Made by a program: the position numbers and the translations under genes. Positions 1-64,000 of a DNA stretch of 64,000 nucleotides are shown here, piece by piece. The DNA is from Methanoregulaceae archaeon UXB-2016 (GTDB lineage Archaea; Halobacteriota; Methanomicrobia; Methanomicrobiales; Methanospirillaceae). The notes below the pieces were generated by a model that was given only the letters and a program-made list of their open reading frames with translations, was not told the origin of the DNA and searched no databases. The stretch covers positions 1 through 64,000 of the forward strand of contig SISS01000040.1 of assembly GCA_004332335.1 (NCBI GenBank), given 5' to 3'. Each line of letters begins with the position of its first letter. Position 1 is the stretch's first letter.

Positions 1-165
1 CTGGCCGGCCGACGCCTCGCTCGACCCCGCGACCGAGGCCGAGAGCACCGGGCCGCCCGAGGTCAACTTCGCCCCGGCCGAGACCGGGGAGGCGATCAGA
101 CAGGCCAACAGGAGGCCGACCGTCGCAAGCCCAATGATGAGTTTTTTGAATCCGCTTATTCGCAT
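1..165 (-). CDS. Secreted protein, N-terminal fragment (gene runs off the window)
   Basis: Only the first 55 codons are visible, starting at an ATG at 165. They encode a clear signal peptide: a basic start (MRISGFKK), a hydrophobic core (LIIGLATVGLLLACLIA) and a SPVSA-like cleavage region, followed by a Ser/Ala/Gly-rich segment. The product is therefore probably exported or surface-anchored. The function cannot be told from this fragment. The AT-rich block around 207-218 would supply a TATA box about 45 bp upstream of the start and is shared with the divergent PAS-protein gene. Confidence 0.7.
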   Translation of the reverse strand, partial: MRISGFKKLIIGLATVGLLLACLIASPVSAGAKLTSGGPVLSASVAGSSEASAGQ

Positions 166-206
166 GAAGATAACTCCGCGTGTGCCTGTACTGGAGCAAC
201 TACATA

Positions 207-219
207 TTATTTAAATATT
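207..219. promoter_or_regulatory. Shared AT-rich divergent promoter region
   Basis: A run reading TTATTTAAATATT lies between two divergent genes in otherwise GC-rich DNA. Read on either strand it resembles an archaeal TATA box. It is positioned to serve the secreted protein on the minus strand and the PAS protein on the plus strand. Confidence 0.5.
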
Positions 220-319
220 CTTTTATTAGGTTACATTTGTTGGACACCTTAGTTTGCGCTCTTATCGGGCACCCATGACAATAAGGGATATATGCCGACG
301 TATCACATCACATACAGCG

Positions 320-1621
320 ATGGCCCGACTGGACAGTGAACTCGCACATATCAGGGAGATCCTTCAAGAGCACAGGCAGGGAATGTCCGTGACCGAGATT
401 GCGCGCGTGCTCGAGAAGAACAAGCATTCGGTCGGTCGGTACCTCGACGTGCTCCGCGCCTCGGGCCAGGTGGAGATGCGGTTGTTCGGCATGGCCAAGG
501 TCTTCACCCTCGCCAAGCGCCTCCCGATCGCATCCATGCTCTCGATCACGACCGAGCCAATCCTCGTCCTCGACGAGGAGCGGCGGGTGATCGAGGCGAA
601 CGATGCGGCCATCAGCCTGCTCGGGCTCGCACGCGAGCGCGTGCTCGGGCAGCAGCTCCAGCACCTGCCTGTGCCCGACCCCCGTATCCTCGACCTGGTC
701 ACACACCTCGATCAGGCCGCGACCGGGCAGTCGACCTGCGACGAGATCCACCTCGAAGGCGAGGACGAACGTTACTACTGGTGCCGAGTCATCCCCATGG
801 TCTTCGAGCAGGGCGAGCGCGGGACCGTGCTGATCCTCGGGGATATGACCGAACATCGCCGGGCTGAGAAGGCCCTGGCCGAATCGGAGGCCCTCTTCCG
901 CGGCCTGGCCGAGAACGTCCAGGACGGGATCCTGATCGCCAGGGGCGCAGAGTTCGTCTTTGCGAACCGGCGCGCGACGGAGATCCTGGGATACTCGCTG
1001 GAGGAGATCCGCTCGCTCGCGGATCCGCTCGCATTCATCGCCCCCGAGGAGTCCGAGCGTGTACGGCGGGTCTTCGATCTGCACCTCCGCACGGGAGAGG
1101 TCCCGCGCGAGTTCCGGTTCTGGGCGCGGCAGAAAGATGGTGGGGACCGCTACCTCCTTGCGCGCTTCACCATGGTCGAGAGCGAGGGACGGCCGACAAA
1201 GTACATCGTCCTGACCGACCTGACCGAGGGACGGCTTGCCGAGGAGGAGATGAAGAAACAGTCGATCTTTGTCCGCCAGCTCATGAACGAGTTTCCGCAC
1301 CCGATCTACGCGCTCGATCGAAGCGGGGTCTTCGTCGAGTGCAACACCGCCTTCGCCGCAATGGTGGATCGGGACCGGACCGAGATCCTCGGTGCGACTG
1401 TGCCGGACCTGATCCCGACCGAAGACATCGCTGCCTTCACCGCGGCGGACGAAGAAGTCTTCGAGCAGATCGGCGAGCGCATCTACTGTACCACCCTGAA
1501 CTCGAGCAGCGGACCGCACCATGTACTCTTCCGCAAGATGATCCTCCGCGTGGGAGAGGAGGGTGTGCTCGTGCTGGTCGGCGTGATCATCGACCCCCCC
1601 GAGCTTCCCCTGCCCCGCTGA
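320..1621 (+). CDS. HTH and multi-PAS sensor protein
   Basis: The 433-residue protein begins with a winged-helix-like segment (about residues 1-65; MSVTEIARVLEKNKHSVGRYL). Three PAS-type modules follow, near residues 70-185, 190-310 and 320-430. No histidine kinase, receiver or other output domain is visible and there are no membrane segments, so it is probably a cytoplasmic ligand- or redox-sensing transcription regulator of a type common in Methanomicrobiales. The ATG at 320 was chosen because residues encoded further upstream (from TTG 254 or ATG 275) look unlike the family; the ATG at 275 remains possible. The ligand and targets are unknown. Confidence 0.75.
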   Translation: MARLDSELAHIREILQEHRQGMSVTEIARVLEKNKHSVGRYLDVLRASGQVEMRLFGMAKVFTLAKRLPIASMLSITTEPILVLDEERRVIEANDAAISLLGLARERVLGQQLQHLPVPDPRILDLVTHLDQAATGQSTCDEIHLEGEDERYYWCRVIPMVFEQGERGTVLILGDMTEHRRAEKALAESEALFRGLAENVQDGILIARGAEFVFANRRATEILGYSLEEIRSLADPLAFIAPEESERVRRVFDLHLRTGEVPREFRFWARQKDGGDRYLLARFTMVESEGRPTKYIVLTDLTEGRLAEEEMKKQSIFVRQLMNEFPHPIYALDRSGVFVECNTAFAAMVDRDRTEILGATVPDLIPTEDIAAFTAADEEVFEQIGERIYCTTLNSSSGPHHVLFRKMILRVGEEGVLVLVGVIIDPPELPLPR

Positions 1622-1623
1622 TC

Positions 1624-1629
1624 TTTTTT
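1624..1629 (+). terminator. Oligo-T terminator after the PAS gene
   Basis: A run of six T follows the stop codon of the PAS gene within a few bases, matching the oligo-T type of archaeal intrinsic termination signal. Confidence 0.4.
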
Positions 1630-1644
1630 CACCTAATTACAACA

Positions 1645-1690
1645 ATGTATAAATATGTACATTTTACATTAAATGTAAAATATTGTACAA
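1645..1690 (+). promoter_or_regulatory. Promoter with nested palindromes and two TGTACA (TRP-box-like) sites, upstream of the trpE remnant
   Basis: A TATA box (GTATAAATA, 1647-1655) is followed by a perfect 19-nt palindrome TTTTACATTAAATGTAAAA (1662-1680). The hexamer TGTACA flanks it on both sides (1656-1661 and 1684-1689, the latter inside TTGTACAA). Transcription would start about 25 nt past the TATA box, inside the palindrome, which is where a repressor would act. As I recall, TGTACA is the TRP box bound by the tryptophan regulator TrpY in Methanothermobacter. The next gene downstream is a broken trpE, so this looks like the surviving trp promoter/operator. Binding by a TrpY-like protein is inference. 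Confidence 0.65.
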
Positions 1691-1723
1691 TGATATCCAT
1701 AACTGTCAAGTAGGAGGGCGGGG

Positions 1724-2150
1724 ATGACCCCGGGAGAGGAGATCTGCCTCAGAGGTTGTCCCAAAACTTCCCTTTGCACCTCATAGGTCTAAGCACGACC
1801 CATTTCATTGATAATCTCGAGGATGTGATCGGTTTTGGGATAACCTCTCAGCGAAAAGACCCTAAGGGAGCTCATCCGGGATATTGACGGACCCGTCTTT
1901 GTCCCCGTCTTCCGGACGCTTCCCCTTGCAGGGCGCTCCCCCCCTGCCTCTACGAGGCCTACCGGGGTCGGACCGGGTTTCCTGGAGTCGGTCGAGGGGC
2001 TCGGGCGGCGGGCACGGTATTCGTTCATCGGCCCCCGGCCCCGCCTCACGGTCGAGCTCCATGAGGACCGGATAGGGGCCCTCGGGCGATCGGGAGGGGG
2101 GCCGACCTCGACCGGCTCAAGCGGCTCACCAGCGCCACAGGGGGTGTGCC
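1724..2150 (+). pseudogene. trpE: trpE (anthranilate synthase component I) 5' remnant, interrupted and truncated
   Basis: An AGGAGG ribosome site at 1712-1717 precedes an ATG at 1724. After eight codons the frame is interrupted by a 94-bp inverted-repeat element. Deleting that element and one copy of the 5-bp repeat CTCAG restores an open frame reading MTPGEEICLSEKTLRELIR, then VFVPVFRTLPLAG, typical of TrpE N-termini. Later TrpE motifs (LYEAYRG, FLESVEG, ARYSFIGPRPRLTVELHEDR, LDRLKRLTSATGGVP) are present but in changing frames, implying at least three further small indels. Homology stops near 2149, about 100 codons into a gene of normally about 450-500 codons, and trpC sequence follows directly. 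The gene cannot be functional. Confidence 0.8.
1753..1846. mobile_element. 94-bp MITE-like inverted-repeat element inside trpE
   Basis: The ends are 15-bp terminal inverted repeats, AGGTTGTCCCAAAAC (1753-1767) and GTTTTGGGATAACCT (1832-1846), which match at 14 of 15 positions when one is reverse-complemented. The element is bracketed by the direct repeat CTCAG (1748-1752 and 1847-1851), a 5-bp target-site duplication. The 64-bp interior is less GC-rich than its surroundings and too short for a transposase. It is therefore a non-autonomous element or a solo deletion derivative of an insertion sequence. I cannot name the parent family. Confidence 0.75.
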
Positions 2151-2318
2151 GTGTTCCTCGACGATGTGATCGGGGCCGCCCGCCTGCGGTGCGCGACCCC
2201 CCCGGCCGACCCGCGACTTGACGGCTGCCCCTCGGTCCGATCACTGGACGCCACGATCCGTGCCTGCACGGGCCGCCACGCGATCATCGTGGGGATCAAG
2301 CCGGCCTTCTTCCGGGGT
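2151..2318 (+). pseudogene. trpC: trpC (indole-3-glycerol-phosphate synthase) N-terminal remnant
   Basis: Starting with GTG at 2151, about 56 codons match the N-terminus of indole-3-glycerol-phosphate synthase: VFLDDVIGAAR, then SLDATIRACTGRHAIIVGIKP. In active enzymes this last stretch reads IAEIKPASPS(K/R)G. Here the catalytic Glu position is Gly (IVGIKPAFFRG), so even the retained part is altered. Homology breaks off at about 2318 and continues as trpB without a frame change. The trpE remnant abuts it on the left. Confidence 0.7.
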
Positions 2319-2534
2319 GTCCCCGACCGGCTCGTGGCCTGCGTGAGCGGGGGGCTGAACGCGATCGAAACCTTCGCCCCGTCCCTGGCCGATCCGGAGG
2401 TCGGGGTGGTCGAGATCGCGGCCGGGGGGGAGGGGCTCGAGACGGGCCGGCACGGTGCGACCCTCTCGTGTGGGTCCCCAGGTGTGCTCCACGGCACGCT
2501 CTCGTACCTGCTCCAGGACCGGGCGGGCCGGGTC
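2319..2534 (+). pseudogene. trpB: trpB (tryptophan synthase beta) internal remnant
   Basis: About 72 codons correspond to the part of tryptophan synthase beta that binds the PLP phosphate and follows it: LVACVSGGLNAIETF, GGEGLETGRHGATLS and PGVLHGTLSYLLQD. Functional TrpB reads GGGSNA at the phosphate loop; here it is SGGLNA. The N-terminal half with the PLP lysine and the C-terminal part are absent. The piece is joined in frame to trpC on the left and trpA on the right. Confidence 0.75.
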
Positions 2535-2735
2535 ACCGATCTCCCGCTCGCGGTCGGGTTCGGGATCGCCACCCCCGTGCAGGCCCGGATGGTCGCAGCA
2601 GCCGGCGCGGACGGGGTGATCGTCGGGTCGGCGCTCGTGGGGCTGGTCGAGGCGCACCTCAGAGACGAGGCCGCCATGCTCGCCGAAGAGGTCGGCGCCC
2701 TCCGCGTGGCCTCGACCCGAACCCTCAATAGCCGT
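2535..2735 (+). pseudogene. trpA: trpA (tryptophan synthase alpha) C-terminal remnant
   Basis: The sequence encodes LPLAVGFGIATPVQARMV and then AGADGVIVGSALVGLVE, the C-terminal phosphate-binding strand and helix of the tryptophan synthase alpha barrel. The N-terminal three quarters are missing. The natural end is blurred: the frame runs on without stop into the next gene, and an out-of-frame TAG lies where TrpA would be expected to end. The order E-C-B-A agrees with a collinear archaeal trp operon that lost its interior in several deletions. Confidence 0.75.
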
Positions 2736-2754
2736 CCGCACGCATCTCTCGCCG

Positions 2755-3279
2755 ATGGCGGCGCTCGTCGAGGCCCTCCGCACAGTCCACCCGGACCTGC
2801 ACCCGCTCCCAGCTCCTGCAGTCGTGACGGGCGAGTGGGTCCGGTGGAAGTGCCGGTACGGTTGCCCCCGGTACGGTCGGGGATTCGGCTGCCCGCCGCT
2901 CGCACCGGCGCCCGAAGAGACGCGCCGCCTCCTCGCCGAGTACGGCCTCGCCGTACTCGCTCGTTTTCAACCGGTCCCCGGGCCGATACACGTCCAGCGC
3001 CCCGCCTGGCAGAAGACCGTTGTTGAACTCGAGACCCGGGCCCGCGAGGCGGGCCGCTACCGGGCGCTCGCGTTCGGGTTCTCGCCCTGCACCCTCTGCC
3101 GGCGCTGCGCGGCCGAGGAGGGGGGCACGGCCTGCCGGCATCCCGGCCTGATGCGCCCCTCGATGGAGGCGGTCGGGATCGATGTCTTCGCGACGGTCCG
3201 TGGAGCCGGGCTCACCTGCGAGGTCGCGCCCGACCGCGACTGCCCGCCGGCCCACTACGGCCTCCTGCTCATCGAGTGA
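2755..3279 (+). CDS. DUF2284 predicted metal-binding protein (copy 1)
   Basis: The 174-residue protein has the DUF2284 signature: WVRWKCRYGCPRYGRGFGCPP near residues 26-47, a second Cys cluster PCTLCRRCAAEE with a later C (about 112-128), and the conserved tail MRPSMEAVGIDVFATV. These cysteines probably hold a metal or Fe-S cluster; the biochemical role of the family is not known to me. It starts at ATG 2755 immediately after the trpA remnant and is intact. A paralogue lies at 5185-5820. Confidence 0.8.
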   Translation: MAALVEALRTVHPDLHPLPAPAVVTGEWVRWKCRYGCPRYGRGFGCPPLAPAPEETRRLLAEYGLAVLARFQPVPGPIHVQRPAWQKTVVELETRAREAGRYRALAFGFSPCTLCRRCAAEEGGTACRHPGLMRPSMEAVGIDVFATVRGAGLTCEVAPDRDCPPAHYGLLLIE

Positions 3280-3288
3280 TAGAGGAGA

Positions 3289-3744
3289 TCAGGGAGCGGG
3301 GCCAGCCAGTACAAGCAGGAGCCGGTCCTCGCCGGGGCCGAAGTAATCGGGGAGCCTGATCTCCTCGACGAAGCCGAGCCCTGCGTAGAGCGCCAGCGCC
3401 GGCCGGTTTCCCGGTGCGACGGTCAGCCGGACCTGCTCCACGCCGCCGGCCCGGAGCCGGTCGAGGGCCGCGACCAGGAGCGCCCTCGCACATCCCCGCC
3501 GCCGCTGGTCCTCGCGGACCTTCAGTCTCAGCACCCAGCCGACAGTCGGGTCGGACGAGGCCGCGGCGATCACGAAGCCGGCCGGACCCGCCGCATCCGC
3601 CGCGACGAGAAAGGTCGCGGGATAGAGTGCGGCCGCCTGCCGGACCACGACGGCCGAGGCGTAGCCTCCGACGTCCCTGGCCCGTTCCATCGCCCAGACA
3701 CCGTCGAAGTCCGGGTCTTCGAACGGCCGCACGGTCCATCTCAT
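3289..3744 (-). CDS. GNAT-family N-acetyltransferase
   Basis: Read from ATG 3744, the 151-residue protein carries the GNAT acetyl-CoA-binding motif LRLKVREDQRRRGCARALL (R-R-x-G-x-A type) and the C-terminal motif GNRPALALYAGLGFVEE. It resembles RimI-type transferases, but the substrate (protein N-terminus or small molecule) cannot be read from the sequence. A longer open frame to 3879 exists, but its extra 45 residues do not look like the family and cover an AT-rich promoter-like stretch. It is convergent with the DUF2284 gene. Confidence 0.75.
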   Translation of the reverse strand: MRWTVRPFEDPDFDGVWAMERARDVGGYASAVVVRQAAALYPATFLVAADAAGPAGFVIAAASSDPTVGWVLRLKVREDQRRRGCARALLVAALDRLRAGGVEQVRLTVAPGNRPALALYAGLGFVEEIRLPDYFGPGEDRLLLVLAGPAP

Positions 3745-3959
3745 TACGAGCTGTTCGACCTTCTGCGAGATAGAGCCTGGCACCGATAATCTGACCGACC
3801 AGGCAGATTCCGTCCCCGATTCCGGACGCTGATTACCTGTAGCGGATTCAATTCGATACAGTCGATCGAAAAAATGCACACTGCGACGATAGGGAGATGA
3901 GCGACGTGATACCCCCCGAGATCAGCCCGAGAGCGCAGGAGAGAAAAAAAATGCGACGG

Positions 3960-4214
3960 TTATCCAACCACGCTCACGGCCTGATCCTTCCTCGCCCGTG
4001 GTGTCGCCCAGGTCACGGTCAGGTTCTTCGTGACCGAGGACGAGCCGTACGAGTTCGTCGCGGTGAGGGGCACAGCGTAGGTGCCGGGCCGGCGGAAGAG
4101 CACGTTCGGGCTCTTCATTGCGGTCCAGGCGAGCTCGCCGAAGTCCCCCCGCCAGCTCGTCGGGGAGCCGGTCGACGTGTCCGTGAACCGTACGTGGATC
4201 GGCGCGGTTCCGGA
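3960..4214 (-). pseudogene. PKD-domain fragment of a surface protein
   Basis: On the minus strand about 80 codons ending in TAA read as one PKD repeat: PIHVRFTDTSTGSPTSW, a degraded WDFGD position (WRGDFGE), PGTYAVPLTATNSYGSSSVTK and NLTVTW. PKD repeats are usually found in tandem in large exported methanogen proteins. Here there is no start codon, signal peptide, second repeat or anchor, and the upstream sequence turns directly into another gene on the plus strand. It is a leftover of a larger surface protein. Confidence 0.6.
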
Positions 4215-4229
4215 TTCCCTCAGGGGGGC

Positions 4230-4499
4230 ATGGGTGACGATATGAAAGCAGAGGTGACACTTGAAGCAAACCGGATGGTTCAAGGTCCCAGAGGACGAGT
4301 CTCGTGCATGGTTTCCCCTCGCCGGATGGCGCTCAGCGGAATGGTCCTCAGCCTCGCCGGCGTTGTGATCGGGGTTGCGGCGCTCGAACGCCACCAGGTC
4401 GAGTACCCGGCGGGAGTCTGGCTCGATGCGGTCTTCGTGACCGCGCTTGCCCTCTGCGCCCTCGTCCAGGCACAGGTCGCCGCGCAACTGCCGGAGTGA
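4230..4499 (+). CDS. Small membrane protein, two predicted helices
   Basis: Not recognised. The 89-residue product from ATG 4230 has a GGGGGG stretch at ribosome-site distance. Two hydrophobic segments are visible: MALSGMVLSLAGVVIGVAAL (about 27-46) and LDAVFVTALALCALVQAQVAAQL (about 57-82), separated by a short polar loop. It lies beside the PKD fragment and upstream of a peroxiredoxin-like gene, with no obvious operon partner. It could be a spurious frame, but the two clean helices argue for a real protein. Confidence 0.45.
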   Translation: MGDDMKAEVTLEANRMVQGPRGRVSCMVSPRRMALSGMVLSLAGVVIGVAALERHQVEYPAGVWLDAVFVTALALCALVQAQVAAQLPE

Positions 4500-4674
4500 T
4501 CCGGTCGCCATCCATGCCTTCCGCCGCGCCAGGCACGATGGTCGTCGAGGGCGGCGGGCGGACTCCCCCCAGGACTGCTTCGACCATTCCGTCGACAACG
4601 GAAGATCGCCATGGGGGTAAACACCACGGCATCCGGCACAGGGCTTATCCCCCCGGGCGGATCATACCTCCCGC

Positions 4675-5148
4675 ATGGAGGGCGATCGCTCGGAGCCCGT
4701 CGGGCGCGCCGCGCCGGGGTTCACGCTCGCGGACCAGCGGCGCGACCCGGTCCCAGTCCGGCCCGGCGACGGGCGGCCCTGGCTCCTCTCGTTCCATCCG
4801 CTCGCCTGGACGGATGCCTGCCGGGCGCAGATGCAGGCGCTCAAGGTCCACCGGGACGCGCTCGCGGCCCTCGGGACTCGGGCCGTCGGGATCAGCGTCG
4901 ACTCCTGGATCTGCAAGCGGGCCTGGGCAGCCGCGATCGGGGTCGAGCAGACGCCGCTTCTCGCCGATTTCTGGCCCCACGGCGCGGTCGCACGGCAGTA
5001 CGGCCTCTTTCGCGAGGAGGACGGGTTCTCGGAGCGGGCCAACGTGGTCGTCGACGGCCGGGTAACGATCGTCTTGGTCCGGGTCTACCCGATCCATGCC
5101 GTGCCGCCCCTCGACCCCGTGCTCGAGCTCCTCCGGTCGATGGGGTAA
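4675..5148 (+). CDS. Peroxiredoxin-like protein (AhpC/TSA family)
   Basis: The 157-residue protein has the thioredoxin-fold peroxiredoxin layout: APGFTLADQ near the start, then the peroxidatic motif PLAWTDAC (the P-x3-T-x2-C pattern, Cys at about residue 46), and VGISVDSW further on. No resolving Cys in the usual C-terminal position is evident, so it would be a 1-Cys type if active. It should reduce peroxides in the cytoplasm, useful to a strict anaerobe. It stands alone just upstream of the second DUF2284 gene. Confidence 0.75.
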   Translation: MEGDRSEPVGRAAPGFTLADQRRDPVPVRPGDGRPWLLSFHPLAWTDACRAQMQALKVHRDALAALGTRAVGISVDSWICKRAWAAAIGVEQTPLLADFWPHGAVARQYGLFREEDGFSERANVVVDGRVTIVLVRVYPIHAVPPLDPVLELLRSMG

Positions 5149-5184
5149 CCCTTATCTCAGGCCGCGCCTCTCTCTCGAACCGAG

Positions 5185-5820
5185 ATGAACCGCGAGGAGG
5201 AGATCCGGGCCCTGACCGGGCTCGCGGCCGATGCCGGCGCCATCGCCGTGCCGATCGCGCCGCAGGACGTGATCGTCGCCGAGTGGGTCCGGTTCAAGTG
5301 CCGGTACGGCTGCAAGGGGTACGCCAAGCACCTCTCGTGCCCGCCGTATGCGCCCACACCGGCCGAGACCCGCGCCATGCTCACCGAGTACGAGACCGCG
5401 CTGCTCGTGCGGTTCGACGGCGTGCCCGGCCGCACCTCGTTCGGGCCGGAGGAGGTCCCCGACGACTTCCACATGTTCTACCGCGATCTGATCATCTGGG
5501 TGAACACGACCGTCCACCGGCTCGAGAAGACCGCGTTCTACGACGGGTTCTACAAGGCCTTCGCGTTCGGCGGATATCCGTGCGCGTTCTGCGAGGAGTG
5601 CGTGGCTGAAGAGCAGCCGGGCTCCGTGGACGAGTCGTACCGCCGGTTCTGCCGAGAGCAAGACCGGGTTCGTCCCTCGATGGAGGCGGCGGGGATGGAC
5701 GTCTTTGCAACGGCCCGGAAGGTCGGGTGGGAGCTCCGGACGATCCCGGTCCCGGACCTCGAGTACGGCCGGATTCTCCGGCCCGACGTCGTCTCGGTCG
5801 GGCTCGTCCTGATCGAGTGA
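5185..5820 (+). CDS. DUF2284 predicted metal-binding protein (copy 2)
   Basis: The 211-residue protein is a longer paralogue of the product of 2755-3279. It has WVRFKCRYGCKGYAKHLSCPP (about residues 33-53), a second cluster CAFCEECVAEE (about 133-143) and MEAAGMDVFATARKVGW. A segment between the clusters (DDFHMFYRDLIIWVNTTVH) is absent from the shorter copy. The role is unknown; the conserved cysteines suggest metal or Fe-S binding. It lies 36 bp after the peroxiredoxin gene and may be co-transcribed with it. Confidence 0.8.
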   Translation: MNREEEIRALTGLAADAGAIAVPIAPQDVIVAEWVRFKCRYGCKGYAKHLSCPPYAPTPAETRAMLTEYETALLVRFDGVPGRTSFGPEEVPDDFHMFYRDLIIWVNTTVHRLEKTAFYDGFYKAFAFGGYPCAFCEECVAEEQPGSVDESYRRFCREQDRVRPSMEAAGMDVFATARKVGWELRTIPVPDLEYGRILRPDVVSVGLVLIE

Positions 5821-5821
5821 C

Positions 5822-6328
5822 CTACTCCCCGTGGTCGAAGGCCTCGAGGGCGACCGCGATCGCGAGCATGAGCGGCGCGTCCTCGCCGGCCGCGACCTCG
5901 ACCCCGTAGGTGTCGCGGAGCGAGAGCCATCTGCGCGAGATCCGGGCGGCCTCGACCCCGTCCCGGCGGATCGTGTACTCGTGGCCGATGATGTCCCCCA
6001 CGACCTCCAGGTCGCCGTCGGTGAGTTCGACGTGGAACCGGGGCCGCAGGAGCGAGAGGAGTGCGCGCCGGACGGTCGCCGTCGGCATGCCCTCCCGCTC
6101 GATCACGACCGTCTCGCGGAGCGCGAGCAGGGGCTCGCGGATGCGCGCGAGAACTCGACCCGAGAGGTCTTTGAGCAGAAAGGTCTGCTTCAGCGTGAGC
6201 ATCTGGCCATCGACCCAGTAGGCGGGCTGGCCCGACTCGTCCTCGATCGAGAAGTCCTCGCCGAGGTCGAAGAGACGCTCGCGCATCCGGAAACGGCGGG
6301 GCCGGGCCGCCGTTGCATCGCTGCCCAT
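5822..6328 (-). CDS. LURP-one-related (Tubby-like fold) protein
   Basis: From ATG 6328 (CGGGGGT six bases upstream) the 168-residue protein matches the LURP-one-related family: RMRERLFDLGEDFSIEDESGQPAY, LTLKQTFLLKD and IGHEYTIRRDG are typical repeating beta-hairpin phrases. The family forms a 12-strand barrel around a helix. In archaea and bacteria its job is uncertain; lipid or membrane association is often assumed from Tubby and scramblases. It is convergent with the DUF2284 gene, whose stop codon it nearly touches. Confidence 0.75.
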   Translation of the reverse strand: MGSDATAARPRRFRMRERLFDLGEDFSIEDESGQPAYWVDGQMLTLKQTFLLKDLSGRVLARIREPLLALRETVVIEREGMPTATVRRALLSLLRPRFHVELTDGDLEVVGDIIGHEYTIRRDGVEAARISRRWLSLRDTYGVEVAAGEDAPLMLAIAVALEAFDHGE

Positions 6329-6381
6329 AGTAACCCCCGTGATGTAGAGAGAGAAAAAGGCGACGGCCGTTCCGCCCGGGT

Positions 6382-6822
6382 TCAGCGCCGCGCGCAGCAT
6401 CGCGCACAGAGGGCGGGGGCATCGGAACCCGCGTGCATCGCGCAGTCCGGATCGGGGCAGTCCGCAAGGCCGTAACTCCGGCCGACGGCCCGCACGGCGT
6501 TGCCGATACCGCCCGCGGCCAGCGAGATGATGAGGACCTCGCCGCACCCCGGCGCCTCGCTGTTCGGCCCTTCAACGACCTCAGCTCCGGTCACGCCGAC
6601 GAGCCGCCCCCGACAGCCGCAGCCCCAGTGCGTGGCGAGCGCGGCCCGGGCCGGCCCGGACGCAATCCTGTCGTCCCTCACGCGGGCCGCGGAGGGGGGT
6701 GCGACCGGGTCGACGACGCGCACCTCCCGAGCCAGAGCCGAGGAGAGGTGCCGGGACAGGATCTCGATAAGGATCCGGGGGGGCACCGGTTCGACCGGGA
6801 CGACCAGGATCTGCTGGGACAT
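6382..6822 (-). CDS. Archaemetzincin-like protein with lost zinc site
   Basis: The 146-residue product aligns by eye with archaemetzincins (peptidase M54): the N-terminus QQILVVPVEPVPPRILIEIL, the middle VLIISLA, and the C-terminal CPDPDCAMH...LCARCC, which keeps the structural cysteine site. The catalytic motif HExxHxxGxxHC is here VRAVGRSYGLADC: Glu and all three zinc-binding His are gone. If the alignment is right, the protein cannot be a metalloprotease of the usual kind but keeps the Cys-rich C-terminus. The start at ATG 6822 is preferred; ATG 6861 is possible. Confidence 0.65.
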   Translation of the reverse strand: MSQQILVVPVEPVPPRILIEILSRHLSSALAREVRVVDPVAPPSAARVRDDRIASGPARAALATHWGCGCRGRLVGVTGAEVVEGPNSEAPGCGEVLIISLAAGGIGNAVRAVGRSYGLADCPDPDCAMHAGSDAPALCARCCARR

Positions 6823-6935
6823 GCCGATCTGTCTGCTCGCCGGGCATGAGAGTTTTGTCATGGATACGGCGCGGGTTTGATAACTCCCCAGGACCGATCT
6901 CCTTGATGATGCTCTTTGTGTGCGGGGGAACCGGT

Positions 6936-9206
6936 ATGGCACGCCCACCCCGCCCACTGAGCATCGCCCGATGCATGGCGACAGCGGCCCTCTTCGTCCT
7001 TGCGGCCCTCCTCTGTCCCCCGGTCGCGGCCATGAACGGGACGCCGAACGTGCTCGTGCTCCATTCATACCACCCCGGTTTCAGCTGGACCGACGAGGAG
7101 GCCGAGGGAGTCCTGGACACACTTCGAGAGGAGTGGCCCGGCTGCGAGCCGTTCATCGAATACATGGATTGGAAGCGCCACCCGGGCGACCAGTCGATCG
7201 AGTTTCTCAGGGCCCACTATCGTGAACGTTACGCCCCGCTCTCGATCGATGCCGTGATCGCGACCGACAACGCGGCCATCGACTTCGCGCTCGCGTACAG
7301 AGCCGAGCTCTTTGACGACGCGCCCGTCGCCTTCTGCGGCCTGAACGGGGACCCGGCCATGATCGTACCGCAACCCGATGTCGCGGGGGTGATAGAGCAG
7401 AATGATCCGGCCGGTACGCTCGCGATCGCGCTCCAGCTCCATCCCGACCGAAAACACGTCCTGGTCGTCCTCGACGACACCGAGTCGAGCCTCGAGAACC
7501 GCAGGGCGACCGAGGTCGAGGCCGCCCGCCTCCGCGACCAGGCCGAGGTCGTGATCACGCAGAACCTCTCGGCCGGCGAGCTCGCGGCCGCCGCAGCCGC
7601 ACTGCCGCCCGACAGCCTGATCGTGCTCGGCACGTTCAACCGCGACCGCGAAGGGCAGGTCCTGAGCACCGAACAGAGCCTCCGCCTGGTCCGGGAGTCG
7701 ACGAACATGACCATCCCGGTCTACAGCCACTGGGATGTCTTCTCGGGCACGGGGATCGTGGGCGGCCACATCCTCGCCGGGCGGTCCCAGGGGAGGGAGG
7801 CCGCCGAGCTCGCCGCCCGGCTTCTTCACGGCGAGCGCCGTATCCCGATCGACGTCACTCCTCCGCTCACCTGGACCTTCGACCACCGCGAGCTCGTCCG
7901 AAATGGGGCCCGGCTCGAGGCCCTCCCGCCGGAGAGCGTGCTGCTGAACCGGCCCGTCCCGCTGTACGAAGAGTACGGCTCCTACCTCGTAGCGGCCGGC
8001 GCGGTCTTCGCGGCCCTCATCGCGATCATCGCCCTGCTCGCCATGAACGTCCGCCACCGGGCCGAGGCCGGGGTATGGCTCCTCTCGGCCAACACCGAAC
8101 TGGCCCGGGCCGAGCGCGAGGCCCGGCAGATGCTCGGGGAGCTCGAGACCTCGCGGGCGGCCCTTCACGAGAGCGAGGAGCGGTACCGGAATGTTGTCGA
8201 GGACCAGACCGAGTTCATCTCGCGCTTCAGTCCCGACGCGATCCACGTCTTTGTCAACGAGGCCTATTGCCGCTACTTCGGGCTCGATCGGGGGGCCGTG
8301 ATAGGACGGAGGTTCATGCCCGCGCTACCGGGCGAGGACCGGAGACGGATGGCCGAACACCTCGCCTCGCTCACGCCGGAGGACCCGGTCGGGACGATCC
8401 TCCACCGGACGATCGACGAGGACGGCCGGGTCCGCTGGCAGCGGTGGACCGACCGTGCGATCTTCGACAGCCAGGGCCGGGTCACCGAGTACCAGTCGGT
8501 CGGGCGGGACGTGACCGAGCAGCAGCGGGCCGAGCTGGCGCTCTCGCGTGCCAAGGCCCAGCTCACCCTCCTCTCGGAGCTCTCGCGAAACGACCTCCAG
8601 AACCACGTCTTCACCCTCCGCGGCTACCTCGGACTCGCCCTGAGCGAGGCCGGAGAGGGCCCGGCGCTTCAGGACCTGCTCAGCCGCGCGAACGATGTGG
8701 CCGCCCAGATTGCACGCACGATCGAGTTCTCGCGCGACTTCCAGGGTCTCGGGACCAGCCCGGCCCGGTGGCAGCGACTGAACGAGGTCTTCCTCTACGC
8801 CCTCTCACACCTCGATATCGGGCCGCTCGAGCGGATCGGAGCGCTCGACGGGGTCGAGGTCTACGCGGACCCGCTCCTCGAGAAGGTCCTCGGCGGCCTG
8901 ATCGAGAACGTGGTGCGTCATGCCCGCGGCGCGACCCGGTTCGAGCTCGGCTGGCGCGAGACGGACAAGGGACTCGTGGTCTGGGTCGAGGACGACGGGC
9001 CCGGTGTGCCGGACGACCGGAAGGAGCAGATCTTCCACCGCCGCCCCGGGTCCGGACGTTCGCTCTTTCTTGCCCGCGAAGTGCTCGGGATCACGGGGAT
9101 CGCGATCCGTGAGAACGGCGTGCATGGAGCGGGTGCCCGCTTTGAACTCGTCTTTCCGAAGGGCGGGTATCGACTCGACACACCACGACCAGGACAGGAA
9201 TCATGA
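6936..9206 (+). CDS. Membrane sensor histidine kinase with extracellular ABC-substrate-binding-like domain
   Basis: From ATG 6936 (GGGGGAACC upstream) the 756-residue protein has an N-terminal hydrophobic signal/anchor, an extracellular domain resembling the ABC transporter substrate-binding-like sensors (about 37-335; VLVLHSYHPGFSWT), one membrane helix (about 358-378), a coiled linker, a PAS domain (about 415-535) and a HATPase (N-box IENVVRHA, G1 EDDGPGVP). The dimerisation helix reads LSRNDLQNHVFTLRGYL; methanogen kinases of this class usually have RHDxxNQ, so the phospho-acceptor His is replaced by Asn. It overlaps the next gene by ATGA. The ligand is unknown. Confidence 0.8.
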   Translation: MARPPRPLSIARCMATAALFVLAALLCPPVAAMNGTPNVLVLHSYHPGFSWTDEEAEGVLDTLREEWPGCEPFIEYMDWKRHPGDQSIEFLRAHYRERYAPLSIDAVIATDNAAIDFALAYRAELFDDAPVAFCGLNGDPAMIVPQPDVAGVIEQNDPAGTLAIALQLHPDRKHVLVVLDDTESSLENRRATEVEAARLRDQAEVVITQNLSAGELAAAAAALPPDSLIVLGTFNRDREGQVLSTEQSLRLVRESTNMTIPVYSHWDVFSGTGIVGGHILAGRSQGREAAELAARLLHGERRIPIDVTPPLTWTFDHRELVRNGARLEALPPESVLLNRPVPLYEEYGSYLVAAGAVFAALIAIIALLAMNVRHRAEAGVWLLSANTELARAEREARQMLGELETSRAALHESEERYRNVVEDQTEFISRFSPDAIHVFVNEAYCRYFGLDRGAVIGRRFMPALPGEDRRRMAEHLASLTPEDPVGTILHRTIDEDGRVRWQRWTDRAIFDSQGRVTEYQSVGRDVTEQQRAELALSRAKAQLTLLSELSRNDLQNHVFTLRGYLGLALSEAGEGPALQDLLSRANDVAAQIARTIEFSRDFQGLGTSPARWQRLNEVFLYALSHLDIGPLERIGALDGVEVYADPLLEKVLGGLIENVVRHARGATRFELGWRETDKGLVVWVEDDGPGVPDDRKEQIFHRRPGSGRSLFLAREVLGITGIAIRENGVHGAGARFELVFPKGGYRLDTPRPGQES

Positions 9207-10786
9207 AGACAGATCCACTTGCACCGATGCCGGCGACGGTCGACGAGACGACCGACCCGGATACCCGTACCCTCGACGACCTCTTCCTCTACCAGGACCG
9301 GTATCTCGAGGACCTCGGCTTCGCCGATCCGATCGAGACCCTGGGGGAGACCGGGATCCGCCGGCAGGTCGCCGATCAGTGGCGAGCCCGCGAGCAGCGG
9401 TCGTTCCCGAACCCGGGGGCCACGCACTCGCTCGCTGTGCTCCTCTACTGGGAGGCCCGGGGCTCGGGTCGGAACGGGGCGCAGCTCCCGACCACGCCCG
9501 GCAGCACGGATCGGCTCTGGACCGGAGCCCTCGTCCGGTTTGCGGCTCTCTGCGCCTCCGATACCTTCTGGATCGAATGGGGGGTGCTGGCGGGCAAGAT
9601 CGAGGCGGTCCGCGACCGTGCACTTGCACCGCTCCTCGTCGATCGGCTCACCCGCGAACTTGAGACGATCGCGTCGCGCCTCCGCGAGACCGGCGACCAC
9701 CCCGCCGCGGCACGGTACGAGGAGCATCTCGCGCGGTTCCGGACCGAGCTCGAGGCGGCCGAGCGGCTCCCGGCGCTCCGGATCCTCTCGGGGCGCGGTC
9801 TTTCGCCCGCCGCGATCGTGGCCGGCCCCCAGCTCCTGGCCGAGGTAGGGATGCTCGACAAGGTCCGCGACGCGATCGCGCCTCAGCAGCCGGAGCTCCT
9901 GCCGCTCTTCGAGCGCCATGCCTGGATCCGTCGGCTTGTGGATGAGGGACAGCACGAGGTCGCCCTGCAGGCCCTCGAGCGGGTCGAGACGGGAGAACGG
10001 GGACGGGCCGCACTCCGGGCCCTCGAGCTGGCCGCCCTCTTCGGGGGGGCCGAGCAGACCCTGCAGGCCGGCCGGATCGAGGACGCGGCCCGGTACTGGG
10101 AGCGCGGTCTCAGGCTTGCCGAAGACCCGGAGCCGGTCGCGACGAGGATCGCTGAGACCGCAACCGCAGAGGCGGCGGCGCTCGAGGAGCGGGGGCAGCA
10201 CTCGACCGCGATCGAACTGCTCGAGCGGGTCGTGACGCTCGGGCAGGACTCGGCCGTCAGGGCCATGCTCGGAGCCGCCCTCAGACGCCGTGCGGCGGCC
10301 CGGATCGAGGCCGTGGTGGACGAGAGCGCAGAGGAGAGTGTCACGGAGGAGGGGATCGAGACGATTCGAGAAGAGGTCGACCATCTCGAACGCGCAGCGG
10401 CGCTCGATCCGGGAAACTCCGAGACGCTGGACGTGCTTGAGTACGCCCGCCGGGTGCTGGCTGACCTCGAAGCCGGGCCCGCAGCCGCTCCCCCTGCCCC
10501 CGTGGCGTCCGAGCCGATGCCCGACCCGTCCCCTGTCACGGGCGCGGCCCCGAGGCCTCAGCGCGGGAACCTGCTGGCCCGGATGAGGGCGAACGAGGGC
10601 GGGGGCCGCCCCCTCGTCTTCTATGCAGGCGCGGCGCTCTGGCTCGGCATCACGATCCTCGTCGTGGTCGCCTACCCGCTCGTCCTCCCGCGTTCGCTTG
10701 GCGGGACCGGGGCGGTCCTCGCACTGGCCCTCGCGGGCGGCTGGGGCCTCGCCAACGTGATCGGGGTCATGGCGCTCCGCTCCTGA
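9203..10786 (+). CDS. Helical-repeat protein with C-terminal membrane hairpin
   Basis: Not recognised as a named family. The 527-residue protein is Ala/Glu/Arg-rich and almost wholly helical, with TPR-like phrases (about 240-410; RIEDAARYWERGLRLAE, HSTAIELLERVV). A Pro-rich linker (about 425-450) and two membrane helices close to the C-terminus follow (about 470-525). It begins at the ATGA overlap with the sensor kinase gene, so the two are translationally coupled and probably act together, perhaps as kinase and membrane partner. That link is inference from gene order. Confidence 0.65.
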   Translation: MKTDPLAPMPATVDETTDPDTRTLDDLFLYQDRYLEDLGFADPIETLGETGIRRQVADQWRAREQRSFPNPGATHSLAVLLYWEARGSGRNGAQLPTTPGSTDRLWTGALVRFAALCASDTFWIEWGVLAGKIEAVRDRALAPLLVDRLTRELETIASRLRETGDHPAAARYEEHLARFRTELEAAERLPALRILSGRGLSPAAIVAGPQLLAEVGMLDKVRDAIAPQQPELLPLFERHAWIRRLVDEGQHEVALQALERVETGERGRAALRALELAALFGGAEQTLQAGRIEDAARYWERGLRLAEDPEPVATRIAETATAEAAALEERGQHSTAIELLERVVTLGQDSAVRAMLGAALRRRAAARIEAVVDESAEESVTEEGIETIREEVDHLERAAALDPGNSETLDVLEYARRVLADLEAGPAAAPPAPVASEPMPDPSPVTGAAPRPQRGNLLARMRANEGGGRPLVFYAGAALWLGITILVVVAYPLVLPRSLGGTGAVLALALAGGWGLANVIGVMALRS

Positions 10787-10802
10787 GTGGCGGGACGCTC
10801 GG

Positions 10803-10811
10803 AAAAAAAAA
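10803..10811 (-). terminator. Oligo-T terminator of the leu operon
   Basis: Nine consecutive A on the plus strand (T on the minus strand) lie 13-21 bases beyond the last gene of the minus-strand leu operon, between two convergent genes. This fits archaeal oligo-T termination. Confidence 0.5.
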
Positions 10812-10823
10812 GGGAACGAGCCC

Positions 10824-12209
10824 TCAGCTCGCCGGCGGAGATGCCTGTGCCGGGCGGCGGCGACGGCGGCGACGGCGGGGGGTAGGGGCGGGGGTCGCCG
10901 TGGCCGGCTCCTCCAGGCTAGGGGCGGGCACCTGCTCCGGCCTGGGCTCCCTCCGCTGCTTCGGCCCCTTCTGCGGCTTCTGCTGCTTCGGCTCCTTCTG
11001 CGCCTTCGGCTCCTTACGGGGCCCCTGCTGTGTGTTTCCCACGACAAAGGGAGCGGAGTTCCGGCCCGCGCCGATGAAGGTCATCAGGATCTCGTGGGCG
11101 ATCTGCGACCCGAGGCTCGGGGTGATCGTCTCGAGCCAGAGGAAGAAGCCGGCCATGTGTGGAGTCCGGGCCGACTCGAACTTGAACCCGCCCTGCTTGT
11201 CGCGGACCATCTTCAGATACTCCTTCCGGTGGCGGGAGCGCAGGTAGATGATCGGATCGCCGTCGGGCAGATTGATCGCGAGCACGATCTTCGAGTAGAG
11301 CTTCGGGATCTCGGCGCAGGGGATCGGCTTGCCCCGGATCGTGAGCGGGTAGCTCCCGCAGAGGGCCTGGGCCGCGGAGGGGTAGAGCCCGCCGCAGAGG
11401 ATCTTCCGGACGATCGGCGGGAGGTCGTCGGGTTCGGCGAACTCGGCCTTTGTCGCCTTTGCCGCGATCATCTGCAGGAGCCGCTGCCGCCGTTCCTCGT
11501 GGAGGGCCTTGAAGTCGAACGGCCGGCGGGCCTCGATCTCGTCGGCCCGGAAGAACTTCGGGATCTTCGGGCTCTTGCGGGTATGGTTCCGGACCGTGTG
11601 CCCCTCGATCAGCCTCTTGAGCTCCTCGCAGGGGCCGGTCACGACCAGTCCGTTGTCGGGCTCCTTCATGATCCGCTTCACGATCGGGTGGCGCGAGACA
11701 TCGACCGAAGAGTAGAGCAGGAACGGGACCTGGGCCTGGCCGTAGATGAACCCGATCAGCCGCTTCTTGAACCGGATCTCGGCCTCGAACTCCTTCATGT
11801 CCGTCGGCGAAGTCACGATCTCGGCAAAGGCGATGCTTCCGTCGTGGTCCTTGAGCAGGAGGTCGAACTCGGCCAGGTCCTGGCCGTTCCCGCGGATCTT
11901 GATGTCGCCGATGTTCGAGTAGAAGAGCCCGTTCTGGCCGAGGGCCGCGTTCATGCCCACGGGGGGGGCATCGGCGCCCTTTCGAGCGATCCCGCCGACG
12001 AGATCGGTCCGCTGGACGAGCCGGAGCATCCGCTCGTAGATGACCCCCTCGAACCACCGCCCCTCGGCGGTCTTCATCGAGGGGAGGTCCTCGGAGAAGA
12101 GCTGCTTCCGCTCGTTCTTGCGCATGTGCTTGGTCGCATCGATCACGAGCGCCGGCGTGGGCAGGACCTCGTCAAAGTGCTCGGTGATCCAGCGGACCAT
12201 CTCGGACAT
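10824..12209 (-). CDS. Uncharacterised protein at the end of the leu operon, with very basic tail
   Basis: Not recognised. The 461-residue protein has a compact N-terminal part (about 1-390) and a low-complexity tail of Lys/Gln/Pro and then Arg repeats (PRRRRRRRRRPA). A segment near residues 110-135 (AEFDLLLKDHDGSIAFAEI) resembles the beta-hairpin of PD-(D/E)xK nucleases, but the catalytic Lys is not in place, so this is only a hint. The tail suggests nucleic-acid or ribosome binding. It starts 6 bp after leuB, so it is co-transcribed with the leucine genes, for which no biochemical reason is apparent. Confidence 0.6.
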   Translation of the reverse strand: MSEMVRWITEHFDEVLPTPALVIDATKHMRKNERKQLFSEDLPSMKTAEGRWFEGVIYERMLRLVQRTDLVGGIARKGADAPPVGMNAALGQNGLFYSNIGDIKIRGNGQDLAEFDLLLKDHDGSIAFAEIVTSPTDMKEFEAEIRFKKRLIGFIYGQAQVPFLLYSSVDVSRHPIVKRIMKEPDNGLVVTGPCEELKRLIEGHTVRNHTRKSPKIPKFFRADEIEARRPFDFKALHEERRQRLLQMIAAKATKAEFAEPDDLPPIVRKILCGGLYPSAAQALCGSYPLTIRGKPIPCAEIPKLYSKIVLAINLPDGDPIIYLRSRHRKEYLKMVRDKQGGFKFESARTPHMAGFFLWLETITPSLGSQIAHEILMTFIGAGRNSAPFVVGNTQQGPRKEPKAQKEPKQQKPQKGPKQRREPRPEQVPAPSLEEPATATPAPTPRRRRRRRRPAQASPPAS

Positions 12210-12215
12210 TTCTGG

Positions 12216-13340
12216 TTAGCTCCGTCTTCCGATCAGCCGGACGAGGTGGTCGCCCACGTCCGAGGTGGAGGCCGCGCCGCCCATGTCGCGCGTCACGACG
12301 CCGTCGGCGATCGTCTGCTCGATCGCGCCGACCACGCCGCCGGCCGCCTCGTGCTCGCCGAGCGAATCGAGGAGGAGCGCGCCCGCCCAGACCGTGGCGA
12401 TCGGGTTCGCGATATTCTGGCCCCGGTACTTGGGGGCCGAGCCGTGGATCGGCTCGAACATCGAGGTGCCCCGGGGATTGATGTTCCCCCCGGGGGCGAG
12501 CCCGAGCCCGCCCTGGATCATGGCGCCGAGGTCGGTTATGATGTCGCCGAACATGTTCGGTGTGACCACGACGTCGAACCACTCGGGATTCTTGACGAAC
12601 CACATGGTGATCGCGTCCACGAACGTGTACTCGGTCGAGACCGAAGGGTGCACGGCGGCCACATCGGCGAAGACCTCGCGCCAGAGCCCGTAGACGTCCG
12701 AGAGGACGTTCGCCTTGTCGACCGACGAGACCTTCTTCTGCCGCCGCTCGGCGAGCTCGAACGCATACTCCATCACGCGGCGCGAGCCCTCGCGGGTCAC
12801 GACCCCGATCTGGTACGCGAGCTCCTCCGCGTCCGACTCGATGTCGAGCCCAAACTTCACGGAGTAGAGCGAGCGGAGCACCTCGAGTTCAGCGTGCTGC
12901 CGGCCCTTCGTCTGCCGCCCGCCGATCCCGACATAGAAGTCCTCGGTGTTCTCGCGGACCACGACGAAGTCGATCTCGGCCGGCCCCTTGTTCGCGAGCG
13001 GCGTCGGGACGCCCGCGAGGAGCTTGATCGGCCGGAGGTTCACGTACTGGTCGAAGTGGAACCGGAGCGCGAGGAGGATCCCCTTCTCGAGGACTCCAGG
13101 CTTCACGCGCTCGTCGCCGATCGCGCCGAAGTAGATCGTCCTGAACTTCCCGATCTCGACGAGGTCGTCCTCGGTCAGGAGCTCGCCCGTCGCGAGGTAG
13201 CGGTCGGCGCCGATCTCGAACTCGGTGAAGTCGAGGTCGAAGCCGTAGCGTCCTCCGGCGGCCTCGAGAACCCGGCAGCCCTCGCGCACGATCTCGGGGC
13301 CGATCCCGTCCCCCCCGATCACTGCGACGCGGTGCTGCAC
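12216..13340 (-). CDS. leuB: 3-isopropylmalate (or isohomocitrate) dehydrogenase
   Basis: The 374-residue protein is a beta-decarboxylating dehydrogenase: [10 protein letters not shown] at the N-terminus, LRPIKLL (substrate arginine region), [18 protein letters not shown], and the metal-site and NAD-loop segments [16 protein letters not shown] and [20 protein letters not shown]. It would oxidise 3-isopropylmalate for leucine; in methanogens a close paralogue oxidises isohomocitrate for coenzyme B, and sequence alone does not separate them here. It overlaps leuD by 22 bp, and leuC-leuD lie immediately upstream, making leucine or citramalate-pathway use likely. Confidence 0.85.
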
Positions 13341-13816
13341 AGGTTCACCTCCTCAAGGGTCTTTGCGTACTCGACCAGCCCGCCGGCGTCCGCGATCCGC
13401 TGGAGGAACGCAGGCACCGGGTCGAGCGGGTAGGTCTCTCTGTCGACCGTGATCGTGTTCGCGGCGAGGTCGACCGAGACCGCCGCTCCGTCGGCGAAGC
13501 CGGCCGTCGACGGGGTCGCGAGCGGCAGGAGGCCGATGTTGACCGCGTTCCGGTAGAAGATCCGGGCAAAGGACTCGGCGACCACGTACCGGACGCCGGC
13601 ACCCTTCAGGGCCAGGGGCGCGTGCTCGCGCGAGGAGCCCATGCCGAAGTTCCGCCCGCCGACCACGACGTCGCCGGGCCGGACCTCCACAGCGAACTCG
13701 TCGCGGGTCCCCTCGAACGCGTGGGCCGCGAGCTCGGCCGGGTCGTTGATGACGAGGAACCGGCCCGGGATGATCGCGTCCGTATCGATATCGTTGCCAA
13801 ACTTCCAGATGCGCAT
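13319..13816 (-). CDS. leuD: 3-isopropylmalate dehydratase small subunit
   Basis: The 165-residue swivel-domain subunit shows the family motifs [15 protein letters not shown] and [18 protein letters not shown]. It pairs with LeuC to isomerise 2- to 3-isopropylmalate. In methanogens the loop after GR separates specificities: YLRT-type loops go with homoaconitase (coenzyme B), YLV-type loops with isopropylmalate isomerase. Here the loop reads FLVI, favouring the isopropylmalate/citramalate enzyme; this rests on remembered family rules. Its ATG overlaps the LeuC stop (TAATG). Confidence 0.85.
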
Positions 13817-15072
13817 TACTGGACCTCCCGCGGGTCCGTGATCATGCCCGTGATCGCCGAGGCCGCCGCGGTCGCGGCCGAGGAGAGGTAGACCTTCCCC
13901 TCGGTCGAGCCCTGCCGGCCCCGGAAGTTCCGGTTCGAGGTCGAGAGCGAGACCTCGCCCGGCCCGATCAGGCCGAAGGCCCCGCCCATGCAGGGGCCGC
14001 AGCACGGCGCCTCGACGAGCGCCCCGGCCTCGACAAAGCGTTCGACCAGGCCGGCGCGGAGCGCCTTCAGATACTCCTCGCGCGAGGCCGGGATCACGAT
14101 CACCCGGACATCGTTCGAGAACGAGCGGCCGCCGAGCACCTCCGCGGCCTCGGCGAGGTCCTCGAACCGGCCGTTCGTGCACGAGCCGATGAAGACCTGG
14201 TCGACGTGCGTGCCCGCGACCTTCGAGACCGGGACCACATTGTCGACATTGTGCGGCACGGCGACCTGCGGCTCGAGGGTCGAGGCGTCGTACGACCGGG
14301 TCTCGGCAAAGGTCGCATCGGGGTCCGAGGCGAGTTCGAACGGAGCGATCCCGGGCCGACGGGGTTTGATGTACGACCAGGTCCGCTCGTCGGGGGGGAC
14401 GATCCCGACCTTGGCCCCCATCTCGATCGCCATGTTGCAGAGGGTCATCCGGCCGGGCATCTCCATGCCCGAGACCGTCTCGCCCCCGAACTCGACGGCC
14501 TTATAGGTCGCGCCGTCCGCGCCGATATCACCGACGATCGAGAGGATCAGGTCCTTCGGCCCGACCCGTGCCTGGAACGCGCCGCGCACGATCGTCCGGA
14601 TCGTCTCGGGCACGCGGAAGTAGAGGGCGCCGAAGCGGAGGGCGAAGCCCATGTCGGTCGAACCGACCCCGGTCGCGAACGCGCCCGCAGCGCCGTGCAT
14701 GCAGGTGTGGGAGTCCGAACCGATCACGATCTCGCCCGGCGCGGCATGCCCCTTCTCGAGCACGACCTGGTGGCAGACCCCCTCGCGGAGGTCGTAGTTT
14801 CGGATCCCCTGCTCGCGCGCGAATCCGCGCATGAACGCCTGGTTCTCGGCGGCCGCGATCGAGTCGGCCGGCACCTGGTGGTCGAAGAGCATCACGACCC
14901 GTGCGGGGTCGTGGACCCGCTCTCCGCCCATCTCACGGAAGGTCCGGATTGCGAGTGGGCCCGTAATGTCGTGGATCATCGCGGCATCGATCGGCGCCAT
15001 CACAACCTCGCCCGCCCTGACATCGGTCCCGCAGCGGCCGGAGAAGACCTTCTCTACAAGCGTGGATCCCAT
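13816..15072 (-). CDS. leuC: 3-isopropylmalate dehydratase large subunit
   Basis: Read from ATG 15072 the protein has 418 residues and the aconitase-superfamily features: KVFSGRCG at the start, DHQVPADS, GSDSHTCMHGAAGAFATGVGSTDMGFAL, and the 4Fe-4S ligands in SCTNGRFEDL and CCGPCMG. It forms the Fe-S active site with LeuD. A frame extends to 15111, but a TATA box at 15112-15121 would place transcription start near 15090, so the 15072 start with a short leader is preferred. It is the first gene of the operon leuC-leuD-leuB-unknown. Confidence 0.9.
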   Translation of the reverse strand: MGSTLVEKVFSGRCGTDVRAGEVVMAPIDAAMIHDITGPLAIRTFREMGGERVHDPARVVMLFDHQVPADSIAAAENQAFMRGFAREQGIRNYDLREGVCHQVVLEKGHAAPGEIVIGSDSHTCMHGAAGAFATGVGSTDMGFALRFGALYFRVPETIRTIVRGAFQARVGPKDLILSIVGDIGADGATYKAVEFGGETVSGMEMPGRMTLCNMAIEMGAKVGIVPPDERTWSYIKPRRPGIAPFELASDPDATFAETRSYDASTLEPQVAVPHNVDNVVPVSKVAGTHVDQVFIGSCTNGRFEDLAEAAEVLGGRSFSNDVRVIVIPASREEYLKALRAGLVERFVEAGALVEAPCCGPCMGGAFGLIGPGEVSLSTSNRNFRGRQGSTEGKVYLSSAATAAASAITGMITDPREVQ

Positions 15073-15111
15073 GATATGAATACCGTCTGGATTGGTTGGC
15101 GTCCAGGCCAC

Positions 15112-15121
15112 TTTATATCGA
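15112..15121 (-). promoter_or_regulatory. TATA box of the leu operon
   Basis: The minus strand reads CGATATAAAG about 45 bp before the leuC ATG, in the short gap after the helicase gene. The distance predicts a leader of about 20 nt. Confidence 0.55.
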
Positions 15122-15163
15122 CGGCGCCTTCTCCGGACCCGGATGGGCCCGGCAGGGTCGCTC

Positions 15164-17167
15164 TCAGTCGACCTCGCACTCGAGCTCGGTCAGGATCTCG
15201 AGCGGATCGTCCTCTTTCCGCACCAGCCGCTGGATGCGCATGAGCCGCTCGACCCCGATGAAGTTCTCGGCCATGATGCGCGCGAGCGGAGTCAGCTCGA
15301 GCCGGCCGTCGCGCTCGAGCACGAGCTTGTGCACGATCAGGTCCGGAAGCACGGGCTCCATCGTCCCGACCATCCGGTCCTCGAGCGCCCTGATATCGGC
15401 CGCATTCCCGCGTGCGACGACCGCGTTCGCCGCGAACTCCTCGCTCGACTGCTCGAGGTCGTAGACCGGCGCCACCTCGCCCATCTCGCCTTTGAGCAGG
15501 CGGACCGCGACCTCCTCCTCGGTCGTCGAGGAGTCGCGGGAGTACGTCCCGCCGGGCTCGGCCAGCACCACGACCCGCCCCTCGTCGTGGAAGTCGGGCC
15601 GGCCCGCGCGCCCGGACATCTGCTGGAATTCCTGGACGGTCAGCCAGGAGATCCCCATCGCGAGGGCGTCGAAGATCACCTGCGAGGCCGGAAAATCGAC
15701 CCCAGCACCGAGCGCGGCCGTCGTGATGACCGCGGCGAGTTTGCCCTTCAGGAACCGCTCCTCGACCTCGCGCCGCTCCTGCGATGTCAGGCCCGCATGG
15801 TACGCGGCCACGTGCTTGCCGAGTTTCTCGGCGACCGTGTGGCAGCGGGCCCGCGAGTTCGTGAAGACGATCGTCTGGCCGTGATAGCCCTTGGACGAGA
15901 TCTTCCGATACTCCTCCTCGACGAGTCTCTTGATCACCGGGATCTTCTCCTTCTTCTCGACAAAGACCAGGTGGCGGTCGAGGGGCACGGGCCGGCTCTC
16001 GTACCGGATGAGGGTCGCGTTGAGCTTCTTGGCGAGCACCTTCGGCGAGCCGATCGTGGCCGAAAGATAGAGGAACTGGGCGTTGGGAAAGAGGTGCTTG
16101 AGCCGGGCGATCATTCCGTCGAGCCGGTGGCCCCGCTCGGGGTCCTCGAGCATCTGAATCTCGTCGATCACGACCGTCCCGATCCTCTCGGGGAACCGGC
16201 CGAGCCGGATCTGGTGGTCGACTCCCTCGTAGGTTCCGACGATGAGCGCCGCCCGGGGATCGCGCGAGCCCGTCCCACGGTTCTCGGCAAGCCGGATCCG
16301 GGCCTTGCCGATCTGCAGCGAGGATCGGGCGATCTCGCCGTAGCGCTCGGCAAACCGCTGGTGCTTCTGGACGGCGAGGGCCACGAGCGGGACGAGGAAG
16401 AGCATCCGCCCCCGTCCCTCGAGGTAGTTCTTGAGGCCGGCCATCTCGCCGACAAAGGTCTTGCCCGACGCGGTCGCGGCGACCACGAGCAGGTCCTTGC
16501 CAAAGAGGAGGCCCGCTTCGACGCTCAGCTGCTGGACCGGCATCAGCCTCTCGACCCCGGCCGCCTCCACGAACGGGCGCGGGAGCGGGAGCTCCTCGAG
16601 CGCCTGGGTCTCGCCGACCGCATGCGCCTCAACCCGGTCGTAGAGGGTCGAACGCTTGCGCGAGGTCTCGGGCTGGATCGCGGCGAGCACGCGGTCGACG
16701 TCGCGGTAGCGGTAGAGGAGCTCGTCGAGATGGCCCACGGCGCCCCGGGCCATGCGACCGAAGTGGGCGACCTCGCGCCGGAGCTCCCGCCGGGCGCAGG
16801 GCATGCAGATCCGCTCTTTTCCGTAGCGCACCGCGTCCCTCTCGCGGACCTGGGTGACCCGGTCCTCGAGCAGGCAGAGTCGGCAGGCGTCGAGCGGCTT
16901 CGGCTTCACCTGGAGGTCGGCGAGGAAGGCCTCGAACGGCGGCGAGGGCGCGGTCAGCATCACCTCGGTCGAACGGAGCAGGTTTGCGAGCTCCTTCGTC
17001 GGGGTGTTCTTGAGCTGGCGCCGGTCCACCTGCCGGACGCGGTACTCTTTCGGGCGGATCCCCTTCGGGGTCTCGGCGAGCTCGACCTGGCCGACGGCCG
17101 TGACGTGCCGACCATCGAAGTAGAGCAGGCGATACGCCCCCTTGGTCGGCGAGACGATCGTGATCAT
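15164..17167 (-). CDS. Archaeal superfamily 2 DNA/RNA helicase (COG1202 type)
   Basis: The 667-residue protein combines an N-terminal domain with a four-Cys zinc site (CRLC near 120, CMPC near 150) and a helicase core. Motifs are the Walker A loop ATASGKT (about 228-234), DEIQ (about 332), LSATIGS (about 365) and QMSGRAGRP (about 514). This arrangement is that of the archaea-specific COG1202 helicases, related to the Ski2/Hel308 group; their substrate is not established to my knowledge. It overlaps the upstream regulator gene by 4 bp and is the last gene of a three-gene operon. Confidence 0.85.
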   Translation of the reverse strand: MITIVSPTKGAYRLLYFDGRHVTAVGQVELAETPKGIRPKEYRVRQVDRRQLKNTPTKELANLLRSTEVMLTAPSPPFEAFLADLQVKPKPLDACRLCLLEDRVTQVRERDAVRYGKERICMPCARRELRREVAHFGRMARGAVGHLDELLYRYRDVDRVLAAIQPETSRKRSTLYDRVEAHAVGETQALEELPLPRPFVEAAGVERLMPVQQLSVEAGLLFGKDLLVVAATASGKTFVGEMAGLKNYLEGRGRMLFLVPLVALAVQKHQRFAERYGEIARSSLQIGKARIRLAENRGTGSRDPRAALIVGTYEGVDHQIRLGRFPERIGTVVIDEIQMLEDPERGHRLDGMIARLKHLFPNAQFLYLSATIGSPKVLAKKLNATLIRYESRPVPLDRHLVFVEKKEKIPVIKRLVEEEYRKISSKGYHGQTIVFTNSRARCHTVAEKLGKHVAAYHAGLTSQERREVEERFLKGKLAAVITTAALGAGVDFPASQVIFDALAMGISWLTVQEFQQMSGRAGRPDFHDEGRVVVLAEPGGTYSRDSSTTEEEVAVRLLKGEMGEVAPVYDLEQSSEEFAANAVVARGNAADIRALEDRMVGTMEPVLPDLIVHKLVLERDGRLELTPLARIMAENFIGVERLMRIQRLVRKEDDPLEILTELECEVD

Positions 17168-17973
17168 CGGTGCATCAGGTCGTGGATACGATAGGTCAGC
17201 CCTGCACCCTCAAGCCTCTTTAAGAATTCGGTGAACTCCTCGTCCACGCAGCAGAGGAGGCAGTCGAGACCGTGGAATGCGGCCTCGATCACCCCTTCTC
17301 GGGCGCCGAAGAACATATCGGCCGGTCGGCCCGCCTTCGCGAGCGCGACCCGCGCCTCGATCCCGACCGCGGCCACGATCGGGATCCCGGCCGCGAGGGC
17401 TGCCAGAGCCGCCAGATCGACGGCCGCGGAGCCTCCCTTCTCGACCCGCGGGACCTTCGCCACGTGGACGAAGCCCTCGCGGTGGTCGATGATCCCCGAG
17501 AGCCGGGTCACCCCCAGGTCCTCGCCGGCTCGCGCGGTGCGGACCACGGCGCCGTTCGCAGAACGGGACTCGCGCCCCGCATAGAGGAGACCGTCCTGCA
17601 TGTAGACCCCGACCATCTCGCCCTCCTCAAGGTCCTCGGCCGCGATCGCGGCCCAGACCGAGACCTGCTGGATCAGGTCGCGCCGGACGTGCCGGGCATA
17701 GGTCTCGAGCTGCTCGGCGTGGGTGAGGACCCACTCGATCCCCTCGCGCGTCACCTCGTATCGGCCGCGGCCCTGCGAGGCGACCATGCCGTCGTCCACA
17801 AGCTCGCGGATGTACTCCGAGACGGCCTGGGGCGTGATCCCGAGGGTCTCGGCGACCTCGAGCTGCCGGACGGCCGGCTGGTGCTCGGCGATCTCCACCA
17901 GACACTGGAAGCGGGTCGCTTCCCGCTTCGAACGCAGAATCGTAGAGAGAGGATCGTCAGCGAGCCCGGTCAA
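17164..17973 (-). CDS. Winged-helix transcriptional regulator (COG1497-like)
   Basis: The 269-residue protein has an N-terminal winged helix (about 8-75; LEVAETLGITPQAVSEYIRELVDDGMV) followed by a larger C-terminal domain with an Ala-rich helix region and a CCVDEE segment. It resembles the archaeal COG1497 regulators. No ATG is available; the start chosen is TTG 17973, preceded by GGGGCTGGTC, inside the end of the upstream regulator gene (17-bp overlap). Coupling to a second HTH gene and a helicase suggests a joint role in DNA or RNA metabolism. Confidence 0.7.
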   Translation of the reverse strand: MTGLADDPLSTILRSKREATRFQCLVEIAEHQPAVRQLEVAETLGITPQAVSEYIRELVDDGMVASQGRGRYEVTREGIEWVLTHAEQLETYARHVRRDLIQQVSVWAAIAAEDLEEGEMVGVYMQDGLLYAGRESRSANGAVVRTARAGEDLGVTRLSGIIDHREGFVHVAKVPRVEKGGSAAVDLAALAALAAGIPIVAAVGIEARVALAKAGRPADMFFGAREGVIEAAFHGLDCLLCCVDEEFTEFLKRLEGAGLTYRIHDLMHR

Positions 17974-18469
17974 GGAAGACCAGCCCCTGCCCCTTGACGT
18001 CCATGCGCTGGCTTCGCTTGGCAATCCCGCGAATAAAGATGGGGGAGACGTTGAACTTGCGGGCCAGGTCGTTGATCGAGACATTCCCGCTCGAGAGTTC
18101 GCTCTCGATCGCCTCCACGGTCGTGCGCAGGGTCTCGTCGTTGGAGACCGCAAGATAGAGCAGGTCCGCGAGCTCGTTCATGCCGCACTGGAAGTTCGCC
18201 CTGAACTTCGAGTAGGTCGCGCGGAACTCCTTCTCGGGCTTCTTTCCGGGTTCCGGCATCCGCCACTGCTCCTCGACCAGGTTTCCTTTTTTGAGTATCG
18301 TGATGCAGTCGTCGACTGAATCACCCCCGGTTTCGGCGGCAAGCTCCGATTCCGTCAGCCACGCACGGTTCAGGAGCTCGTAGATCTGTTTATATTTCGC
18401 GTCATTGAAGGTAATGAGAAGAGGGACCAGTTCTACCGGGTCGTTGATTATTCGTATGTGCCCTGTCAC
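17957..18469 (-). CDS. ArsR-like HTH regulator
   Basis: The 170-residue protein opens with a segment often seen in methanogen ArsR-like regulators (HIRIINDPVELVPLLITFNDAKYKQIYELL). It has a winged-helix fold (about 28-75) and a C-terminal second HTH-like part (SINDLARKFNVSPIFIRGIAK). The start is taken as GTG 18469, because GGGG lies six bases upstream and the resulting MTGHIRIINDP fits the family; TTG 18481 is the alternative. It is the first gene of the operon regulator-regulator-helicase, divergent from hypF. Confidence 0.7.
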   Translation of the reverse strand: MTGHIRIINDPVELVPLLITFNDAKYKQIYELLNRAWLTESELAAETGGDSVDDCITILKKGNLVEEQWRMPEPGKKPEKEFRATYSKFRANFQCGMNELADLLYLAVSNDETLRTTVEAIESELSSGNVSINDLARKFNVSPIFIRGIAKRSQRMDVKGQGLVFLDRAR

Positions 18470-18481
18470 GGAGAACCCCAA

Positions 18482-18489
18482 TATATATT
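18482..18489. promoter_or_regulatory. Palindromic TATA element between hypF and the HTH-helicase operon
   Basis: TATATATT in a 51-bp divergent gap is nearly self-complementary and can place TBP for either direction. On the plus strand transcription would start near 18510 and hypF at 18521. On the minus strand the transcript would begin at or within the first codons, implying a leaderless message or a different upstream element. Confidence 0.5.
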
Positions 18490-18520
18490 GTCGCGGTTTG
18501 GCGATAAAGGTTTCAGGACG

Positions 18521-20737
18521 ATGAAGCAGGGCCTGATCACGGTCCGGGGTATTGTACAGGGCGTCGGGTTCCGGCCATTCGTCTATGCCGAGGCCGTCCG
18601 TCTCGGCCTTTCGGGCACGGTCAAGAACCTCGGCTCGGAGGTCGAGGTCCGCGTCGCGGGCGATCGGATCGACGATCTGGTCGAGGCCCTTCGCCGCGGG
18701 CCGCCCCTCGCGCGGATCGATTCAGTCGCGCTCAGACCGCTCGACGGACCGGTCCCGGAGGGGTTCACGATCCTCCCCTCGGCCGAGGGCGCGCGAACCG
18801 GCCTGATCCCGCCCGATGTCGCGAGCTGCGACCGCTGCCTCGGGGATATCGACGACCCCGCGAGCCGCTACTTCGGATACTGGGCGACCTCGTGCGTCGA
18901 CTGCGGCCCCCGGTACAGCATCATCCGCGACCTGCCCTACGACCGTCCCCGGACTTCGATGGACGTCTTTTCGCTCTGCGGCGGCTGTGCCGCCGAATTC
19001 ACGGACCCGGGCTCGCGCAGGCACCATGCGCAGACGATCGCCTGCCCTGGGTGCGGGCCGCGGCTCTCGCTCCGCGATGCGGACGGGCGGGAGCTCCCGT
19101 CGGCCGATCCGATCGCCGCAGCCGCCGACCTCCTCGACCGGGGACGCATCGTCGCGATCAAGGGGGTCGGGGGATTCCACATCGCATGCGTCGAGGAGGC
19201 GGCCGTACGGCTCAAGGAGCGCCTCGGCCGGCCCGAGCAGCCCCTCGCCGTGATGGCTCGGCCAGACTCGGTCGAGACGATGGCCGTGCTCGACGAGGCC
19301 GACCGCGCCCTGCTCATCTCGCGCGAGCGGCCGATCGTGGTGCTGGAGAAGCGGGACCTGCGCGCGCACGGCGCGATCTCGAACCTCCACACGATCGGGG
19401 TGATGCTTCCGTACACGGGCCTCCACCATCTCCTCTTCCGCCGTCTCGTTCACCCGATGCTCGTGATGACCTCGGCGAACGCGCCCGGCTACCCGATGGT
19501 GACCGAGCTCGACCGAGCCGTCCGGGCCCTGGGCGGGATCGCCGACGCCTTCCTCTCGCACGACCGGCGGATCGTGAACCGATGCGACGACTCGGTCGTG
19601 CGGAACGGCCACCTGATCCGGCTCTCGCGGGGGTACGCACCCCTCCGGACACCGATCTCGCTCGGGCCCCGCTGCCTCCTCGGCGTCGGGCCCGAGCTCT
19701 CGGCGAACGCGACCATCTACCGCGACGGCCACGCGGTCACCTCGCCGCACGTGGGCAACGTCCGGAACCCCGAGACCCTCGCCTATCTCGTCGAGACGAT
19801 CGAGAAGCTCGGCGACTGGCTCGGGGCCCGGTACGACGCAGTGGTCCACGACCTCCACCCGCAGTTCCTCTCGACCCGGTACGCGCGCGAGCTCGCGGTC
19901 GAGCTCGGGGTTCCGGCCATCCCGGTCCAGCACCACCGGGCCCACATCGCCTCGGTCACGCAGGAGCCCTGCGTCGGGATCGCGATCGACGGGGTCGGGT
20001 ACGGCGACGACGGTACGGTCTGGGGCGGCGAGGTCTTTGCGGGCGCAGTTCCCGCGCTCGACCGGGTCGGCCACCTCGAGCCCGTGCCCATGCCCGGCGG
20101 AGACCTCGCGACCCGCTTTCCCGAGCGAATGCTCTACGGCGTGCTGCCCGAGGACCGGGTCCTGGACCTGCTCGCCGCCCGCGGCTGGTCCGAGCTCGAG
20201 CGGGACGTGCTCGCACGACAGACCGCGCGGCGGATCAACGCCCCCCTCACGACCAGCACGGGCCGGGTCCTCGACGCGGCCGCGGCCCTCCTCGGGCTCT
20301 GCCGTGAGCGGAGCTACGACGGGGAGCCCGCGATGAAGCTCGAGGCGGCCGCGGCCCGGGGCCGGGCCGAGGCGTGGCCGCTCGAGCTCCGGAAGGAGGG
20401 GGGTACGGTCGTCCTCTCGACGCGGGCGCTGATGGGTGAGCTCGCCGACCGGGCGCTCCGGGCCGGGGATCGGCCGGCCGTCGCCGACCTGGCCGCGTCG
20501 TTCCAGGCGAACCTCGCCCGAGGCATCGCCCTGGTCGCGGTCGATGCCGCCCGGGACCGGGGCCTCGGGACGGTCGCACTCTCGGGGGGAGTTGCGATCA
20601 ACACCGCGATCCGCAGGGTCATCAACGAGACCTGCAGGGCCCATGGACTCGCCTGTCTCACCAACCGCCGTCTCCCGCTCGGAGACGGCTGCATCAGCTA
20701 TGGCCAGTGCGTGATCGGTGCGGCCCTGCTCGAGTGA
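18521..20737 (+). CDS. hypF: [NiFe]-hydrogenase maturation carbamoyltransferase HypF
   Basis: The 738-residue protein has the full HypF architecture: an acylphosphatase domain (1-90; GIVQGVGFRPFVY), two zinc fingers (CDRCLGD...CVDCGPRYS and CGGCAAEF...CPGCGP, about 102-185), a YrdC-like domain (about 195-375; VAIKGVGGFHIAC) and a Kae1-like domain (about 390-738; QHHRAHIASV, GVAINTAIRR). It activates carbamoyl phosphate and transfers the carbamoyl group to HypE, the first step toward the CN ligands of [NiFe] hydrogenases. No other hyp gene lies nearby. Confidence 0.95.
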   Translation: MKQGLITVRGIVQGVGFRPFVYAEAVRLGLSGTVKNLGSEVEVRVAGDRIDDLVEALRRGPPLARIDSVALRPLDGPVPEGFTILPSAEGARTGLIPPDVASCDRCLGDIDDPASRYFGYWATSCVDCGPRYSIIRDLPYDRPRTSMDVFSLCGGCAAEFTDPGSRRHHAQTIACPGCGPRLSLRDADGRELPSADPIAAAADLLDRGRIVAIKGVGGFHIACVEEAAVRLKERLGRPEQPLAVMARPDSVETMAVLDEADRALLISRERPIVVLEKRDLRAHGAISNLHTIGVMLPYTGLHHLLFRRLVHPMLVMTSANAPGYPMVTELDRAVRALGGIADAFLSHDRRIVNRCDDSVVRNGHLIRLSRGYAPLRTPISLGPRCLLGVGPELSANATIYRDGHAVTSPHVGNVRNPETLAYLVETIEKLGDWLGARYDAVVHDLHPQFLSTRYARELAVELGVPAIPVQHHRAHIASVTQEPCVGIAIDGVGYGDDGTVWGGEVFAGAVPALDRVGHLEPVPMPGGDLATRFPERMLYGVLPEDRVLDLLAARGWSELERDVLARQTARRINAPLTTSTGRVLDAAAALLGLCRERSYDGEPAMKLEAAAARGRAEAWPLELRKEGGTVVLSTRALMGELADRALRAGDRPAVADLAASFQANLARGIALVAVDAARDRGLGTVALSGGVAINTAIRRVINETCRAHGLACLTNRRLPLGDGCISYGQCVIGAALLE

Positions 20738-20785
20738 TCGGAGCCGTCGCCAACCTTATTGTGTGCAGCCGCCGACGCTTTCATC

Positions 20786-22036
20786 GTGCCAGCTGACTCC
20801 CTTCTCGGTCCCGATTCCCTCCTGACCTGCATTCGCGAGAGCCTGCATCCCCAGGCAGTCCTTGACAGCGGTCTCGTCGTGCACGGGGCCTCCACGTCCT
20901 TTGCCGGGCTCGTCGATCGTTCGCTCGAGGAGCTACGGGGCAGACGTCTCAACGTGCCGGCACTCGCAGGGCTCCTGGCAGAGGCCGCCCGGCATGGCCG
21001 TGCCGAGGGCGAGGTCACCCTCCCCGGGAGAAACGGGGGCCGCCCGCTCCGGGCCCTGGCCATCCGCCTCCCGGGAGGCGACGGGGGCCGGGCCCCGGTC
21101 TACCTCGCTCTGGACGAGCCGCGCGGGGTGTCGGCGTCCGATGCACGGATGGCCCAGCTCGTCGAGTCGACCAAGGAGGCGGCCGGCGGGATCGCCGAGA
21201 TCGGGGCCCAAGCCGAGTCGATCGCCGAGTCCTCGGCCCACGTCTCGGCGAACGCCGAGACCTCGGCCACCGGGGTCGAGCAGATCCAGAGGGCGATGGA
21301 GGACCTGACGAACGCGATCGAGCAGATCACGGCCGCGATCGAGACGGTCTCGCAGCAGGCGGGCCAGGCGAGCCGCGCGGCCGAAGAGGGGGCCGGCCTC
21401 GCCGGAAACGTGGCCACGGGCAACGCCGCGATCGAGGAGTCGGTGAACCGGGTGCACGCCTCGCTCATGGACGTTGAGCGGCGGATGGCCGACATCTCCC
21501 GCGTCCTGACCATGATCCGGGACCTCGCGACCCAGACGAACCTGCTCGCCCTGAACGCGGCGATCGAGGCGGCCCGGGCCGGCGAGGCCGGGCGGGGCTT
21601 CGCCGTGGTCGCGGCCGAAGTGAAGGCGCTAGCGCTCGAGTCCAAGACCGGAGCCGAGCAGATCGAGGAGATGATCGACGCCCTGGTCGGGTCCTCCCGG
21701 GCGGCCGCAGCCGCGATGGTCGAGGCACGAACCCTGGTCGGGCGCGGGACGGCCCAGTCGTCCGAGGCGCTCGCCGCGTTCCGGCGGATCGAGACGGCCG
21801 CGAACGGGGTCGCCCGTTCCGCCGCCGAGGTGGTCGCAGCGGCCGAGGAGCAGGCCGCCACGACCGAGGAGGTCGCGGCCTCGATCCACGAGGTCGGCCG
21901 GATCGTGGGCTCGACGGCCGAGGAGGCACGGGCAGCCACACGGGCGGTCCGGGAGACCGAGGACCGGATCCTCCGCCTCTCGGCCGTGATCGAACGGATC
22001 CATGCCCTCGCGTCGGGGACCAGGGCCGGCAGATGA
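20786..22036 (+). CDS. Soluble methyl-accepting chemotaxis-type transducer
   Basis: The protein of about 416 residues has a short PAS-like N-terminal part (about 1-110) and then a long helical MCP signalling domain. Its hairpin tip reads [30 protein letters not shown] (about 248), given here in overlapping phrases: [20 protein letters not shown] and AGRGFAVVA. Ala-rich coiled-coil heptads and Glu/Gln sites flank it. No membrane helices are present, so it senses an internal signal. No che genes are adjacent. The start is uncertain: GTG 20786 fits a promoter near 20755, TTG 20759 is the longer option. Its stop overlaps trpF. Confidence 0.8.
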
Positions 22037-22620
22037 CCTTCGTCAAGGTCTGCGGGATCACCCGGCCGGAGGATGCCCGCGTGGCCGTGGAGGCCGGTGC
22101 GGACGCGATCGGAGTCGTCATGTGCTCGGAATCGCCCCGCGTCTGCACGGTCGAGCGGGCACGGGCAGTCTTTGCCGTGGTCCCGCCCGGAGTGCTCCGG
22201 GTCGTGGTCAGCCACACGTCGACAGAGGCCGGCCTGGCCGAGTGCCTCGAGACCGGGCCCGACGCGGTCCAGCTCTCGCAGCCCCTCGACGTCCCGGCCT
22301 CGACCGGAGTACGCCTGATACGGGTCGTGGCGCCGGGGGCAACCGTGCCCAATGACTGTGCGATGGTGATCGTGGACGGGTCTCACGGGACCGGGCGGGC
22401 GTTCGACCCGGGATATGCCCGGAAGGTGATGGCCGCCTCACGGCGCCCGGTCCTCCTGGCGGGAGGGCTCACGCCCGAGAACGTCGGGGCGGCGATCCGC
22501 GAGCTCCGGCCGTTCGGCGTCGACGTCGCCTCGGGGGTCGAGGCGGCCCCGGGAAGAAAGGACCACGCCCGGGTCCGGGCCTTTCTCGAGGCCGCGAAGC
22601 GGCCCTATCCAAACGACTGA
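22033..22620 (+). CDS. trpF: Phosphoribosylanthranilate isomerase
   Basis: The 195-residue protein is a typical TrpF barrel: [23 protein letters not shown] with the catalytic Cys, [39 protein letters not shown] and the phosphate-site [17 protein letters not shown]. It converts phosphoribosylanthranilate to CdRP in tryptophan synthesis. All catalytic motifs are intact, unlike the trpE, trpC, trpB and trpA remnants about 20 kb away. It begins at an ATGA overlap with the chemotaxis transducer gene, an unusual partner, and is convergent with a frame-broken SDR gene (16-bp overlap). Confidence 0.9.
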
Positions 22621-23391
22621 AGCAGCTGGCACCAGCGGCGCCCGATCTCCGGGTCGCGCGCCAGGCGGGATGGGCGGGCCGGGACAGCCTGGTCGTAGTA
22701 TGCGCCGTTCTCGACTGTCTCTTGTGTCGCGAGCCGCACCTCGTTCTCTCCCCCGAGCAACGGCGGCGCCCCTAGACTCCCCGGAAAGCCGGCCGCCAGC
22801 AGCTTGGTCGCGCAGACACCGGGGTGGAGCGAGACGGCCTCGACGCCCCGCTCGGCGAACCCACGGGTCATCAGCACGACCCCGAGCTTCGAGAGGCTGT
22901 ACGCCGCATACCCGTCGTACCTCCGCTCACCCTGGATAGTGTTGTCCCAGTCGATCGCGGTGGTCGACATGTGCGCGATCGAGGCCGTGTTGACGACCCG
23001 GCCCCGGGACGAGAGCAGGGGGAGGAGGGTAGCGTCACCCGGTGGGGAGCGAGCGCGTTGACCGCGAACGTGGCCTCGAGCTCCTCCGGGTGAGGGCCTG
23101 CCGTTGCTGGAAGACCCCCACGTTGTTGACGAGCACGTCGAGGTGTCCGTGCCGGTCGCGCACCTGATCTGCAAGGCCCTCGATCGCCGCGGGATCGCGG
23201 AGGTCGGCCGTGACGAGATCGAGCTCGGCCCGGGGAGACCGGCTCCGGAGGTCCTCGAAGACCCGGGCCCCCTTGTCCGGGTCCTTTCCGTGCACGAGCA
23301 CGGAGGCGCCCCGGCCCGCAAACAGGCCGGCGGCCGCCCGGCCGATCCCGTCCGTCGAGCCCGTGATGAGCACGACAGGGGCGGTCGTCAC
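22605..23391 (-). pseudogene. Short-chain dehydrogenase/reductase with two frame breaks
   Basis: Translation in three successive frames gives a complete SDR: VVLITGSTDGIGRAAAGLF (NAD-binding GxxxGxG), VLVNNVGVFQQRQ, then after a -1 shift near 23086-23092 PEELEATFAVNALAP, then after a second shift near 23027-23033 RVVNTASIAHMS and the catalytic YAAYSLSKLG. Both breaks are at short C/G runs. The start is GTG 23391, overlapping the stop of the glutaredoxin gene (GTGA). Either the gene is dead or the assembly has indels here; the substrate is unknown. Confidence 0.7.
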
Positions 23392-23663
23392 GACGCCTGG
23401 CCGGACCGCTCGGCCCCGTCGAGCAGGGACTCGTACCGGGACGGGTCGTACCCGACCACGACCCGCTCCCCGCGCTCGGCATAGGGGAACGCGCCCGGGC
23501 CGTGGTCGAGCATGCGGAGCATGATCCGGCGCCGCCGGGCGGGGTCGGCGAGGTCGTAATCGATCGCCTCGACCGGGACGGCCCTTTGCTGGAAGAAGTC
23601 CTTCGCCCAGTCGCACCAGGGGCAGTTCAAGAGCGTATAGAGACGTACCGGTTGCATAGCCAT
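23388..23663 (-). CDS. Glutaredoxin-like protein
   Basis: The protein of about 91 residues starts VRLYTLLNCPWCDWAKDFF, with a CPWC thiol motif on the first strand-helix of a thioredoxin fold, and continues with AIDYDLADPARR and the conserved late strand VVVGYD. It would reduce disulfides or carry electrons in the cytoplasm. Three in-frame ATG codons lie at 23675, 23663 and 23657; a TATA box at 23679-23690 puts transcription start near 23660, so one of the last two is used. It is followed by, and overlaps, the broken SDR gene. Confidence 0.75.
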   Translation of the reverse strand: MAMQPVRLYTLLNCPWCDWAKDFFQQRAVPVEAIDYDLADPARRRRIMLRMLDHGPGAFPYAERGERVVVGYDPSRYESLLDGAERSGQAS

Positions 23664-23678
23664 CCTGATAGCCACTAT

Positions 23679-23690
23679 TATTTATAAACC
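23679..23690 (-). promoter_or_regulatory. TATA box of the glutaredoxin-SDR operon
   Basis: The minus strand reads TTTATAAATAAT about 20 bp before the start codons, a strong archaeal TATA element giving a very short or absent leader. Confidence 0.6.
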
Positions 23691-23843
23691 TTCAGGTCGA
23701 GATCCGGCGCCGACACCGACGGACTGTTTCAATGGACCGGGGTGAAACCGATGGACAGGGAGGCGCACCCCGGAGCCCGGCACTCCAGCAGATGATGACG
23801 CTCCCTCAGCGATGCCGCCACCGCACCAGCCTCGAGGCCGGGG

Positions 23844-24509
23844 CTAACGCCGGTACGCGCTGACGAGCCGGGCGACCAGCACCGCAATGTAGATCACGCC
23901 GGTGACCGCCTCGAAGTACGCGAAGGACTGGGCCAGGGGCGCAACGGGGGTGATGTCCCCATAACCCACGGTCGCGAGCGTGACGAAGCTGTAGTAGAGG
24001 AAGTCCATGCGGTCGAGCGAGCCGTTCGGGGCGAAGGCAGGATCGAACTGAAACGAGGCCGGCTCGACGAGGGCCAGGCCCTGGTAGATCAGGGACCAGA
24101 TGAAGCCCAGGAGCAGGTAGACGCTCAGGGCGCCGGCGATGGTATCGATCGTGATCCGCTCGGCCGTGATCACGGCCTTCAGCAGGAAGACGACAAAGAA
24201 CGTGAGGAAGAGAATCGGAAAGAGGACGCCGAAGAGAGAGGCTCCGTACTCGGGATAGAGGATCGCAGCCCATCGGGCGGTCAGGGCCGGGACGGCGAAC
24301 AGGACGGCCAGCAGGAGCAGGGTTCTCTCGCGCTTCATGGCGAGCAGGCCCGAGAGGATCACGAGCGAGAACGAGAGCCCGAAGAGCGGGTCCAGGGACC
24401 GATCGGTAACGGTCAGTGGCGCGGCTCCGAGCAGCACCAGCAGGGCAGCAAACAGGATACGGAACCGGTACCGGTGGGTCCCCCCGTCCAGGCCCGGAGT
24501 CCGCGCCAA
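23844..24509 (-). CDS. Ion channel, two-pore-domain type potassium channel
   Basis: The 221-residue membrane protein has five to six hydrophobic helices. It ends with a pore loop carrying the K+ selectivity filter TLATVGYGD (about 175-183), preceded by MDFLYYSFV and followed by the inner helix AYFEAVTGVIYIAVLVARLV. It should form a tetrameric K+ channel in the cytoplasmic membrane; no cytosolic gating domain is present. The only start keeping the first helix is TTG 24509. The gene stands alone. Confidence 0.8.
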   Translation of the reverse strand: MARTPGLDGGTHRYRFRILFAALLVLLGAAPLTVTDRSLDPLFGLSFSLVILSGLLAMKRERTLLLLAVLFAVPALTARWAAILYPEYGASLFGVLFPILFLTFFVVFLLKAVITAERITIDTIAGALSVYLLLGFIWSLIYQGLALVEPASFQFDPAFAPNGSLDRMDFLYYSFVTLATVGYGDITPVAPLAQSFAYFEAVTGVIYIAVLVARLVSAYRR

Positions 24510-24586
24510 AGGCTCGTCTCCATCGCAGTCAGGTTCAGAGGTCGTCCCGGTCGCATATCAGCGTGTTGATCTGCAGCGGCACGGTG

Positions 24587-25502
24587 TCATCGGGCGAACC
24601 GGTGCAGGCCGACGCACCGTGCACATTCGACCACCCGGGCGTACTCCAGCGGTGTGACGAGCCGTTGGATCCGGCCGAGACACGGGGTGCGTTCGAGCTC
24701 TTCGGGGAGGAAAGGGCGAAACTGGTCCATGATGTCGACGTACGTGTCCGTCGAGACCTCCCGAGCGATAAAACGCATCACCTCGCAGCTCCCGGCCAGG
24801 TCATCGGGCAGCACCAGGTGTCTGACGATCAGGCCCCGCGTGGCGATCCCGCCCTCGCAGACGAGGTCTCCGACCTGACTGTGCACCTCGACGAGGCTCG
24901 CCTTCATGGCCCCGACGTACCCGGGCGTGGCCGAGAGCGCCATCGCCACCCGGTCGTCCGCGTACTTCGCGTCCGGCAGATAGATATCCACCACTCCGTC
25001 GAGCAGGTGGAGGGTCTCGAGGCTCTCGTTCGAGCCTGTGTTGTAGACGAGGGGCACCGAGAGCCCCTCGCCGGCGGCGATCGCGAGGCGCCCCCAGGAT
25101 CAGGGGGACGTAGTGCGTGGGCGAGACCAGGTTGATGTTGTGGCACCCGGCCTCCTGGAGACGGAGCATGATCGCGGCGAGCCCGGCGGGTGTGACGCGT
25201 TCGCCCCGTCCCTGGAGCGAGGTCTCGTAGTTCTGGCAGAAGGCGCAGCCCATGGTGCAGTGTGAGAAGAAGACCGTGCCCGACCCGTGCCGGCCGACGA
25301 GCGGAGCCTCCTCGCCGAAGTGGGCTCCGTACCCCGAGATGTGGAGCTCTCGCCCGGCCCGGCACCACCCGCGTTCGCCACCGAGCCGGTCGATCCCGCA
25401 GCGCCTGACGCAGAGGCGGCAGGCCGAGAGGAGCAGCCGTGCGGCGGCCGCCCGTTCGAGAAGGGCCCCGGGCGCCATGCGGCGGTATGCCAGAAGCGAC
25501 AT
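24587..25502 (-). pseudogene. Radical SAM protein (PflA/PflX-like) with one frame break
   Basis: The N-terminal part (from about 25502) has CRLCVRRCGIDRLGGERGWC and the radical SAM cluster HCTMGCAFCQNYETS, then HNINLVSPTHYVPLI. Near 25084-25095 the frame shifts by one base at a C/G run and the C-terminal half continues (GEGLSVPLVYNT, PDAKYADDRVAM, EYARVVECARCVGLHRF). Together they give a full-length protein of the pyruvate-formate-lyase-activating-enzyme-like family. The natural target in methanogens is not known. It may be a pseudogene or a sequencing indel. Confidence 0.7.
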
Positions 25503-25594
25503 GACGGACCCCTCGTCGTCCGCTCGGATAAACCGTCCGCTCGAACGACGTTACCTTAATCTCCCGGCTCCTCCACCTGTCTGGCAGAAGTATC

Positions 25595-26371
25595 ATGAAA
25601 CTCGCGGTCTCGGGCAAGGGCGGGGTCGGCAAGACCACGCTCGCGGCCTCGCTCGCCCGTGCCCTCGTCCGGCGCGGGTACACGACCCTCGCGATCGACG
25701 CGGATCCGGCCCCGAACCTCGGGACGGCTCTCGGCCTCGCGTCCGACGTGGCCGACGGGATCGTCCCGATCGGCGAGGACGAGGAGCTCGTGGCCGCGAA
25801 GACCTCGACCGGCTATGCCGGGGTCTACAACCTCTCGTTCCCGATCGATGACCTGGTCCGCGACCGGGCCGTGCCCACGCCGGCCGGCGCGGGCCTCGTC
25901 GTGATGGGCACGGTCCGGACGGCCGGCGCGGGCTGCACCTGCCCGGCCGCGGCCGTAGTCCGTGCGCTGCTGCGCCGGCTCGTCGTGGGCGATCAACAGG
26001 CGGTCGTGCTCGACCTGGAGGCCGGGCTCGAGCACCTGGGTCGGGGCACGGCCGCGGGCGTGGACCTGCTGCTCGTGCTCGTGGACGGCTCGGCCGCCTC
26101 GTGCACAGTCGCCGGCCGGATCGCGGCCCTGGCGCAGGAGCTCGGCATCCCCCGGATCGCGCTCGTCGGGAGCCGGCTCGACCAAGACGGAGGGTGCGAT
26201 GCTGCGACCGCCTGCGCCGAACGGTTCGGCCTCTCGCTCCTGGCCTCATTCCCCGATGACCCGGCCGTCGCCCGGGCCGGGCGCGAGGGGAGACCCGTGC
26301 CGACCGAGGGCCCCACGGCCGAACGGGTCGAGGTCCTGCTCGACAAGATCGTCCGGAAGGTCGCGGCATGA
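25595..26371 (+). CDS. cooC: CooC-type nickel-insertion ATPase (copy 1)
   Basis: The 258-residue MinD/SIMIBI-class ATPase has the deviant Walker A KGGVGKTT (residues 7-14), IDADPAPNLG, and a CTCP motif (about 111-114) corresponding to the CxC that binds nickel at the CooC dimer interface. It should load nickel into the C-cluster of carbon monoxide dehydrogenase in the cytoplasm. Its last codons overlap the second cooC gene (ATGA), and the cdh operon follows, which supports the assignment. Confidence 0.85.
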   Translation: MKLAVSGKGGVGKTTLAASLARALVRRGYTTLAIDADPAPNLGTALGLASDVADGIVPIGEDEELVAAKTSTGYAGVYNLSFPIDDLVRDRAVPTPAGAGLVVMGTVRTAGAGCTCPAAAVVRALLRRLVVGDQQAVVLDLEAGLEHLGRGTAAGVDLLLVLVDGSAASCTVAGRIAALAQELGIPRIALVGSRLDQDGGCDAATACAERFGLSLLASFPDDPAVARAGREGRPVPTEGPTAERVEVLLDKIVRKVAA

Positions 26372-27132
26372 TCCGGATCGTGGTCGTCGGGCGGGGCGGC
26401 ACGGGGAAGACGACGACGGTCGCGCTCGCTGCCCGCTGGCTCTGCGAGCACGGGGCCGGGCCGGTCCTGCTCGTCGACGCCGACCCCGACCAGTCCCTCG
26501 CCGAGATGGTCGGAGCCGACCTGGCCGGGGCCGAGGTCAGGACGATCGCCGAGCTCCTCGAGGAGACCTTCATCGCCGGGACGGGGACCACGGCCGGAGT
26601 CGCGCCCTCGGACCGAATCGAGGGCCGCATCTGGGAGGATGGGCTGTACGAGGGGGATTGCTTCGACCTGATCGCACTCGGCACCAAGTGGGTCGAGGGC
26701 TGCTACTGCCTCCCTGACGCGGCCCTGAAGCGGGCGCTCGAGCGGTTCGCCCGGCCCTATGCGTACCTCCTGATCGACTCGCCGGCCGGGCTCGAACACC
26801 TGAATCGGCGGGTCGCGGACGAGGTCGATCTGATCGTCGACCTGGTCGGGGCCTCGAAGAAGTCGTTCGACCACGTGGCTCGGGCCCGGCGGGTCGCGGA
26901 CGAGTCGGGGGTCCGGTACAACCGGTTCGTCGTGGCCGGGGGGTACCAGGTCGACCCGTCGATCGAGGAGCGGACGCGGGCGACCGGGCTGCCCTACATC
27001 GGCCGGGTCGAGAGCGACCCGCTCGTAGCCGAGTTCGCGCTCGAGGGCCGATCGCTCTTCGAGCTCCCGCCGGACAATCCCGGCCTTGTCTCGGTCGGGA
27101 GGCTCCTCGAGCGGGCGGGGCTCCTCCTCTGA
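26368..27132 (+). CDS. cooC: CooC-type nickel-insertion ATPase (copy 2)
   Basis: The 254-residue protein is a diverged paralogue of its neighbour: Walker A GRGGTGKTTT (residues 8-17), VDADPDQSLAEMVG and a CYC motif (GCYCLP, about 111-116), followed by LLIDSPAGLEHLNR. One copy could serve the C-cluster of CdhA and the other the Ni site (A-cluster) of CdhC, but which does what cannot be read from sequence. It is translationally coupled to copy 1 and ends 92 bp before cdhA. Confidence 0.85.
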   Translation: MIRIVVVGRGGTGKTTTVALAARWLCEHGAGPVLLVDADPDQSLAEMVGADLAGAEVRTIAELLEETFIAGTGTTAGVAPSDRIEGRIWEDGLYEGDCFDLIALGTKWVEGCYCLPDAALKRALERFARPYAYLLIDSPAGLEHLNRRVADEVDLIVDLVGASKKSFDHVARARRVADESGVRYNRFVVAGGYQVDPSIEERTRATGLPYIGRVESDPLVAEFALEGRSLFELPPDNPGLVSVGRLLERAGLLL

Positions 27133-27143
27133 AACGCCATACA

Positions 27144-27153
27144 TTTTTATATG
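27144..27153 (+). promoter_or_regulatory. TATA box upstream of cdhA
   Basis: TTTTTATATG stands out in the 92-bp gap between the second cooC gene and cdhA. Transcription would begin near 27175, leaving a leader of about 50 nt in which CCCGG and CCGGG (about 27189-27207) can pair. No Shine-Dalgarno sequence precedes the cdhA ATG. The cdh operon can thus be expressed apart from the cooC pair. Confidence 0.55.
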
Positions 27154-27224
27154 CTGCCTCCCGTACGGATCGGTGGAGCGCTTTTTGACCCGGGCATGAT
27201 CACCGGGCAGGCCGGATTGCTGTT

Positions 27225-29537
27225 ATGAAGGGAATCGACATCCATATCGGGGAGATCGCCTCACCGCTCGGCCGGGTCCGGGAGCTGCGCGTCGGGATCG
27301 GCCGGGTCGGGTCGGGTACCTGGGACGAGCCGGTCGGGCCGACCCCGTGCCCGTCGCCGACGGCCCTCCGTGACTGGGACCGGAGGCTGCTCGCCCGGTA
27401 CCGCCCGTTCTATCTCCCGCTCTGCGACCTCTGCTGCCTCTGCACCTACGGAAAGTGCGACCTCTCGGGGGGGAAGCGGGGGGCGTGCGGGATCACGCTC
27501 GCAGCCCAACAGTCCCGCGTCGCGCTGCTCGCGGCCTGCATCGGGACCGCGACCCACACGAGCCATGCCCGCGAACTGGTCTCGCACCTGATCGACCGGT
27601 ATGGCCGGCAGTTCCCGCTCGACCCGGGCGGCCTCGCGGTCGACCTCCGGATGCCGATCGTCGAGCTCGTCTGCGGCCTGCGCCCCGAGACCCTCGCCGA
27701 CCTCGAGACGGTCCTGGAGTACTGCGAGGGGCAGGTCGTCCACCTGCTCGCCGCGACCCATACGGGCCAGGAGGCCGACCCGATCGATTTCGAGTCCAAG
27801 GTGCTCCACGCCGGGATGATCGACCATGTCGCGCTCGAGGTCGCGGACGTGGCCCAGGTCTCGGCCCTCGACTTCCCGAAGGCCGACCCCGAGGCCCCGC
27901 TCGTCGACCTGGGGATCGGGGCGATCGATCGCGAGAAGCCCGTGGTCCTCGTGGTCGGCCACAATGTCCCGCCCGCGGTCGCGATCCTCGACTATCTCGC
28001 CGCCCACGGGCTCGAGGGGGCGGTCGAGGTGACCGGGATCTGCTGCACGGCGATCGACATGACCCGGCGCTCGCCCTCAGCGAAGATCGTCGGTCCGATC
28101 TCCTGGCAGCTCCGCTACATCCGCTCGGGGATCCCCGACCTCCTGGTCGTGGACGAGCAGTGCGTTCGGGCCGACCTCTTCGACGAGGCCCGGGACGCCG
28201 GCATCCCCGTGATCGCCACCTCGGCCAAGAACTGCATCGGCCTGCCCGACCGGACGAAGGAGCCGGCCGACGCGCTCGTCGAGGCGCTCTCAACCGGGGC
28301 CGTGAACGGCATGCTCGTGCTCGATCCTGAGAAGGTCGGCGAGGTCGCGGTCCGGGCCGCCATCCGGCGCCGGCCCCTCCGCAGGGTCCCGCCCTCCCTC
28401 GATATCGAGGCGATCGCATCGGCCTGCGGCGGCTGCGGGCGGTGCATCCGCGCCTGCCCGACCGAGGCTGACCTGCCCGGCGCGGTCCAGGCAGCCGGCC
28501 GGGGCGAGATCGCGGCCCTCGGCGCGATGCTCGCCTCGTGCGTCGGCTGCGGCCGGTGCGAGGAGGTCTGCCCCCAGGGGATCGAGGTCCACCGGCTGAT
28601 GGCCGCGGCCTGCGACGACTGCGAGGTGTACGCGGTCCGGACCGGCCGGGGCGCGATCCAGGATGTCGAGATCCGCGAGGTCGGCGGCCCGATCGTGCTC
28701 GGCGAGATCCCGGGCGTGGTCGCGTTCGTCGGCTGTGCCAACTATCCCGACGGCGGCCGCGAGGTCGCCGAGATGGTGACCGAGTTTGCAAAGAGACGGT
28801 TCGTGGTCTGCACCTCGGGCTGCTCGGCCATGGCCGCCGCGATGCACCGCGACGAGGAGGGCCTGACCCCATACGAGCGCTTCTCGGGCCGGTTCGAGGC
28901 CGGGGGCGTGGTCAACGTCGGCTCCTGCGTCTCGAACGCGCACATCTCGGGCGCCGCGGTCAAGATCGCCTCGATCTTCGCAAAAAGGCGCCTCCGCGGC
29001 AACTACGCCGAGGTGGCCGACTACGTCTACAACCGGGTCGGCGCAGTCGGCGTCGCCTGGGGCGCGATGTCCCAGAAGGCTGCGGCGATCGCGGCCGGCT
29101 TCTGGCGCCTCGGAATCCCCGTCGTGGTCGGGCCGCACGGCGCGAAGTACCGGCGGATGCTGCTCGGGCGGCAGGACTGCGACGAGGATTGGATGGTGCG
29201 GGACCGGCGGACCGACGAGGAGGTCTATGTCGGGCCCGTGCCCGAGCACCTCTTCATCGCGGCCGAGACCAAGGAGGAGGCGATGGCCCTGATCGCGAAG
29301 CTCGCCATGCGGCCGAACGACACGAGCCGCGGCCGCTCGATCAAGCTCTCGCACTACATCGACCTCTACCGGCGCTGCTACGGGCGCATGCCCGACGACC
29401 TCCACCGGTTCGTCCGGACGAAGGCCGATCTGCCCGTGATACAGAAGGACGAGCTCCTGCCCCTGCTCGAGCGGAACGGCTGGAGTGAGCGGCCGATCCC
29501 GGACCCGACCCTGCTCCCCGAGGAGGCGTACCAATGA
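27225..29537 (+). CDS. cdhA: Acetyl-CoA decarbonylase/synthase, alpha subunit (CO dehydrogenase)
   Basis: The 770-residue protein has the N-terminal cluster cysteines (LCDLCCLCTYGKCDL, GACGI), a two-[4Fe-4S] ferredoxin insert (CGGCGRCIRACP about 400, CVGCGRCEEVCP about 438) peculiar to archaeal CdhA, and C-cluster-region cysteines such as CCTAID, CVRAD, SAKNCIG, CTSGCSAM and GSCVSNAH. With CdhB it forms the alpha/epsilon CODH component, interconverting CO and CO2 with ferredoxin. It overlaps cdhB by 4 bp. In a methanogen of this type it makes acetyl-CoA for biosynthesis. Confidence 0.95.
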   Translation: MKGIDIHIGEIASPLGRVRELRVGIGRVGSGTWDEPVGPTPCPSPTALRDWDRRLLARYRPFYLPLCDLCCLCTYGKCDLSGGKRGACGITLAAQQSRVALLAACIGTATHTSHARELVSHLIDRYGRQFPLDPGGLAVDLRMPIVELVCGLRPETLADLETVLEYCEGQVVHLLAATHTGQEADPIDFESKVLHAGMIDHVALEVADVAQVSALDFPKADPEAPLVDLGIGAIDREKPVVLVVGHNVPPAVAILDYLAAHGLEGAVEVTGICCTAIDMTRRSPSAKIVGPISWQLRYIRSGIPDLLVVDEQCVRADLFDEARDAGIPVIATSAKNCIGLPDRTKEPADALVEALSTGAVNGMLVLDPEKVGEVAVRAAIRRRPLRRVPPSLDIEAIASACGGCGRCIRACPTEADLPGAVQAAGRGEIAALGAMLASCVGCGRCEEVCPQGIEVHRLMAAACDDCEVYAVRTGRGAIQDVEIREVGGPIVLGEIPGVVAFVGCANYPDGGREVAEMVTEFAKRRFVVCTSGCSAMAAAMHRDEEGLTPYERFSGRFEAGGVVNVGSCVSNAHISGAAVKIASIFAKRRLRGNYAEVADYVYNRVGAVGVAWGAMSQKAAAIAAGFWRLGIPVVVGPHGAKYRRMLLGRQDCDEDWMVRDRRTDEEVYVGPVPEHLFIAAETKEEAMALIAKLAMRPNDTSRGRSIKLSHYIDLYRRCYGRMPDDLHRFVRTKADLPVIQKDELLPLLERNGWSERPIPDPTLLPEEAYQ

Positions 29538-30079
29538 GTCGGACCGAGCCCTGGCAGCCCGCCATGCAGGGCGGCACGGTCACGGCCCCGGCGCTCGAGA
29601 AGCCGGGCGCGCTGGCCGCCCTCGTCCGCCGCGCCCGACGGCCGCTCCTCGTGGTCGGCCACCGGACCCTCGTCACCGGCGGCGACGGCGAGCTGGCAAT
29701 CGACCTGCTCGCCCGGGCGGCGCTGAAGGCCGGCATCCCGGTCGCGGCGACCGGGGATGCGGGGCCTGCCCTCGCCGTGCGGGGGGTCGAGCCGGCCATC
29801 TGCATCTCGGCCATGAACCTCGCCAACCGCCTCGCCGACCCGGCCTGGCCCGGCGTAGACGGGCAGGGACCGCACGACATCGTCTTCGTGGCCGGGCTCA
29901 GCTACGCGCTCGAATGGACCCTCCTATCGGGCCTCCGGCACGGCGCCCCCCACCTGGTCACGGTCTCGCTCTCGCCCGCGTACGAGCCGCACGCCTCGTT
30001 CTCGCTCCCGAACCTCGCCTGGCCCGCCTGGCGGTCGCTGATCGCCGGGGCATTCGGCCTCGAGGAGGCGGCACCATGA
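29534..30079 (+). CDS. cdhB: Acetyl-CoA decarbonylase/synthase, epsilon subunit
   Basis: The 181-residue protein has a Rossmann-like layout (RRPLLVVGHRTLV, IPVAATGDAG, DIVFVAGLSYALEWTLL) as in CdhB, which binds CdhA and is thought to assist electron transfer or CO channelling in the alpha2epsilon2 component. Start and stop overlap cdhA and cdhC by ATGA. Its length is normal. Confidence 0.9.
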   Translation: MSRTEPWQPAMQGGTVTAPALEKPGALAALVRRARRPLLVVGHRTLVTGGDGELAIDLLARAALKAGIPVAATGDAGPALAVRGVEPAICISAMNLANRLADPAWPGVDGQGPHDIVFVAGLSYALEWTLLSGLRHGAPHLVTVSLSPAYEPHASFSLPNLAWPAWRSLIAGAFGLEEAAP

Positions 30080-31440
30080 TCGAGAGCGTCCCGGTCGACG
30101 TCGGCCTCGCCAACGAGGGCGAGCGGATCCGGAAACAGGAGATGCGCCTCGAGTTCGGCGGCCCCGGGGTCGGGGCGAAGTGGGAGCTCGTCCGCGTCCG
30201 GCCGCCCGAGGCGGTCGAACACGGCGCCATTCGGATCGTCGGGCCCGACATCCGCGATCTGCCCGAGGGGACGCGCCAGCCCCTGGGGATCCTGGTCGAG
30301 GTCGCGGGGCCCGCGCTCGAAGAGGACTTCGAGGGGATCGTCGAGCGGCGGATACACGAATATACCAACTATGTCGACGGGCTGATGCACCTGAACCAGC
30401 GCTACGACATCTGGATCCGGCTCTCGAAGAAGGCCTTCGCCGCCGGCTTCGACTCCCTCGAGTTCCTCGGGCGCGTCCTGCTCCACCTCTTCAGGAACGA
30501 GCTGCCGATCATCGAGGCGATGCAGGTGACCTTCTTCACGGACCCGGCCGAGGTCGAGGCGCGCCTGCCCGAAGCCCTCGCCCGGTTCGAGGCCCGCGAC
30601 GCCCGCGCCCGCGGCCTCTCGGACGAGGAGGTCGAGACCTTCTACGGCTGCGCCCTCTGCCAGTCGTTCGCGCCCCGCCACATCTGTGTGATCACGCCCG
30701 AGCGGTACGCGAACTGCGGGGCGATCTCCTGGTTCGACGGCCGGGCCGCGGCCCGGATGGATCCGAAAGGGCCGATCTTCGCGCTCGAAAAGGGGGCGTG
30801 CCTCGACCCGGTCCACGGAGAGTTCGAGGGCGTCAACGCCAGTGCGAAGGAGCGGTCCATGGGCGAGATCGATCGGGTCTGGCTCTACTCGGCCTTCGGC
30901 CACCCCCACACCTCCTGCGGCTGCTTCGAGGGGATCGCGTTCTACATCCCCGAGGTCGAGGGGTTCGGCGTCGTCCACCGGGGATACCGGGACGCGACCG
31001 TCAACGGCCTCGCCTTCTCGACCATGGCCGACTCGACCGCCGGCGGCCGGCAGGTCGACGGGTTCCACGGCGTCTCGCTCGAGTACCTGAAGTCGAGGAA
31101 GTTCCTCCAGGCCGACGGCGGCTGGGACCGCGTGGTCTGGATGCCGTCCGAGATCCTGGACCGGCTCGCGCCGTTCCTGCCTGAGGGGGTCCGCGAGCGG
31201 ACCGCGACCGAACGCGAGGTCGACTCGACGGACGAACTCCGGGAGTTCCTGAAGGCCCACGAGCATCCCGTGCTCGCGCGGTGGCCCGACGAGAGTCTGG
31301 CCGCGGGGCCGATCGCGACGGTCGGCAGTCTGCCCCTGGAGCTCGGCGGATACCGGGTGATTCTGAAGAACGCCCGGATCTATGCCGATCGGGTGATCAT
31401 CCTCCGCGACGAGCCCGGGGCGGGGGGGAGGGGGCCATGA
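30076..31440 (+). CDS. cdhC: Acetyl-CoA decarbonylase/synthase, beta subunit (acetyl-CoA synthase)
   Basis: The 454-residue protein matches archaeal CdhC: MIESVPVDVGLANEGERIR, RRIHEYTNYVDGLMHLNQRYDIWIRLSKKA, and the A-cluster cysteines FYGCALCQSF (about 189-192) and HTSCGCFEG (about 279-282). The A-cluster joins CO, a methyl group from CdhDE and CoA. The N-terminal CODH-like domain of bacterial AcsB is absent, as is usual in archaea. It overlaps cdhB and cdhD by 4 bp. Confidence 0.95.
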   Translation: MIESVPVDVGLANEGERIRKQEMRLEFGGPGVGAKWELVRVRPPEAVEHGAIRIVGPDIRDLPEGTRQPLGILVEVAGPALEEDFEGIVERRIHEYTNYVDGLMHLNQRYDIWIRLSKKAFAAGFDSLEFLGRVLLHLFRNELPIIEAMQVTFFTDPAEVEARLPEALARFEARDARARGLSDEEVETFYGCALCQSFAPRHICVITPERYANCGAISWFDGRAAARMDPKGPIFALEKGACLDPVHGEFEGVNASAKERSMGEIDRVWLYSAFGHPHTSCGCFEGIAFYIPEVEGFGVVHRGYRDATVNGLAFSTMADSTAGGRQVDGFHGVSLEYLKSRKFLQADGGWDRVVWMPSEILDRLAPFLPEGVRERTATEREVDSTDELREFLKAHEHPVLARWPDESLAAGPIATVGSLPLELGGYRVILKNARIYADRVIILRDEPGAGGRGP

Positions 31441-32666
31441 ACGGCCGCGATCTCATCGGGGCCCTCGGCCCCGAGCTGCTCGGCCTGCTCAGGTCGGCCG
31501 GCCGGATCGAGCTCGAGAGGTTCAGCCTCGAGATCGATGAGCTCGAGCTCCGGATCCCGCTCGGCGCGTTCGCGCCGGCAAATGGTGGGCTCCCGTTCGT
31601 CGCCGGCCCCGAACGGCCCGACGAACTGCTTCCAGCCGAGTTCGTCCCCGAACGGCCCATGTATCCGGGCCGCGTCCGCGAGGTCGTGCTGGGCGCGACC
31701 CGGCGCGAAGGCGGCTCGCGCGGCCAGTCCCTCACGATCGGGGGGGCCGACGCGCCGGCCTTCTCGCTCTTCGACCGGCCGGTCGTGAACATGCCGATCA
31801 TCTCGATGGACGTCTTCGATACGCGGGTGCCGATGCCGAAGGCGCTCCGGGCGCCCTTCGAGGAGGTCCGCGACGACCCGGCCGAGTGGGCGCGGCTGAA
31901 CGTCAGCCGCTTCGGGGCCAAGGCGGTCACGGTCCACCTCCTCTCGACCGACCCGCTGATCCGGAACGCGAGCCCGCGCGAGGCCGCGGCCACAGTCGAG
32001 GCCGTGCTCCAGGCCGTCGACGTCCCCCTGATCGTCGGGGGGTGCGGCGACCCGCGGAAGGATGCGGCCGTCTTCACCGAGGTCGCGGCCATGGCCGCGG
32101 GCGAGCGCCTGCTCCTCAACTCGGTCACGCTCGATATGGCGACGGCGAAGACCCTCGAGACCGTGGCGAAGGCGGCGGCCGAGCACGGCCACAACCTGCT
32201 CGCGTTCACGGGCCTCGAGCTGAACGACGCAAAGGAGCTGAACCGCCGGATCTACGAGTACCTGCCGCCCGAACGGATCGTGATGGACCTGACCACAGTC
32301 GCGCTCGGGTACGGCCTCGAGTACTCGTTCTCGATCCACGAGCGGGCCCGGCATGCGGCCCTGATGGGCGACGCCGAGCTCCAGCACCCGACCATCTCGG
32401 GCTCGACGAACGCCTGGGCCGCGCGCGAGGCCTGGATGCCGATGGCGCCGACCTACGGCGGCCCCGAACTCCGCGGCCCGCTCTGGGAGGCCGAGACCGC
32501 CCTCTCGCTCCTGCTCGCGGGCGTCGACATCTTCATGATGTCCCACCCTGCCGCGATCGGGGCCCTGCGGCGGATGATCGCCGCGCTCTGCGCCTGGCCG
32601 CTCGAGGAGGTCCCCGAGGGGCATGCGAACGACTGGGTGACCGCCAGGCTCGGGGGTGATGCCTGA
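31437..32666 (+). CDS. cdhD: Acetyl-CoA decarbonylase/synthase, delta subunit (corrinoid protein small subunit)
   Basis: The 409-residue TIM-barrel protein has the CdhD signature: PMYPGRVREVVLGATR, the barrel phrases FGAKAVTVHLLSTDPLI and LIVGGCGDPRKDAAVF, and SHPAAIGAL near the end. With CdhE it forms the corrinoid/Fe-S protein that takes the methyl group from methyl-tetrahydromethanopterin. Its start codon lies in the ATGA overlap with cdhC, and its stop shares TGATG with cdhE. Confidence 0.95.
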   Translation: MNGRDLIGALGPELLGLLRSAGRIELERFSLEIDELELRIPLGAFAPANGGLPFVAGPERPDELLPAEFVPERPMYPGRVREVVLGATRREGGSRGQSLTIGGADAPAFSLFDRPVVNMPIISMDVFDTRVPMPKALRAPFEEVRDDPAEWARLNVSRFGAKAVTVHLLSTDPLIRNASPREAAATVEAVLQAVDVPLIVGGCGDPRKDAAVFTEVAAMAAGERLLLNSVTLDMATAKTLETVAKAAAEHGHNLLAFTGLELNDAKELNRRIYEYLPPERIVMDLTTVALGYGLEYSFSIHERARHAALMGDAELQHPTISGSTNAWAAREAWMPMAPTYGGPELRGPLWEAETALSLLLAGVDIFMMSHPAAIGALRRMIAALCAWPLEEVPEGHANDWVTARLGGDA

Positions 32667-34087
32667 TGGCGAAGCGATCGATCACCGAGACGAGCCCGAT
32701 CGAGGTCTACCGGCTCCTGCCCCGGACGAACTGTGCCGAGTGCGGCGAGCCGAACTGCATGGCCTTTGCGACGAGGCTCGTCAACCGCGAGCTCGCGCTC
32801 GAGGTCTGCCCGCCGCTCGCCCGCCCCGAGTACGCCGAGGCCGCGGCCGCGCTCGAGGCCCTGCTCGCTCCGCCCGTCCGGGCCGTCCGGATCGGGGAGG
32901 GCGAGCACGCGGTCACGGTCGGGGGCAAGTACGTGGTCCAACGGCACGAGTTCACCTACCACAACCCGACCGCCTGCGCGATCGCGGTCGACGACGCGAC
33001 CCCCTCCGACCTCCTCCGGGAGCGGGTCCGGACCGTGGCGGACTTCTCGTACAACTACATCGGCCGCGACCTCCGGGTGGACGCGATCGCCGTCCGATCC
33101 ACGACCGGCGACCCGGGCCGGTTCCGGGCCGCGGTCGAGGCGGTGATGGGCGAGTGTGAGCTCCCGCTTCTCCTCTGCTCCCTCGATCCGGCCGTCCTCC
33201 GGGCGGGGCTCGAGGCCGCCGGGGCCCGCCGTCCCCTGCTCCACGCGGCCGATCGAACGAACTGGCGCGAGATGGCCGGGCTCGCCCTCGAGTTCGGCTG
33301 CCCGCTCGCGGTCGCGGCTCCGGACGACCTCGCCGGCCTCCGGTCGCTCGCCAGGACCCTCCAGGCCTGGGGGGTCGAGGACCTGGTCCTGGATCCGGGC
33401 ACCTTCCCCGGCCCGGGCCTCGCCCGGACCCTCCGGAACTTCGCCCGGTGCCGGCACGCGGCGATCCGCACCGACGACGCTCTGCTGGGATACCCGCTCC
33501 TCGGCGCGCCGATCGCGGCGTTCGCCGGCGAGGAGCTCGACCCGGTCCGGTGCGCGTTCGACGAGGCGGTCACGGCCTCGGCCCTGCTCTCGCGGTATGC
33601 GGACCTTCTCGTCCTGCAGGGGACCGCAGGATGGTCCCTGCTTCCGACCCTCTTCTGGCGGTTCAACCTCTACACGGACCCCCGGAAGCCAGTCGCGGTC
33701 GAGGCGGGCCTGCGCGAGTTCGGCGCGCCCGATCGGAACGCGCCGGTCCTGATCACGGCGAACTACGCCCTGACCTACTTCACGGTCGAGTCCGACATCA
33801 AGGCCGCTAACCTCTCATGCTACCTCGTGGTCGCGGAGACGGGCGGCCTCTCGGTCGAGAGCGCGGTCGCGGGCCGGTACTTCTCGGCGGCCGGGATCGC
33901 CGAGGCGCTCACGGCCTCGGGGATCGCCGACCGGGTGGACCACCGGGTCCTCGTGATCCCCGGGCTCGCGGCCCGGCTCTCGGGCGAGGCGGCCGAGGCC
34001 ACGGGCTGGCGCGTGCTCGTCGGCCCGAAGGACTCCTCGGGCCTCGGCCCGTACCTCAAGGAGCGCTGGCCGCCCGGGCCGGCCTGA
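32666..34087 (+). CDS. cdhE: Acetyl-CoA decarbonylase/synthase, gamma subunit (corrinoid Fe-S protein large subunit)
   Basis: The 473-residue protein has the N-terminal [4Fe-4S] motif CAECGEPNCMAFATRL...CPP (residues 23-50), a TIM-barrel middle (TYHNPTACAIAVDD, VADFSYNYIGRDLRVDAIAV) and the C-terminal corrinoid-binding domain (YALTYFTVESDIKAANLSCYLVV). It carries the cobamide that is methylated and then donates to CdhC. It is the last structural gene of the operon. Confidence 0.95.
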   Translation: MAKRSITETSPIEVYRLLPRTNCAECGEPNCMAFATRLVNRELALEVCPPLARPEYAEAAAALEALLAPPVRAVRIGEGEHAVTVGGKYVVQRHEFTYHNPTACAIAVDDATPSDLLRERVRTVADFSYNYIGRDLRVDAIAVRSTTGDPGRFRAAVEAVMGECELPLLLCSLDPAVLRAGLEAAGARRPLLHAADRTNWREMAGLALEFGCPLAVAAPDDLAGLRSLARTLQAWGVEDLVLDPGTFPGPGLARTLRNFARCRHAAIRTDDALLGYPLLGAPIAAFAGEELDPVRCAFDEAVTASALLSRYADLLVLQGTAGWSLLPTLFWRFNLYTDPRKPVAVEAGLREFGAPDRNAPVLITANYALTYFTVESDIKAANLSCYLVVAETGGLSVESAVAGRYFSAAGIAEALTASGIADRVDHRVLVIPGLAARLSGEAAEATGWRVLVGPKDSSGLGPYLKERWPPGPA

Positions 34088-34095
34088 GCCAGCCC

Positions 34096-35916
34096 ATGCC
34101 CTCCCCCCCCCTCGTGCTCGTGCTCCGTCCCTCGGACCGGACGGTTCGCGCCTACCCGGGGGACCTCCTCCTCGACCTTGTCCGCGAGGCCGGCCTCGGC
34201 ATCGAGTCGGTCTGCGGCGGGGCCGGCGAGTGCGGCAAGTGCCGGGTGATCGTGAGCCCGACCGACGCGGTCGAGGAGACCGGGGCTCCCTGCCGCCACG
34301 GGCTCTCGGCCGTCGAGAGGGCGCAGGGCTACGTCCTCGCCTGCCGCGCCCGGCTTGTAAAGAACGCCGAGCTGACGGTCCCGGTCGAGAGCCGGATCGT
34401 GGCCCCGAAGATCCTGCTCCCCGCGCTGATCGAGGGCGGGGCGCTCGATCCGGCCGTCCGGACCTACCCCGTCTCGATCGATGCCGATCCCTTTGCGATC
34501 GGCGCCTCGGTCCGGCTGGCCGGGTATCGGGGTCCCCGGCCCCGGGCCGACCCCGGGCTGCTCTCACGCCTCCGGGATGCTGGCGATGGGTGCGTCGCGA
34601 TCGTGCACGAGGAGGAGAATGGCGCCCGCATCCTCCGCCTCGAGCGGACGCCGGGCCCATTCTTCGGGCTCGCGATCGACCTGGGAACCACGACCGTGGC
34701 CGGGGCGCTCGTCGAGCTCGAGACCGGCCGTGTGGTCGGGATCGGGGCCGGGCTGAACCGGCAGATCACATGGGGCGAGGAACTCCTGACCCGTTGCGCC
34801 TTCGGTCGGACTCCCCGCGGGCTTCAGACCCTCCGCCGGGCGGCGGCCGACTCGATCTCGCTCGTGATCCGCTCCGCCACCGCGGAGGCCGGGGTCTCGG
34901 CCGACCGGATCGCCGAGGTCGTGCTCGCCGGGAACACGGTCATGACCTGGATCGCCGCCGGGCGAGACCCGTCCCCACTGGAGCTGGTCGACGCGCCGAT
35001 CGACCGCCGCTTCGTCGGGTTCGACGCGGGGGAGCTCGGAATCCCGCTCCGGCCCGAGACCCCGGTCCGGTGCCTGCCTGCGATCAGCCGGTTCGTGGGC
35101 GGCGACGTGGTCGGGGACATGCTCACGGCCGGGATCTGCCTGTCGGACGAGGTCTCGCTCCTGGTCGACCTCGGCACGAACGGCGAGATCGTGCTCGGGT
35201 GCGCCGAGTGGCGGGCCTGCACCTCGTGCGCCTCGGGCCCGGCCTTCGAGGGCGGGGGGATCTCGTCGGGGATGCGCGCGATGGCCGGTGCGATCGAACG
35301 GGTCCGGATCGACCCGGCCACGGGCGTCGTGACATACGACGTGATCGGCGGAGGCCGACCCCGCGGATGCTGCGGCTCGGGGCTGATCGACGCCGCGTAC
35401 GCGATGTATCGGACAGGCATACTCGACTTCTCGGGCCGGCTCGTCGAGGGAGCGGCCGGGGTTCGCGTGGGGGCCGAAGGGCTCGAGTTCCTGCTCGTCC
35501 CGGCCGACGAGAGTAAGACCGGGCGGGCGATCACGATCTCGGAGCAGGATATGACCTACCTGATGGACTCCAAGGCCGCGGTCCTCGGGGCGGTGACAGT
35601 CCTCCTCAACCGGTACCGGGTGCAGCTGGCCGACGTCAGACACCTCTACCTCGCCGGGGCGTTCGGGGCCTTTGCCGATCTCGTCTCGGTGTACGGGTTC
35701 GGGATCCTGCCCGAGCTCCCGAACGCGACCGTGCACGCGATCGGGAACGGGTCCCTCACGGGGGCCTATGCCACGCTCCTCTCGCGCGCGCGGCGGCGCG
35801 AGGCCGCGCTCCTGGCCGTGTCCACGGTCTACATCGACCTGCTCGTGGACCCGGCCTTTGTCGAGGCCTACACGACGGCCCTCCTGCTGCCACCGCACCC
35901 CCTCCCGATGGAGTGA
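34096..35916 (+). CDS. RACo-like reductive activator of corrinoid protein ([2Fe-2S] ferredoxin plus ASKHA ATPase)
   Basis: The 606-residue protein starts with a plant-type ferredoxin domain with a CGGAGECGKC motif (about residues 39-48) and a further Cys about 34 residues on. A linker follows, then an ASKHA ATPase/DUF4445 domain (from about 190; GLAIDLGTTTVAGALVELETG, VDLGTNGEIVLG, GSGLIDAAY, LAGAFG). In acetogens such RACo proteins reduce oxidised Co(II) corrinoid proteins using ATP. Position 8 bp after cdhE makes CdhDE its likely client; that is inference. Confidence 0.85.
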   Translation: MPSPPLVLVLRPSDRTVRAYPGDLLLDLVREAGLGIESVCGGAGECGKCRVIVSPTDAVEETGAPCRHGLSAVERAQGYVLACRARLVKNAELTVPVESRIVAPKILLPALIEGGALDPAVRTYPVSIDADPFAIGASVRLAGYRGPRPRADPGLLSRLRDAGDGCVAIVHEEENGARILRLERTPGPFFGLAIDLGTTTVAGALVELETGRVVGIGAGLNRQITWGEELLTRCAFGRTPRGLQTLRRAAADSISLVIRSATAEAGVSADRIAEVVLAGNTVMTWIAAGRDPSPLELVDAPIDRRFVGFDAGELGIPLRPETPVRCLPAISRFVGGDVVGDMLTAGICLSDEVSLLVDLGTNGEIVLGCAEWRACTSCASGPAFEGGGISSGMRAMAGAIERVRIDPATGVVTYDVIGGGRPRGCCGSGLIDAAYAMYRTGILDFSGRLVEGAAGVRVGAEGLEFLLVPADESKTGRAITISEQDMTYLMDSKAAVLGAVTVLLNRYRVQLADVRHLYLAGAFGAFADLVSVYGFGILPELPNATVHAIGNGSLTGAYATLLSRARRREAALLAVSTVYIDLLVDPAFVEAYTTALLLPPHPLPME

Positions 35917-35945
35917 TGAGGTCGCGCGTCGACCCGTAATCCACC

Positions 35946-36993
35946 ATGAGCCCGGCCCGCACCGCCCTCCTTCTCCTGCTTCTCCTCACGACAGTCGCCG
36001 CACCGGTCTTTGCGGCCGACGGGGACGCCTGGGTCTTCGCCTACCGGCCCGGGTGCGGCGACTGCGATCGCGCCCTGCCACTTGTCGAGGCCTTTCGCCT
36101 GGCCCACCCGGAGCAGCCGATCGAGCTCCTCAACCTCTCCGGCGACCCGGCAGCGACCGCCCGCTTCAACGCCCTCGCCGAGCAGCACGGAGCGCGGACA
36201 GGCGTCCCGGTCATCTATGCCGGAGACCGGGTCGTCCAGGGTGTCGAGCCGATCCGGACCTTCCTCGCGGGCAGGCCGGCCCCGACGCCGACGGCCGAGG
36301 CCGGGAACATCACTCCGCTCACGCCGCTCGTGGTCGCGTCGGCCGGGCTCGTGGACGGGATCAACCCGTGCGCGTTCGCGGTCCTCGCGCTCCTGCTCGG
36401 CACCCTCTCGGCCTCGGGCTCGCGACGGCGGACGATCGTCCTCGGCGGAGCCTATACTGCCGGCATCTTCCTCTGCTACCTCGGGGCCGGCCTGGGGATC
36501 GTGACCGTGGTCGGGGCGGCCGGGATCGCCTCCGCCTTCCGGCTTGGAGCCGGAGTCGTCGCGCTCCTGCTCGGCCTCGCCGTCCTTCTCTCGGCCGTCC
36601 TCCCCGACGCGCCGTTCAGGCTGGCCATCCCCGGGCGGGGCCGGGCCGCGGCCGGTCGCTGGATCCCGACCCTGGAGACCGCAGGGCCGGTCGCCGCCTT
36701 CGGCCTCGGGGTCGGCCTCGGGCTCGTCGAGCTCCCGTGCACGGGCGGGGTCTATCTGGGGGTGCTCGGCCTGCTCGCGGGGGGCTCCGTCGCGGACGCC
36801 CTGCCGCTCCTGGTTCCTGTACAACCTCTGTTTCGTGCTCCCGCTGGTCCTGATCGTCGGCGCGGTCGCGGGTGGCATGGGCCCGGCCCGGGTCGACACC
36901 TGGCGCCAGGCCCGCCGGCGAGCCGTGCTCATCGCCTCGGGAGCGGTGATGATCGGCCTCGGCCTCGTCCTGCTCGTCCGCGAGCTCGTCTGA
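35946..36993 (+). pseudogene. CcdA/DsbD-like thiol-disulfide membrane protein with frame break
   Basis: A signal peptide (LLLLLLLTTVAAPVFA) precedes a small thioredoxin-like domain with CGDC (YRPGCGDCDRALPLV). A DsbD/CcdA membrane domain follows with GLVDGINPCAFAVLALLLGTL and ELPCTGGVYLGVLGLL. At about 36813-36816 one extra base shifts the frame, and the last two helices (LYNLCFVLPLVLIVGAVAG, IASGAVMIGLGLVLLV) continue in another frame. The intact protein of about 350 residues would move reducing power across the membrane. Confidence 0.75.
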
Positions 36994-36997
36994 GCCC

Positions 36998-37411
36998 TCA
37001 GCGGAAACGGCTCCAGAACCGGGGCAGGGTCCGCCCGATCCGGTCCCGGTCGGCATGGACGAGGTCGCCGTACTCACGCTCGAGAACCGCCTCCTTCCGT
37101 CGCGTGATCCAGTAGTAGAGGAGAAGGAGGAGGGGCCAGGCGACGAGCAGGGAGAGGGTGGACCACGGGGCGAGAAGGCCGATTGTGATCAGGAGGAATC
37201 CGATGTGCTGCGGGTGCCGGACGAACCGCGAGAGGCCGGCGGTCACGGCCGCCGCACCCGGTGCAAACCGGGCGAGGCGCCGGTGTTCGAACCACCCGAG
37301 CCCGACCAGGACGGCGCCGGCGAGGTAACAGACCTCGTGAATGTGGGGGACGAGCCGGTCGAGCCCGCCCCGGAGGCCGAGCTCCGCGACCATGCGGATC
37401 AGGTCGTCCAC
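36998..37411 (-). CDS. Isoprenylcysteine/phospholipid methyltransferase-like membrane protein
   Basis: The 137-residue protein starts at GTG 37411 behind GGAGGTG. It has several hydrophobic helices and the ICMT/PEMT-type C-terminal motif: RFVRHPQHIGFLLITIGLL (the xRHPxY-like SAM region), then RRKEAVLEREYGDLVHADRDRIGRTLPRFW in two phrases (EREYGDLVHADRD, GRTLPRFW). These proteins methylate lipids or prenyl-cysteines in membranes; the substrate here is unknown. It is shorter than most members and convergent with the CcdA-like gene. Confidence 0.7.
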   Translation of the reverse strand: MDDLIRMVAELGLRGGLDRLVPHIHEVCYLAGAVLVGLGWFEHRRLARFAPGAAAVTAGLSRFVRHPQHIGFLLITIGLLAPWSTLSLLVAWPLLLLLYYWITRRKEAVLEREYGDLVHADRDRIGRTLPRFWSRFR

Positions 37412-37583
37412 GGCACCACCTCCGTGGGGACCGCATCGACTTCGAGCGCGACCGACCGGGCCCCCGGCAGGCTCTCCGGCTCCGGGATCATCGTGTGCCC
37501 CTAGCAGCCCCGGAGCATAAATCGATAGCGATCCCGGCACGGGTATACAGGTGTTTCACGATTCCTCGAAATTTACGACATTC

Positions 37584-37615
37584 GTTATACATAAAACGGA
37601 GACAGGAGTATATAC
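37584..37615 (+). promoter_or_regulatory. Promoter of the marR-like gene with GTATATAC palindrome
   Basis: TTATACATAAAA (about 37585-37596) is a TATA-like element. GTATATAC at 37608-37615 is a perfect 8-bp palindrome at the expected transcription start, directly before the GGAGG ribosome site. Autoregulation by the encoded MarR protein would be typical but is not shown. Confidence 0.4.
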
Positions 37616-37625
37616 TGGAGGCACG

Positions 37626-38186
37626 GTGACGGCAGACGATATGACCGGTGATACAGAGCGATACGAGTGCACAGGGCCCGACGAGGCCGCGAAGCTCGCC
37701 CAGGCATTTCTCAAGATAGTGATCGGGATCCGGAGCGACCGGCTCTGGGTCTGGTCGTCCGCACTCGAGGGGTTCACGACCCTCGACCTCCACGTCCTTC
37801 GCATGGTCGAACGAAAGCCCGACCTGATCCTGAAGGAGATCCGCGACCGGCTCGAGCTCCCGAACAGCACCCTCACGAGCGTGATCGACCGGCTCGAGAA
37901 GCGCGCCGTTGTGGAGCGGACGATCAATCACCGCGATCACCGGTCATACGGCCTTCGCCTGACCGAGCACGGGCAGGAGGTCCGGGCCGAGCACGAGCGT
38001 GTCTTTCACCTGATGATGGAGCGGATGCTCGAATGCCTCCCCCTGGAGACGGAGAGCGCGGCCTTCGTGGAGCAGATGGTCCGGATCGGAGACTGCCTCG
38101 AGCTTCGGACCGCCAGCGAGCTCGGCCTGATACCACGGCGCCCGCTGCCCCGAACGCGCCGGCAGGGCGTCCACGAGCCGGTCTGA
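37626..38186 (+). CDS. MarR-family transcriptional regulator
   Basis: The protein of about 186 residues has a winged helix (about 55-115; FTTLDLHVLRMVERKPDLILKEI, NSTLTSVIDRLEKRAVVERTINHRDHRSYGLRLTEHG in the typical MarR order of helix, recognition helix and D/R-R wing) flanked by dimerisation helices. GTG 37626 follows GGAGG; ATG 37641 is an alternative start. It is divergent from the methyltransferase-like gene. The target is unknown; self-control is likely. Confidence 0.8.
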   Translation: MTADDMTGDTERYECTGPDEAAKLAQAFLKIVIGIRSDRLWVWSSALEGFTTLDLHVLRMVERKPDLILKEIRDRLELPNSTLTSVIDRLEKRAVVERTINHRDHRSYGLRLTEHGQEVRAEHERVFHLMMERMLECLPLETESAAFVEQMVRIGDCLELRTASELGLIPRRPLPRTRRQGVHEPV

Positions 38187-38349
38187 AAAAAGAGGATTGC
38201 ATTCTCGGGAACGCCGGCCGGTCCGCGGAGAGAGGGGCCGCGGTGGTCCACCGAGGTGTTTATCTCTCGAACGGCGCCAGCACTGATCACGGTGACGCAA
38301 GGCGTGGAGTACGGGGTCCCAGGACCGCGGCCAGGAGGATCGACCGACT

Positions 38350-39839
38350 ATGCGCCGCTGTGACCGGTGCGGCCGGCGGGTCGATGGCCTGCCCTGGATC
38401 TGCGGGCGCTGCGGCGGTGGCTTCTGCGTCGACCACCAACTTCCCGAGACCCATGCCTGCCCCGGGCTCGTCCCCCATGTCACGCGGGTCACAAAGGACC
38501 CGACCCGCGTCTGGGAGCCGTGGCCGATCCGGCTGCAGGGGCTCCGGGTCTGTGCACGCTGCGGTACGGACCAGGCAGACGGGAGTGGATCCTTCTGCCA
38601 GCGCTGCCGGAACTCCCGTGGACCAGGCTGGTGGCCGGAGGGGCCGCTCTCGGCCTGCTCGGGTTCTACATCCTCCATGCAGCCCGCCACTGGAGCGCCG
38701 GGCGTCGGTGGACCGGGGTCCTCCTGCTAGTGTTCCCCGTGCTCGTCGCCCTCCTAGTCGGTATACGGTTCGCCGGTCCCGGCCATGCCGCGGTCGCGCT
38801 CGGCCTCGGCACCCTCACGGGCATGGTCGCTGCGGCGTTCGTCTGTATCCTTCTCGCGCGGCTCATCGGCCGCAGCCGCCGCCCGAACCGGACCGTCGCC
38901 TTAGCAGCCCTGCTTCTCCTCTCGAGCGCGGTGATCGCAGGGGCCTCGCCCTCCTACCTGGACCAGAACTTCTCCATGCTCTCCCATGCGGCTGTCGTCG
39001 CATGGCCCGGGGCGCCATCGCTCGCAGCCGCGACGCCCGGAGAGGCGACGGCCGTGCCGACCCTCCAAGCGACGGCGCCCCAGCCGACGGGGACCGGCCT
39101 CGAGGGCGTGCCGGTCACCCGGACCTTCAGGTATACCCTCCGTGGGCAGAGCGGCGCGTTCACCCTGACACTCCACGGCGGGGTCGACGCGGCCCTCGAC
39201 CGGCGGCGCCCGGCGTTCCACGGGGACTACGGCCCGTACTACGGCGGGTTCGTCGACGAGGCAGCCGGCGCTCAGGCGGTCGAGGCCCTGGCCGGCGCGA
39301 TCCGCACGGCCTCGGCAACCCCCGATGACGGGGCCCGTCGCGCGATCGCCCTCGTTCAGGCGATCCCGTACGACCACGCGGCCCTCGCGAACGGGACGGC
39401 CCGGACGCGCTACCCCTACCAGACGCTCTATGATCAGACAGGCGTCTGCGGCGAGAAGTCGCTCCTGCTCGCGGCCCTCCTCCGCGAACTCGGATACGGT
39501 GTGGCCCTGCTCCGCTTCGGTCCCGAGAATCATATGACCGTCGGGGTCCGCTGCCCGCCCGCGTATGCCTATCGCGGCACCGGATACGCATTCATCGAGT
39601 CGACGCAACCCTCGATCACGACCGACGCGGTCGGGGAGTATGTCGGGACGGGGCGGCTGGTCTCGACCCCCGAGGTGATCGCGATCGCAGAGGGGCGCTC
39701 CTTCGGCTCGATCGGCGAGGAGGTCGCCGACGCGGCCGAGTACCGGGCCCTGGTCGCGGCAGGGCCGGTCCTGGACCCCTATCACTACGCCCGCTGGCAG
39801 GCGCTCGTCAAGAGCTACGGGATACGGACCGCGGCGTGA
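38350..39839 (+). pseudogene. AN1-like zinc finger / transglutaminase-domain membrane protein with frame break
   Basis: ATG 38350 (AGGAGGATC upstream) opens an AN1-like zinc finger (CDRCGRRV...CGRCGGGFCVDHQLPETHAC) and a second Cys pair set (CARCGTD...CQRC). Near 38605-38622 the frame shifts, then come three hydrophobic helices, a Thr/Pro-rich stretch and a transglutaminase-like domain with the active-site GVCGEKSLLLAALLRELGY and the His in PENHMTVGV. The combination suggests a membrane-tethered extracytoplasmic cysteine protease or cross-linking fold with a cytosolic zinc finger. Inactivated, or an assembly indel. Confidence 0.65.
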
Positions 39840-39968
39840 ACCGGAGGCGGACCGGCAAGCCGGAGCTGTAGAGATGTCGCGGTGACGGTGCGGCGCTGAG
39901 GTGCACCGGAGACGGGCGTGGCAGATGCCGACGCAGAAGGGCTGTGATCGGAAAAGAAGGGGATGGGA

Positions 39969-40280
39969 TTAGCCGAACAGGGCGCCAAGCCCCGCCATGC
40001 CGCTCTCTTCCTCTTCCTTCTTGTCCTCCTCGGGCTCCTCCTCTTCCGCGGCGGCGGCAGGGGCGGCACCCGCGGCGGCAGGGGCGGCGACTGCGACCGG
40101 GGCCGCAGCGGCCTTCTCGATGGCCTCGTTGATGTCGACGCCCTCGAGCGAGGCGACGAGCGCCTTGACCCGGGCATCGTTCACGGCGATACCGACGGCC
40201 GAGAGCACGGCCTTTACGTTCTCTTCGCTGACATCCTTGCCTGCTTTGTGGAGCAGGAGTGCTGCATAGATATATTCCAT
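39969..40280 (-). CDS. rpl12: Ribosomal stalk protein L12 (P1 type)
   Basis: The 103-residue protein starts [17 protein letters not shown], typical of archaeal P1/L12, has the Ala-rich hinge (about 60-80), and ends with the acidic tail [16 protein letters not shown]-type that recruits elongation factors. GAGGTTGATT precedes ATG 40280. It is the last gene of the rpl11-rpl1-rpl10-rpl12 run. Confidence 0.95.
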
Positions 40281-40295
40281 CTCAATCAACCTCGT

Positions 40296-41150
40296 TTAAT
40301 ATTCACCGACGGCAGTCTGGACCGCCGCTGTCTCTCTGTATGCCTTGCCGATGATCGCACCGACAATCTCCTTCACATAGACCGGGGCCTCGACGCCGAG
40401 GCTGCGTGCCTCGCGTTCTGCCTTGGTCAGGATCGCACCGATCGTTTCCGCAGTCGGAATCGCCGCGTTCACCGAGAGGTTGAACGCCTGTGCGGCTGCA
40501 AGCCCGAGCTGGTTCAGGATCGCCTGCTCGTCGATGTTGAGCACTTCCGGCTCGAAGGCTGCGCCCTGATAGAACGCGACCTGGAGTGCCAGGCCCACAT
40601 CCATCGGCTTGACCCCGAGCTTGGCGAGCACGTCCGCCTGCTTGGCGTTGATGATTCCGCCCTTCTTGACGACGGTCTTGGTCTCCTTGATCCGGACCTT
40701 ACCGCCCTCGATGGCGGCCGGGATACCCGCCTGCTGGAGCTCACCGACGATGGGGCCGGGCTTGAACGAGGTCGGGCCCTTCGGGACGATGATGTCCTCG
40801 GGTGCGGCCTGTCCGGCCTTGGCGACCATCCTGGTCTTGTTCTGCTCGAGCAGCTTGAAGAGCCGGAACGGGTTCTCGTTCGAGTAGATCAGGGCGGAGT
40901 TGCCGTTGATGTACTTGCGGACCTGTTCGAACTCCCCGCCCAGCTCGTCGAACGAGTGGTGCATCAGCGTGTTCCGGGCCATCCGGATCACGGCGATGCC
41001 GCGGAGGTTTCGCCGGATCTGCTGGAGCTGCGAGGCCGGGATCCCGTACATGTCGACGAGTCCGACGAGCGTGAAACCGCCCGTGATCTCCTTGATCTTC
41101 TCGACCTCGTTCCGTTTCCAGTCGGGGAGATGATGCGTATACAGCGCCAT
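40296..41150 (-). CDS. rpl10: Ribosomal protein L10 (P0 homologue)
   Basis: The 284-residue protein anchors L12 to the ribosome: WKRNEVEKIKEI, LVGLVDMYGIPASQLQQIRRNLRG, GNSALIYSNENPF and FKPGPIVGELQQAGIPA are conserved P0 phrases. The C-terminus ends at QTAVGEY without the acidic stalk tail seen in many archaeal P0 proteins; this may be normal for the order. It follows rpl1 directly (TAA then ATG) and precedes rpl12 by 15 bp. Confidence 0.95.
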   Translation of the reverse strand: MALYTHHLPDWKRNEVEKIKEITGGFTLVGLVDMYGIPASQLQQIRRNLRGIAVIRMARNTLMHHSFDELGGEFEQVRKYINGNSALIYSNENPFRLFKLLEQNKTRMVAKAGQAAPEDIIVPKGPTSFKPGPIVGELQQAGIPAAIEGGKVRIKETKTVVKKGGIINAKQADVLAKLGVKPMDVGLALQVAFYQGAAFEPEVLNIDEQAILNQLGLAAAQAFNLSVNAAIPTAETIGAILTKAEREARSLGVEAPVYVKEIVGAIIGKAYRETAAVQTAVGEY

Positions 41151-41795
41151 TTACTCCACCTTCACGGCCGGACCCATCGTGGTCTTGACGTAGACCGACC
41201 GGACGTTGAGCGGTCCCTGCTCGAGTACGGACTCGACACGCTTGAGGACTGCGTCGACGTTGTCGGAGAGCTGTTCGGGGGTCATCGCGGTCGTGCCGAT
41301 CTTCGCAGAGAAGACCTTCTTGTCCTTCGTGCGGATCTTGACTGACCCACGCAGGCGCTCGACGATCGGACGAATGTCGGTCCCCTGGGCGATCGGCATC
41401 GGCATTCTGCCGCGCGGACCGAGCCGGACACCGAGCCAGCGCCCGACGAGGGGCATGACCGCAGTCTCAGCGAGGAAGAACCTGTACTGGTTCGCCATCT
41501 TGCGGGCCTCGCGGGGTTCCCCGCCGAGCCGCTCGATCTCCTCGGGGCCGATGATCAGGTCGACGCCGGCTTCCTTTGCCTGCGTCGTGATCTCGCCCTT
41601 GCCGAGCACTGCGATCCCGACTGTCCGTCCGGTTCCCTGAGGAAGGAGGATCGTCTCGTCAATACGGTTCTTCGGCTGCGCCATGTCGATATTCTTGAGG
41701 TTGACCGTGAGGTCCACGGACTCAGAGAACTTGCGCTCTGGCGCGCTCTCGATTGCCGTTCTGACGGCTTCCAGGATCTTTTTTCTCTCTACCAT
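41151..41795 (-). CDS. rpl1: Ribosomal protein L1
   Basis: The 214-residue protein has the L1 features ERKFSESVDLTVNLKNID, NRIDETILLPQGTG, and near the end LSDNVDAVLKRVES. It binds 23S rRNA at the E-site stalk and in several methanogens represses its own operon by binding mRNA; no clear L1-binding mimic was picked out here. It sits between rpl11 and rpl10. Confidence 0.95.
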   Translation of the reverse strand: MVERKKILEAVRTAIESAPERKFSESVDLTVNLKNIDMAQPKNRIDETILLPQGTGRTVGIAVLGKGEITTQAKEAGVDLIIGPEEIERLGGEPREARKMANQYRFFLAETAVMPLVGRWLGVRLGPRGRMPMPIAQGTDIRPIVERLRGSVKIRTKDKKVFSAKIGTTAMTPEQLSDNVDAVLKRVESVLEQGPLNVRSVYVKTTMGPAVKVE

Positions 41796-41844
41796 TGTCG
41801 CTCCATAGTCTTTCGACCTTGCGATCTCCTATGGGCTGCCGGTC

Positions 41845-42318
41845 TCAGGAGAGCGCCGAGTCGAATTCACCCGCATCGATGGCGGCCAGAACCTCTTTCG
41901 GTTTCCGGCCTTCCACGGTCACGCCGACCGAGACACATGTCCCGACGACCTCTTTGACCGCGGTCTTGAGCTCGTACGACAGCATGTCGTTGAGCTTCAT
42001 GCGGGCGATTCGAACGACGGCCTCCATCGGCAGATCTCCAACAAAGTTGGAATTCGGCTCCGCCGACCCCTTCACGACTCCCGCTTCCTTCTTGAGAAGG
42101 GCGGTCGTCGGTGGAATCCCGACTGCGATCGTGACGTTCTTCTTGTCATCGACCGTGATCGTCACCGGCACCTGCATTCCGTTGAAATCAGCGGTTTGCT
42201 TGTTGATGTCGTCGACGACCTGCTTTACGTTGATTCCGAGGGGGCCGAGTGCGGGGCCGATCGGCGGGCCAGCTGTCGCCTTCCCGCCGGGTACCAGTAC
42301 CTCGACCTGTTCTGCCAT
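41845..42318 (-). CDS. rpl11: Ribosomal protein L11
   Basis: The 157-residue protein begins AEQVEVLVPGGKATAGPPIGPALGPLGIN, given as VEVLVPGGKATAGPPIGPAL, the hallmark L11 N-terminus, and has KKNVTIAVGIPPTTALL and GTCVSVGVTVEGRKP. It forms the GTPase-centre base of the stalk. It is the first gene of the ribosomal run, with an AT-rich promoter-like stretch about 55-70 bp upstream. Confidence 0.95.
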   Translation of the reverse strand: MAEQVEVLVPGGKATAGPPIGPALGPLGINVKQVVDDINKQTADFNGMQVPVTITVDDKKNVTIAVGIPPTTALLKKEAGVVKGSAEPNSNFVGDLPMEAVVRIARMKLNDMLSYELKTAVKEVVGTCVSVGVTVEGRKPKEVLAAIDAGEFDSALS

Positions 42319-42374
42319 GGGGTATCACCATGCCGTATCCAATACGACCTGGGTTGAGTAAGGTCGTTGAGGAG

Positions 42375-42387
42375 AGGTTAAAAAGGT
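42375..42387 (-). promoter_or_regulatory. Probable promoter of the rpl11 operon
   Basis: The minus strand reads ACCTTTTTAACC-like AT-rich sequence about 60 bp before the rpl11 start, the only such stretch in the 150-bp gap. The TATA match is weak. Confidence 0.35.
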
Positions 42388-42469
42388 ATCAATCACGGTC
42401 CCCTTTCCCGTCCCCGATGGGGGGCAGAGGGGCCGGGAGCGCGCGGCCCCCGGCCCGACGCGCCTACGG

Positions 42470-44044
42470 TCAGGGGAAGGAGACCGCGAAGAGTGCGGCG
42501 AGAGCGGCCAGGGGATCGGACGGCGACGATGCACTTCGGGCCGCGACGCCGGCCTCGAAGGCACGGAGCTCGCCCTCGAGCCGCCACTGCCCGGCCGCCT
42601 TCGGATTCGCATCGAGGAAGGCCCGGGCCGTCGCGGAGCCGACGGCGGTCCCCGGGGTCTCGCCCCGGAGGGCCGGGTTCGTTCGTCCGTAGTCGTGGTC
42701 GAGATAGAGGCTCTCGCCGTCGAGGAAGCTGTACTCGAGGCTGTTCCGGGCGATGGTGCGTACCGCGCCGTAGTCGAACTCCGGGTACTCCGAGACGAGC
42801 AGGGCGTACTCCTGCGAGAGGTCGGTTCGTTCGATGCCGGGGTCGTCGGTCGAGAGCACGATCGGGACGCCGGCCGCGAGGTAGGCCGGGGCCGGATGGC
42901 GCCTGCCGGTGGCGCCGAGGGTCTGGGCGTTGCTGGTCAGCAGGAGCTCGACCGGCACCCCTTCCTTCCGCATGAGTGCCATCGTGCCGTAGGGATCGTC
43001 CTCGTAGAGGATGTCGGTCCCGTGCCCAATCCGGAAGGCGTGGCCGTCGACCAGCGCACTCCGGATGTGGTACCGGAGGTCGGGATAGGGGACCTGGCCG
43101 GGGACGAACTCGCCCGCGTGGAGGGCGATCGGGACGTCGGGGTATAGCCCGTGGAAGTACGAGAGCATCGCCATATGGAGGGGATAGTACGTCCGCGATG
43201 CGTAGTCGCCCTCGGGAGCGACAAGGTTCACCCCGACCACCGAGGGGGATCGGCGGGCGACCTCGAAACCGACGGCGAGCTGGGCGAAGGTGTCGGCGGG
43301 AGGGACGTTCCGGTTCACCTCGTACACGAGGCGGACCGAGACGTTGCCGTCGTCGGCCCCCCCCGCCGCGGCCATGATCTCCTCGATGTCTGCGACGATC
43401 TGCTCCGTGGTCCGGTTGAGGCCGGCCCCGATCAGGGTGCAGTGCAACCTCGGGAGGTCGTCCGCACTCGCGTTCAATCCGGCCGAGAGGGCCGAGACCT
43501 GAGCCTGGTACCTCTTGTCCTTCATCTGGAGCTCGATATAGTCGGAGCCGGTGCCGATCATCTCCTCCCGGACCGCACGGATCAGCTCCGGCGTGTAGAG
43601 AGTGATCGCACTGATCTTGGCGAAGCTCGCGAAGAACCGGTCGAGCCCGGGGCCGTCGGCGGGTGTGTGCCCGGCCATGGACCAGGACCGGACGAGGAGC
43701 GTGTAGAGCGTCTGGTTCGTGAGAGCGTCGGAGACCCGGGCCTGCCCCGGGGACGACCGGTTCGCCGATGTGATACCCGTAACGGGGTCGACCCACAGGT
43801 CGTGGCGACCGGCGATCGCGATCAGGTCCTCGGCAGGGACCGTGCCCGTGAGGTGCGCGTGCAGGTCGCCGCCCTTCGGCATCGCGTGAAAGAACGCGTA
43901 GAGCTGGTCCGGGCTGTCACGGATCTCCTCGAGATGGGCGGCGGTGATCGAGACGTTGCGGGAGTTGGCAGCCCCGGCAGGGCCGGCAAGGCTCCCCGAC
44001 AGGAGTATCACCAGGATCAGGAGCGGAAGATGGAGACGGGGCAT
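42470..44044 (-). CDS. Secreted adenosine deaminase-like hydrolase
   Basis: From ATG 44044 (GAGGATCC upstream) the 524-residue protein has a signal peptide (LHLPLLILVILLSGSLAGPAGA). An adenosine-deaminase barrel follows with the metal and catalytic motifs PKGGDLHAHLTGTV, IALHAGEF, FRIGHGTDILYED and VLSTDDPGI. The N-terminal signal and the long loop with NxT/S sites recall ADGF/ADA2-like extracellular deaminases. It would deaminate adenosine or a related nucleoside outside the cell. It lies between rpl11 and the MFS gene, inside a normally unbroken ribosomal/secretion block. Confidence 0.8.
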   Translation of the reverse strand: MPRLHLPLLILVILLSGSLAGPAGAANSRNVSITAAHLEEIRDSPDQLYAFFHAMPKGGDLHAHLTGTVPAEDLIAIAGRHDLWVDPVTGITSANRSSPGQARVSDALTNQTLYTLLVRSWSMAGHTPADGPGLDRFFASFAKISAITLYTPELIRAVREEMIGTGSDYIELQMKDKRYQAQVSALSAGLNASADDLPRLHCTLIGAGLNRTTEQIVADIEEIMAAAGGADDGNVSVRLVYEVNRNVPPADTFAQLAVGFEVARRSPSVVGVNLVAPEGDYASRTYYPLHMAMLSYFHGLYPDVPIALHAGEFVPGQVPYPDLRYHIRSALVDGHAFRIGHGTDILYEDDPYGTMALMRKEGVPVELLLTSNAQTLGATGRRHPAPAYLAAGVPIVLSTDDPGIERTDLSQEYALLVSEYPEFDYGAVRTIARNSLEYSFLDGESLYLDHDYGRTNPALRGETPGTAVGSATARAFLDANPKAAGQWRLEGELRAFEAGVAARSASSPSDPLAALAALFAVSFP

Positions 44045-44411
44045 GACGGATCCTCGCCACCGGCCTACGCCGGGAGCATACCAATGGACTCGTCGCCTCC
44101 ATGCTTTAACCAATCGGGATGGTGAAGGTCACAGGCTCCGAGCGAGGCCGTCGATCCGGAGTGCCCGGCCGAGCGGCCCCGAGTTGAGCCGCGTGGGGAT
44201 GCCCTGTTCGTGCCAGTGCTTTCGGCATTCGCAGTGGTCGAGCAGGACGCAGCACGGCGTTCAGGCGATGTCGTGGGCATCGTCGGTACACGAGCGCCAG
44301 CGGACCCCGAGCACCAGGCGCTCGAGCGCAACACTCCCCAGTAGGAGTAGCCATGTCAGAAGAGGAGTGGTCGACCGCGGAGATGCTGCAGTCGACGCTG
44401 ATACCGCCCGC
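44045..44411 (-). other. Gene-poor stretch with a possible Cys/His-rich relict
   Basis: No complete gene is visible in this 367-bp gap. On the minus strand about 43 codons ending at 44129 lack a start codon and encode CCVLLDHCECRKHWHEQ and then LNSGPLGRALRIDGLARSL. An in-frame TGA just upstream separates it from RLVLGVRWRSCTDDAHDIA. The composition looks protein-like, so it may be a decayed small gene, but I do not recognise it. Confidence 0.25.
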
Positions 44412-45865
44412 TCAGGTCCGGGCCACGGACCCGGCATCGTGGCCCGGCCCGGCCAGGCTCTCGGCACCCCGGAGGGCTGAGGCGAGGACGGCCGGCACGG
44501 TCAGCAGCGTGGCCACGACGAACGCGAACGCGATCCCCCCGGTCACGGCCTCCTGCACGGCCATGGGCATATTCGTGCCGCCGACCACGAACATCTCCAT
44601 CATCTGGTCCATCGAGACCGAGCCGAGGAGGACCGGGGTCGCGATCGCCATCGAGAGGACCATACCGAGGTTGTTGAGCAGGGCACGGACCGACGAGGTG
44701 ATCCCGCGTCGCTCGGGCGGGACGGCGGCCATGACCGCGCTCGTGTTCGGGGACTGGAAGAGGCCCGAGCCGAGCCCGTTCGTGAACATGGCGAGTGCGA
44801 GCCACAGGTACGGCGTATCGTACCGGATCAGGGCGAGGCCGGCGAGGCCCACCAGGGAGAAGACGAGGGCGAGGGTGCTGATCAGGCGCGACCCGTACCG
44901 GTCCGACAGGAGACCGCCGACCGGGCCCATGATCACGAGTCCGAGCGCAAGCGGCGCGATCAGGAAGCTCGCCATGAGCGGGTCGAGGCCCCGGACGCCC
45001 TGGAAGTAGAGGATCAGCAGGATCATCACGGCGCCCCGAGCGATCGCGTTCAGGAACGCCGAGAGCTGGCCGAACGCGACGACCCGGATCCGGAAGAGCG
45101 AGAGGTCGATCAGGGGATGGGGATGCCGGGACTCGTGCCGAACGAAGAGGCCGAGGCTGACGACGAAGATCCCGAGGGTCGCGAGCATCACGGGCGAGAG
45201 GAAGCCCGGGATGAACCCGACCCCGACATAGACGAGGAGGCTGATCACGGCGATCGAGAAGAGGGCCATGCCGATCGAATCGAACCTCCCGGAGAGGCGG
45301 GGCAGGGCCGGTTCACACAGATGCCTGGCACCGAGATAGAGGGCGGCAAGCCCGATGGGCAGGTTGAAGTAGAAGTTCAGCCGCCAGTCGATGAGGGTCA
45401 GGACCCCGCCCAGGATCGGCCCCACCACGAAGGCCGCGGCCATGATCATCGAAAGAATGCCCGTGGCGCGGCCGAGCTCGCCGCGCGGAAAGGCGTCCGT
45501 GATGATGATCGTGGAGTTCGCGACCAGGATCGCGCCGCCCAGGGCCTGGAGCACGCGGAATGCGGTCAGTTGAAGGATATCAGCCGAGAGGCCGCAGAGG
45601 AACGAGCCGAGGATAAAGAGGGCGAGGCCCGCGAGATAGAGTGGCTTTCGGCCGTAGAGGTCCGCAAGGCGGCCCCAGAGCGGGCCGTTATGGTGGTGAC
45701 CAGCAGGTAGACGACAAGCGGTGCCATAACGCCCAGCAGGGTGGTGTGGAGCGTGAGCATGATCGTCGGGAGCGCGATGATCAGCGAGGAGCCGTTCAGG
45801 ACGCCGCCAAGCGTTCCGAGCGACATGACCAGGAGTGCGATCCACCTGTACTCGTACCGGCTCAT
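44412..45865 (-). pseudogene. MFS drug-efflux-type transporter with one frame break
   Basis: Read from ATG 45865 (GATGGGGTCC upstream) the product is a 14-helix-type MFS exporter: YRWIALLVMSLGTLGGVLNG, then after a one-base loss near 45681-45688 (C run) PLWGRLADLYGRKPLYLAG (motif A), RVLQALGGAILVANS and GGVLTLIDWRLNFYFNLPIG (motif C region). The rest is intact to residue about 485. If the break is real the gene is dead; it would otherwise export small toxic molecules. It shares the insertion with the deaminase gene. Confidence 0.75.
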
Positions 45866-45874
45866 GGACCCCAT

Positions 45875-46269
45875 CTCTCGCAGGAGACCAGGAGTGGAGC
45901 GGTAAGAGCGCCGGGTCGCCGGGGCGAGATGAGGGGGAGTTCGGGGCGGGAGCGGCCCTCGGATGCGATCGGCACCTCAGCTGATGCAACTCGTATCTAT
46001 TTACACGATGGGGGCCGGAGTCCCTGACCGGTGCGGAGCCGATTGATGAGGATGACGTCCGGGTCCCGCGGAGAGCGACGAGCGGGCGGAGAGTATCCCC
46101 GCCCGCTTCATCGTACGTCCGGAAAAGAGCCCCATGAGCGTGCACAAGCCCGCACCGGACGCGTCAGAATCGTGAGCCTGCCGTATCGAAGAGAGCGCAT
46201 CCGGGCGATGGGCGACAGCCCCGGTGAGAGGGCGCGCCGCCTATTGAGAGAAGAGGAGAGCGGGAGGGA
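45875..46269. other. Intergenic stretch without a recognisable gene
   Basis: About 395 bp between the MFS gene and spt5. The only notable signal is an AT-rich element near 45988-46005 that reads TGTAAATAGATACG on the minus strand and could be a distant promoter for the MFS gene. No RNA gene or convincing small frame was seen. Confidence 0.4.
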
Positions 46270-46752
46270 TCAGTAGTCGTCGGGTTCCCGGTTGTCGATC
46301 ACCCGGACGTTGTCGCCACGGACCGTGATCGGGATCGGGACGACGGACTCGTAGAGCTCGACCGTGATCTCCTCCTTTGCCGAGTCGACCCGTTTGACCA
46401 CGGCCTTCTCTCCTTTGAAGGGACCGGCGATCAGCTCGACGATCGTCCCCTCGTTGATCCCCGAGACAACCGGCTTCGGCACGAGGAAGTGCTGGATCTC
46501 GGCGAACGAGGTCTCGCCCTGGACCACGGCCCGGGCATGCGGCACTCGTTCGATCAGCTGCTCCATCCGTGCGTACTCCTCGGGTGTCTCGATCAGCACG
46601 TAGCCCTGAAGCTCCTTCGGAGCGATCACGGAGAGGACCTTGATGTCGGACTGCTCGACCGCCTTCCGGATGTTGTCAGCGACCGTCCGCTCCTGCTTCG
46701 ACGTCGTCTTGACCGCGAAGTAGTGGAGCTCCGGCACCTCGTCCTCGTTCAC
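46270..46752 (-). CDS. spt5: Transcription elongation factor Spt5 (NusG homologue)
   Basis: The 160-residue protein has the NGN domain (about 8-90; HYFAVKTTSKQERTVADNI, KELQGYVLIE) and a KOW domain (EGTIVELIAGPFKGEKAVVKR). It binds the RNA polymerase clamp with Spt4 for processive elongation. It starts at GTG 46752, overlapping the secE stop (GTGA), in the conserved order ftsZ-secE-spt5. Confidence 0.95.
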   Translation of the reverse strand: MNEDEVPELHYFAVKTTSKQERTVADNIRKAVEQSDIKVLSVIAPKELQGYVLIETPEEYARMEQLIERVPHARAVVQGETSFAEIQHFLVPKPVVSGINEGTIVELIAGPFKGEKAVVKRVDSAKEEITVELYESVVPIPITVRGDNVRVIDNREPDDY

Positions 46753-46973
46753 TTTGGCAACACCAGCATCAGTTCGTAGATGACAAACCCGATGAGCCCG
46801 ATCAGGACAACGCCCGCCGCGGCCACGATCGCGATCTTCGTGTACTCGTCACGCGTCGGAGTCCGGGCGAGCTTGAGCACGCGCCAGTACTTCCGGAAGA
46901 GCTCCTCGTTGACGTTGATCTTCGGTATACTGACCTCTTTGACCTGGTCGCGAATGTTGTTGAGATCCACCAT
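46749..46973 (-). CDS. secE: Preprotein translocase subunit SecE (Sec61 gamma)
   Basis: The 74-residue protein has an amphipathic N-terminal part (KYWRVLKLARTPTRDEYTKIA) and one C-terminal membrane helix (IVAAAGVVLIGLIGFVIYELM), the pattern of archaeal SecE. It clamps SecY in the translocon. It lies 7 bp after ftsZ. Confidence 0.95.
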   Translation of the reverse strand: MVDLNNIRDQVKEVSIPKINVNEELFRKYWRVLKLARTPTRDEYTKIAIVAAAGVVLIGLIGFVIYELMLVLPK

Positions 46974-46980
46974 AACTAAA

Positions 46981-48078
46981 TCACTTGAGGAAGTCGATAT
47001 CGAACTGCCGGTTCACAACCGGGGTCTTCTTCTCGGAGCGGCCGTAGATCTGCGGCGAGCGGACGCCCGTCACCACGAGCATGGTACGCATCTTGTGCTC
47101 CATATCGGGGTCGATCTGTGCGCCCCAGATGATCCGGGCGTTCGGGTCGATCCGGTTGTAGACCTCCTGGACGACGCCTTCGGCCTCCTCCATGGTCATG
47201 TCCGGACCGCCGACCACGTTGACCAGCGCGGCCGTGGCGCCCGAGATCTCCACGTCGAGGAGAGGCGAGCGCAGGGCCTTCTTGACCGAGTCGATCGCCT
47301 TGTCCTCCGAGTCGGACTCGCCCATGCCGATCATCGCGACGCCGCCCCGCTCCATCACGGTCCGGACATCGGCGAAGTCGAGGTTGACGAGCCCGGGCAT
47401 GGTGATCAGCTCGGTGATCCCCTTGACGGCCCGCATCAGCACCTCGTCGGCCACCTTGAACGCAGCGTAGAGGGGGAGCCGCGGCACGACCTCGAGGAGG
47501 CGATCGTTCGGAACCACGATAACGGTGTCGGCGACGTCGCGCAGGCGCTCGAGCCCGGCCTCGGCGTTCTCCATCCGGATCGCGCCTTCGGCCACGAAGG
47601 GCAGGGTCACGACCGCGATCGTGAGCGCGCCCTCTTCGCGGGCTGCCTTCGAGATCACGGGCGCGCAGCCCGTGCCCGTGCCACCGCCGAGCCCGGCCGT
47701 GATGAAGACCATGTCAGCGCCAGAGACGGCACGGCGGATCTCCTCCTCGGTCTCGAGAGCGGCCTCTTCACCGATCTGCGGGAGCGAGCCGGCGCCGAGG
47801 CCCCGGGTGCGCTGCCGGCCGATCAGGATCCGCAGATCCGCCTGGACACGCGAGAGATGCTGCGCATCGGTGTTCACCGCGATCATGCGGGCGCCGTGGA
47901 TACCTTCCTCCATCATCCGGGTGATGGTGTTCGATCCTCCGCCGCCACAGCCGACGACAACGACCTCGGTTCGGAGCTCGCGGAGCACCTCCTCCAGATC
48001 CTCGTTGTTCTGCGCGTAGTCCATCATGTGATCGCTGTCCTTGACCCGAGCGAGCGCTTCCTCGACTATTGACCTCAT
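46981..48078 (-). CDS. ftsZ: Cell division GTPase FtsZ
   Basis: The 365-residue protein has the tubulin/FtsZ GTP-binding features [13 protein letters not shown], the signature [12 protein letters not shown] (about 126-137) and [11 protein letters not shown]. It polymerises into the division ring. It lacks a long C-terminal extension beyond [11 protein letters not shown]. Its ATG overlaps the dtdA stop (ATGA), so division and D-aminoacyl-tRNA editing genes are coupled. Confidence 0.97.
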
Positions 48079-49376
48079 AGATACCTCTCCAACCCCTCTA
48101 CAAAGACCTCGGTGGCGCAGGGGGACCGCACCATCTCCGGGCGTATCTCCAGTCCGTCGATGACCACGGGCTCGCCGCGCTGCAGCCGTCCGTACAGCGC
48201 TCCCGGGGGCACGCCGAGCGCGGACGCCTTTATCGGATCGAACCGTTCTCGTCTGATGGTCAGCCGGTCGCCCACGACAGCGGTCTGCTGGTTACCCGTT
48301 ATGGTTTTTACACACAGGGTTATTAAATCATGTATGATCTGTTCCGCAAGCCCCTCCCGGGTGAGCATGATCGGGAGTGGGCGGCCCGACGCGACCAGCA
48401 GGGCGACCGGGAGGGCTGCGAGACCTGCGACCAGGCCCGGCTCGTCGGCCCGGAGCGCCTCGGCAAGGAGCAACGCCCCGATCACGACCGGGACCGGGTC
48501 GGGGCAGGCCTCGAGGGCGCCGACCCGGACTGCGGCCCCGCACGCGACCGTTTCGGCCAGTACCAGCAGGGCCGCGTAGTCGTTCCAGGGGAGAAGGCCG
48601 AGGCCGGCGAGGTCGCCCTCGCCGACGACGGGCAGCCCGACGGCCCCGCTCAGGAGCGAGACGAGGCGATCGCTCTCGATTCGAGGCACCGCCTTGCGAT
48701 CGATATAGGCCGCGACCGCACCCGACGCCGCGACCAGGCGGCCGAGCATGGGGCCGTCGATATGACCGAGGTCGTCGGTCCGGATGATGTGACCCGGAGC
48801 GCCCCGTGTCGTGAGCGCGATCGCGGTCTGCCGGGCCGCGTACTGGGTGCCGCCGAGGGCGAGGAGCGGGACCGCGGCCGGATCGGGCGAGGCGGAGAGC
48901 ACGGCCCTTGCCACGCTCTCGCCGGCGGCCGGGTCGGCCCACTGCACGGGCCCCGAGCCGATCTCGACGAAGCAGGACGGGGTCTCGAGGTCGGTCGGAC
49001 CGTGGTGGGTTCGCTCGAAGCTGACCCGGTAGCCGTTGGGGGCCAGGGCCGCGAGACCCCGGAGCACGGCCTGCATGAACCCGGGCGGGCAGGGTGCGAC
49101 CCGGTCGCACTCGCCACCGAGCACGGCCTCGCCCACGTTCCCGGTCGGGTGGACCGTCAGCTGCGGAACCGGGTTCTTCGAGGTGTGGCGCGAGAGGAAG
49201 ACCACGAGCTCCGTGTCGAGGCCCCGGTCGACTCGCTCGGCATGGATGAGCCGGCCCCCGACCTCGTGGAAGCACCAGTCGTGGAGGGGGCGGACCTCGT
49301 CCAGAAGGCGCTCGCACCAGCCGTGGAGCAGCACCCCGGCCGGGTCCTGGGCCGAGTAGACGCCCGTGATCTTCAT
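48075..49376 (-). CDS. dtdA: D-aminoacyl-tRNA deacylase (DTD2 type)
   Basis: The 433-residue protein contains the DtdA core: [24 protein letters not shown] in two phrases ([20 protein letters not shown]), [22 protein letters not shown] (HHGPT and FVEIGS motifs) and [16 protein letters not shown]. It removes D-amino acids from tRNA. A C-terminal extension of about 160 residues beyond the core is present. It is the first gene of the dtdA-ftsZ-secE-spt5 operon and is divergent from the moeA cluster. Confidence 0.9.
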
Positions 49377-49470
49377 GATCGAACATGTATGGACGTCCCC
49401 GACAGATGAGGTGCACGGTCGCCGTCCGAACTGGATAAAGCCTATCTCTCTCGCCCGCGTGTACGATTGT

Positions 49471-49647
49471 ATGGACGAGTCGAAGATCCAGCAGGCCTTC
49501 GCCGAGATGGGCATTGAGAACGAGATCCAGTGCCCCCAGGCCGAGGCGATGGCCGTGAAGTACGGGATCCCGAAGCGCGATATCGGTGAGTACTGCGATA
49601 CGCACAGCGTGAAGATTCGCGGCTGCCAGCTCGGCTGCTTCCGCTGA
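49471..49647 (+). CDS. Small Cys-containing protein upstream of moeA
   Basis: Not recognised by name. The 58-residue protein has a helical N-terminus (DESKIQQAFAEMG) and four cysteines (IQCPQAE, EYCDTH, GCQLGCFR), compatible with a metal-binding or HTH-like mini-protein (AEAMAVKYGIPKRDIGEYCD resembles a helix-turn-helix). A TATA-like GGATAAAG at about 49433 would give a very short leader. Its stop overlaps the moeA start (TGATG), so it is expressed with the molybdopterin genes. Confidence 0.7.
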   Translation: MDESKIQQAFAEMGIENEIQCPQAEAMAVKYGIPKRDIGEYCDTHSVKIRGCQLGCFR

Positions 49648-50852
49648 TGGCCCGGTTTCTCACCGTCGTCCCCGTCGATGAGGCCGTCCGGACCGCGGTC
49701 GGGCTCGCCCGGCCGGTGGGGACCGAGACCATCCCCCTCGGAGAGGCGGACGGGCGGGTGCTCGCCGTCGACGTCCGGGCCGACGCGGACCTGCCCGGCT
49801 TTGCCCGCTCGACCGTCGACGGGTATGCCGTCCGTGCCGCCGAGACGGTCGGGGCTTCCGAGACCCTCCCTTCACTCCTCCGCCTGAAGGGCCGGGTCGC
49901 GATGGGCGCGGGCGCCGGGTTCGCGCTCGGGCCCGGGGAATGCGCCTACGTCCCGACCGGAGGCGAGGTCCCCCGCGGGGCCGATGCCGTCGTGATGGTC
50001 GAGTACGCCGAGCTCCTCGGTGACGAGGTGCTGATCGGCCGGCCGGCGGCCGTGGGCGAGAATCAGGTCCTGCCGGACGAGGACTTTGCCGCCGGCGAGG
50101 TCGTGGTGCGGGCGGGGCGCCGGCTTTCGCCCCAGGAGATCGGTGCACTCGCGGCGGTCGGACAGGCGGAAGTCGATGTCCGGCGCCGGCCCGTGGTCGG
50201 CGTGATCTCGACCGGGAACGAGGTCGTGCCCGTGGAGACCGCACCGGGCCGGAGCGAGGTCCGCGATGTCAACTCCTACCTCTGCCGCGCCTTCGCGGCC
50301 GAGCGGGGCTGTGAAACCCGCTTCTACGGGATCGTCCGAGACGAGGCAGGGCCGCTCCGCGAGGCCCTCGAACGGGCTGCGGCAGAGTGCGATGCGGTCC
50401 TCGTCTCGGGCGGCTCCTCCAAGGACGACCGCGACATGGGCGCCCGGACGATCGGAGAGCTCGGGGAGGTGCTGGTCCACGGGATCGCCCTCGTCCCGGG
50501 CAAGCCGACCATCATCGGACAGGTCGGGCCGACCCCGGTGATCGGCCTTCCGGGCCACCCGGCCTCGGCCTTCGTGGTCCTGCTCGTGGTCGCCGGCCCC
50601 CTCCTTGCCGGCCTCTCCGGCGATAAGACCGACCGGGTGCGGCGCACGCGGGGCCGGCTCGTCGAGAACGTGCCCTCAGCCCGCGGCCGCGAGGACTATG
50701 TCCGTGTCACGGTCTCGGCCGGCGAGGTCCGGCCGATCTTCTCGAAGTCGGGCCTGCTCAACTCTCTCGTCCGGGCCGACGGGCTCCTCCGGGTGCCGGC
50801 CGGCCGCGAGGGGTACGAGACCGGGGACGAGGTGGAGGTGGTGCTCTTTTGA
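49647..50852 (+). CDS. moeA: Molybdopterin molybdenumtransferase MoeA
   Basis: The 401-residue protein has the MoeA domains: N-terminal DADLPGFARSTVDGYAVRA, GECAYVPTGGEVPRGADAVVMVE, central VGVISTGNEVVP, SGGSSKDDRDMG, and GLPGHPASAFVV before the C-terminal barrel. It inserts molybdenum or tungsten into adenylated molybdopterin, needed for formylmethanofuran and formate dehydrogenases. It is coupled to the small protein before it and to a second moeA after it. Confidence 0.95.
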   Translation: MARFLTVVPVDEAVRTAVGLARPVGTETIPLGEADGRVLAVDVRADADLPGFARSTVDGYAVRAAETVGASETLPSLLRLKGRVAMGAGAGFALGPGECAYVPTGGEVPRGADAVVMVEYAELLGDEVLIGRPAAVGENQVLPDEDFAAGEVVVRAGRRLSPQEIGALAAVGQAEVDVRRRPVVGVISTGNEVVPVETAPGRSEVRDVNSYLCRAFAAERGCETRFYGIVRDEAGPLREALERAAAECDAVLVSGGSSKDDRDMGARTIGELGEVLVHGIALVPGKPTIIGQVGPTPVIGLPGHPASAFVVLLVVAGPLLAGLSGDKTDRVRRTRGRLVENVPSARGREDYVRVTVSAGEVRPIFSKSGLLNSLVRADGLLRVPAGREGYETGDEVEVVLF

Positions 50853-52708
50853 AGCGCTACCTCTCCGTCGTCTCGCTGGAGACGGCCCTCGAGACCCTCC
50901 GCACCGCGTTCGTCTACCCGCACCCGACCGAACAGGTCCCGCTCGAGGCCGCGGTCGGGCGCGTGACTGCGGCCCCAGTCCACGCCCGGTTCTCGGTCCC
51001 CGAAGTCCATCTCTCGGCCATGGACGGGATTGCGATCCGTGCCGCCGAGACGAGCGGGGCGAGCGAGGGGAGGCCACTCCGACTCCTCGACGTCCTCCGG
51101 GTCAACACGGGGAACGTGGTGCCCGTACCGTACGACGCCGTGGTCATGATCGAGGACGTCCTGATCAACGAGGACGGCTCCTACACCATCCGGAAGGCGG
51201 CGGCACCCTGGCAGCATGTCCGCCCCGCAGGCGAGGACATCGGGGAGACCGAGATGGCCGTGCCCCGCGGGCGCCGGCTCCGGGCGATGGACCTCGGGGC
51301 GCTCGCGGCCTACGGACTCCGGTCGATCGAGGTCGCCACGGTCCGCGTGGGGCTCGTGCCGACGGGGTCCGAGCTGATCCCGCACGGGGACCGGCCCGCA
51401 CCGGGTCAGGTCGTCGAGTCGAACACGCTCTTCGCGGCGACCTGGCTCGACTCGCTCGGCTGCCGGAGCACCCGGTATCCGAACACCCCCGACGAGTATG
51501 CCCTCATCCGTGACCGGATCTCGACCGCCGTCGACGAGAACGACCTCGTGATCGTCTCGGCCGGATCGTCGGCCGGGACCCGCGACTTCACGGCCGACGT
51601 GATCGAAGAGCTCGGCGAGGTGCTGATCCACGGGGTCGCGATCAAGCCCGGCAAGCCCGGCATCGTCGGACGGGTCGGGGGCAAGCCCGTCATCGGCCTG
51701 CCCGGGTACCCGCTCTCGGCTCTGACCGTGCTCCGGGAGCTGGTTCTGCCCATGCTCGCACACTTCGGCCTCCCCGTGCCGTCGGCCGTGGGCGTGAGCG
51801 CCGCTCTCGCCTCACCCCTTCACAAGGAGGTCGGGGCCGACGAATTCGTGCTCCTCGCGGCCGGCCGCGTCGGCGAACGCTTTGTCGCCATTCCGCAGTC
51901 GCGAGGCGCCGGAGTCCAGATGTCGGTGGTCCGGTCGAACGCGTACCTCCGCATCCCGGCCGCGAGCGAGGGGATCGAGGCCGACGAGGAGGTTGAAGTG
52001 CAGTTGACGGTCCCGCGGTGCGAGGCCGAACGAGCCCTGCTCGTGACCGGGTCGCACGACCCGGCGATCGACGTGCTGGCCGATCTCCTCTCGGCGGAGG
52101 GGATCGACCTCCACTCGGCCCACGTGGGCTCCATGGGCGGACTCTTCGCCCTCCGGCGGCGCCACTGCCACGCTGCCCCGATGCACCTGCTCGCCCCGGA
52201 CGGCGACTTCAACCGCCCGTACCTCCGGCAGTACCTGCCCGACCGCGAGATGCTGCTGGTCTGCGTGGCCGAGCGGCAGCAGGGGATCATCTCGAGACAC
52301 GGGCTCGGGATCGAGGCGATCGCGGATCACACGTTCGCGAACCGCCAGCGCGGCTCAGGGACGCGTATGCTCCTCGACCGGTACCTGGCCGAGCACGGGA
52401 TCGATCCCGGCTCGATCACCGGGTACGACCGCGAGTTCACGACCCACCTCGGGGTCGCGGTCGCGGTCCGCTCGGGCGAGGCCGAGATGGGGCTCGGGGT
52501 GTATTCGGCCGCAGGAGCCCTCGGGCTCGCCTTCTCCCCGGTCGCGACCGAGCGGTACGAGCTCGCCCTCGATCCATCATCGCTCGAAGACCCGCGGGTG
52601 GCCGCACTCGTGGCCGCCGTCTCGTCAGAGGCCTTCCGTGACCGGCTCGAGGCCCTCGGCGGATACGACCTCACCCTGACCGGTGAGCAGCGCTCCTCGC
52701 GGCTCTGA
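50849..52708 (+). CDS. moeA: MoeA fused to a periplasmic-binding-protein-like (LysR substrate-type) domain
   Basis: The 619-residue protein has a MoeA part (1-395; VHLSAMDGIAIRA, VGLVPTGSELIP, SAGSSAGTRDF, GLPGYPLSAL) followed by a PBP-like domain (about 400-619; LLVTGSHDPAIDVLADLL, NRQRGSGTRMLLDRYL, MGLGVYSAAGALGL). That domain probably senses molybdate, tungstate or cofactor, as in other archaeal MoeA fusions. The start is TTG 50849, in the TTGA overlap with the first moeA and behind GGAGGTG. Paired MoeA proteins may divide Mo and W insertion; this is inference. Confidence 0.9.
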   Translation: MKRYLSVVSLETALETLRTAFVYPHPTEQVPLEAAVGRVTAAPVHARFSVPEVHLSAMDGIAIRAAETSGASEGRPLRLLDVLRVNTGNVVPVPYDAVVMIEDVLINEDGSYTIRKAAAPWQHVRPAGEDIGETEMAVPRGRRLRAMDLGALAAYGLRSIEVATVRVGLVPTGSELIPHGDRPAPGQVVESNTLFAATWLDSLGCRSTRYPNTPDEYALIRDRISTAVDENDLVIVSAGSSAGTRDFTADVIEELGEVLIHGVAIKPGKPGIVGRVGGKPVIGLPGYPLSALTVLRELVLPMLAHFGLPVPSAVGVSAALASPLHKEVGADEFVLLAAGRVGERFVAIPQSRGAGVQMSVVRSNAYLRIPAASEGIEADEEVEVQLTVPRCEAERALLVTGSHDPAIDVLADLLSAEGIDLHSAHVGSMGGLFALRRRHCHAAPMHLLAPDGDFNRPYLRQYLPDREMLLVCVAERQQGIISRHGLGIEAIADHTFANRQRGSGTRMLLDRYLAEHGIDPGSITGYDREFTTHLGVAVAVRSGEAEMGLGVYSAAGALGLAFSPVATERYELALDPSSLEDPRVAALVAAVSSEAFRDRLEALGGYDLTLTGEQRSSRL

Positions 52709-53129
52709 GGGCCGCGAGGGCAGCGGCCTCGGGCGTGGCCGCATGGACCACGCCGACGAGGTCCCAGGACCGGTAGCAGACGACCGGGATCCCCTCTTTT
52801 ACGGCGATCGCAATCTCGGAGAGCGTGCCGCATTCGCCCCCGACCGCAACGACCGCGTCGGCGGACTGGACGAGCACCACGTTCCGGGCATGGCCCATGT
52901 TGGTCCGGATCCGGACCGTGAGGTAGGGATTGCCGTCCGAGAGATCGGGCAGCACCCCGACTACGACCCCGCCGGCCTCACAGGCACCGCGGCTCGCCGC
53001 GGCCATGACCCCGCCACGTCCACCGGTCAGCACGGTCCCGCCGTGCTCTGCGATCGTCCTGCCCACCGCCTCGGCCGCTGCGAGAAGGTCCTCGCCGCAG
53101 AGACTCGCTCCGCAGACCGCGATCTGCAT
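52671..53129 (-). CDS. LOG-family / TIGR00725-like nucleotide-binding protein
   Basis: The 152-residue Rossmann-type protein has the family motifs VLTGGRGGVMAAASRGA (about 32-48) and AVGGECGTLSEIAIAVKEGIPVV (corresponding to PGGxGTxxE, about 97-119). Relatives include cytokinin-activating LOG phosphoribohydrolases and putative Moco-carrier proteins; which applies is not decidable here, though the adjacent moeA genes make Moco binding a fair guess. It overlaps the end of the second moeA by 38 bp on the opposite strand. Confidence 0.75.
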   Translation of the reverse strand: MQIAVCGASLCGEDLLAAAEAVGRTIAEHGGTVLTGGRGGVMAAASRGACEAGGVVVGVLPDLSDGNPYLTVRIRTNMGHARNVVLVQSADAVVAVGGECGTLSEIAIAVKEGIPVVCYRSWDLVGVVHAATPEAAALAALRAARSAAHRSG

Positions 53130-53145
53130 GGGGACCAATCGACTG

Positions 53146-53151
53146 AAAAAA
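53146..53151 (-). terminator. Oligo-T signal after the 53161-54573 gene
   Basis: Six A on the plus strand (T on the minus strand) lie 10-15 bases past the stop codon of the minus-strand surface-protein gene. Confidence 0.35.
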
Positions 53152-53160
53152 GAGTTAAGG

Positions 53161-54573
53161 TTACCGCCGCCGGGCGGCGAGCAGGGCCGCCCCGCCGAGC
53201 GCGGTAAATGCCCCTGCAAGGCAGAGCGGCGCCTTCGTCGTGGTCGGAGCTGCGGTCGTTGCGTTTGTGGTCGTTCCACCGCTGACAGTCGGCGGGGGTG
53301 TCATGGGCAGCAGGGTCGCGGTTGTATTCGCCGTTGCGTTCGCTGTCGCACTCACCGTCGTGGTCGTCTCCGACCAGGTCCCCTCGGGGGCGAGCTTCAT
53401 GACCCAGATGTCCCGCCCGCCGGCGCCCTTCGAATCGCTCGATCCGGCGAGGATCCAGCCGCCGTCGGGGGTCGATTGCATCGCGTAGCCCCGGTCGTGG
53501 CCCGTGCCGGCCGAGAGGGTCTGCTCCCAGGCGACCATGCCGGTCTTCGTCAGCTTCATCAACAGGAAGTCCTCGGTCCCGTCGGCCATGGTCTTGGAGC
53601 CGAAGATCGCGTAGCCGTCGGGGAGCTCCTCGCTGTCCCAGGCCCGGTCAAAGCCGGCGCCGCCGAAGGTCTTCTCCCACTGCTTCACGCCGTCTCTGTC
53701 CGTGCGGAGCACGTAGATCTCCGAGCTCTCGGGAATACCCCACCAGTTGGGGCCCGTGAACGAGCGGCCGACCACGAGGAAGCCGTTGTCAGCCATCCGT
53801 GTCAGGTCGAAGCCGACCTCCTGTCGGTCGCCCGTGCCGTAGAATTTCTCCCAGGCCTTGGTGCCGTCCTTGTCGATCTTGAGGAGATAGGCGTCGGCCA
53901 TCGTCTTCCCGTCCTGCGTCATGGCGCCGGCCACGACGAACCCGCCGTCAGCGGCCTGGGTGATCGCGAAGCCCCGGTCCTCGCCCTGGCCGCCGTAGTA
54001 CTTCTCCCACAGCCGTTTGCCGGTCGCGTCGACCTTCACCAGATAGATGTCGTTCGCTGCCGAGGCGCTCGTTGCCGAGAGACCGACTGCGATGACCGAG
54101 CCGTCGGGGGCTCCGATCACGCCGAGTCCGCGGGCGATGCCGCGGCCCGAGGCGTTCGTCTCGAAGACCTTCGTCCCGTTCAGGTCGACCTTGACGATCA
54201 TGAGGCGGTCGGCTCCGTTCGTCCCTGCCGCGGTCATGCCGACCAGGATGAATCCGCCCGTCACGGGCTCGACGCCCATGAAGACGTCCTCGCCGGCCCC
54301 GCCGAAGGTCTTCTCCCAGACCTTGGTGCCGTTGCCGTCGATCTTGATCAGGTAGGCGTCCCCGGTCCCGTTCAACGGGGTCGTATTCCCGGCAAGCAGA
54401 TACCCGCCGTCCCCGGATTCGTAGATATCGTGTATGCTCTCGTGGCCCGTGCCGCCGATCCAGCTCTCCCACTCGATGACCGGCTCCGTCGCGGCTCCAG
54501 CGGCCGTGCCGATCAGCGCGGCCAGCACGAGGAGCGCGGCCGCGGTCACCATCCAACAGTTGTTCTGCTTCAT
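53161..54573 (-). CDS. Secreted beta-propeller-like repeat protein with C-terminal anchor
   Basis: The 470-residue protein has a signal peptide (NNCWMVTAAALLVLAALIGTAAG) and about seven repeats of roughly 50 residues built on DGGYLLAG(N/S)...YL(I/V)KIDxxGTKxWEKTFGG, typical of PQQ/kelch-like propellers common in methanogen surface proteins. A Thr-rich linker (about 400-445) leads to a hydrophobic helix and RRR end (APLCLAGAFTALGG...AARRR), like PGF-CTERM-type sorting anchors. Function: probably a surface protein binding unknown ligands. A paralogue follows upstream at 54648-56033. Confidence 0.75.
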   Translation of the reverse strand: MKQNNCWMVTAAALLVLAALIGTAAGAATEPVIEWESWIGGTGHESIHDIYESGDGGYLLAGNTTPLNGTGDAYLIKIDGNGTKVWEKTFGGAGEDVFMGVEPVTGGFILVGMTAAGTNGADRLMIVKVDLNGTKVFETNASGRGIARGLGVIGAPDGSVIAVGLSATSASAANDIYLVKVDATGKRLWEKYYGGQGEDRGFAITQAADGGFVVAGAMTQDGKTMADAYLLKIDKDGTKAWEKFYGTGDRQEVGFDLTRMADNGFLVVGRSFTGPNWWGIPESSEIYVLRTDRDGVKQWEKTFGGAGFDRAWDSEELPDGYAIFGSKTMADGTEDFLLMKLTKTGMVAWEQTLSAGTGHDRGYAMQSTPDGGWILAGSSDSKGAGGRDIWVMKLAPEGTWSETTTTVSATANATANTTATLLPMTPPPTVSGGTTTNATTAAPTTTKAPLCLAGAFTALGGAALLAARRR

Positions 54574-54647
54574 TGATGCACCGTATCTCTATCCAGTAGA
54601 ATCTCCGGGAGGCCGGCATAAATAGTCATTGAAAATGTTCAGGCGCG

Positions 54648-56033
54648 TTATCGGCGTCTGATCAGAAAAGCCGCAACCCCACAGGCGCCGATCCCGAGAA
54701 GTGGCGAGACGGGGGCCGCCGCGCCGGGATCGGCCGCGGCGGAGAGAGGGATGGTCGCGGCCCGCGACTCGACCGGGTGGCCGGCGACAGGCGTGACCGG
54801 GGCCGATGCCTCCTGAGCCGGCGCCGCGACCATCGTGATCGAGCGGAGAAGGAGATCCGTGCCGTGAGTCCAGCCGGACCGGGCCTCGATACCGAGCACG
54901 ACCTGACTCTCCAGGACAGCGGCGGCCCGTCCCCGCTCGGCGCCGCCGTCGGCCGGGGCGACATTCCGGGAGCGCTCAAGCCCGTCCGGATCGAGCTCGA
55001 CGAGCGCCAGGCGCGGCGTCTCGCCACGGACGGTCGCGGACGAGCCGACCACCAGGCAGGCATCCCCGGCGAAGACGACGGCCCCCACCTCGACCGGGCC
55101 GTCGGCCGGGGTTCCGGTCCAGGCCCACATGGTCCGGCCGAAGGGGTCGACGGCCGTGGCGAACGGTCTCAGGCCGTCCGGCCCGTCGATGGTGCCGGCG
55201 AGCACGACCCCGCGGTCCGGGGCCGGCGCCATGGCCGACGGGAGGACGTTCGAGCCCGGGACCGGGTAGGAGCGTTCCCAGAGCAGCCGGCCCCCGGCAT
55301 CGAGGCGGATGAGAAAGAGATCGAGGTCGTGCTGGAGGGACCGGTCGTCGGCGCCGGCGACCAGGAAGCCGCCGTCGGGCAGGCGGGCGAACACCCCCGC
55401 CCGGGCCAGCCCGGGCCGGGAGACGAGGGCCCGGCGCCACCGTTCGGCTCCGTCGGGCTCGAGCCTGAGGAGGAGGAGCGAGCGGGCCGCCCCCTTGCCC
55501 TGGCCGGCCAGGACGAGAAGGCCCCCATCGGGGAGTCCGGCGACGCCGTACGCGGCGTCGGGCCCCGATGCGGCGGGATAGGTGCGTTCCCATAGCAGGT
55601 CGAGCCGCGCGTCGACCCGGAGGATCTGCAGCGCGGGCGGGCGCGCCCCGCTCTTGACCACGCCCACGACAGCCGCGCCCCCGTCGGGGAGGAGGGCCCC
55701 GGCCGACGCGAGCTCCTCTGCGGGCCCCGTGCCGTGCCGGACCGTCCTCACGGCACGGCCCCGGTCGTCGGTCCGGACCAGGAGGAGGTCCGAGCCGCCG
55801 TTCGCGTCGGTCGAGGTATTCCCGGCGAGGAGGAGACCGCCGTCCGGAAGCGGGGCGAGCCAGGCCAGCCCCTCATCGCCCGGTCCGCCGATCGAGGACT
55901 CCCACTCCATCGAGAGGGCTGTGGCCGAGGCCGGGACGAGCAGTAGCAGGACCAACAGGAGCAATCCCGGCAAGGGCCATTCCCGTCCAGCATGCCCCGG
56001 TCCCGGCTTCGTATCCACCCCTCCAATCAGCAT
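54648..56033 (-). CDS. Secreted beta-propeller-like repeat protein, paralogue with C-terminal anchor
   Basis: The 461-residue protein has a membrane-targeting N-terminus (PGLLLLVLLLLVPASATA), the same opening phrase as its neighbour (MEWESSIGGPGDEGLAWL), six or seven degenerate LPDGGLLLAG...L(I/V)RxDxxGRxLWER repeats, and an anchor SPLLGIGACGVAAFLIRRR. Repeats are more diverged than in the neighbour. A single-gene duplication followed by drift is the simplest history. No enzymatic motif is visible. Confidence 0.75.
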   Translation of the reverse strand: MLIGGVDTKPGPGHAGREWPLPGLLLLVLLLLVPASATALSMEWESSIGGPGDEGLAWLAPLPDGGLLLAGNTSTDANGGSDLLLVRTDDRGRAVRTVRHGTGPAEELASAGALLPDGGAAVVGVVKSGARPPALQILRVDARLDLLWERTYPAASGPDAAYGVAGLPDGGLLVLAGQGKGAARSLLLLRLEPDGAERWRRALVSRPGLARAGVFARLPDGGFLVAGADDRSLQHDLDLFLIRLDAGGRLLWERSYPVPGSNVLPSAMAPAPDRGVVLAGTIDGPDGLRPFATAVDPFGRTMWAWTGTPADGPVEVGAVVFAGDACLVVGSSATVRGETPRLALVELDPDGLERSRNVAPADGGAERGRAAAVLESQVVLGIEARSGWTHGTDLLLRSITMVAAPAQEASAPVTPVAGHPVESRAATIPLSAAADPGAAAPVSPLLGIGACGVAAFLIRRR

Positions 56034-56089
56034 GGGTGGGACCGCCGGTTAGGTCTGTCGGCCGCAGAGTGGCGGAAAAATGGAGAGAC

Positions 56090-56283
56090 TCAGCGGCGCC
56101 GGAGGCCGACGAGAAGTCCGGCGATCACGAGGGCGGCGAGGCCGGCACGATCCCGAACGGGGCCGCCGTCGTAGTGATCGCTGTCGGCGTCGGCTCGGGA
56201 GCCCCGTTGATCGTCATGTTGTCGCTGCTCTCTGCCGCCGCTGCCCCTGCGAGAAGCAGGAAGAGGAGGCGGGTCGTGAGCAC
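56090..56283 (-). pseudogene. Minimal signal-peptide/anchor surface peptide with a frame break
   Basis: From GTG 56283 the minus strand encodes LTTRLLFLLLAGAAAAESS (signal peptide), then a short Thr/Pro-rich linker with an NMT site and ITTTAAPFGIVPA. One base missing near 56140 separates this from the anchor LAALVIAGLLVGLRRR in another frame. Correcting it gives a protein of about 65 residues consisting of little but signal, linker and anchor. It sits just upstream of the two larger anchored proteins. Confidence 0.5.
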
Positions 56284-56458
56284 ACAGGATACGCGTCGTC
56301 ATGGCGCCACCAGCACCGCGATTGGTCACGGATTATCGATCCGCGACGAAATTACCTGATAGGCTCGCCTCCAGGCCGACGCCGACCGGATTCAGAGGAC
56401 GCGGCGTATCCGGAGAGGAGGGAGCCGACGCAAAAAAGTACTTGGTCTGTGACAACCG

Positions 56459-56468
56459 ACTTATAAAC
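56459..56468 (+). promoter_or_regulatory. TATA box of ileS
   Basis: ACTTATAAAC lies about 30 bp before the GTG start of ileS and is the strongest TATA match in this gap. The AGGAG ribosome site follows at 56484-56488. Confidence 0.6.
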
Positions 56469-56493
56469 CACTCATGGACGGAGAGGAGACGCG

Positions 56494-59400
56494 GTGAAAG
56501 ACGTCGCGGGCAGCTACCGCCCGAGCGAGCTCGAGGGCGAGGTGCGTCGGTTCTGGGACGAGGAGCAGATCTATGCGGGGGTCCGGGCGCTCCACGCCAA
56601 TGACCCGCCCTTCTTCTTCGTGGACGGTCCGCCGTACACGACCGGCCATATCCACCTCGGGACGGCCTGGAACAAGATCATCAAGGACGCGGTCCTCCGC
56701 CACGTCCGGATGCGCGGAAGGCATGTGATCGACCGGGCCGGGTACGACATGCACGGCCTTCCGATCGAGGTCCAGGTCGAGAAGCAGCTCGGGTTCGTGT
56801 CGAAGAAGGAGATCGAGGCCTACGGGATCGGCTCGTTCATCGAGGAGTGCCGGAGGTTCGCGATCGCGAACCGCGAGTTGATGTCCGAGCAGTTCCGGGC
56901 GCTCGGGGTCTGGCTCGACTTCGAGAACCCGTACCAGACCGTGACCCCGGACTACATCGAGGCCGCCTGGTGGGCCCTGAAGCGGGCCGACGAGAAGGGG
57001 ATGCTCGACCTGGGCCACCGGGTCGTGAACTGGTGCCCGCGGTGCGAGACCGCGATCGCCGATGCCGAGGTCGAGTACTGGGACGAGCGCGACCCCTCGG
57101 TCTTCGTGAAGTTTCCGATCGAGGGGAAGGAGAACGAGTACCTGGTGATCTGGACCACGACCCCCTGGACCCTCCCCGCGAACGTTGCGGTCGCGGTCCA
57201 TCCCGAGCTCGTCTACGCCCGGGTTCGGGCCGTCCGGAACGGCGTTGACGAGATCCTCGTGATCGCCGAGGACCTGGTCGCGCCCGTGCTGAAGCGGGGC
57301 CGATATCAGGAGTTCGCGGTCCTCGACCGGCGTCCCGGAACCGAACTCGTCGGCTGGACCTACCGCTCCCCCCTCGAGAACCTGATCGAGACCCAGCGGA
57401 GCATGCCCCACCGCGTGGTCGAGGCCGACTTCGTCACGCTCGAGAACACGGGGTTGGTCCACATCGCGCCGGGCCACGGGTGGGACGACTACCTGGTCGG
57501 GGTCCGCGAAGGGCTCCCGTTCCTCTGTCCGGTCGACGAGGCCGGCGTCTTCACCTGCGACGCGGGCGCGTTCGCGGGCCGACCCGTCCGCGAGGCGAAC
57601 GGCGAGGTGCTCGAGGCCCTCGGCGACCACCTGCTCGCCAAGGCCCAGGTCGTCCACCGGTACGGCCACTGCTGGCGCTGCAAGACCCCGATCATCTTCC
57701 GTGCGACCTCGCAGTGGTTCCTCCGGATCCCCGAGGTGAAGGAGGAGATGCTCGATGCGATCGAAAAGGTGAACTGGTACCCCGACTGGGCCGGCTCGGC
57801 CAGGTTCCACGACTGGGTCAAGGACGCCCGCGACTGGTGCATCTCGCGCCAGCGGTACTGGGGGATCCCGATCCCGGTCTGGGTCTGCCCGTCCTGCAGC
57901 GCCCGGCGGGTCGTCGGCACGATCGCCGAGCTCGAGACGCTCTCGGGCCAGCTCGTCCCCGATCCCCACCGGCCGTTCGTGGACGCCGTGACCATCCCCT
58001 GCGCCTGCGGTGGGACCATGCGCCGTGTCGGCGACATCTTCGACGTCTGGTTCGACTCCGCGGTCGCGTCCTGGGCGACGCTCGGCTTCCCCGGACGGCT
58101 CGAGGCCTTCGAGGAGCTCTGGCCCGCGGACTTCATCGCCGAGGGCCAGGACCAGACCCGCGGCTGGTTCTACTCGCAGCTCGGGGCCTCGACCTTCGCC
58201 TTCGGCCGAGCCCCCTACAAGGCCGTGCTGATGCACGGGTTCGCCCTCGACGCCGAGGGGCGCAAGATGTCGAAGTCGCTCGGGAACGTGGTCGCGCCGT
58301 CCGAGGTCGTGGAGAAGGTCGGGGTCGACGTGCTCCGGCTCTACGTCCTCTCGGCGAACGCGCCCTGGGACGACCTGAAGTTCAACTGGGACGGGATCAA
58401 GACGGTCTCGCGGACCGTGAACATCCTCTGGAACGTCTACCGGTTCCCGCTCCCGTACATGCTCCTCGACGACTTCTCGCCCGAGGCGGACGCGGACGGC
58501 ACCTACGGGGCCGCCTACGTCCACCGCCGGTGCGGTTCGATGCCGGTCGAGGACCGGTTCATCATCTCGCGCGTGAACACGCTCGCGCACCAGTGCGCAA
58601 ACGACCTCGCCGACTACCAGCTCCACCGCGTGGTCCGCGAGCTCCTGGGCTTCGTGCTCGAGGACCTCTCTCGCTGGTACATCCAGCTGGTCCGGCCGCG
58701 GATGTGGCTCGAGGGCGAGGACGTGGGGAAGCGGGACGCGTACGAGACCCTCTACTACGTCCTCCGCCGGCTCCTCACCCTGCTCGCCCCCTTCGCTCCG
58801 CACATCGCCGAGGCCTGTTACCGGAACCTCCGGCTCGAGGGAGACCCGATCTCGGTCCACATGCTCGCCTGGCCCGAGGGGAACTCCGACCTCGTGGACG
58901 GGGTTCTCGAACGGGCAACCCATCTCGTCCGCTCCTTCGACGACGCGGTCCAGAACGCCCGGCAGGCCGGCAGGCGGAAGCTCCGCTGGCCCGTCCGCCA
59001 GGTCGTGGTCGTGACGGGCGACGACGAGGTCGAAGCCGCGATCACGGGCCAGAACCCGGTCTGCCGCTCGCGGGCGAACGCCCGCGAGGTGGTCGTGGTC
59101 CGGGGCGCCTGGGACCGGATCGGCTGGCGGGCCGAGCCCGTGATGAAGGCCCTGGGCCCGCTCTTCGGCCGTGAGGCTCCGGCCGTCAAAGCACTTGTGG
59201 AGGCCGCCGATGGCACGGCCCTCAGGGCCGCCCTCGAGCGGGATGGAAAGGTCGTGCTCGGCGAGTTCACGCTCGAGGCCGCCCAGCTCGTCTTCCACGA
59301 GGCCCTCCCCGAGGGGGTCTTCTCGGCTCCGATGGAGAATGCGACGGTCTATGTCGACATCGCGCTCGACGACGACCTCGAGGGCGAGGGCTACGCCCGC

Positions 59401-59679
59401 GAGGTGACCCGGCGGATCCAGGAGATGCGCCGGCAGCTCGACCTCGCGGTCGAGGACTTTATCGAGGCCGAGGTCGTGGTCCGTGACCCCCGCGTGGCCG
59501 AGCTGATCCTCCGGGGCTGGCACGAGCGGATCGGCGAAGAGGTCCGGGCCGTCCGCCTCTCGATCGCGGACGAGGGTGAGATCCCGATCGTCGAGGACGA
59601 GGTGCAGACCCTCGTTGCCGACTGGGACCTTGACGGCCTCGCGATCCAGATCCGGATCACCCGGGCCCGGAACGCCTGA
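56494..59679 (+). CDS. ileS: Isoleucyl-tRNA synthetase
   Basis: The 1061-residue class I synthetase has the HIGH motif variant HIHLG (about 53-57), WTTTPWTLPANVAVAV at the editing-domain border, WCISRQRYWGIPIPVW, a zinc-binding Cys set (CPSC...), KMSKSLGNV (about 590) and an archaeal-type C-terminal domain. It charges tRNA-Ile in the cytoplasm. GTG 56494 is supported by AGGAG seven bases upstream. A TTTTTTT run follows the stop codon. Confidence 0.97.
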   Translation: MKDVAGSYRPSELEGEVRRFWDEEQIYAGVRALHANDPPFFFVDGPPYTTGHIHLGTAWNKIIKDAVLRHVRMRGRHVIDRAGYDMHGLPIEVQVEKQLGFVSKKEIEAYGIGSFIEECRRFAIANRELMSEQFRALGVWLDFENPYQTVTPDYIEAAWWALKRADEKGMLDLGHRVVNWCPRCETAIADAEVEYWDERDPSVFVKFPIEGKENEYLVIWTTTPWTLPANVAVAVHPELVYARVRAVRNGVDEILVIAEDLVAPVLKRGRYQEFAVLDRRPGTELVGWTYRSPLENLIETQRSMPHRVVEADFVTLENTGLVHIAPGHGWDDYLVGVREGLPFLCPVDEAGVFTCDAGAFAGRPVREANGEVLEALGDHLLAKAQVVHRYGHCWRCKTPIIFRATSQWFLRIPEVKEEMLDAIEKVNWYPDWAGSARFHDWVKDARDWCISRQRYWGIPIPVWVCPSCSARRVVGTIAELETLSGQLVPDPHRPFVDAVTIPCACGGTMRRVGDIFDVWFDSAVASWATLGFPGRLEAFEELWPADFIAEGQDQTRGWFYSQLGASTFAFGRAPYKAVLMHGFALDAEGRKMSKSLGNVVAPSEVVEKVGVDVLRLYVLSANAPWDDLKFNWDGIKTVSRTVNILWNVYRFPLPYMLLDDFSPEADADGTYGAAYVHRRCGSMPVEDRFIISRVNTLAHQCANDLADYQLHRVVRELLGFVLEDLSRWYIQLVRPRMWLEGEDVGKRDAYETLYYVLRRLLTLLAPFAPHIAEACYRNLRLEGDPISVHMLAWPEGNSDLVDGVLERATHLVRSFDDAVQNARQAGRRKLRWPVRQVVVVTGDDEVEAAITGQNPVCRSRANAREVVVVRGAWDRIGWRAEPVMKALGPLFGREAPAVKALVEAADGTALRAALERDGKVVLGEFTLEAAQLVFHEALPEGVFSAPMENATVYVDIALDDDLEGEGYAREVTRRIQEMRRQLDLAVEDFIEAEVVVRDPRVAELILRGWHERIGEEVRAVRLSIADEGEIPIVEDEVQTLVADWDLDGLAIQIRITRARNA

Positions 59680-59680
59680 C

Positions 59681-59687
59681 TTTTTTT
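59681..59687 (+). terminator. Oligo-T terminator after ileS
   Basis: Seven T directly follow the ileS stop codon in the short gap before the convergent thg1 gene; the run overlaps the thg1 stop codon. Confidence 0.45.
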
Positions 59688-60417
59688 AGAGGCCGGGGAT
59701 CAAGCGGGCGAGGAGCGCCCGCCCCTGGTCCGACGAGAAGAGGGGAAGGTCGCGGTCGATCATCGCCCGCGAGCGGACCGCAAGGACGCGCTCCCCGGTC
59801 CTTGGGTCCTGCCCCTCGACCTCGACCGGCTGTCGGTAGACCATCGTGCCCCGCCGCTGCCATGCCGGCGTCTCGGCCAGGTTGACGCCGCGGTCGAACA
59901 TTAGCTCGTGGAGGGCTGGGGCATCGAGGCCTCGGAGGCGGACCGCGGTCTCGCGGGAACTCACGCCCTCGGCGATCAGCGCCGCCTGGGCATAGGCGTT
60001 GATGTGGTTCCGCCAGGCTTCGGCCTGCCGGTCGACAAGATAGTCGTATGCCGAGGACGGGTCGACGAAGACGACCCGGGCGTCGAACGCGACCGGCTCG
60101 GCAAGCCCGAGCTCGATCGTGAGCGCCGAGGCCGCGTACGCGGCGAGGACCGAGTCGAGCTTCTCCACGCGGCCGTCGAAGGGCAGGCGGGCGAAGAAGA
60201 GGCTGCACTCGTCCGAGAAGGTGTAGGCGAAGACCGGGGAGACCCCCGAGTCGGCCACGAGCCGCCGGGCGACCCGTGCCATGGCGCCGCCGAAGCGTTC
60301 GTCGAACGGGCGGGCGAGCTCGAGGGTCCGCGCCAGGCGGTGAAAGGCCCGCCCGTCGAGCCGTACATAGAGCGGCGGGAGCGCCGTCAGCGTGGAGAAG
60401 AGCTCCCGTTCGCGCAT
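59686..60417 (-). CDS. thg1: tRNA(His) guanylyltransferase (Thg1-like)
   Basis: The 243-residue protein has the Thg1 catalytic layout: YVRLDGRAFHRLAR with the first metal Asp, and YTFSDECSLFFARL carrying the second Asp/Glu, followed by RNHINAYAQAALIAEG. Archaeal Thg1-like proteins add or repair nucleotides at tRNA 5' ends in a 3'-to-5' polymerase reaction. It is convergent with ileS. Confidence 0.9.
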   Translation of the reverse strand: MRERELFSTLTALPPLYVRLDGRAFHRLARTLELARPFDERFGGAMARVARRLVADSGVSPVFAYTFSDECSLFFARLPFDGRVEKLDSVLAAYAASALTIELGLAEPVAFDARVVFVDPSSAYDYLVDRQAEAWRNHINAYAQAALIAEGVSSRETAVRLRGLDAPALHELMFDRGVNLAETPAWQRRGTMVYRQPVEVEGQDPRTGERVLAVRSRAMIDRDLPLFSSDQGRALLARLIPGL

Positions 60418-60454
60418 GAAGAAAGAAAGAGACGCCGATGTGCGGGAGACCGTA

Positions 60455-60715
60455 TCAGCTCTTCTGCTTCTGCTTGAAGATCCCGGACATGTGCCTGACC
60501 AGGATCACATCTCCGACCGACCGGATCATCCGGAACGGGATCTGCAGTCCCTTGTATCCCTTGATATCGATGATGTCCATGTTCAGGTTGCCGAGCGCGA
60601 GCGCCTTGATCGATTTCCGATCGAGGTCGATCACGACGTCGTCGACATCCCCGACAAAGACGGCTCGGTCCGTATAGACGGAGAGGCCCAGCACATCGGT
60701 GATCTGCGATTTCAT
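60455..60715 (-). CDS. PRC-barrel domain protein
   Basis: The 86-residue protein reads SQITDVLGLSVYTDRAVFVGDVDDVVID and later YKGLQIPFRMIRSVGDVILV, the beta-barrel phrases of PRC-barrel proteins, widespread and abundant in methanogens with proposed roles in RNA metabolism or division. It starts at ATG 60715 behind CGGGAG and is divergent from the site-2 protease gene. Confidence 0.8.
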   Translation of the reverse strand: MKSQITDVLGLSVYTDRAVFVGDVDDVVIDLDRKSIKALALGNLNMDIIDIKGYKGLQIPFRMIRSVGDVILVRHMSGIFKQKQKS

Positions 60716-60730
60716 CGAACTCCCGTTCAA

Positions 60731-60747
60731 GGTATATACTATAAAAG
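60731..60747. promoter_or_regulatory. AT-rich divergent promoter between PRC-barrel and protease genes
   Basis: GGTATATACTATAAAAG in a 53-bp gap contains overlapping TATA-like elements. On the plus strand it is followed by AGGTGATC, a strong ribosome site just before ATG 60769. On the minus strand the spacing to ATG 60715 allows only a very short leader. Confidence 0.5.
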
Positions 60748-60768
60748 TAAAAAAGGTGATCCTTTCAC

Positions 60769-61902
60769 ATGGACGCCTCGCTGCGCATCGGCCGGCTCTT
60801 CGGGATCCCGATCGAGCTCCATTTCACGTTTCTGCTCGTCATCCCACTCTTTGCCTGGATCATCGGCAGCCAGATCGAGCTGACCACGGCCCTGCTCGAG
60901 GAGATCTTCAGAGTCGAGATCGATCCGACCCTGATACTGAGCGGTCTTGTGCCGTACCTGCTCGGGGCCGCGGTCTCGCTCGGGCTCTTTGCCGGCGTGC
61001 TCGTGCACGAGATGGCCCACTCGCTCGTCGCCCTCCGGCAGGGGATGAAGATCAATGCGATCACGCTCTACCTCTTCGGCGGGGTCTCGCAGATGGAGGA
61101 GTCGACGCCCGACCCGAAGATCGAGCTCCCGATGGCGCTGGTCGGACCGGTCACCTCGCTCGTGCTCGGACTTCTCTGCATCGGGCTCGTATACGTCGCC
61201 GACGGAGCGATTGCAGACCGCCCCCTCGCCGGCGTCGTCGTCTTCGCGCTCGCCTACCTCGGCCTGCTGAACGTGATCCTCTTCGTCTTCAATCTGCTGC
61301 CCGCCTTTCCGATGGACGGGGGGCGCGTCCTTCGGGCCTACCTCGCCCGACGGATGCCCCTGCCCCGCGCCACCAGGATCGCGGCGAACATCGGCAAGGG
61401 GTTCGCGGTCGTCTTCGGGATCCTCGGGCTCCTCGCCCTCAACCCGATCCTGGTGATCATCGCGTTCTTTATCTACATCGGGGCCTCGCAGGAGTCGACC
61501 GCGATCCGGTACACGTTCCTCCTTCAGGACGTGACCCTCGGCCAGATCATGAGCCGCGAGGTGATGACGGTCGATCCGTCGACCCCTGTTCACCAGGTGC
61601 TCGAGCAGATGTACGCGACCAAGCACCTCGGGTTTCCGGTCCTCGACCGCGGGGCCCTCGTGGGGATGATCACCCTCGACGACATCCACCGGACGAACCC
61701 GATCGACCGCGACGCCCTGCTCGTCCGCGACATCATGACCCGCGGAGCGGTCGCCCTGCCGCCCGAGGCCCCGGTTGTCGACGCGCTTCGCGTGATGTCG
61801 GCGCAGAACATCGGCCGGATCCCGATCGTCCGGGACGGCGATCTCCTCGGGATCGTGACCCGGAACGACATCATGAAGGTGATCGAGCTCCGCGAGACCT
61901 AG
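60769..61902 (+). CDS. Site-2 protease (M50 family) with CBS domains
   Basis: The 377-residue membrane metalloprotease has HEMAH (about 80-84) and NLLPAFPMDGGRVLRA (about 175-190), the paired zinc-site motifs, within four to six helices. Two C-terminal CBS domains follow (about 260-377; IMSREVMTVDPSTPVHQVLEQM, IMTRGAVALPPEAPVVDALRVM), which bind adenine nucleotides and could gate activity by energy state. It would cleave membrane-bound substrates within the bilayer. The stop overlaps the radical SAM gene on the other strand. Confidence 0.9.
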   Translation: MDASLRIGRLFGIPIELHFTFLLVIPLFAWIIGSQIELTTALLEEIFRVEIDPTLILSGLVPYLLGAAVSLGLFAGVLVHEMAHSLVALRQGMKINAITLYLFGGVSQMEESTPDPKIELPMALVGPVTSLVLGLLCIGLVYVADGAIADRPLAGVVVFALAYLGLLNVILFVFNLLPAFPMDGGRVLRAYLARRMPLPRATRIAANIGKGFAVVFGILGLLALNPILVIIAFFIYIGASQESTAIRYTFLLQDVTLGQIMSREVMTVDPSTPVHQVLEQMYATKHLGFPVLDRGALVGMITLDDIHRTNPIDRDALLVRDIMTRGAVALPPEAPVVDALRVMSAQNIGRIPIVRDGDLLGIVTRNDIMKVIELRET

Positions 61903-63554
61903 GAGAGGTCGAGGAGGGAGTCGATCGGGGTCTCGCCGCCGACCGCCCTGTGCCAGGCCGCGAGCGACCGGAACGGCCGCCCCACACCGATCGTGGCGGC
62001 CCGTTTCTTTCCGACGCCGGGGAGCCAGCGGAGCGCAGTGAAGGGAAGGGTGTTGATCGGGATCGGGGCGGGAAGGGCCGTGACCGACCGGTGCCCGTGG
62101 TCGATCACGACCGCGTCGAGCACGCTCCCGACCGGAAGCGGGAGGGGGAGGCCGAGCAGGATCGGGTACGACCCGAGGGGACGGGCGAGGCTCAGGGGCC
62201 CACTCTGTTCGACGACGGCGTGCCGGACCACGGTCCCGATCGGAAAGACCCGGCGGAGCATGGGGAGGTCGATCCCGTTCCGGACCGCCTCCTTGAAGGT
62301 CCGAAATTCCCGGTCGTACCGGCCGAGCGTGTTCTCGTCGTGGGCCGGGGTGCCGGGGAACGGCATCACCTGCCGGATGTTGATTCGCCGGACGAGAAGC
62401 CCTGCGGCGAGGACGCGCTCGAGGAAGACGAGGTTCCGGTCGTAGGTCGCCGGAGTCTCGCCCGCGAGCCCCAGCACGAAGTTCAGCCCCGGCAGGAGTT
62501 CGGGGATCCCGTCGCGCCGGATCCCGCCGACCTCGTTCACGATCTCTATCGCCCGGAAGACCTCGTCGGGCGAGGCCTTGAGGTTGTTCGCGGCGATGAC
62601 CGCAGGGTCGGCCGTCTCCATCCCGAACGCAGCCACGTCGCCGGGGGTGTGGGCGTCGACGATCGCCTGGAGCGCGGCCCGGGCCGGCTCCTCGTGTCGT
62701 GCGATCGTGCCCGGATTCACGTTGTCGATGTGGAGGGTCAGGAGCTCCGGGGCCCCGGCCCGGACCGCGGCGAAGAGGGCCCGGATACGGTCGGGGTCGG
62801 GGGCCGGGTCGGCGCCTGGGGCGGCGCCGTACGCGAGCAGGTCGGGTTGCCGGCCGAGCCTGAAGTGGCGGGCGCCCCGTGCGGAGAGGGCCGCGACCTC
62901 CTCGCCGACGGCCGATGTCGACCGGTACCGGGGCGGGCCGTAGAACGGCTCGGTGCAGAATGAGCAGCCCCCGATCGCCTGGCGTGCACAGCCCCGTGCG
63001 GTCTCGAGCTCGGCGATCACGTGCGGAAAGGACGGGTGCTGGGGGAGGACGGCCGCGCCGGCGACCGCGAAGCGATCGGTCGCCGCGTAGTCGTACGAGC
63101 CCCGCGGTTCGTCCCCGCCGAGTGCGGCCTCGAGCGCGGCGGCCGGGTGGCCCGCGAGGAGAAGGTCGTAGCCATCGAGCCCCTCGGCAAGGGCCCGTTC
63201 GCCCCCGCCGGACGCGTACCCGAAGAGAATCGGGCCGCCGATCGCCGTCGTGGGCCGCCGGAGCTGGCGCCCGAGCTGCCGGAGCTCGGAGAGGGTCGCG
63301 GGCCGGCCCGCGAGGTACTTCCCCGGCACGGTCGAGCCTGCATGGACCACGACGAGGTCAGCCCCATCGAGGACCGCGAGGAGGCCAGAGTCCGCCCGGA
63401 GCTGGTCGATGGTCAGGTATCGGAGCTCGTATCCCCGCTCGATCAGGACGCCCGCGAGTTGGCGGACCTCGGGCGCGATGTAGGGGGGCACCCCGAGGCA
63501 GGCCGGCTCGTCCACGTACCCGTCGACGAGGACCGCACGCGAGTTAGAGCTCAT
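61899..63554 (-). CDS. Radical SAM protein with C-terminal helix-hairpin-helix (COG1031-like)
   Basis: The 551-residue protein has a B12-binding-like N-terminal part (AVLVDGYVDEPACLGVPPYIAPEVRQLAGV in its opening region) and a radical SAM core whose cysteines are spaced C-x7-C-x2-C (ARGCARQAIGGCSFCTEP, about 203-216), unlike the usual C-x3-C-x2-C. It ends with a helix-hairpin-helix (FTALRWLPGVGKKRAATI). This fits the archaeal COG1031 group, of unknown substrate; the HhH suggests nucleic-acid contact. It overlaps mptE by 11 bp. Confidence 0.8.
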   Translation of the reverse strand: MSSNSRAVLVDGYVDEPACLGVPPYIAPEVRQLAGVLIERGYELRYLTIDQLRADSGLLAVLDGADLVVVHAGSTVPGKYLAGRPATLSELRQLGRQLRRPTTAIGGPILFGYASGGGERALAEGLDGYDLLLAGHPAAALEAALGGDEPRGSYDYAATDRFAVAGAAVLPQHPSFPHVIAELETARGCARQAIGGCSFCTEPFYGPPRYRSTSAVGEEVAALSARGARHFRLGRQPDLLAYGAAPGADPAPDPDRIRALFAAVRAGAPELLTLHIDNVNPGTIARHEEPARAALQAIVDAHTPGDVAAFGMETADPAVIAANNLKASPDEVFRAIEIVNEVGGIRRDGIPELLPGLNFVLGLAGETPATYDRNLVFLERVLAAGLLVRRINIRQVMPFPGTPAHDENTLGRYDREFRTFKEAVRNGIDLPMLRRVFPIGTVVRHAVVEQSGPLSLARPLGSYPILLGLPLPLPVGSVLDAVVIDHGHRSVTALPAPIPINTLPFTALRWLPGVGKKRAATIGVGRPFRSLAAWHRAVGGETPIDSLLDLS

Positions 63555-64000
63555 GGCCGAGCAGGGCGAGAAGGCGGCGGGCCCAGAGGAGCTTGCCCCG
63601 CTTGATCGGGTCGACCGAGGCGTCGTCGAGGTTGAAGCCCGCGAACGTGACCGCCGAGGCCCCAAAGTGATCGGCGGCGAACGCGGCCCGATCTCCGTCC
63701 GAGAAGCCGCCGAAGTTGTGGACATTCGAAATCGGCGGCCCCTGCGTCGTCCCGACCAGCGGCCCCTCGAAGTCGGGGACCCAGGCCCTGAGGAGGCGCA
63801 TGTTGTCGCCATGGGCGTGTACGACCATGACCGTGCCCTCGCGGTTCATCTCGAAGAACACCTCGGTCGCTCCGTCGAGGTCGGTGAAGACGGCGGCCGG
63901 GCGGATCCCGTGGGAGTAGAGGACGCCGGCCGCCCCGTCCGCGGCGAGCACGACACCGCTCACCCGGTCAAGCTCGTTCGGGAGGATCGGCGCGTTGCCG
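63544..64000 (-). CDS. mptE: 6-hydroxymethyl-7,8-dihydropterin pyrophosphokinase MptE, partial (N-terminus beyond window)
   Basis: About 151 C-terminal residues are visible, open to the window edge. The sequence GNAPILPNELDRVSGVVLAADGAA, then VFTDLDGATE, VVHAHGDNMRLL, VGTTQG and NFGGFSDGDRAAF match the archaeal MptE/COG1634 pyrophosphokinase, which activates the pterin precursor of tetrahydromethanopterin. The internal GTG at 63963 is not the start because the frame and homology continue upstream. Confidence 0.8.
   Translation of the reverse strand, partial: GNAPILPNELDRVSGVVLAADGAAGVLYSHGIRPAAVFTDLDGATEVFFEMNREGTVMVVHAHGDNMRLLRAWVPDFEGPLVGTTQGPPISNVHNFGGFSDGDRAAFAADHFGASAVTFAGFNLDDASVDPIKRGKLLWARRLLALLGHEL

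Follow-up and report, generated by a model that had tools for sequence, protein, structure and literature searches.

A probable TrpY promoter-operator left behind by a decayed trp operon, and an order-wide candidate TrpY regulon in Methanomicrobiales

Tryptophan-sensitive operators that overlap a promoter are familiar from bacterial TrpR, whose protein family, operator sequence and transcription machinery are unrelated to those of the archaeal TrpY system. For TrpY of Methanothermobacter thermautotrophicus we take the TRP-box consensus to be TGTACA, and trpB2 is reportedly a second target of this regulator. A passage of PMC6737238 describes how M. thermautotrophicus TrpY binds TRP boxes in the interval separating trpY from trpE and represses trpEGCFBAD with tryptophan, and cites Xie and Reeve (2005) for the experimental demonstration of TrpY control in Methanobacteriales. 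According to the same source, Tar of Thermococcus kodakarensis (TK0271), which is encoded in the aro operon, is an activator of the aro and trp operons with the site TGGACA-N8-TGTCCA, the TrpY homologue of that species does not control trp, and it is not possible to say what TrpY homologues do beyond the branches that have been tested (PMC6737238). Homology to TrpY by itself is thus insufficient, and it is the conservation of the motif and its linkage to trp genes that carry the argument made below.

We analysed a window, the whole stretch of 64,000 nucleotides, from a 2.37-Mb genome in which mcrA is present, so that the host is a methanogen. The segment at 1646-1689 is very probably an orphaned TrpY promoter-operator, its operon having been lost and the TrpY system presumably still being used for trpB2 and probably for trpP. 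The host resembles M. thermautotrophicus in that its trpE promoter is overlain by TGTACA in a similar position next to the TATA box, in having a TrpY-family regulator with W2, a helix-turn-helix (HTH) and an ACT-like region, and in trpB2 as the putative second target. Unlike M. thermautotrophicus, the host has a trpY that is unlinked rather than divergent from trpE, boxes that step 10 bp across the TATA box, a trp operon that has been destroyed, and a TrpP transporter gene as a likely extra target; its trpY promoter is also without TGTACA, in contrast to the self-regulated trpY genes of Methanobacteriales. With T. kodakarensis Tar the locus has in common a palindromic site close to the promoter by which an archaeon would control its tryptophan genes, whereas the presumed mode of action, the site and the position of the regulator gene differ, and its likeness to TrpR is confined to the putative tryptophan-sensitive operator overlapping the promoter.

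The first-pass annotation of this DNA had placed two copies of TGTACA at 1656-1661 and 1684-1689 and a TATA box ahead of a perfect 19-nt palindrome. Both copies lie exactly there on the plus strand, as TRP boxes 1 and 4, and the TATA box of the former trp operon promoter was found as TATAAATA at 1648-1655 (plus strand), immediately 5' of box 1. The palindrome is indeed perfect but spans 21 nt (1661-1681), with arms ATTTTACATT/AATGTAAAAT around a central A at 1671, and it overlaps the predicted transcription start. It is no separate element: the near-ungapped alignment of same-genus promoters resolves it into two degenerate TRP boxes, box 2 (TTTACA, 1663-1668) and box 3 (TGTAAA, 1674-1679), both on the plus strand. 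A TRP-type box 0 (TGTATA, 1646-1651, plus strand) overlaps the TATA box and forms part of the 16-base core discussed below. In having TGTACA boxes that overlap the trpE promoter, the array at 1646-1689 conforms to a TRP-box operator. Among 20,000 dinucleotide shuffles of positions 1621-1720 (27% GC), two copies of TGTACA arose in 80, a 10-bp palindromic arm in 28 and the pair TGTAYA-N4-TGTACA in 3, and base composition therefore does not account for the paired boxes.

Same-genus relatives (G185, G187, G183 and G186) have the array in common, with box spacings of 7, 11 and 10 wherever boxes are kept, and those with an intact trp operon in the slot align to the palindrome almost gap-free. Boxes 1 to 4 of the window start at offsets 0, 7, 18 and 28 counted from box 1; at these offsets G185 reads TGTACA, TGTACA, TGTACA and CATACA, and the promoter alignment gives TGTACA at offsets 0 and 18 in G183 and at offset 28 in G187.

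Downstream of this promoter the operon has been gutted, and trpE is broken, as the first-pass annotation had it. The 5' end of the trpE remnant runs from the ATG to the insert (1724-1752, plus strand), where a MITE-like element (1753-1846, ~94 bp; terminal inverted repeats AGGTTGTCCCAAAAC/GTTTTGGGATAACCT) is bounded by the target duplications CTCAG at 1748-1752 and 1847-1851. The element is short and without an ORF, and it is present in more than one copy; the second, 99% identical, lies at G000:C12:166648-166744, which marks the insert as a small mobile element with a recent history of movement. Beyond it, tblastn with the proteins of G185 (for trpA, blastn and tblastn) recovered plus-strand pieces of trpE (N-terminal, 1853-2068, 56%), trpD (C-terminal, 2083-2163, 67%), trpC (N-terminal, 2151-2327, 48%), trpB (internal, 2319-2540, 70%) and trpA (C-terminal, 2528-2738). 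The pieces stand in operon order with their middle parts missing, and show frameshifts and large internal deletions; the trpB remnant of 222 bp retains 74 codons without a stop at 70% identity to the intact relative. No other trpE was found in the host genome (assembly 92.7% complete) and a search of it for trpB-related genes recovered trpB2 alone, whereas trpY, trpB2 and trpP are intact despite the decay of the operon.

The gene preceding the promoter, which encodes an HTH and PAS-domain protein (320-1621, plus strand; Pfam and synteny), is the syntenic marker ahead of the trp operon in the genus. G185, G187 and G183 have an intact trp operon in the slot between this gene and an acetyltransferase gene, and in G186 the operon is in the slot, divided over contigs. 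G184 shows a clean loss that includes the operator, the HTH-PAS gene directly adjoining the acetyltransferase gene, and in G117 the operon is also gone at the locus. Within genus g1 the trp operon has been lost repeatedly: one lineage shed it in a clean deletion, and in the genome of the window it decayed step by step.

The array persists beside its gutted operon, and to that extent the operator has outlived the genes it served, as the first-pass annotation supposed, with the qualification that recent loss alone may suffice. Recent loss is the simplest reason for the persistence of the operator, given the 99% identity of the MITE copies and the 70% identity of the trpB remnant. It is conceivable, if rather doubtful, that, with biosynthesis gone, the role of TrpY has shrunk to controlling tryptophan salvage and import through trpB2 and trpP, and that the orphan operator now acts as a TrpY decoy or as a captured, TrpY-regulated promoter of a newly placed DUF2284 gene. 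The specific proposal that the promoter is no relic and has been retained to drive this DUF2284 gene (2755-3279, plus strand; Pfam and tblastn map) under TrpY control appears unlikely. The gene is the first intact same-strand ORF past the promoter, inspection by eye shows nothing TATA-like directly ahead of it, and relatives whose operon is intact lack this copy and have no gene at that spot, all of which would suit a capture; but ~1.07 kb of untranslated pseudogene separates promoter and gene, no tie links DUF2284 to tryptophan, and the recent MITE copy suggests so recent a loss that the operator could have survived without selection. The window contains two DUF2284 genes (2755-3279 and 5185-5820) that are ~41% identical, and where relatives retain the trp operon intact the second alone is present at the locus.

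Conservation of TGTACA before the trpE of relatives had been set beforehand as a check on the assignment, and it is present. The order-wide trpE promoter core is TGTACA-ATAA-TGTATA-AATA-TGTACA, with a 10-bp box step across the TATA box, and the window is identical to the order-wide TGTATAAATATGTACA at 16 of 16 bases. The TATA-box core TACAAYAATGTATAAATATGTACA also precedes the intact trpE of many relatives, and the arrangement of TATA box and TGTACA is kept before intact trpE in several families of the order as well as in the same genus. Where trpE has its own promoter, TGTAYA-N4-TGTACA is matched at at least 11 of 12 positions in 33 of 51 relatives (shuffle mean 0.08). At the same threshold it is found at none of the 30 loci where trpE is placed behind another gene; in the loci read this gene is trpB2, and there the motif precedes trpB2. 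Upstream regions of trpB2 carry it, again at at least 11 of 12 positions, in 30 of the 41 sampled (shuffles 0). In Methanobacteriales, whose reference genomes were reached via a chromosomal gene that borders prophage psiM100, 23 of 31 loci have TGTACA ahead of trpE, mostly between trpE and a divergent trpY. Among the best 30 loci from more distant families of the phylum, where trpE is mostly behind other genes, none has the box pair before trpE.

A separate observation concerns the trpE starts themselves. In the order, 68 of 84 trpE loci (e.g. L021, L024, L028 and L053) have a near-invariant GGTGATGCCGGTGGA(A/C)TGG that overlaps the trpE start and encodes a short ORF, Met-Pro-(Val/Leu)-(Glu/Asp)-Trp, which is found in most relatives and absent from the window. 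Its ATG and TGG are invariant, variation being almost confined to the Pro wobble position, Val/Leu and Glu/Asp. The short ORF may be a tryptophan-codon leader or a translation-level tryptophan sensor, or just extended ribosome-binding context. Many trpE loci of family f5 (L028, L031, L034) are without an in-frame ATG, GTG or TTG start and have a CTG within the leader motif, at the position of the ATG in other families. The Methanobacteriales loci L146-L172 have another short ORF, Met-(Asn/Lys)-(Lys/Arg)-Ser-Glu-(Cys/Tyr)-Phe-Trp, overlapping the GTG start of trpE, in which TTT-TGG-C could permit slippage by +1 to the frame of trpE under a shortage of Trp-tRNA.

No trpY adjoins the window, in line with the first-pass annotation, which had seen no such gene nearby, but the regulator is far from missing: a profile search with TrpY_fam (NCBIfam NF053754) identified a single intact gene in the host genome, unlinked on contig C12 and far from the trp genes. 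The protein scores 209.4 bits against a cut-off of 180, covers model positions 1-163 of 163 and keeps both M1-W2 and the VDRR.V.ATA helix of the HTH. It is 36% identical to a Methanobacteriales TrpY. Across the order TrpY_fam matches were obtained in 116 of 120 genomes, with one full-length copy in nearly all. The presence of this gene, together with the conservation of the boxes at relatives' trpE, supports the earlier suggestion that TrpY-type control extends beyond Methanobacteriales, with TrpY as the presumptive binder of the boxes.

The surroundings of host trpY differ from those in Methanobacteriales. TGTACA was absent from the 14 kb examined around the gene and from the trpY promoter itself, both in the host and in the other trpY upstream regions read (30 in all), and the divergent trpY/trpE layout with shared boxes was not encountered in the host. 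The unlinked position of trpY and its promoter without a perfect box might suggest that the boxes are tryptophan-gene operators bound by a different HTH regulator, TrpY_fam having another role in the order. TrpY_fam is also kept in genomes without trpE, where TrpY may do other work, and the T. kodakarensis TrpY homologue shows no binding to the trp promoter (PMC6737238). We nevertheless regard a different binder as quite improbable, since TrpY is the sole archaeal regulator known to be tied to TRP boxes, TrpY_fam is effectively universal and single-copy in the order with its W2 and HTH region kept, and the same motif adjoins trpY in Methanobacteriales.

The assignment to TrpY is consistent with where else the motif occurs. 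The first-pass annotation had proposed a search for other TGTACA pairs near promoters, and this search yielded a second exact pair at trpB2 and a one-mismatch pair before trpP. The host genome holds just two exact copies of TGTAYA-N4-TGTACA, one at the trpE remnant and the other at the promoter of the intact trpB2, where TGTATATATATGTACA at G000:C24:32242-32257 directly precedes the gene. Copies with one mismatch lie at four further places, one of them before a TrpP-type gene (L279:1641-2165). This degenerate pair (TGAACA/TATACA) is located at G000:C7:13162-13177, ~125 bp before the gene, and TGAACA-N4-TATACA recurs upstream of trpP within the host's family. The identity of the gene rests on an hmmscan of its protein, which passes the Pfam PF17099 cut-off for a tryptophan transporter, the PF17099 genome scan having missed it; the product likely serves tryptophan import in a strain without a trp operon.

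An exact-motif scan of 61 genomes of the order returned 38 distinct sites, of which 14 are at trpE and 6 at trpB2, while trpP-type genes account for about 5, an AMP-binding ligase gene that neighbours trpB2 for 4 and other places for 9, compared with 9 sites for the reversed control pattern in the same genomes, so that the excess falls at tryptophan genes. That the motif is basal promoter context, a TATA box in A/T-rich surroundings and no regulator site, is hardly tenable, for although box 0 and the TATA box overlap and TATA boxes resembling TGTATA are seen at other promoters (e.g. that of trpY), such context would recur at hundreds of promoters, whereas the two exact pairs in the host are both at tryptophan genes and the order-wide excess over the control sits at tryptophan genes as well.

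The ligase sites belong to genus g15 of family f6 (L345, L346, L348 and L349), where exact TGTATA-N4-TGTACA stands before the AMP-binding ligase gene adjoining trpB2; a similar ligase end lies directly before trpP in other relatives. A further TGTACA cluster at G000:C44:11442-11480 was set aside as simple-repeat-like, being a CAGTGTACACAGT array beside a GA repeat. At this place (L090, ~3443-3481) GTGTACAC/CAGT repeats form long palindromes next to the GA-repeat tract.

On the preferred reading of 1646-1689 as an orphaned TrpY promoter-operator, plentiful tryptophan would lead the TrpY-family repressor to bind the row of TRP boxes around the TATA box. Boxes 0 and 1, 10 bp apart, flank the TATA box, so that TrpY bound there should keep TBP away, and boxes 2-4 cover the predicted start site. 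The operon was broken by the MITE insertion, frameshifts and large internal deletions, leaving fragments behind. The unlinked TrpY survives, presumably because the intact trpB2 and probably the TrpP-type transporter gene are still under its control, and, with TrpY still serving these genes, the operator in the window would be a leftover of a control system that remains in use.

A TrpY regulon with an unlinked trpY across a second order is solidly supported; it is wider than first proposed, ordinary in kind, and seems to be undescribed in the literature searched. Archaeal amino-acid regulons are poorly known, and the trpE operon, trpB2 and probably trpP provide a concrete candidate regulon for TrpY in an order distant from Methanobacteriales. 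Genus g1 offers a natural experiment in which operon, operator and regulator are found at differing stages of loss.
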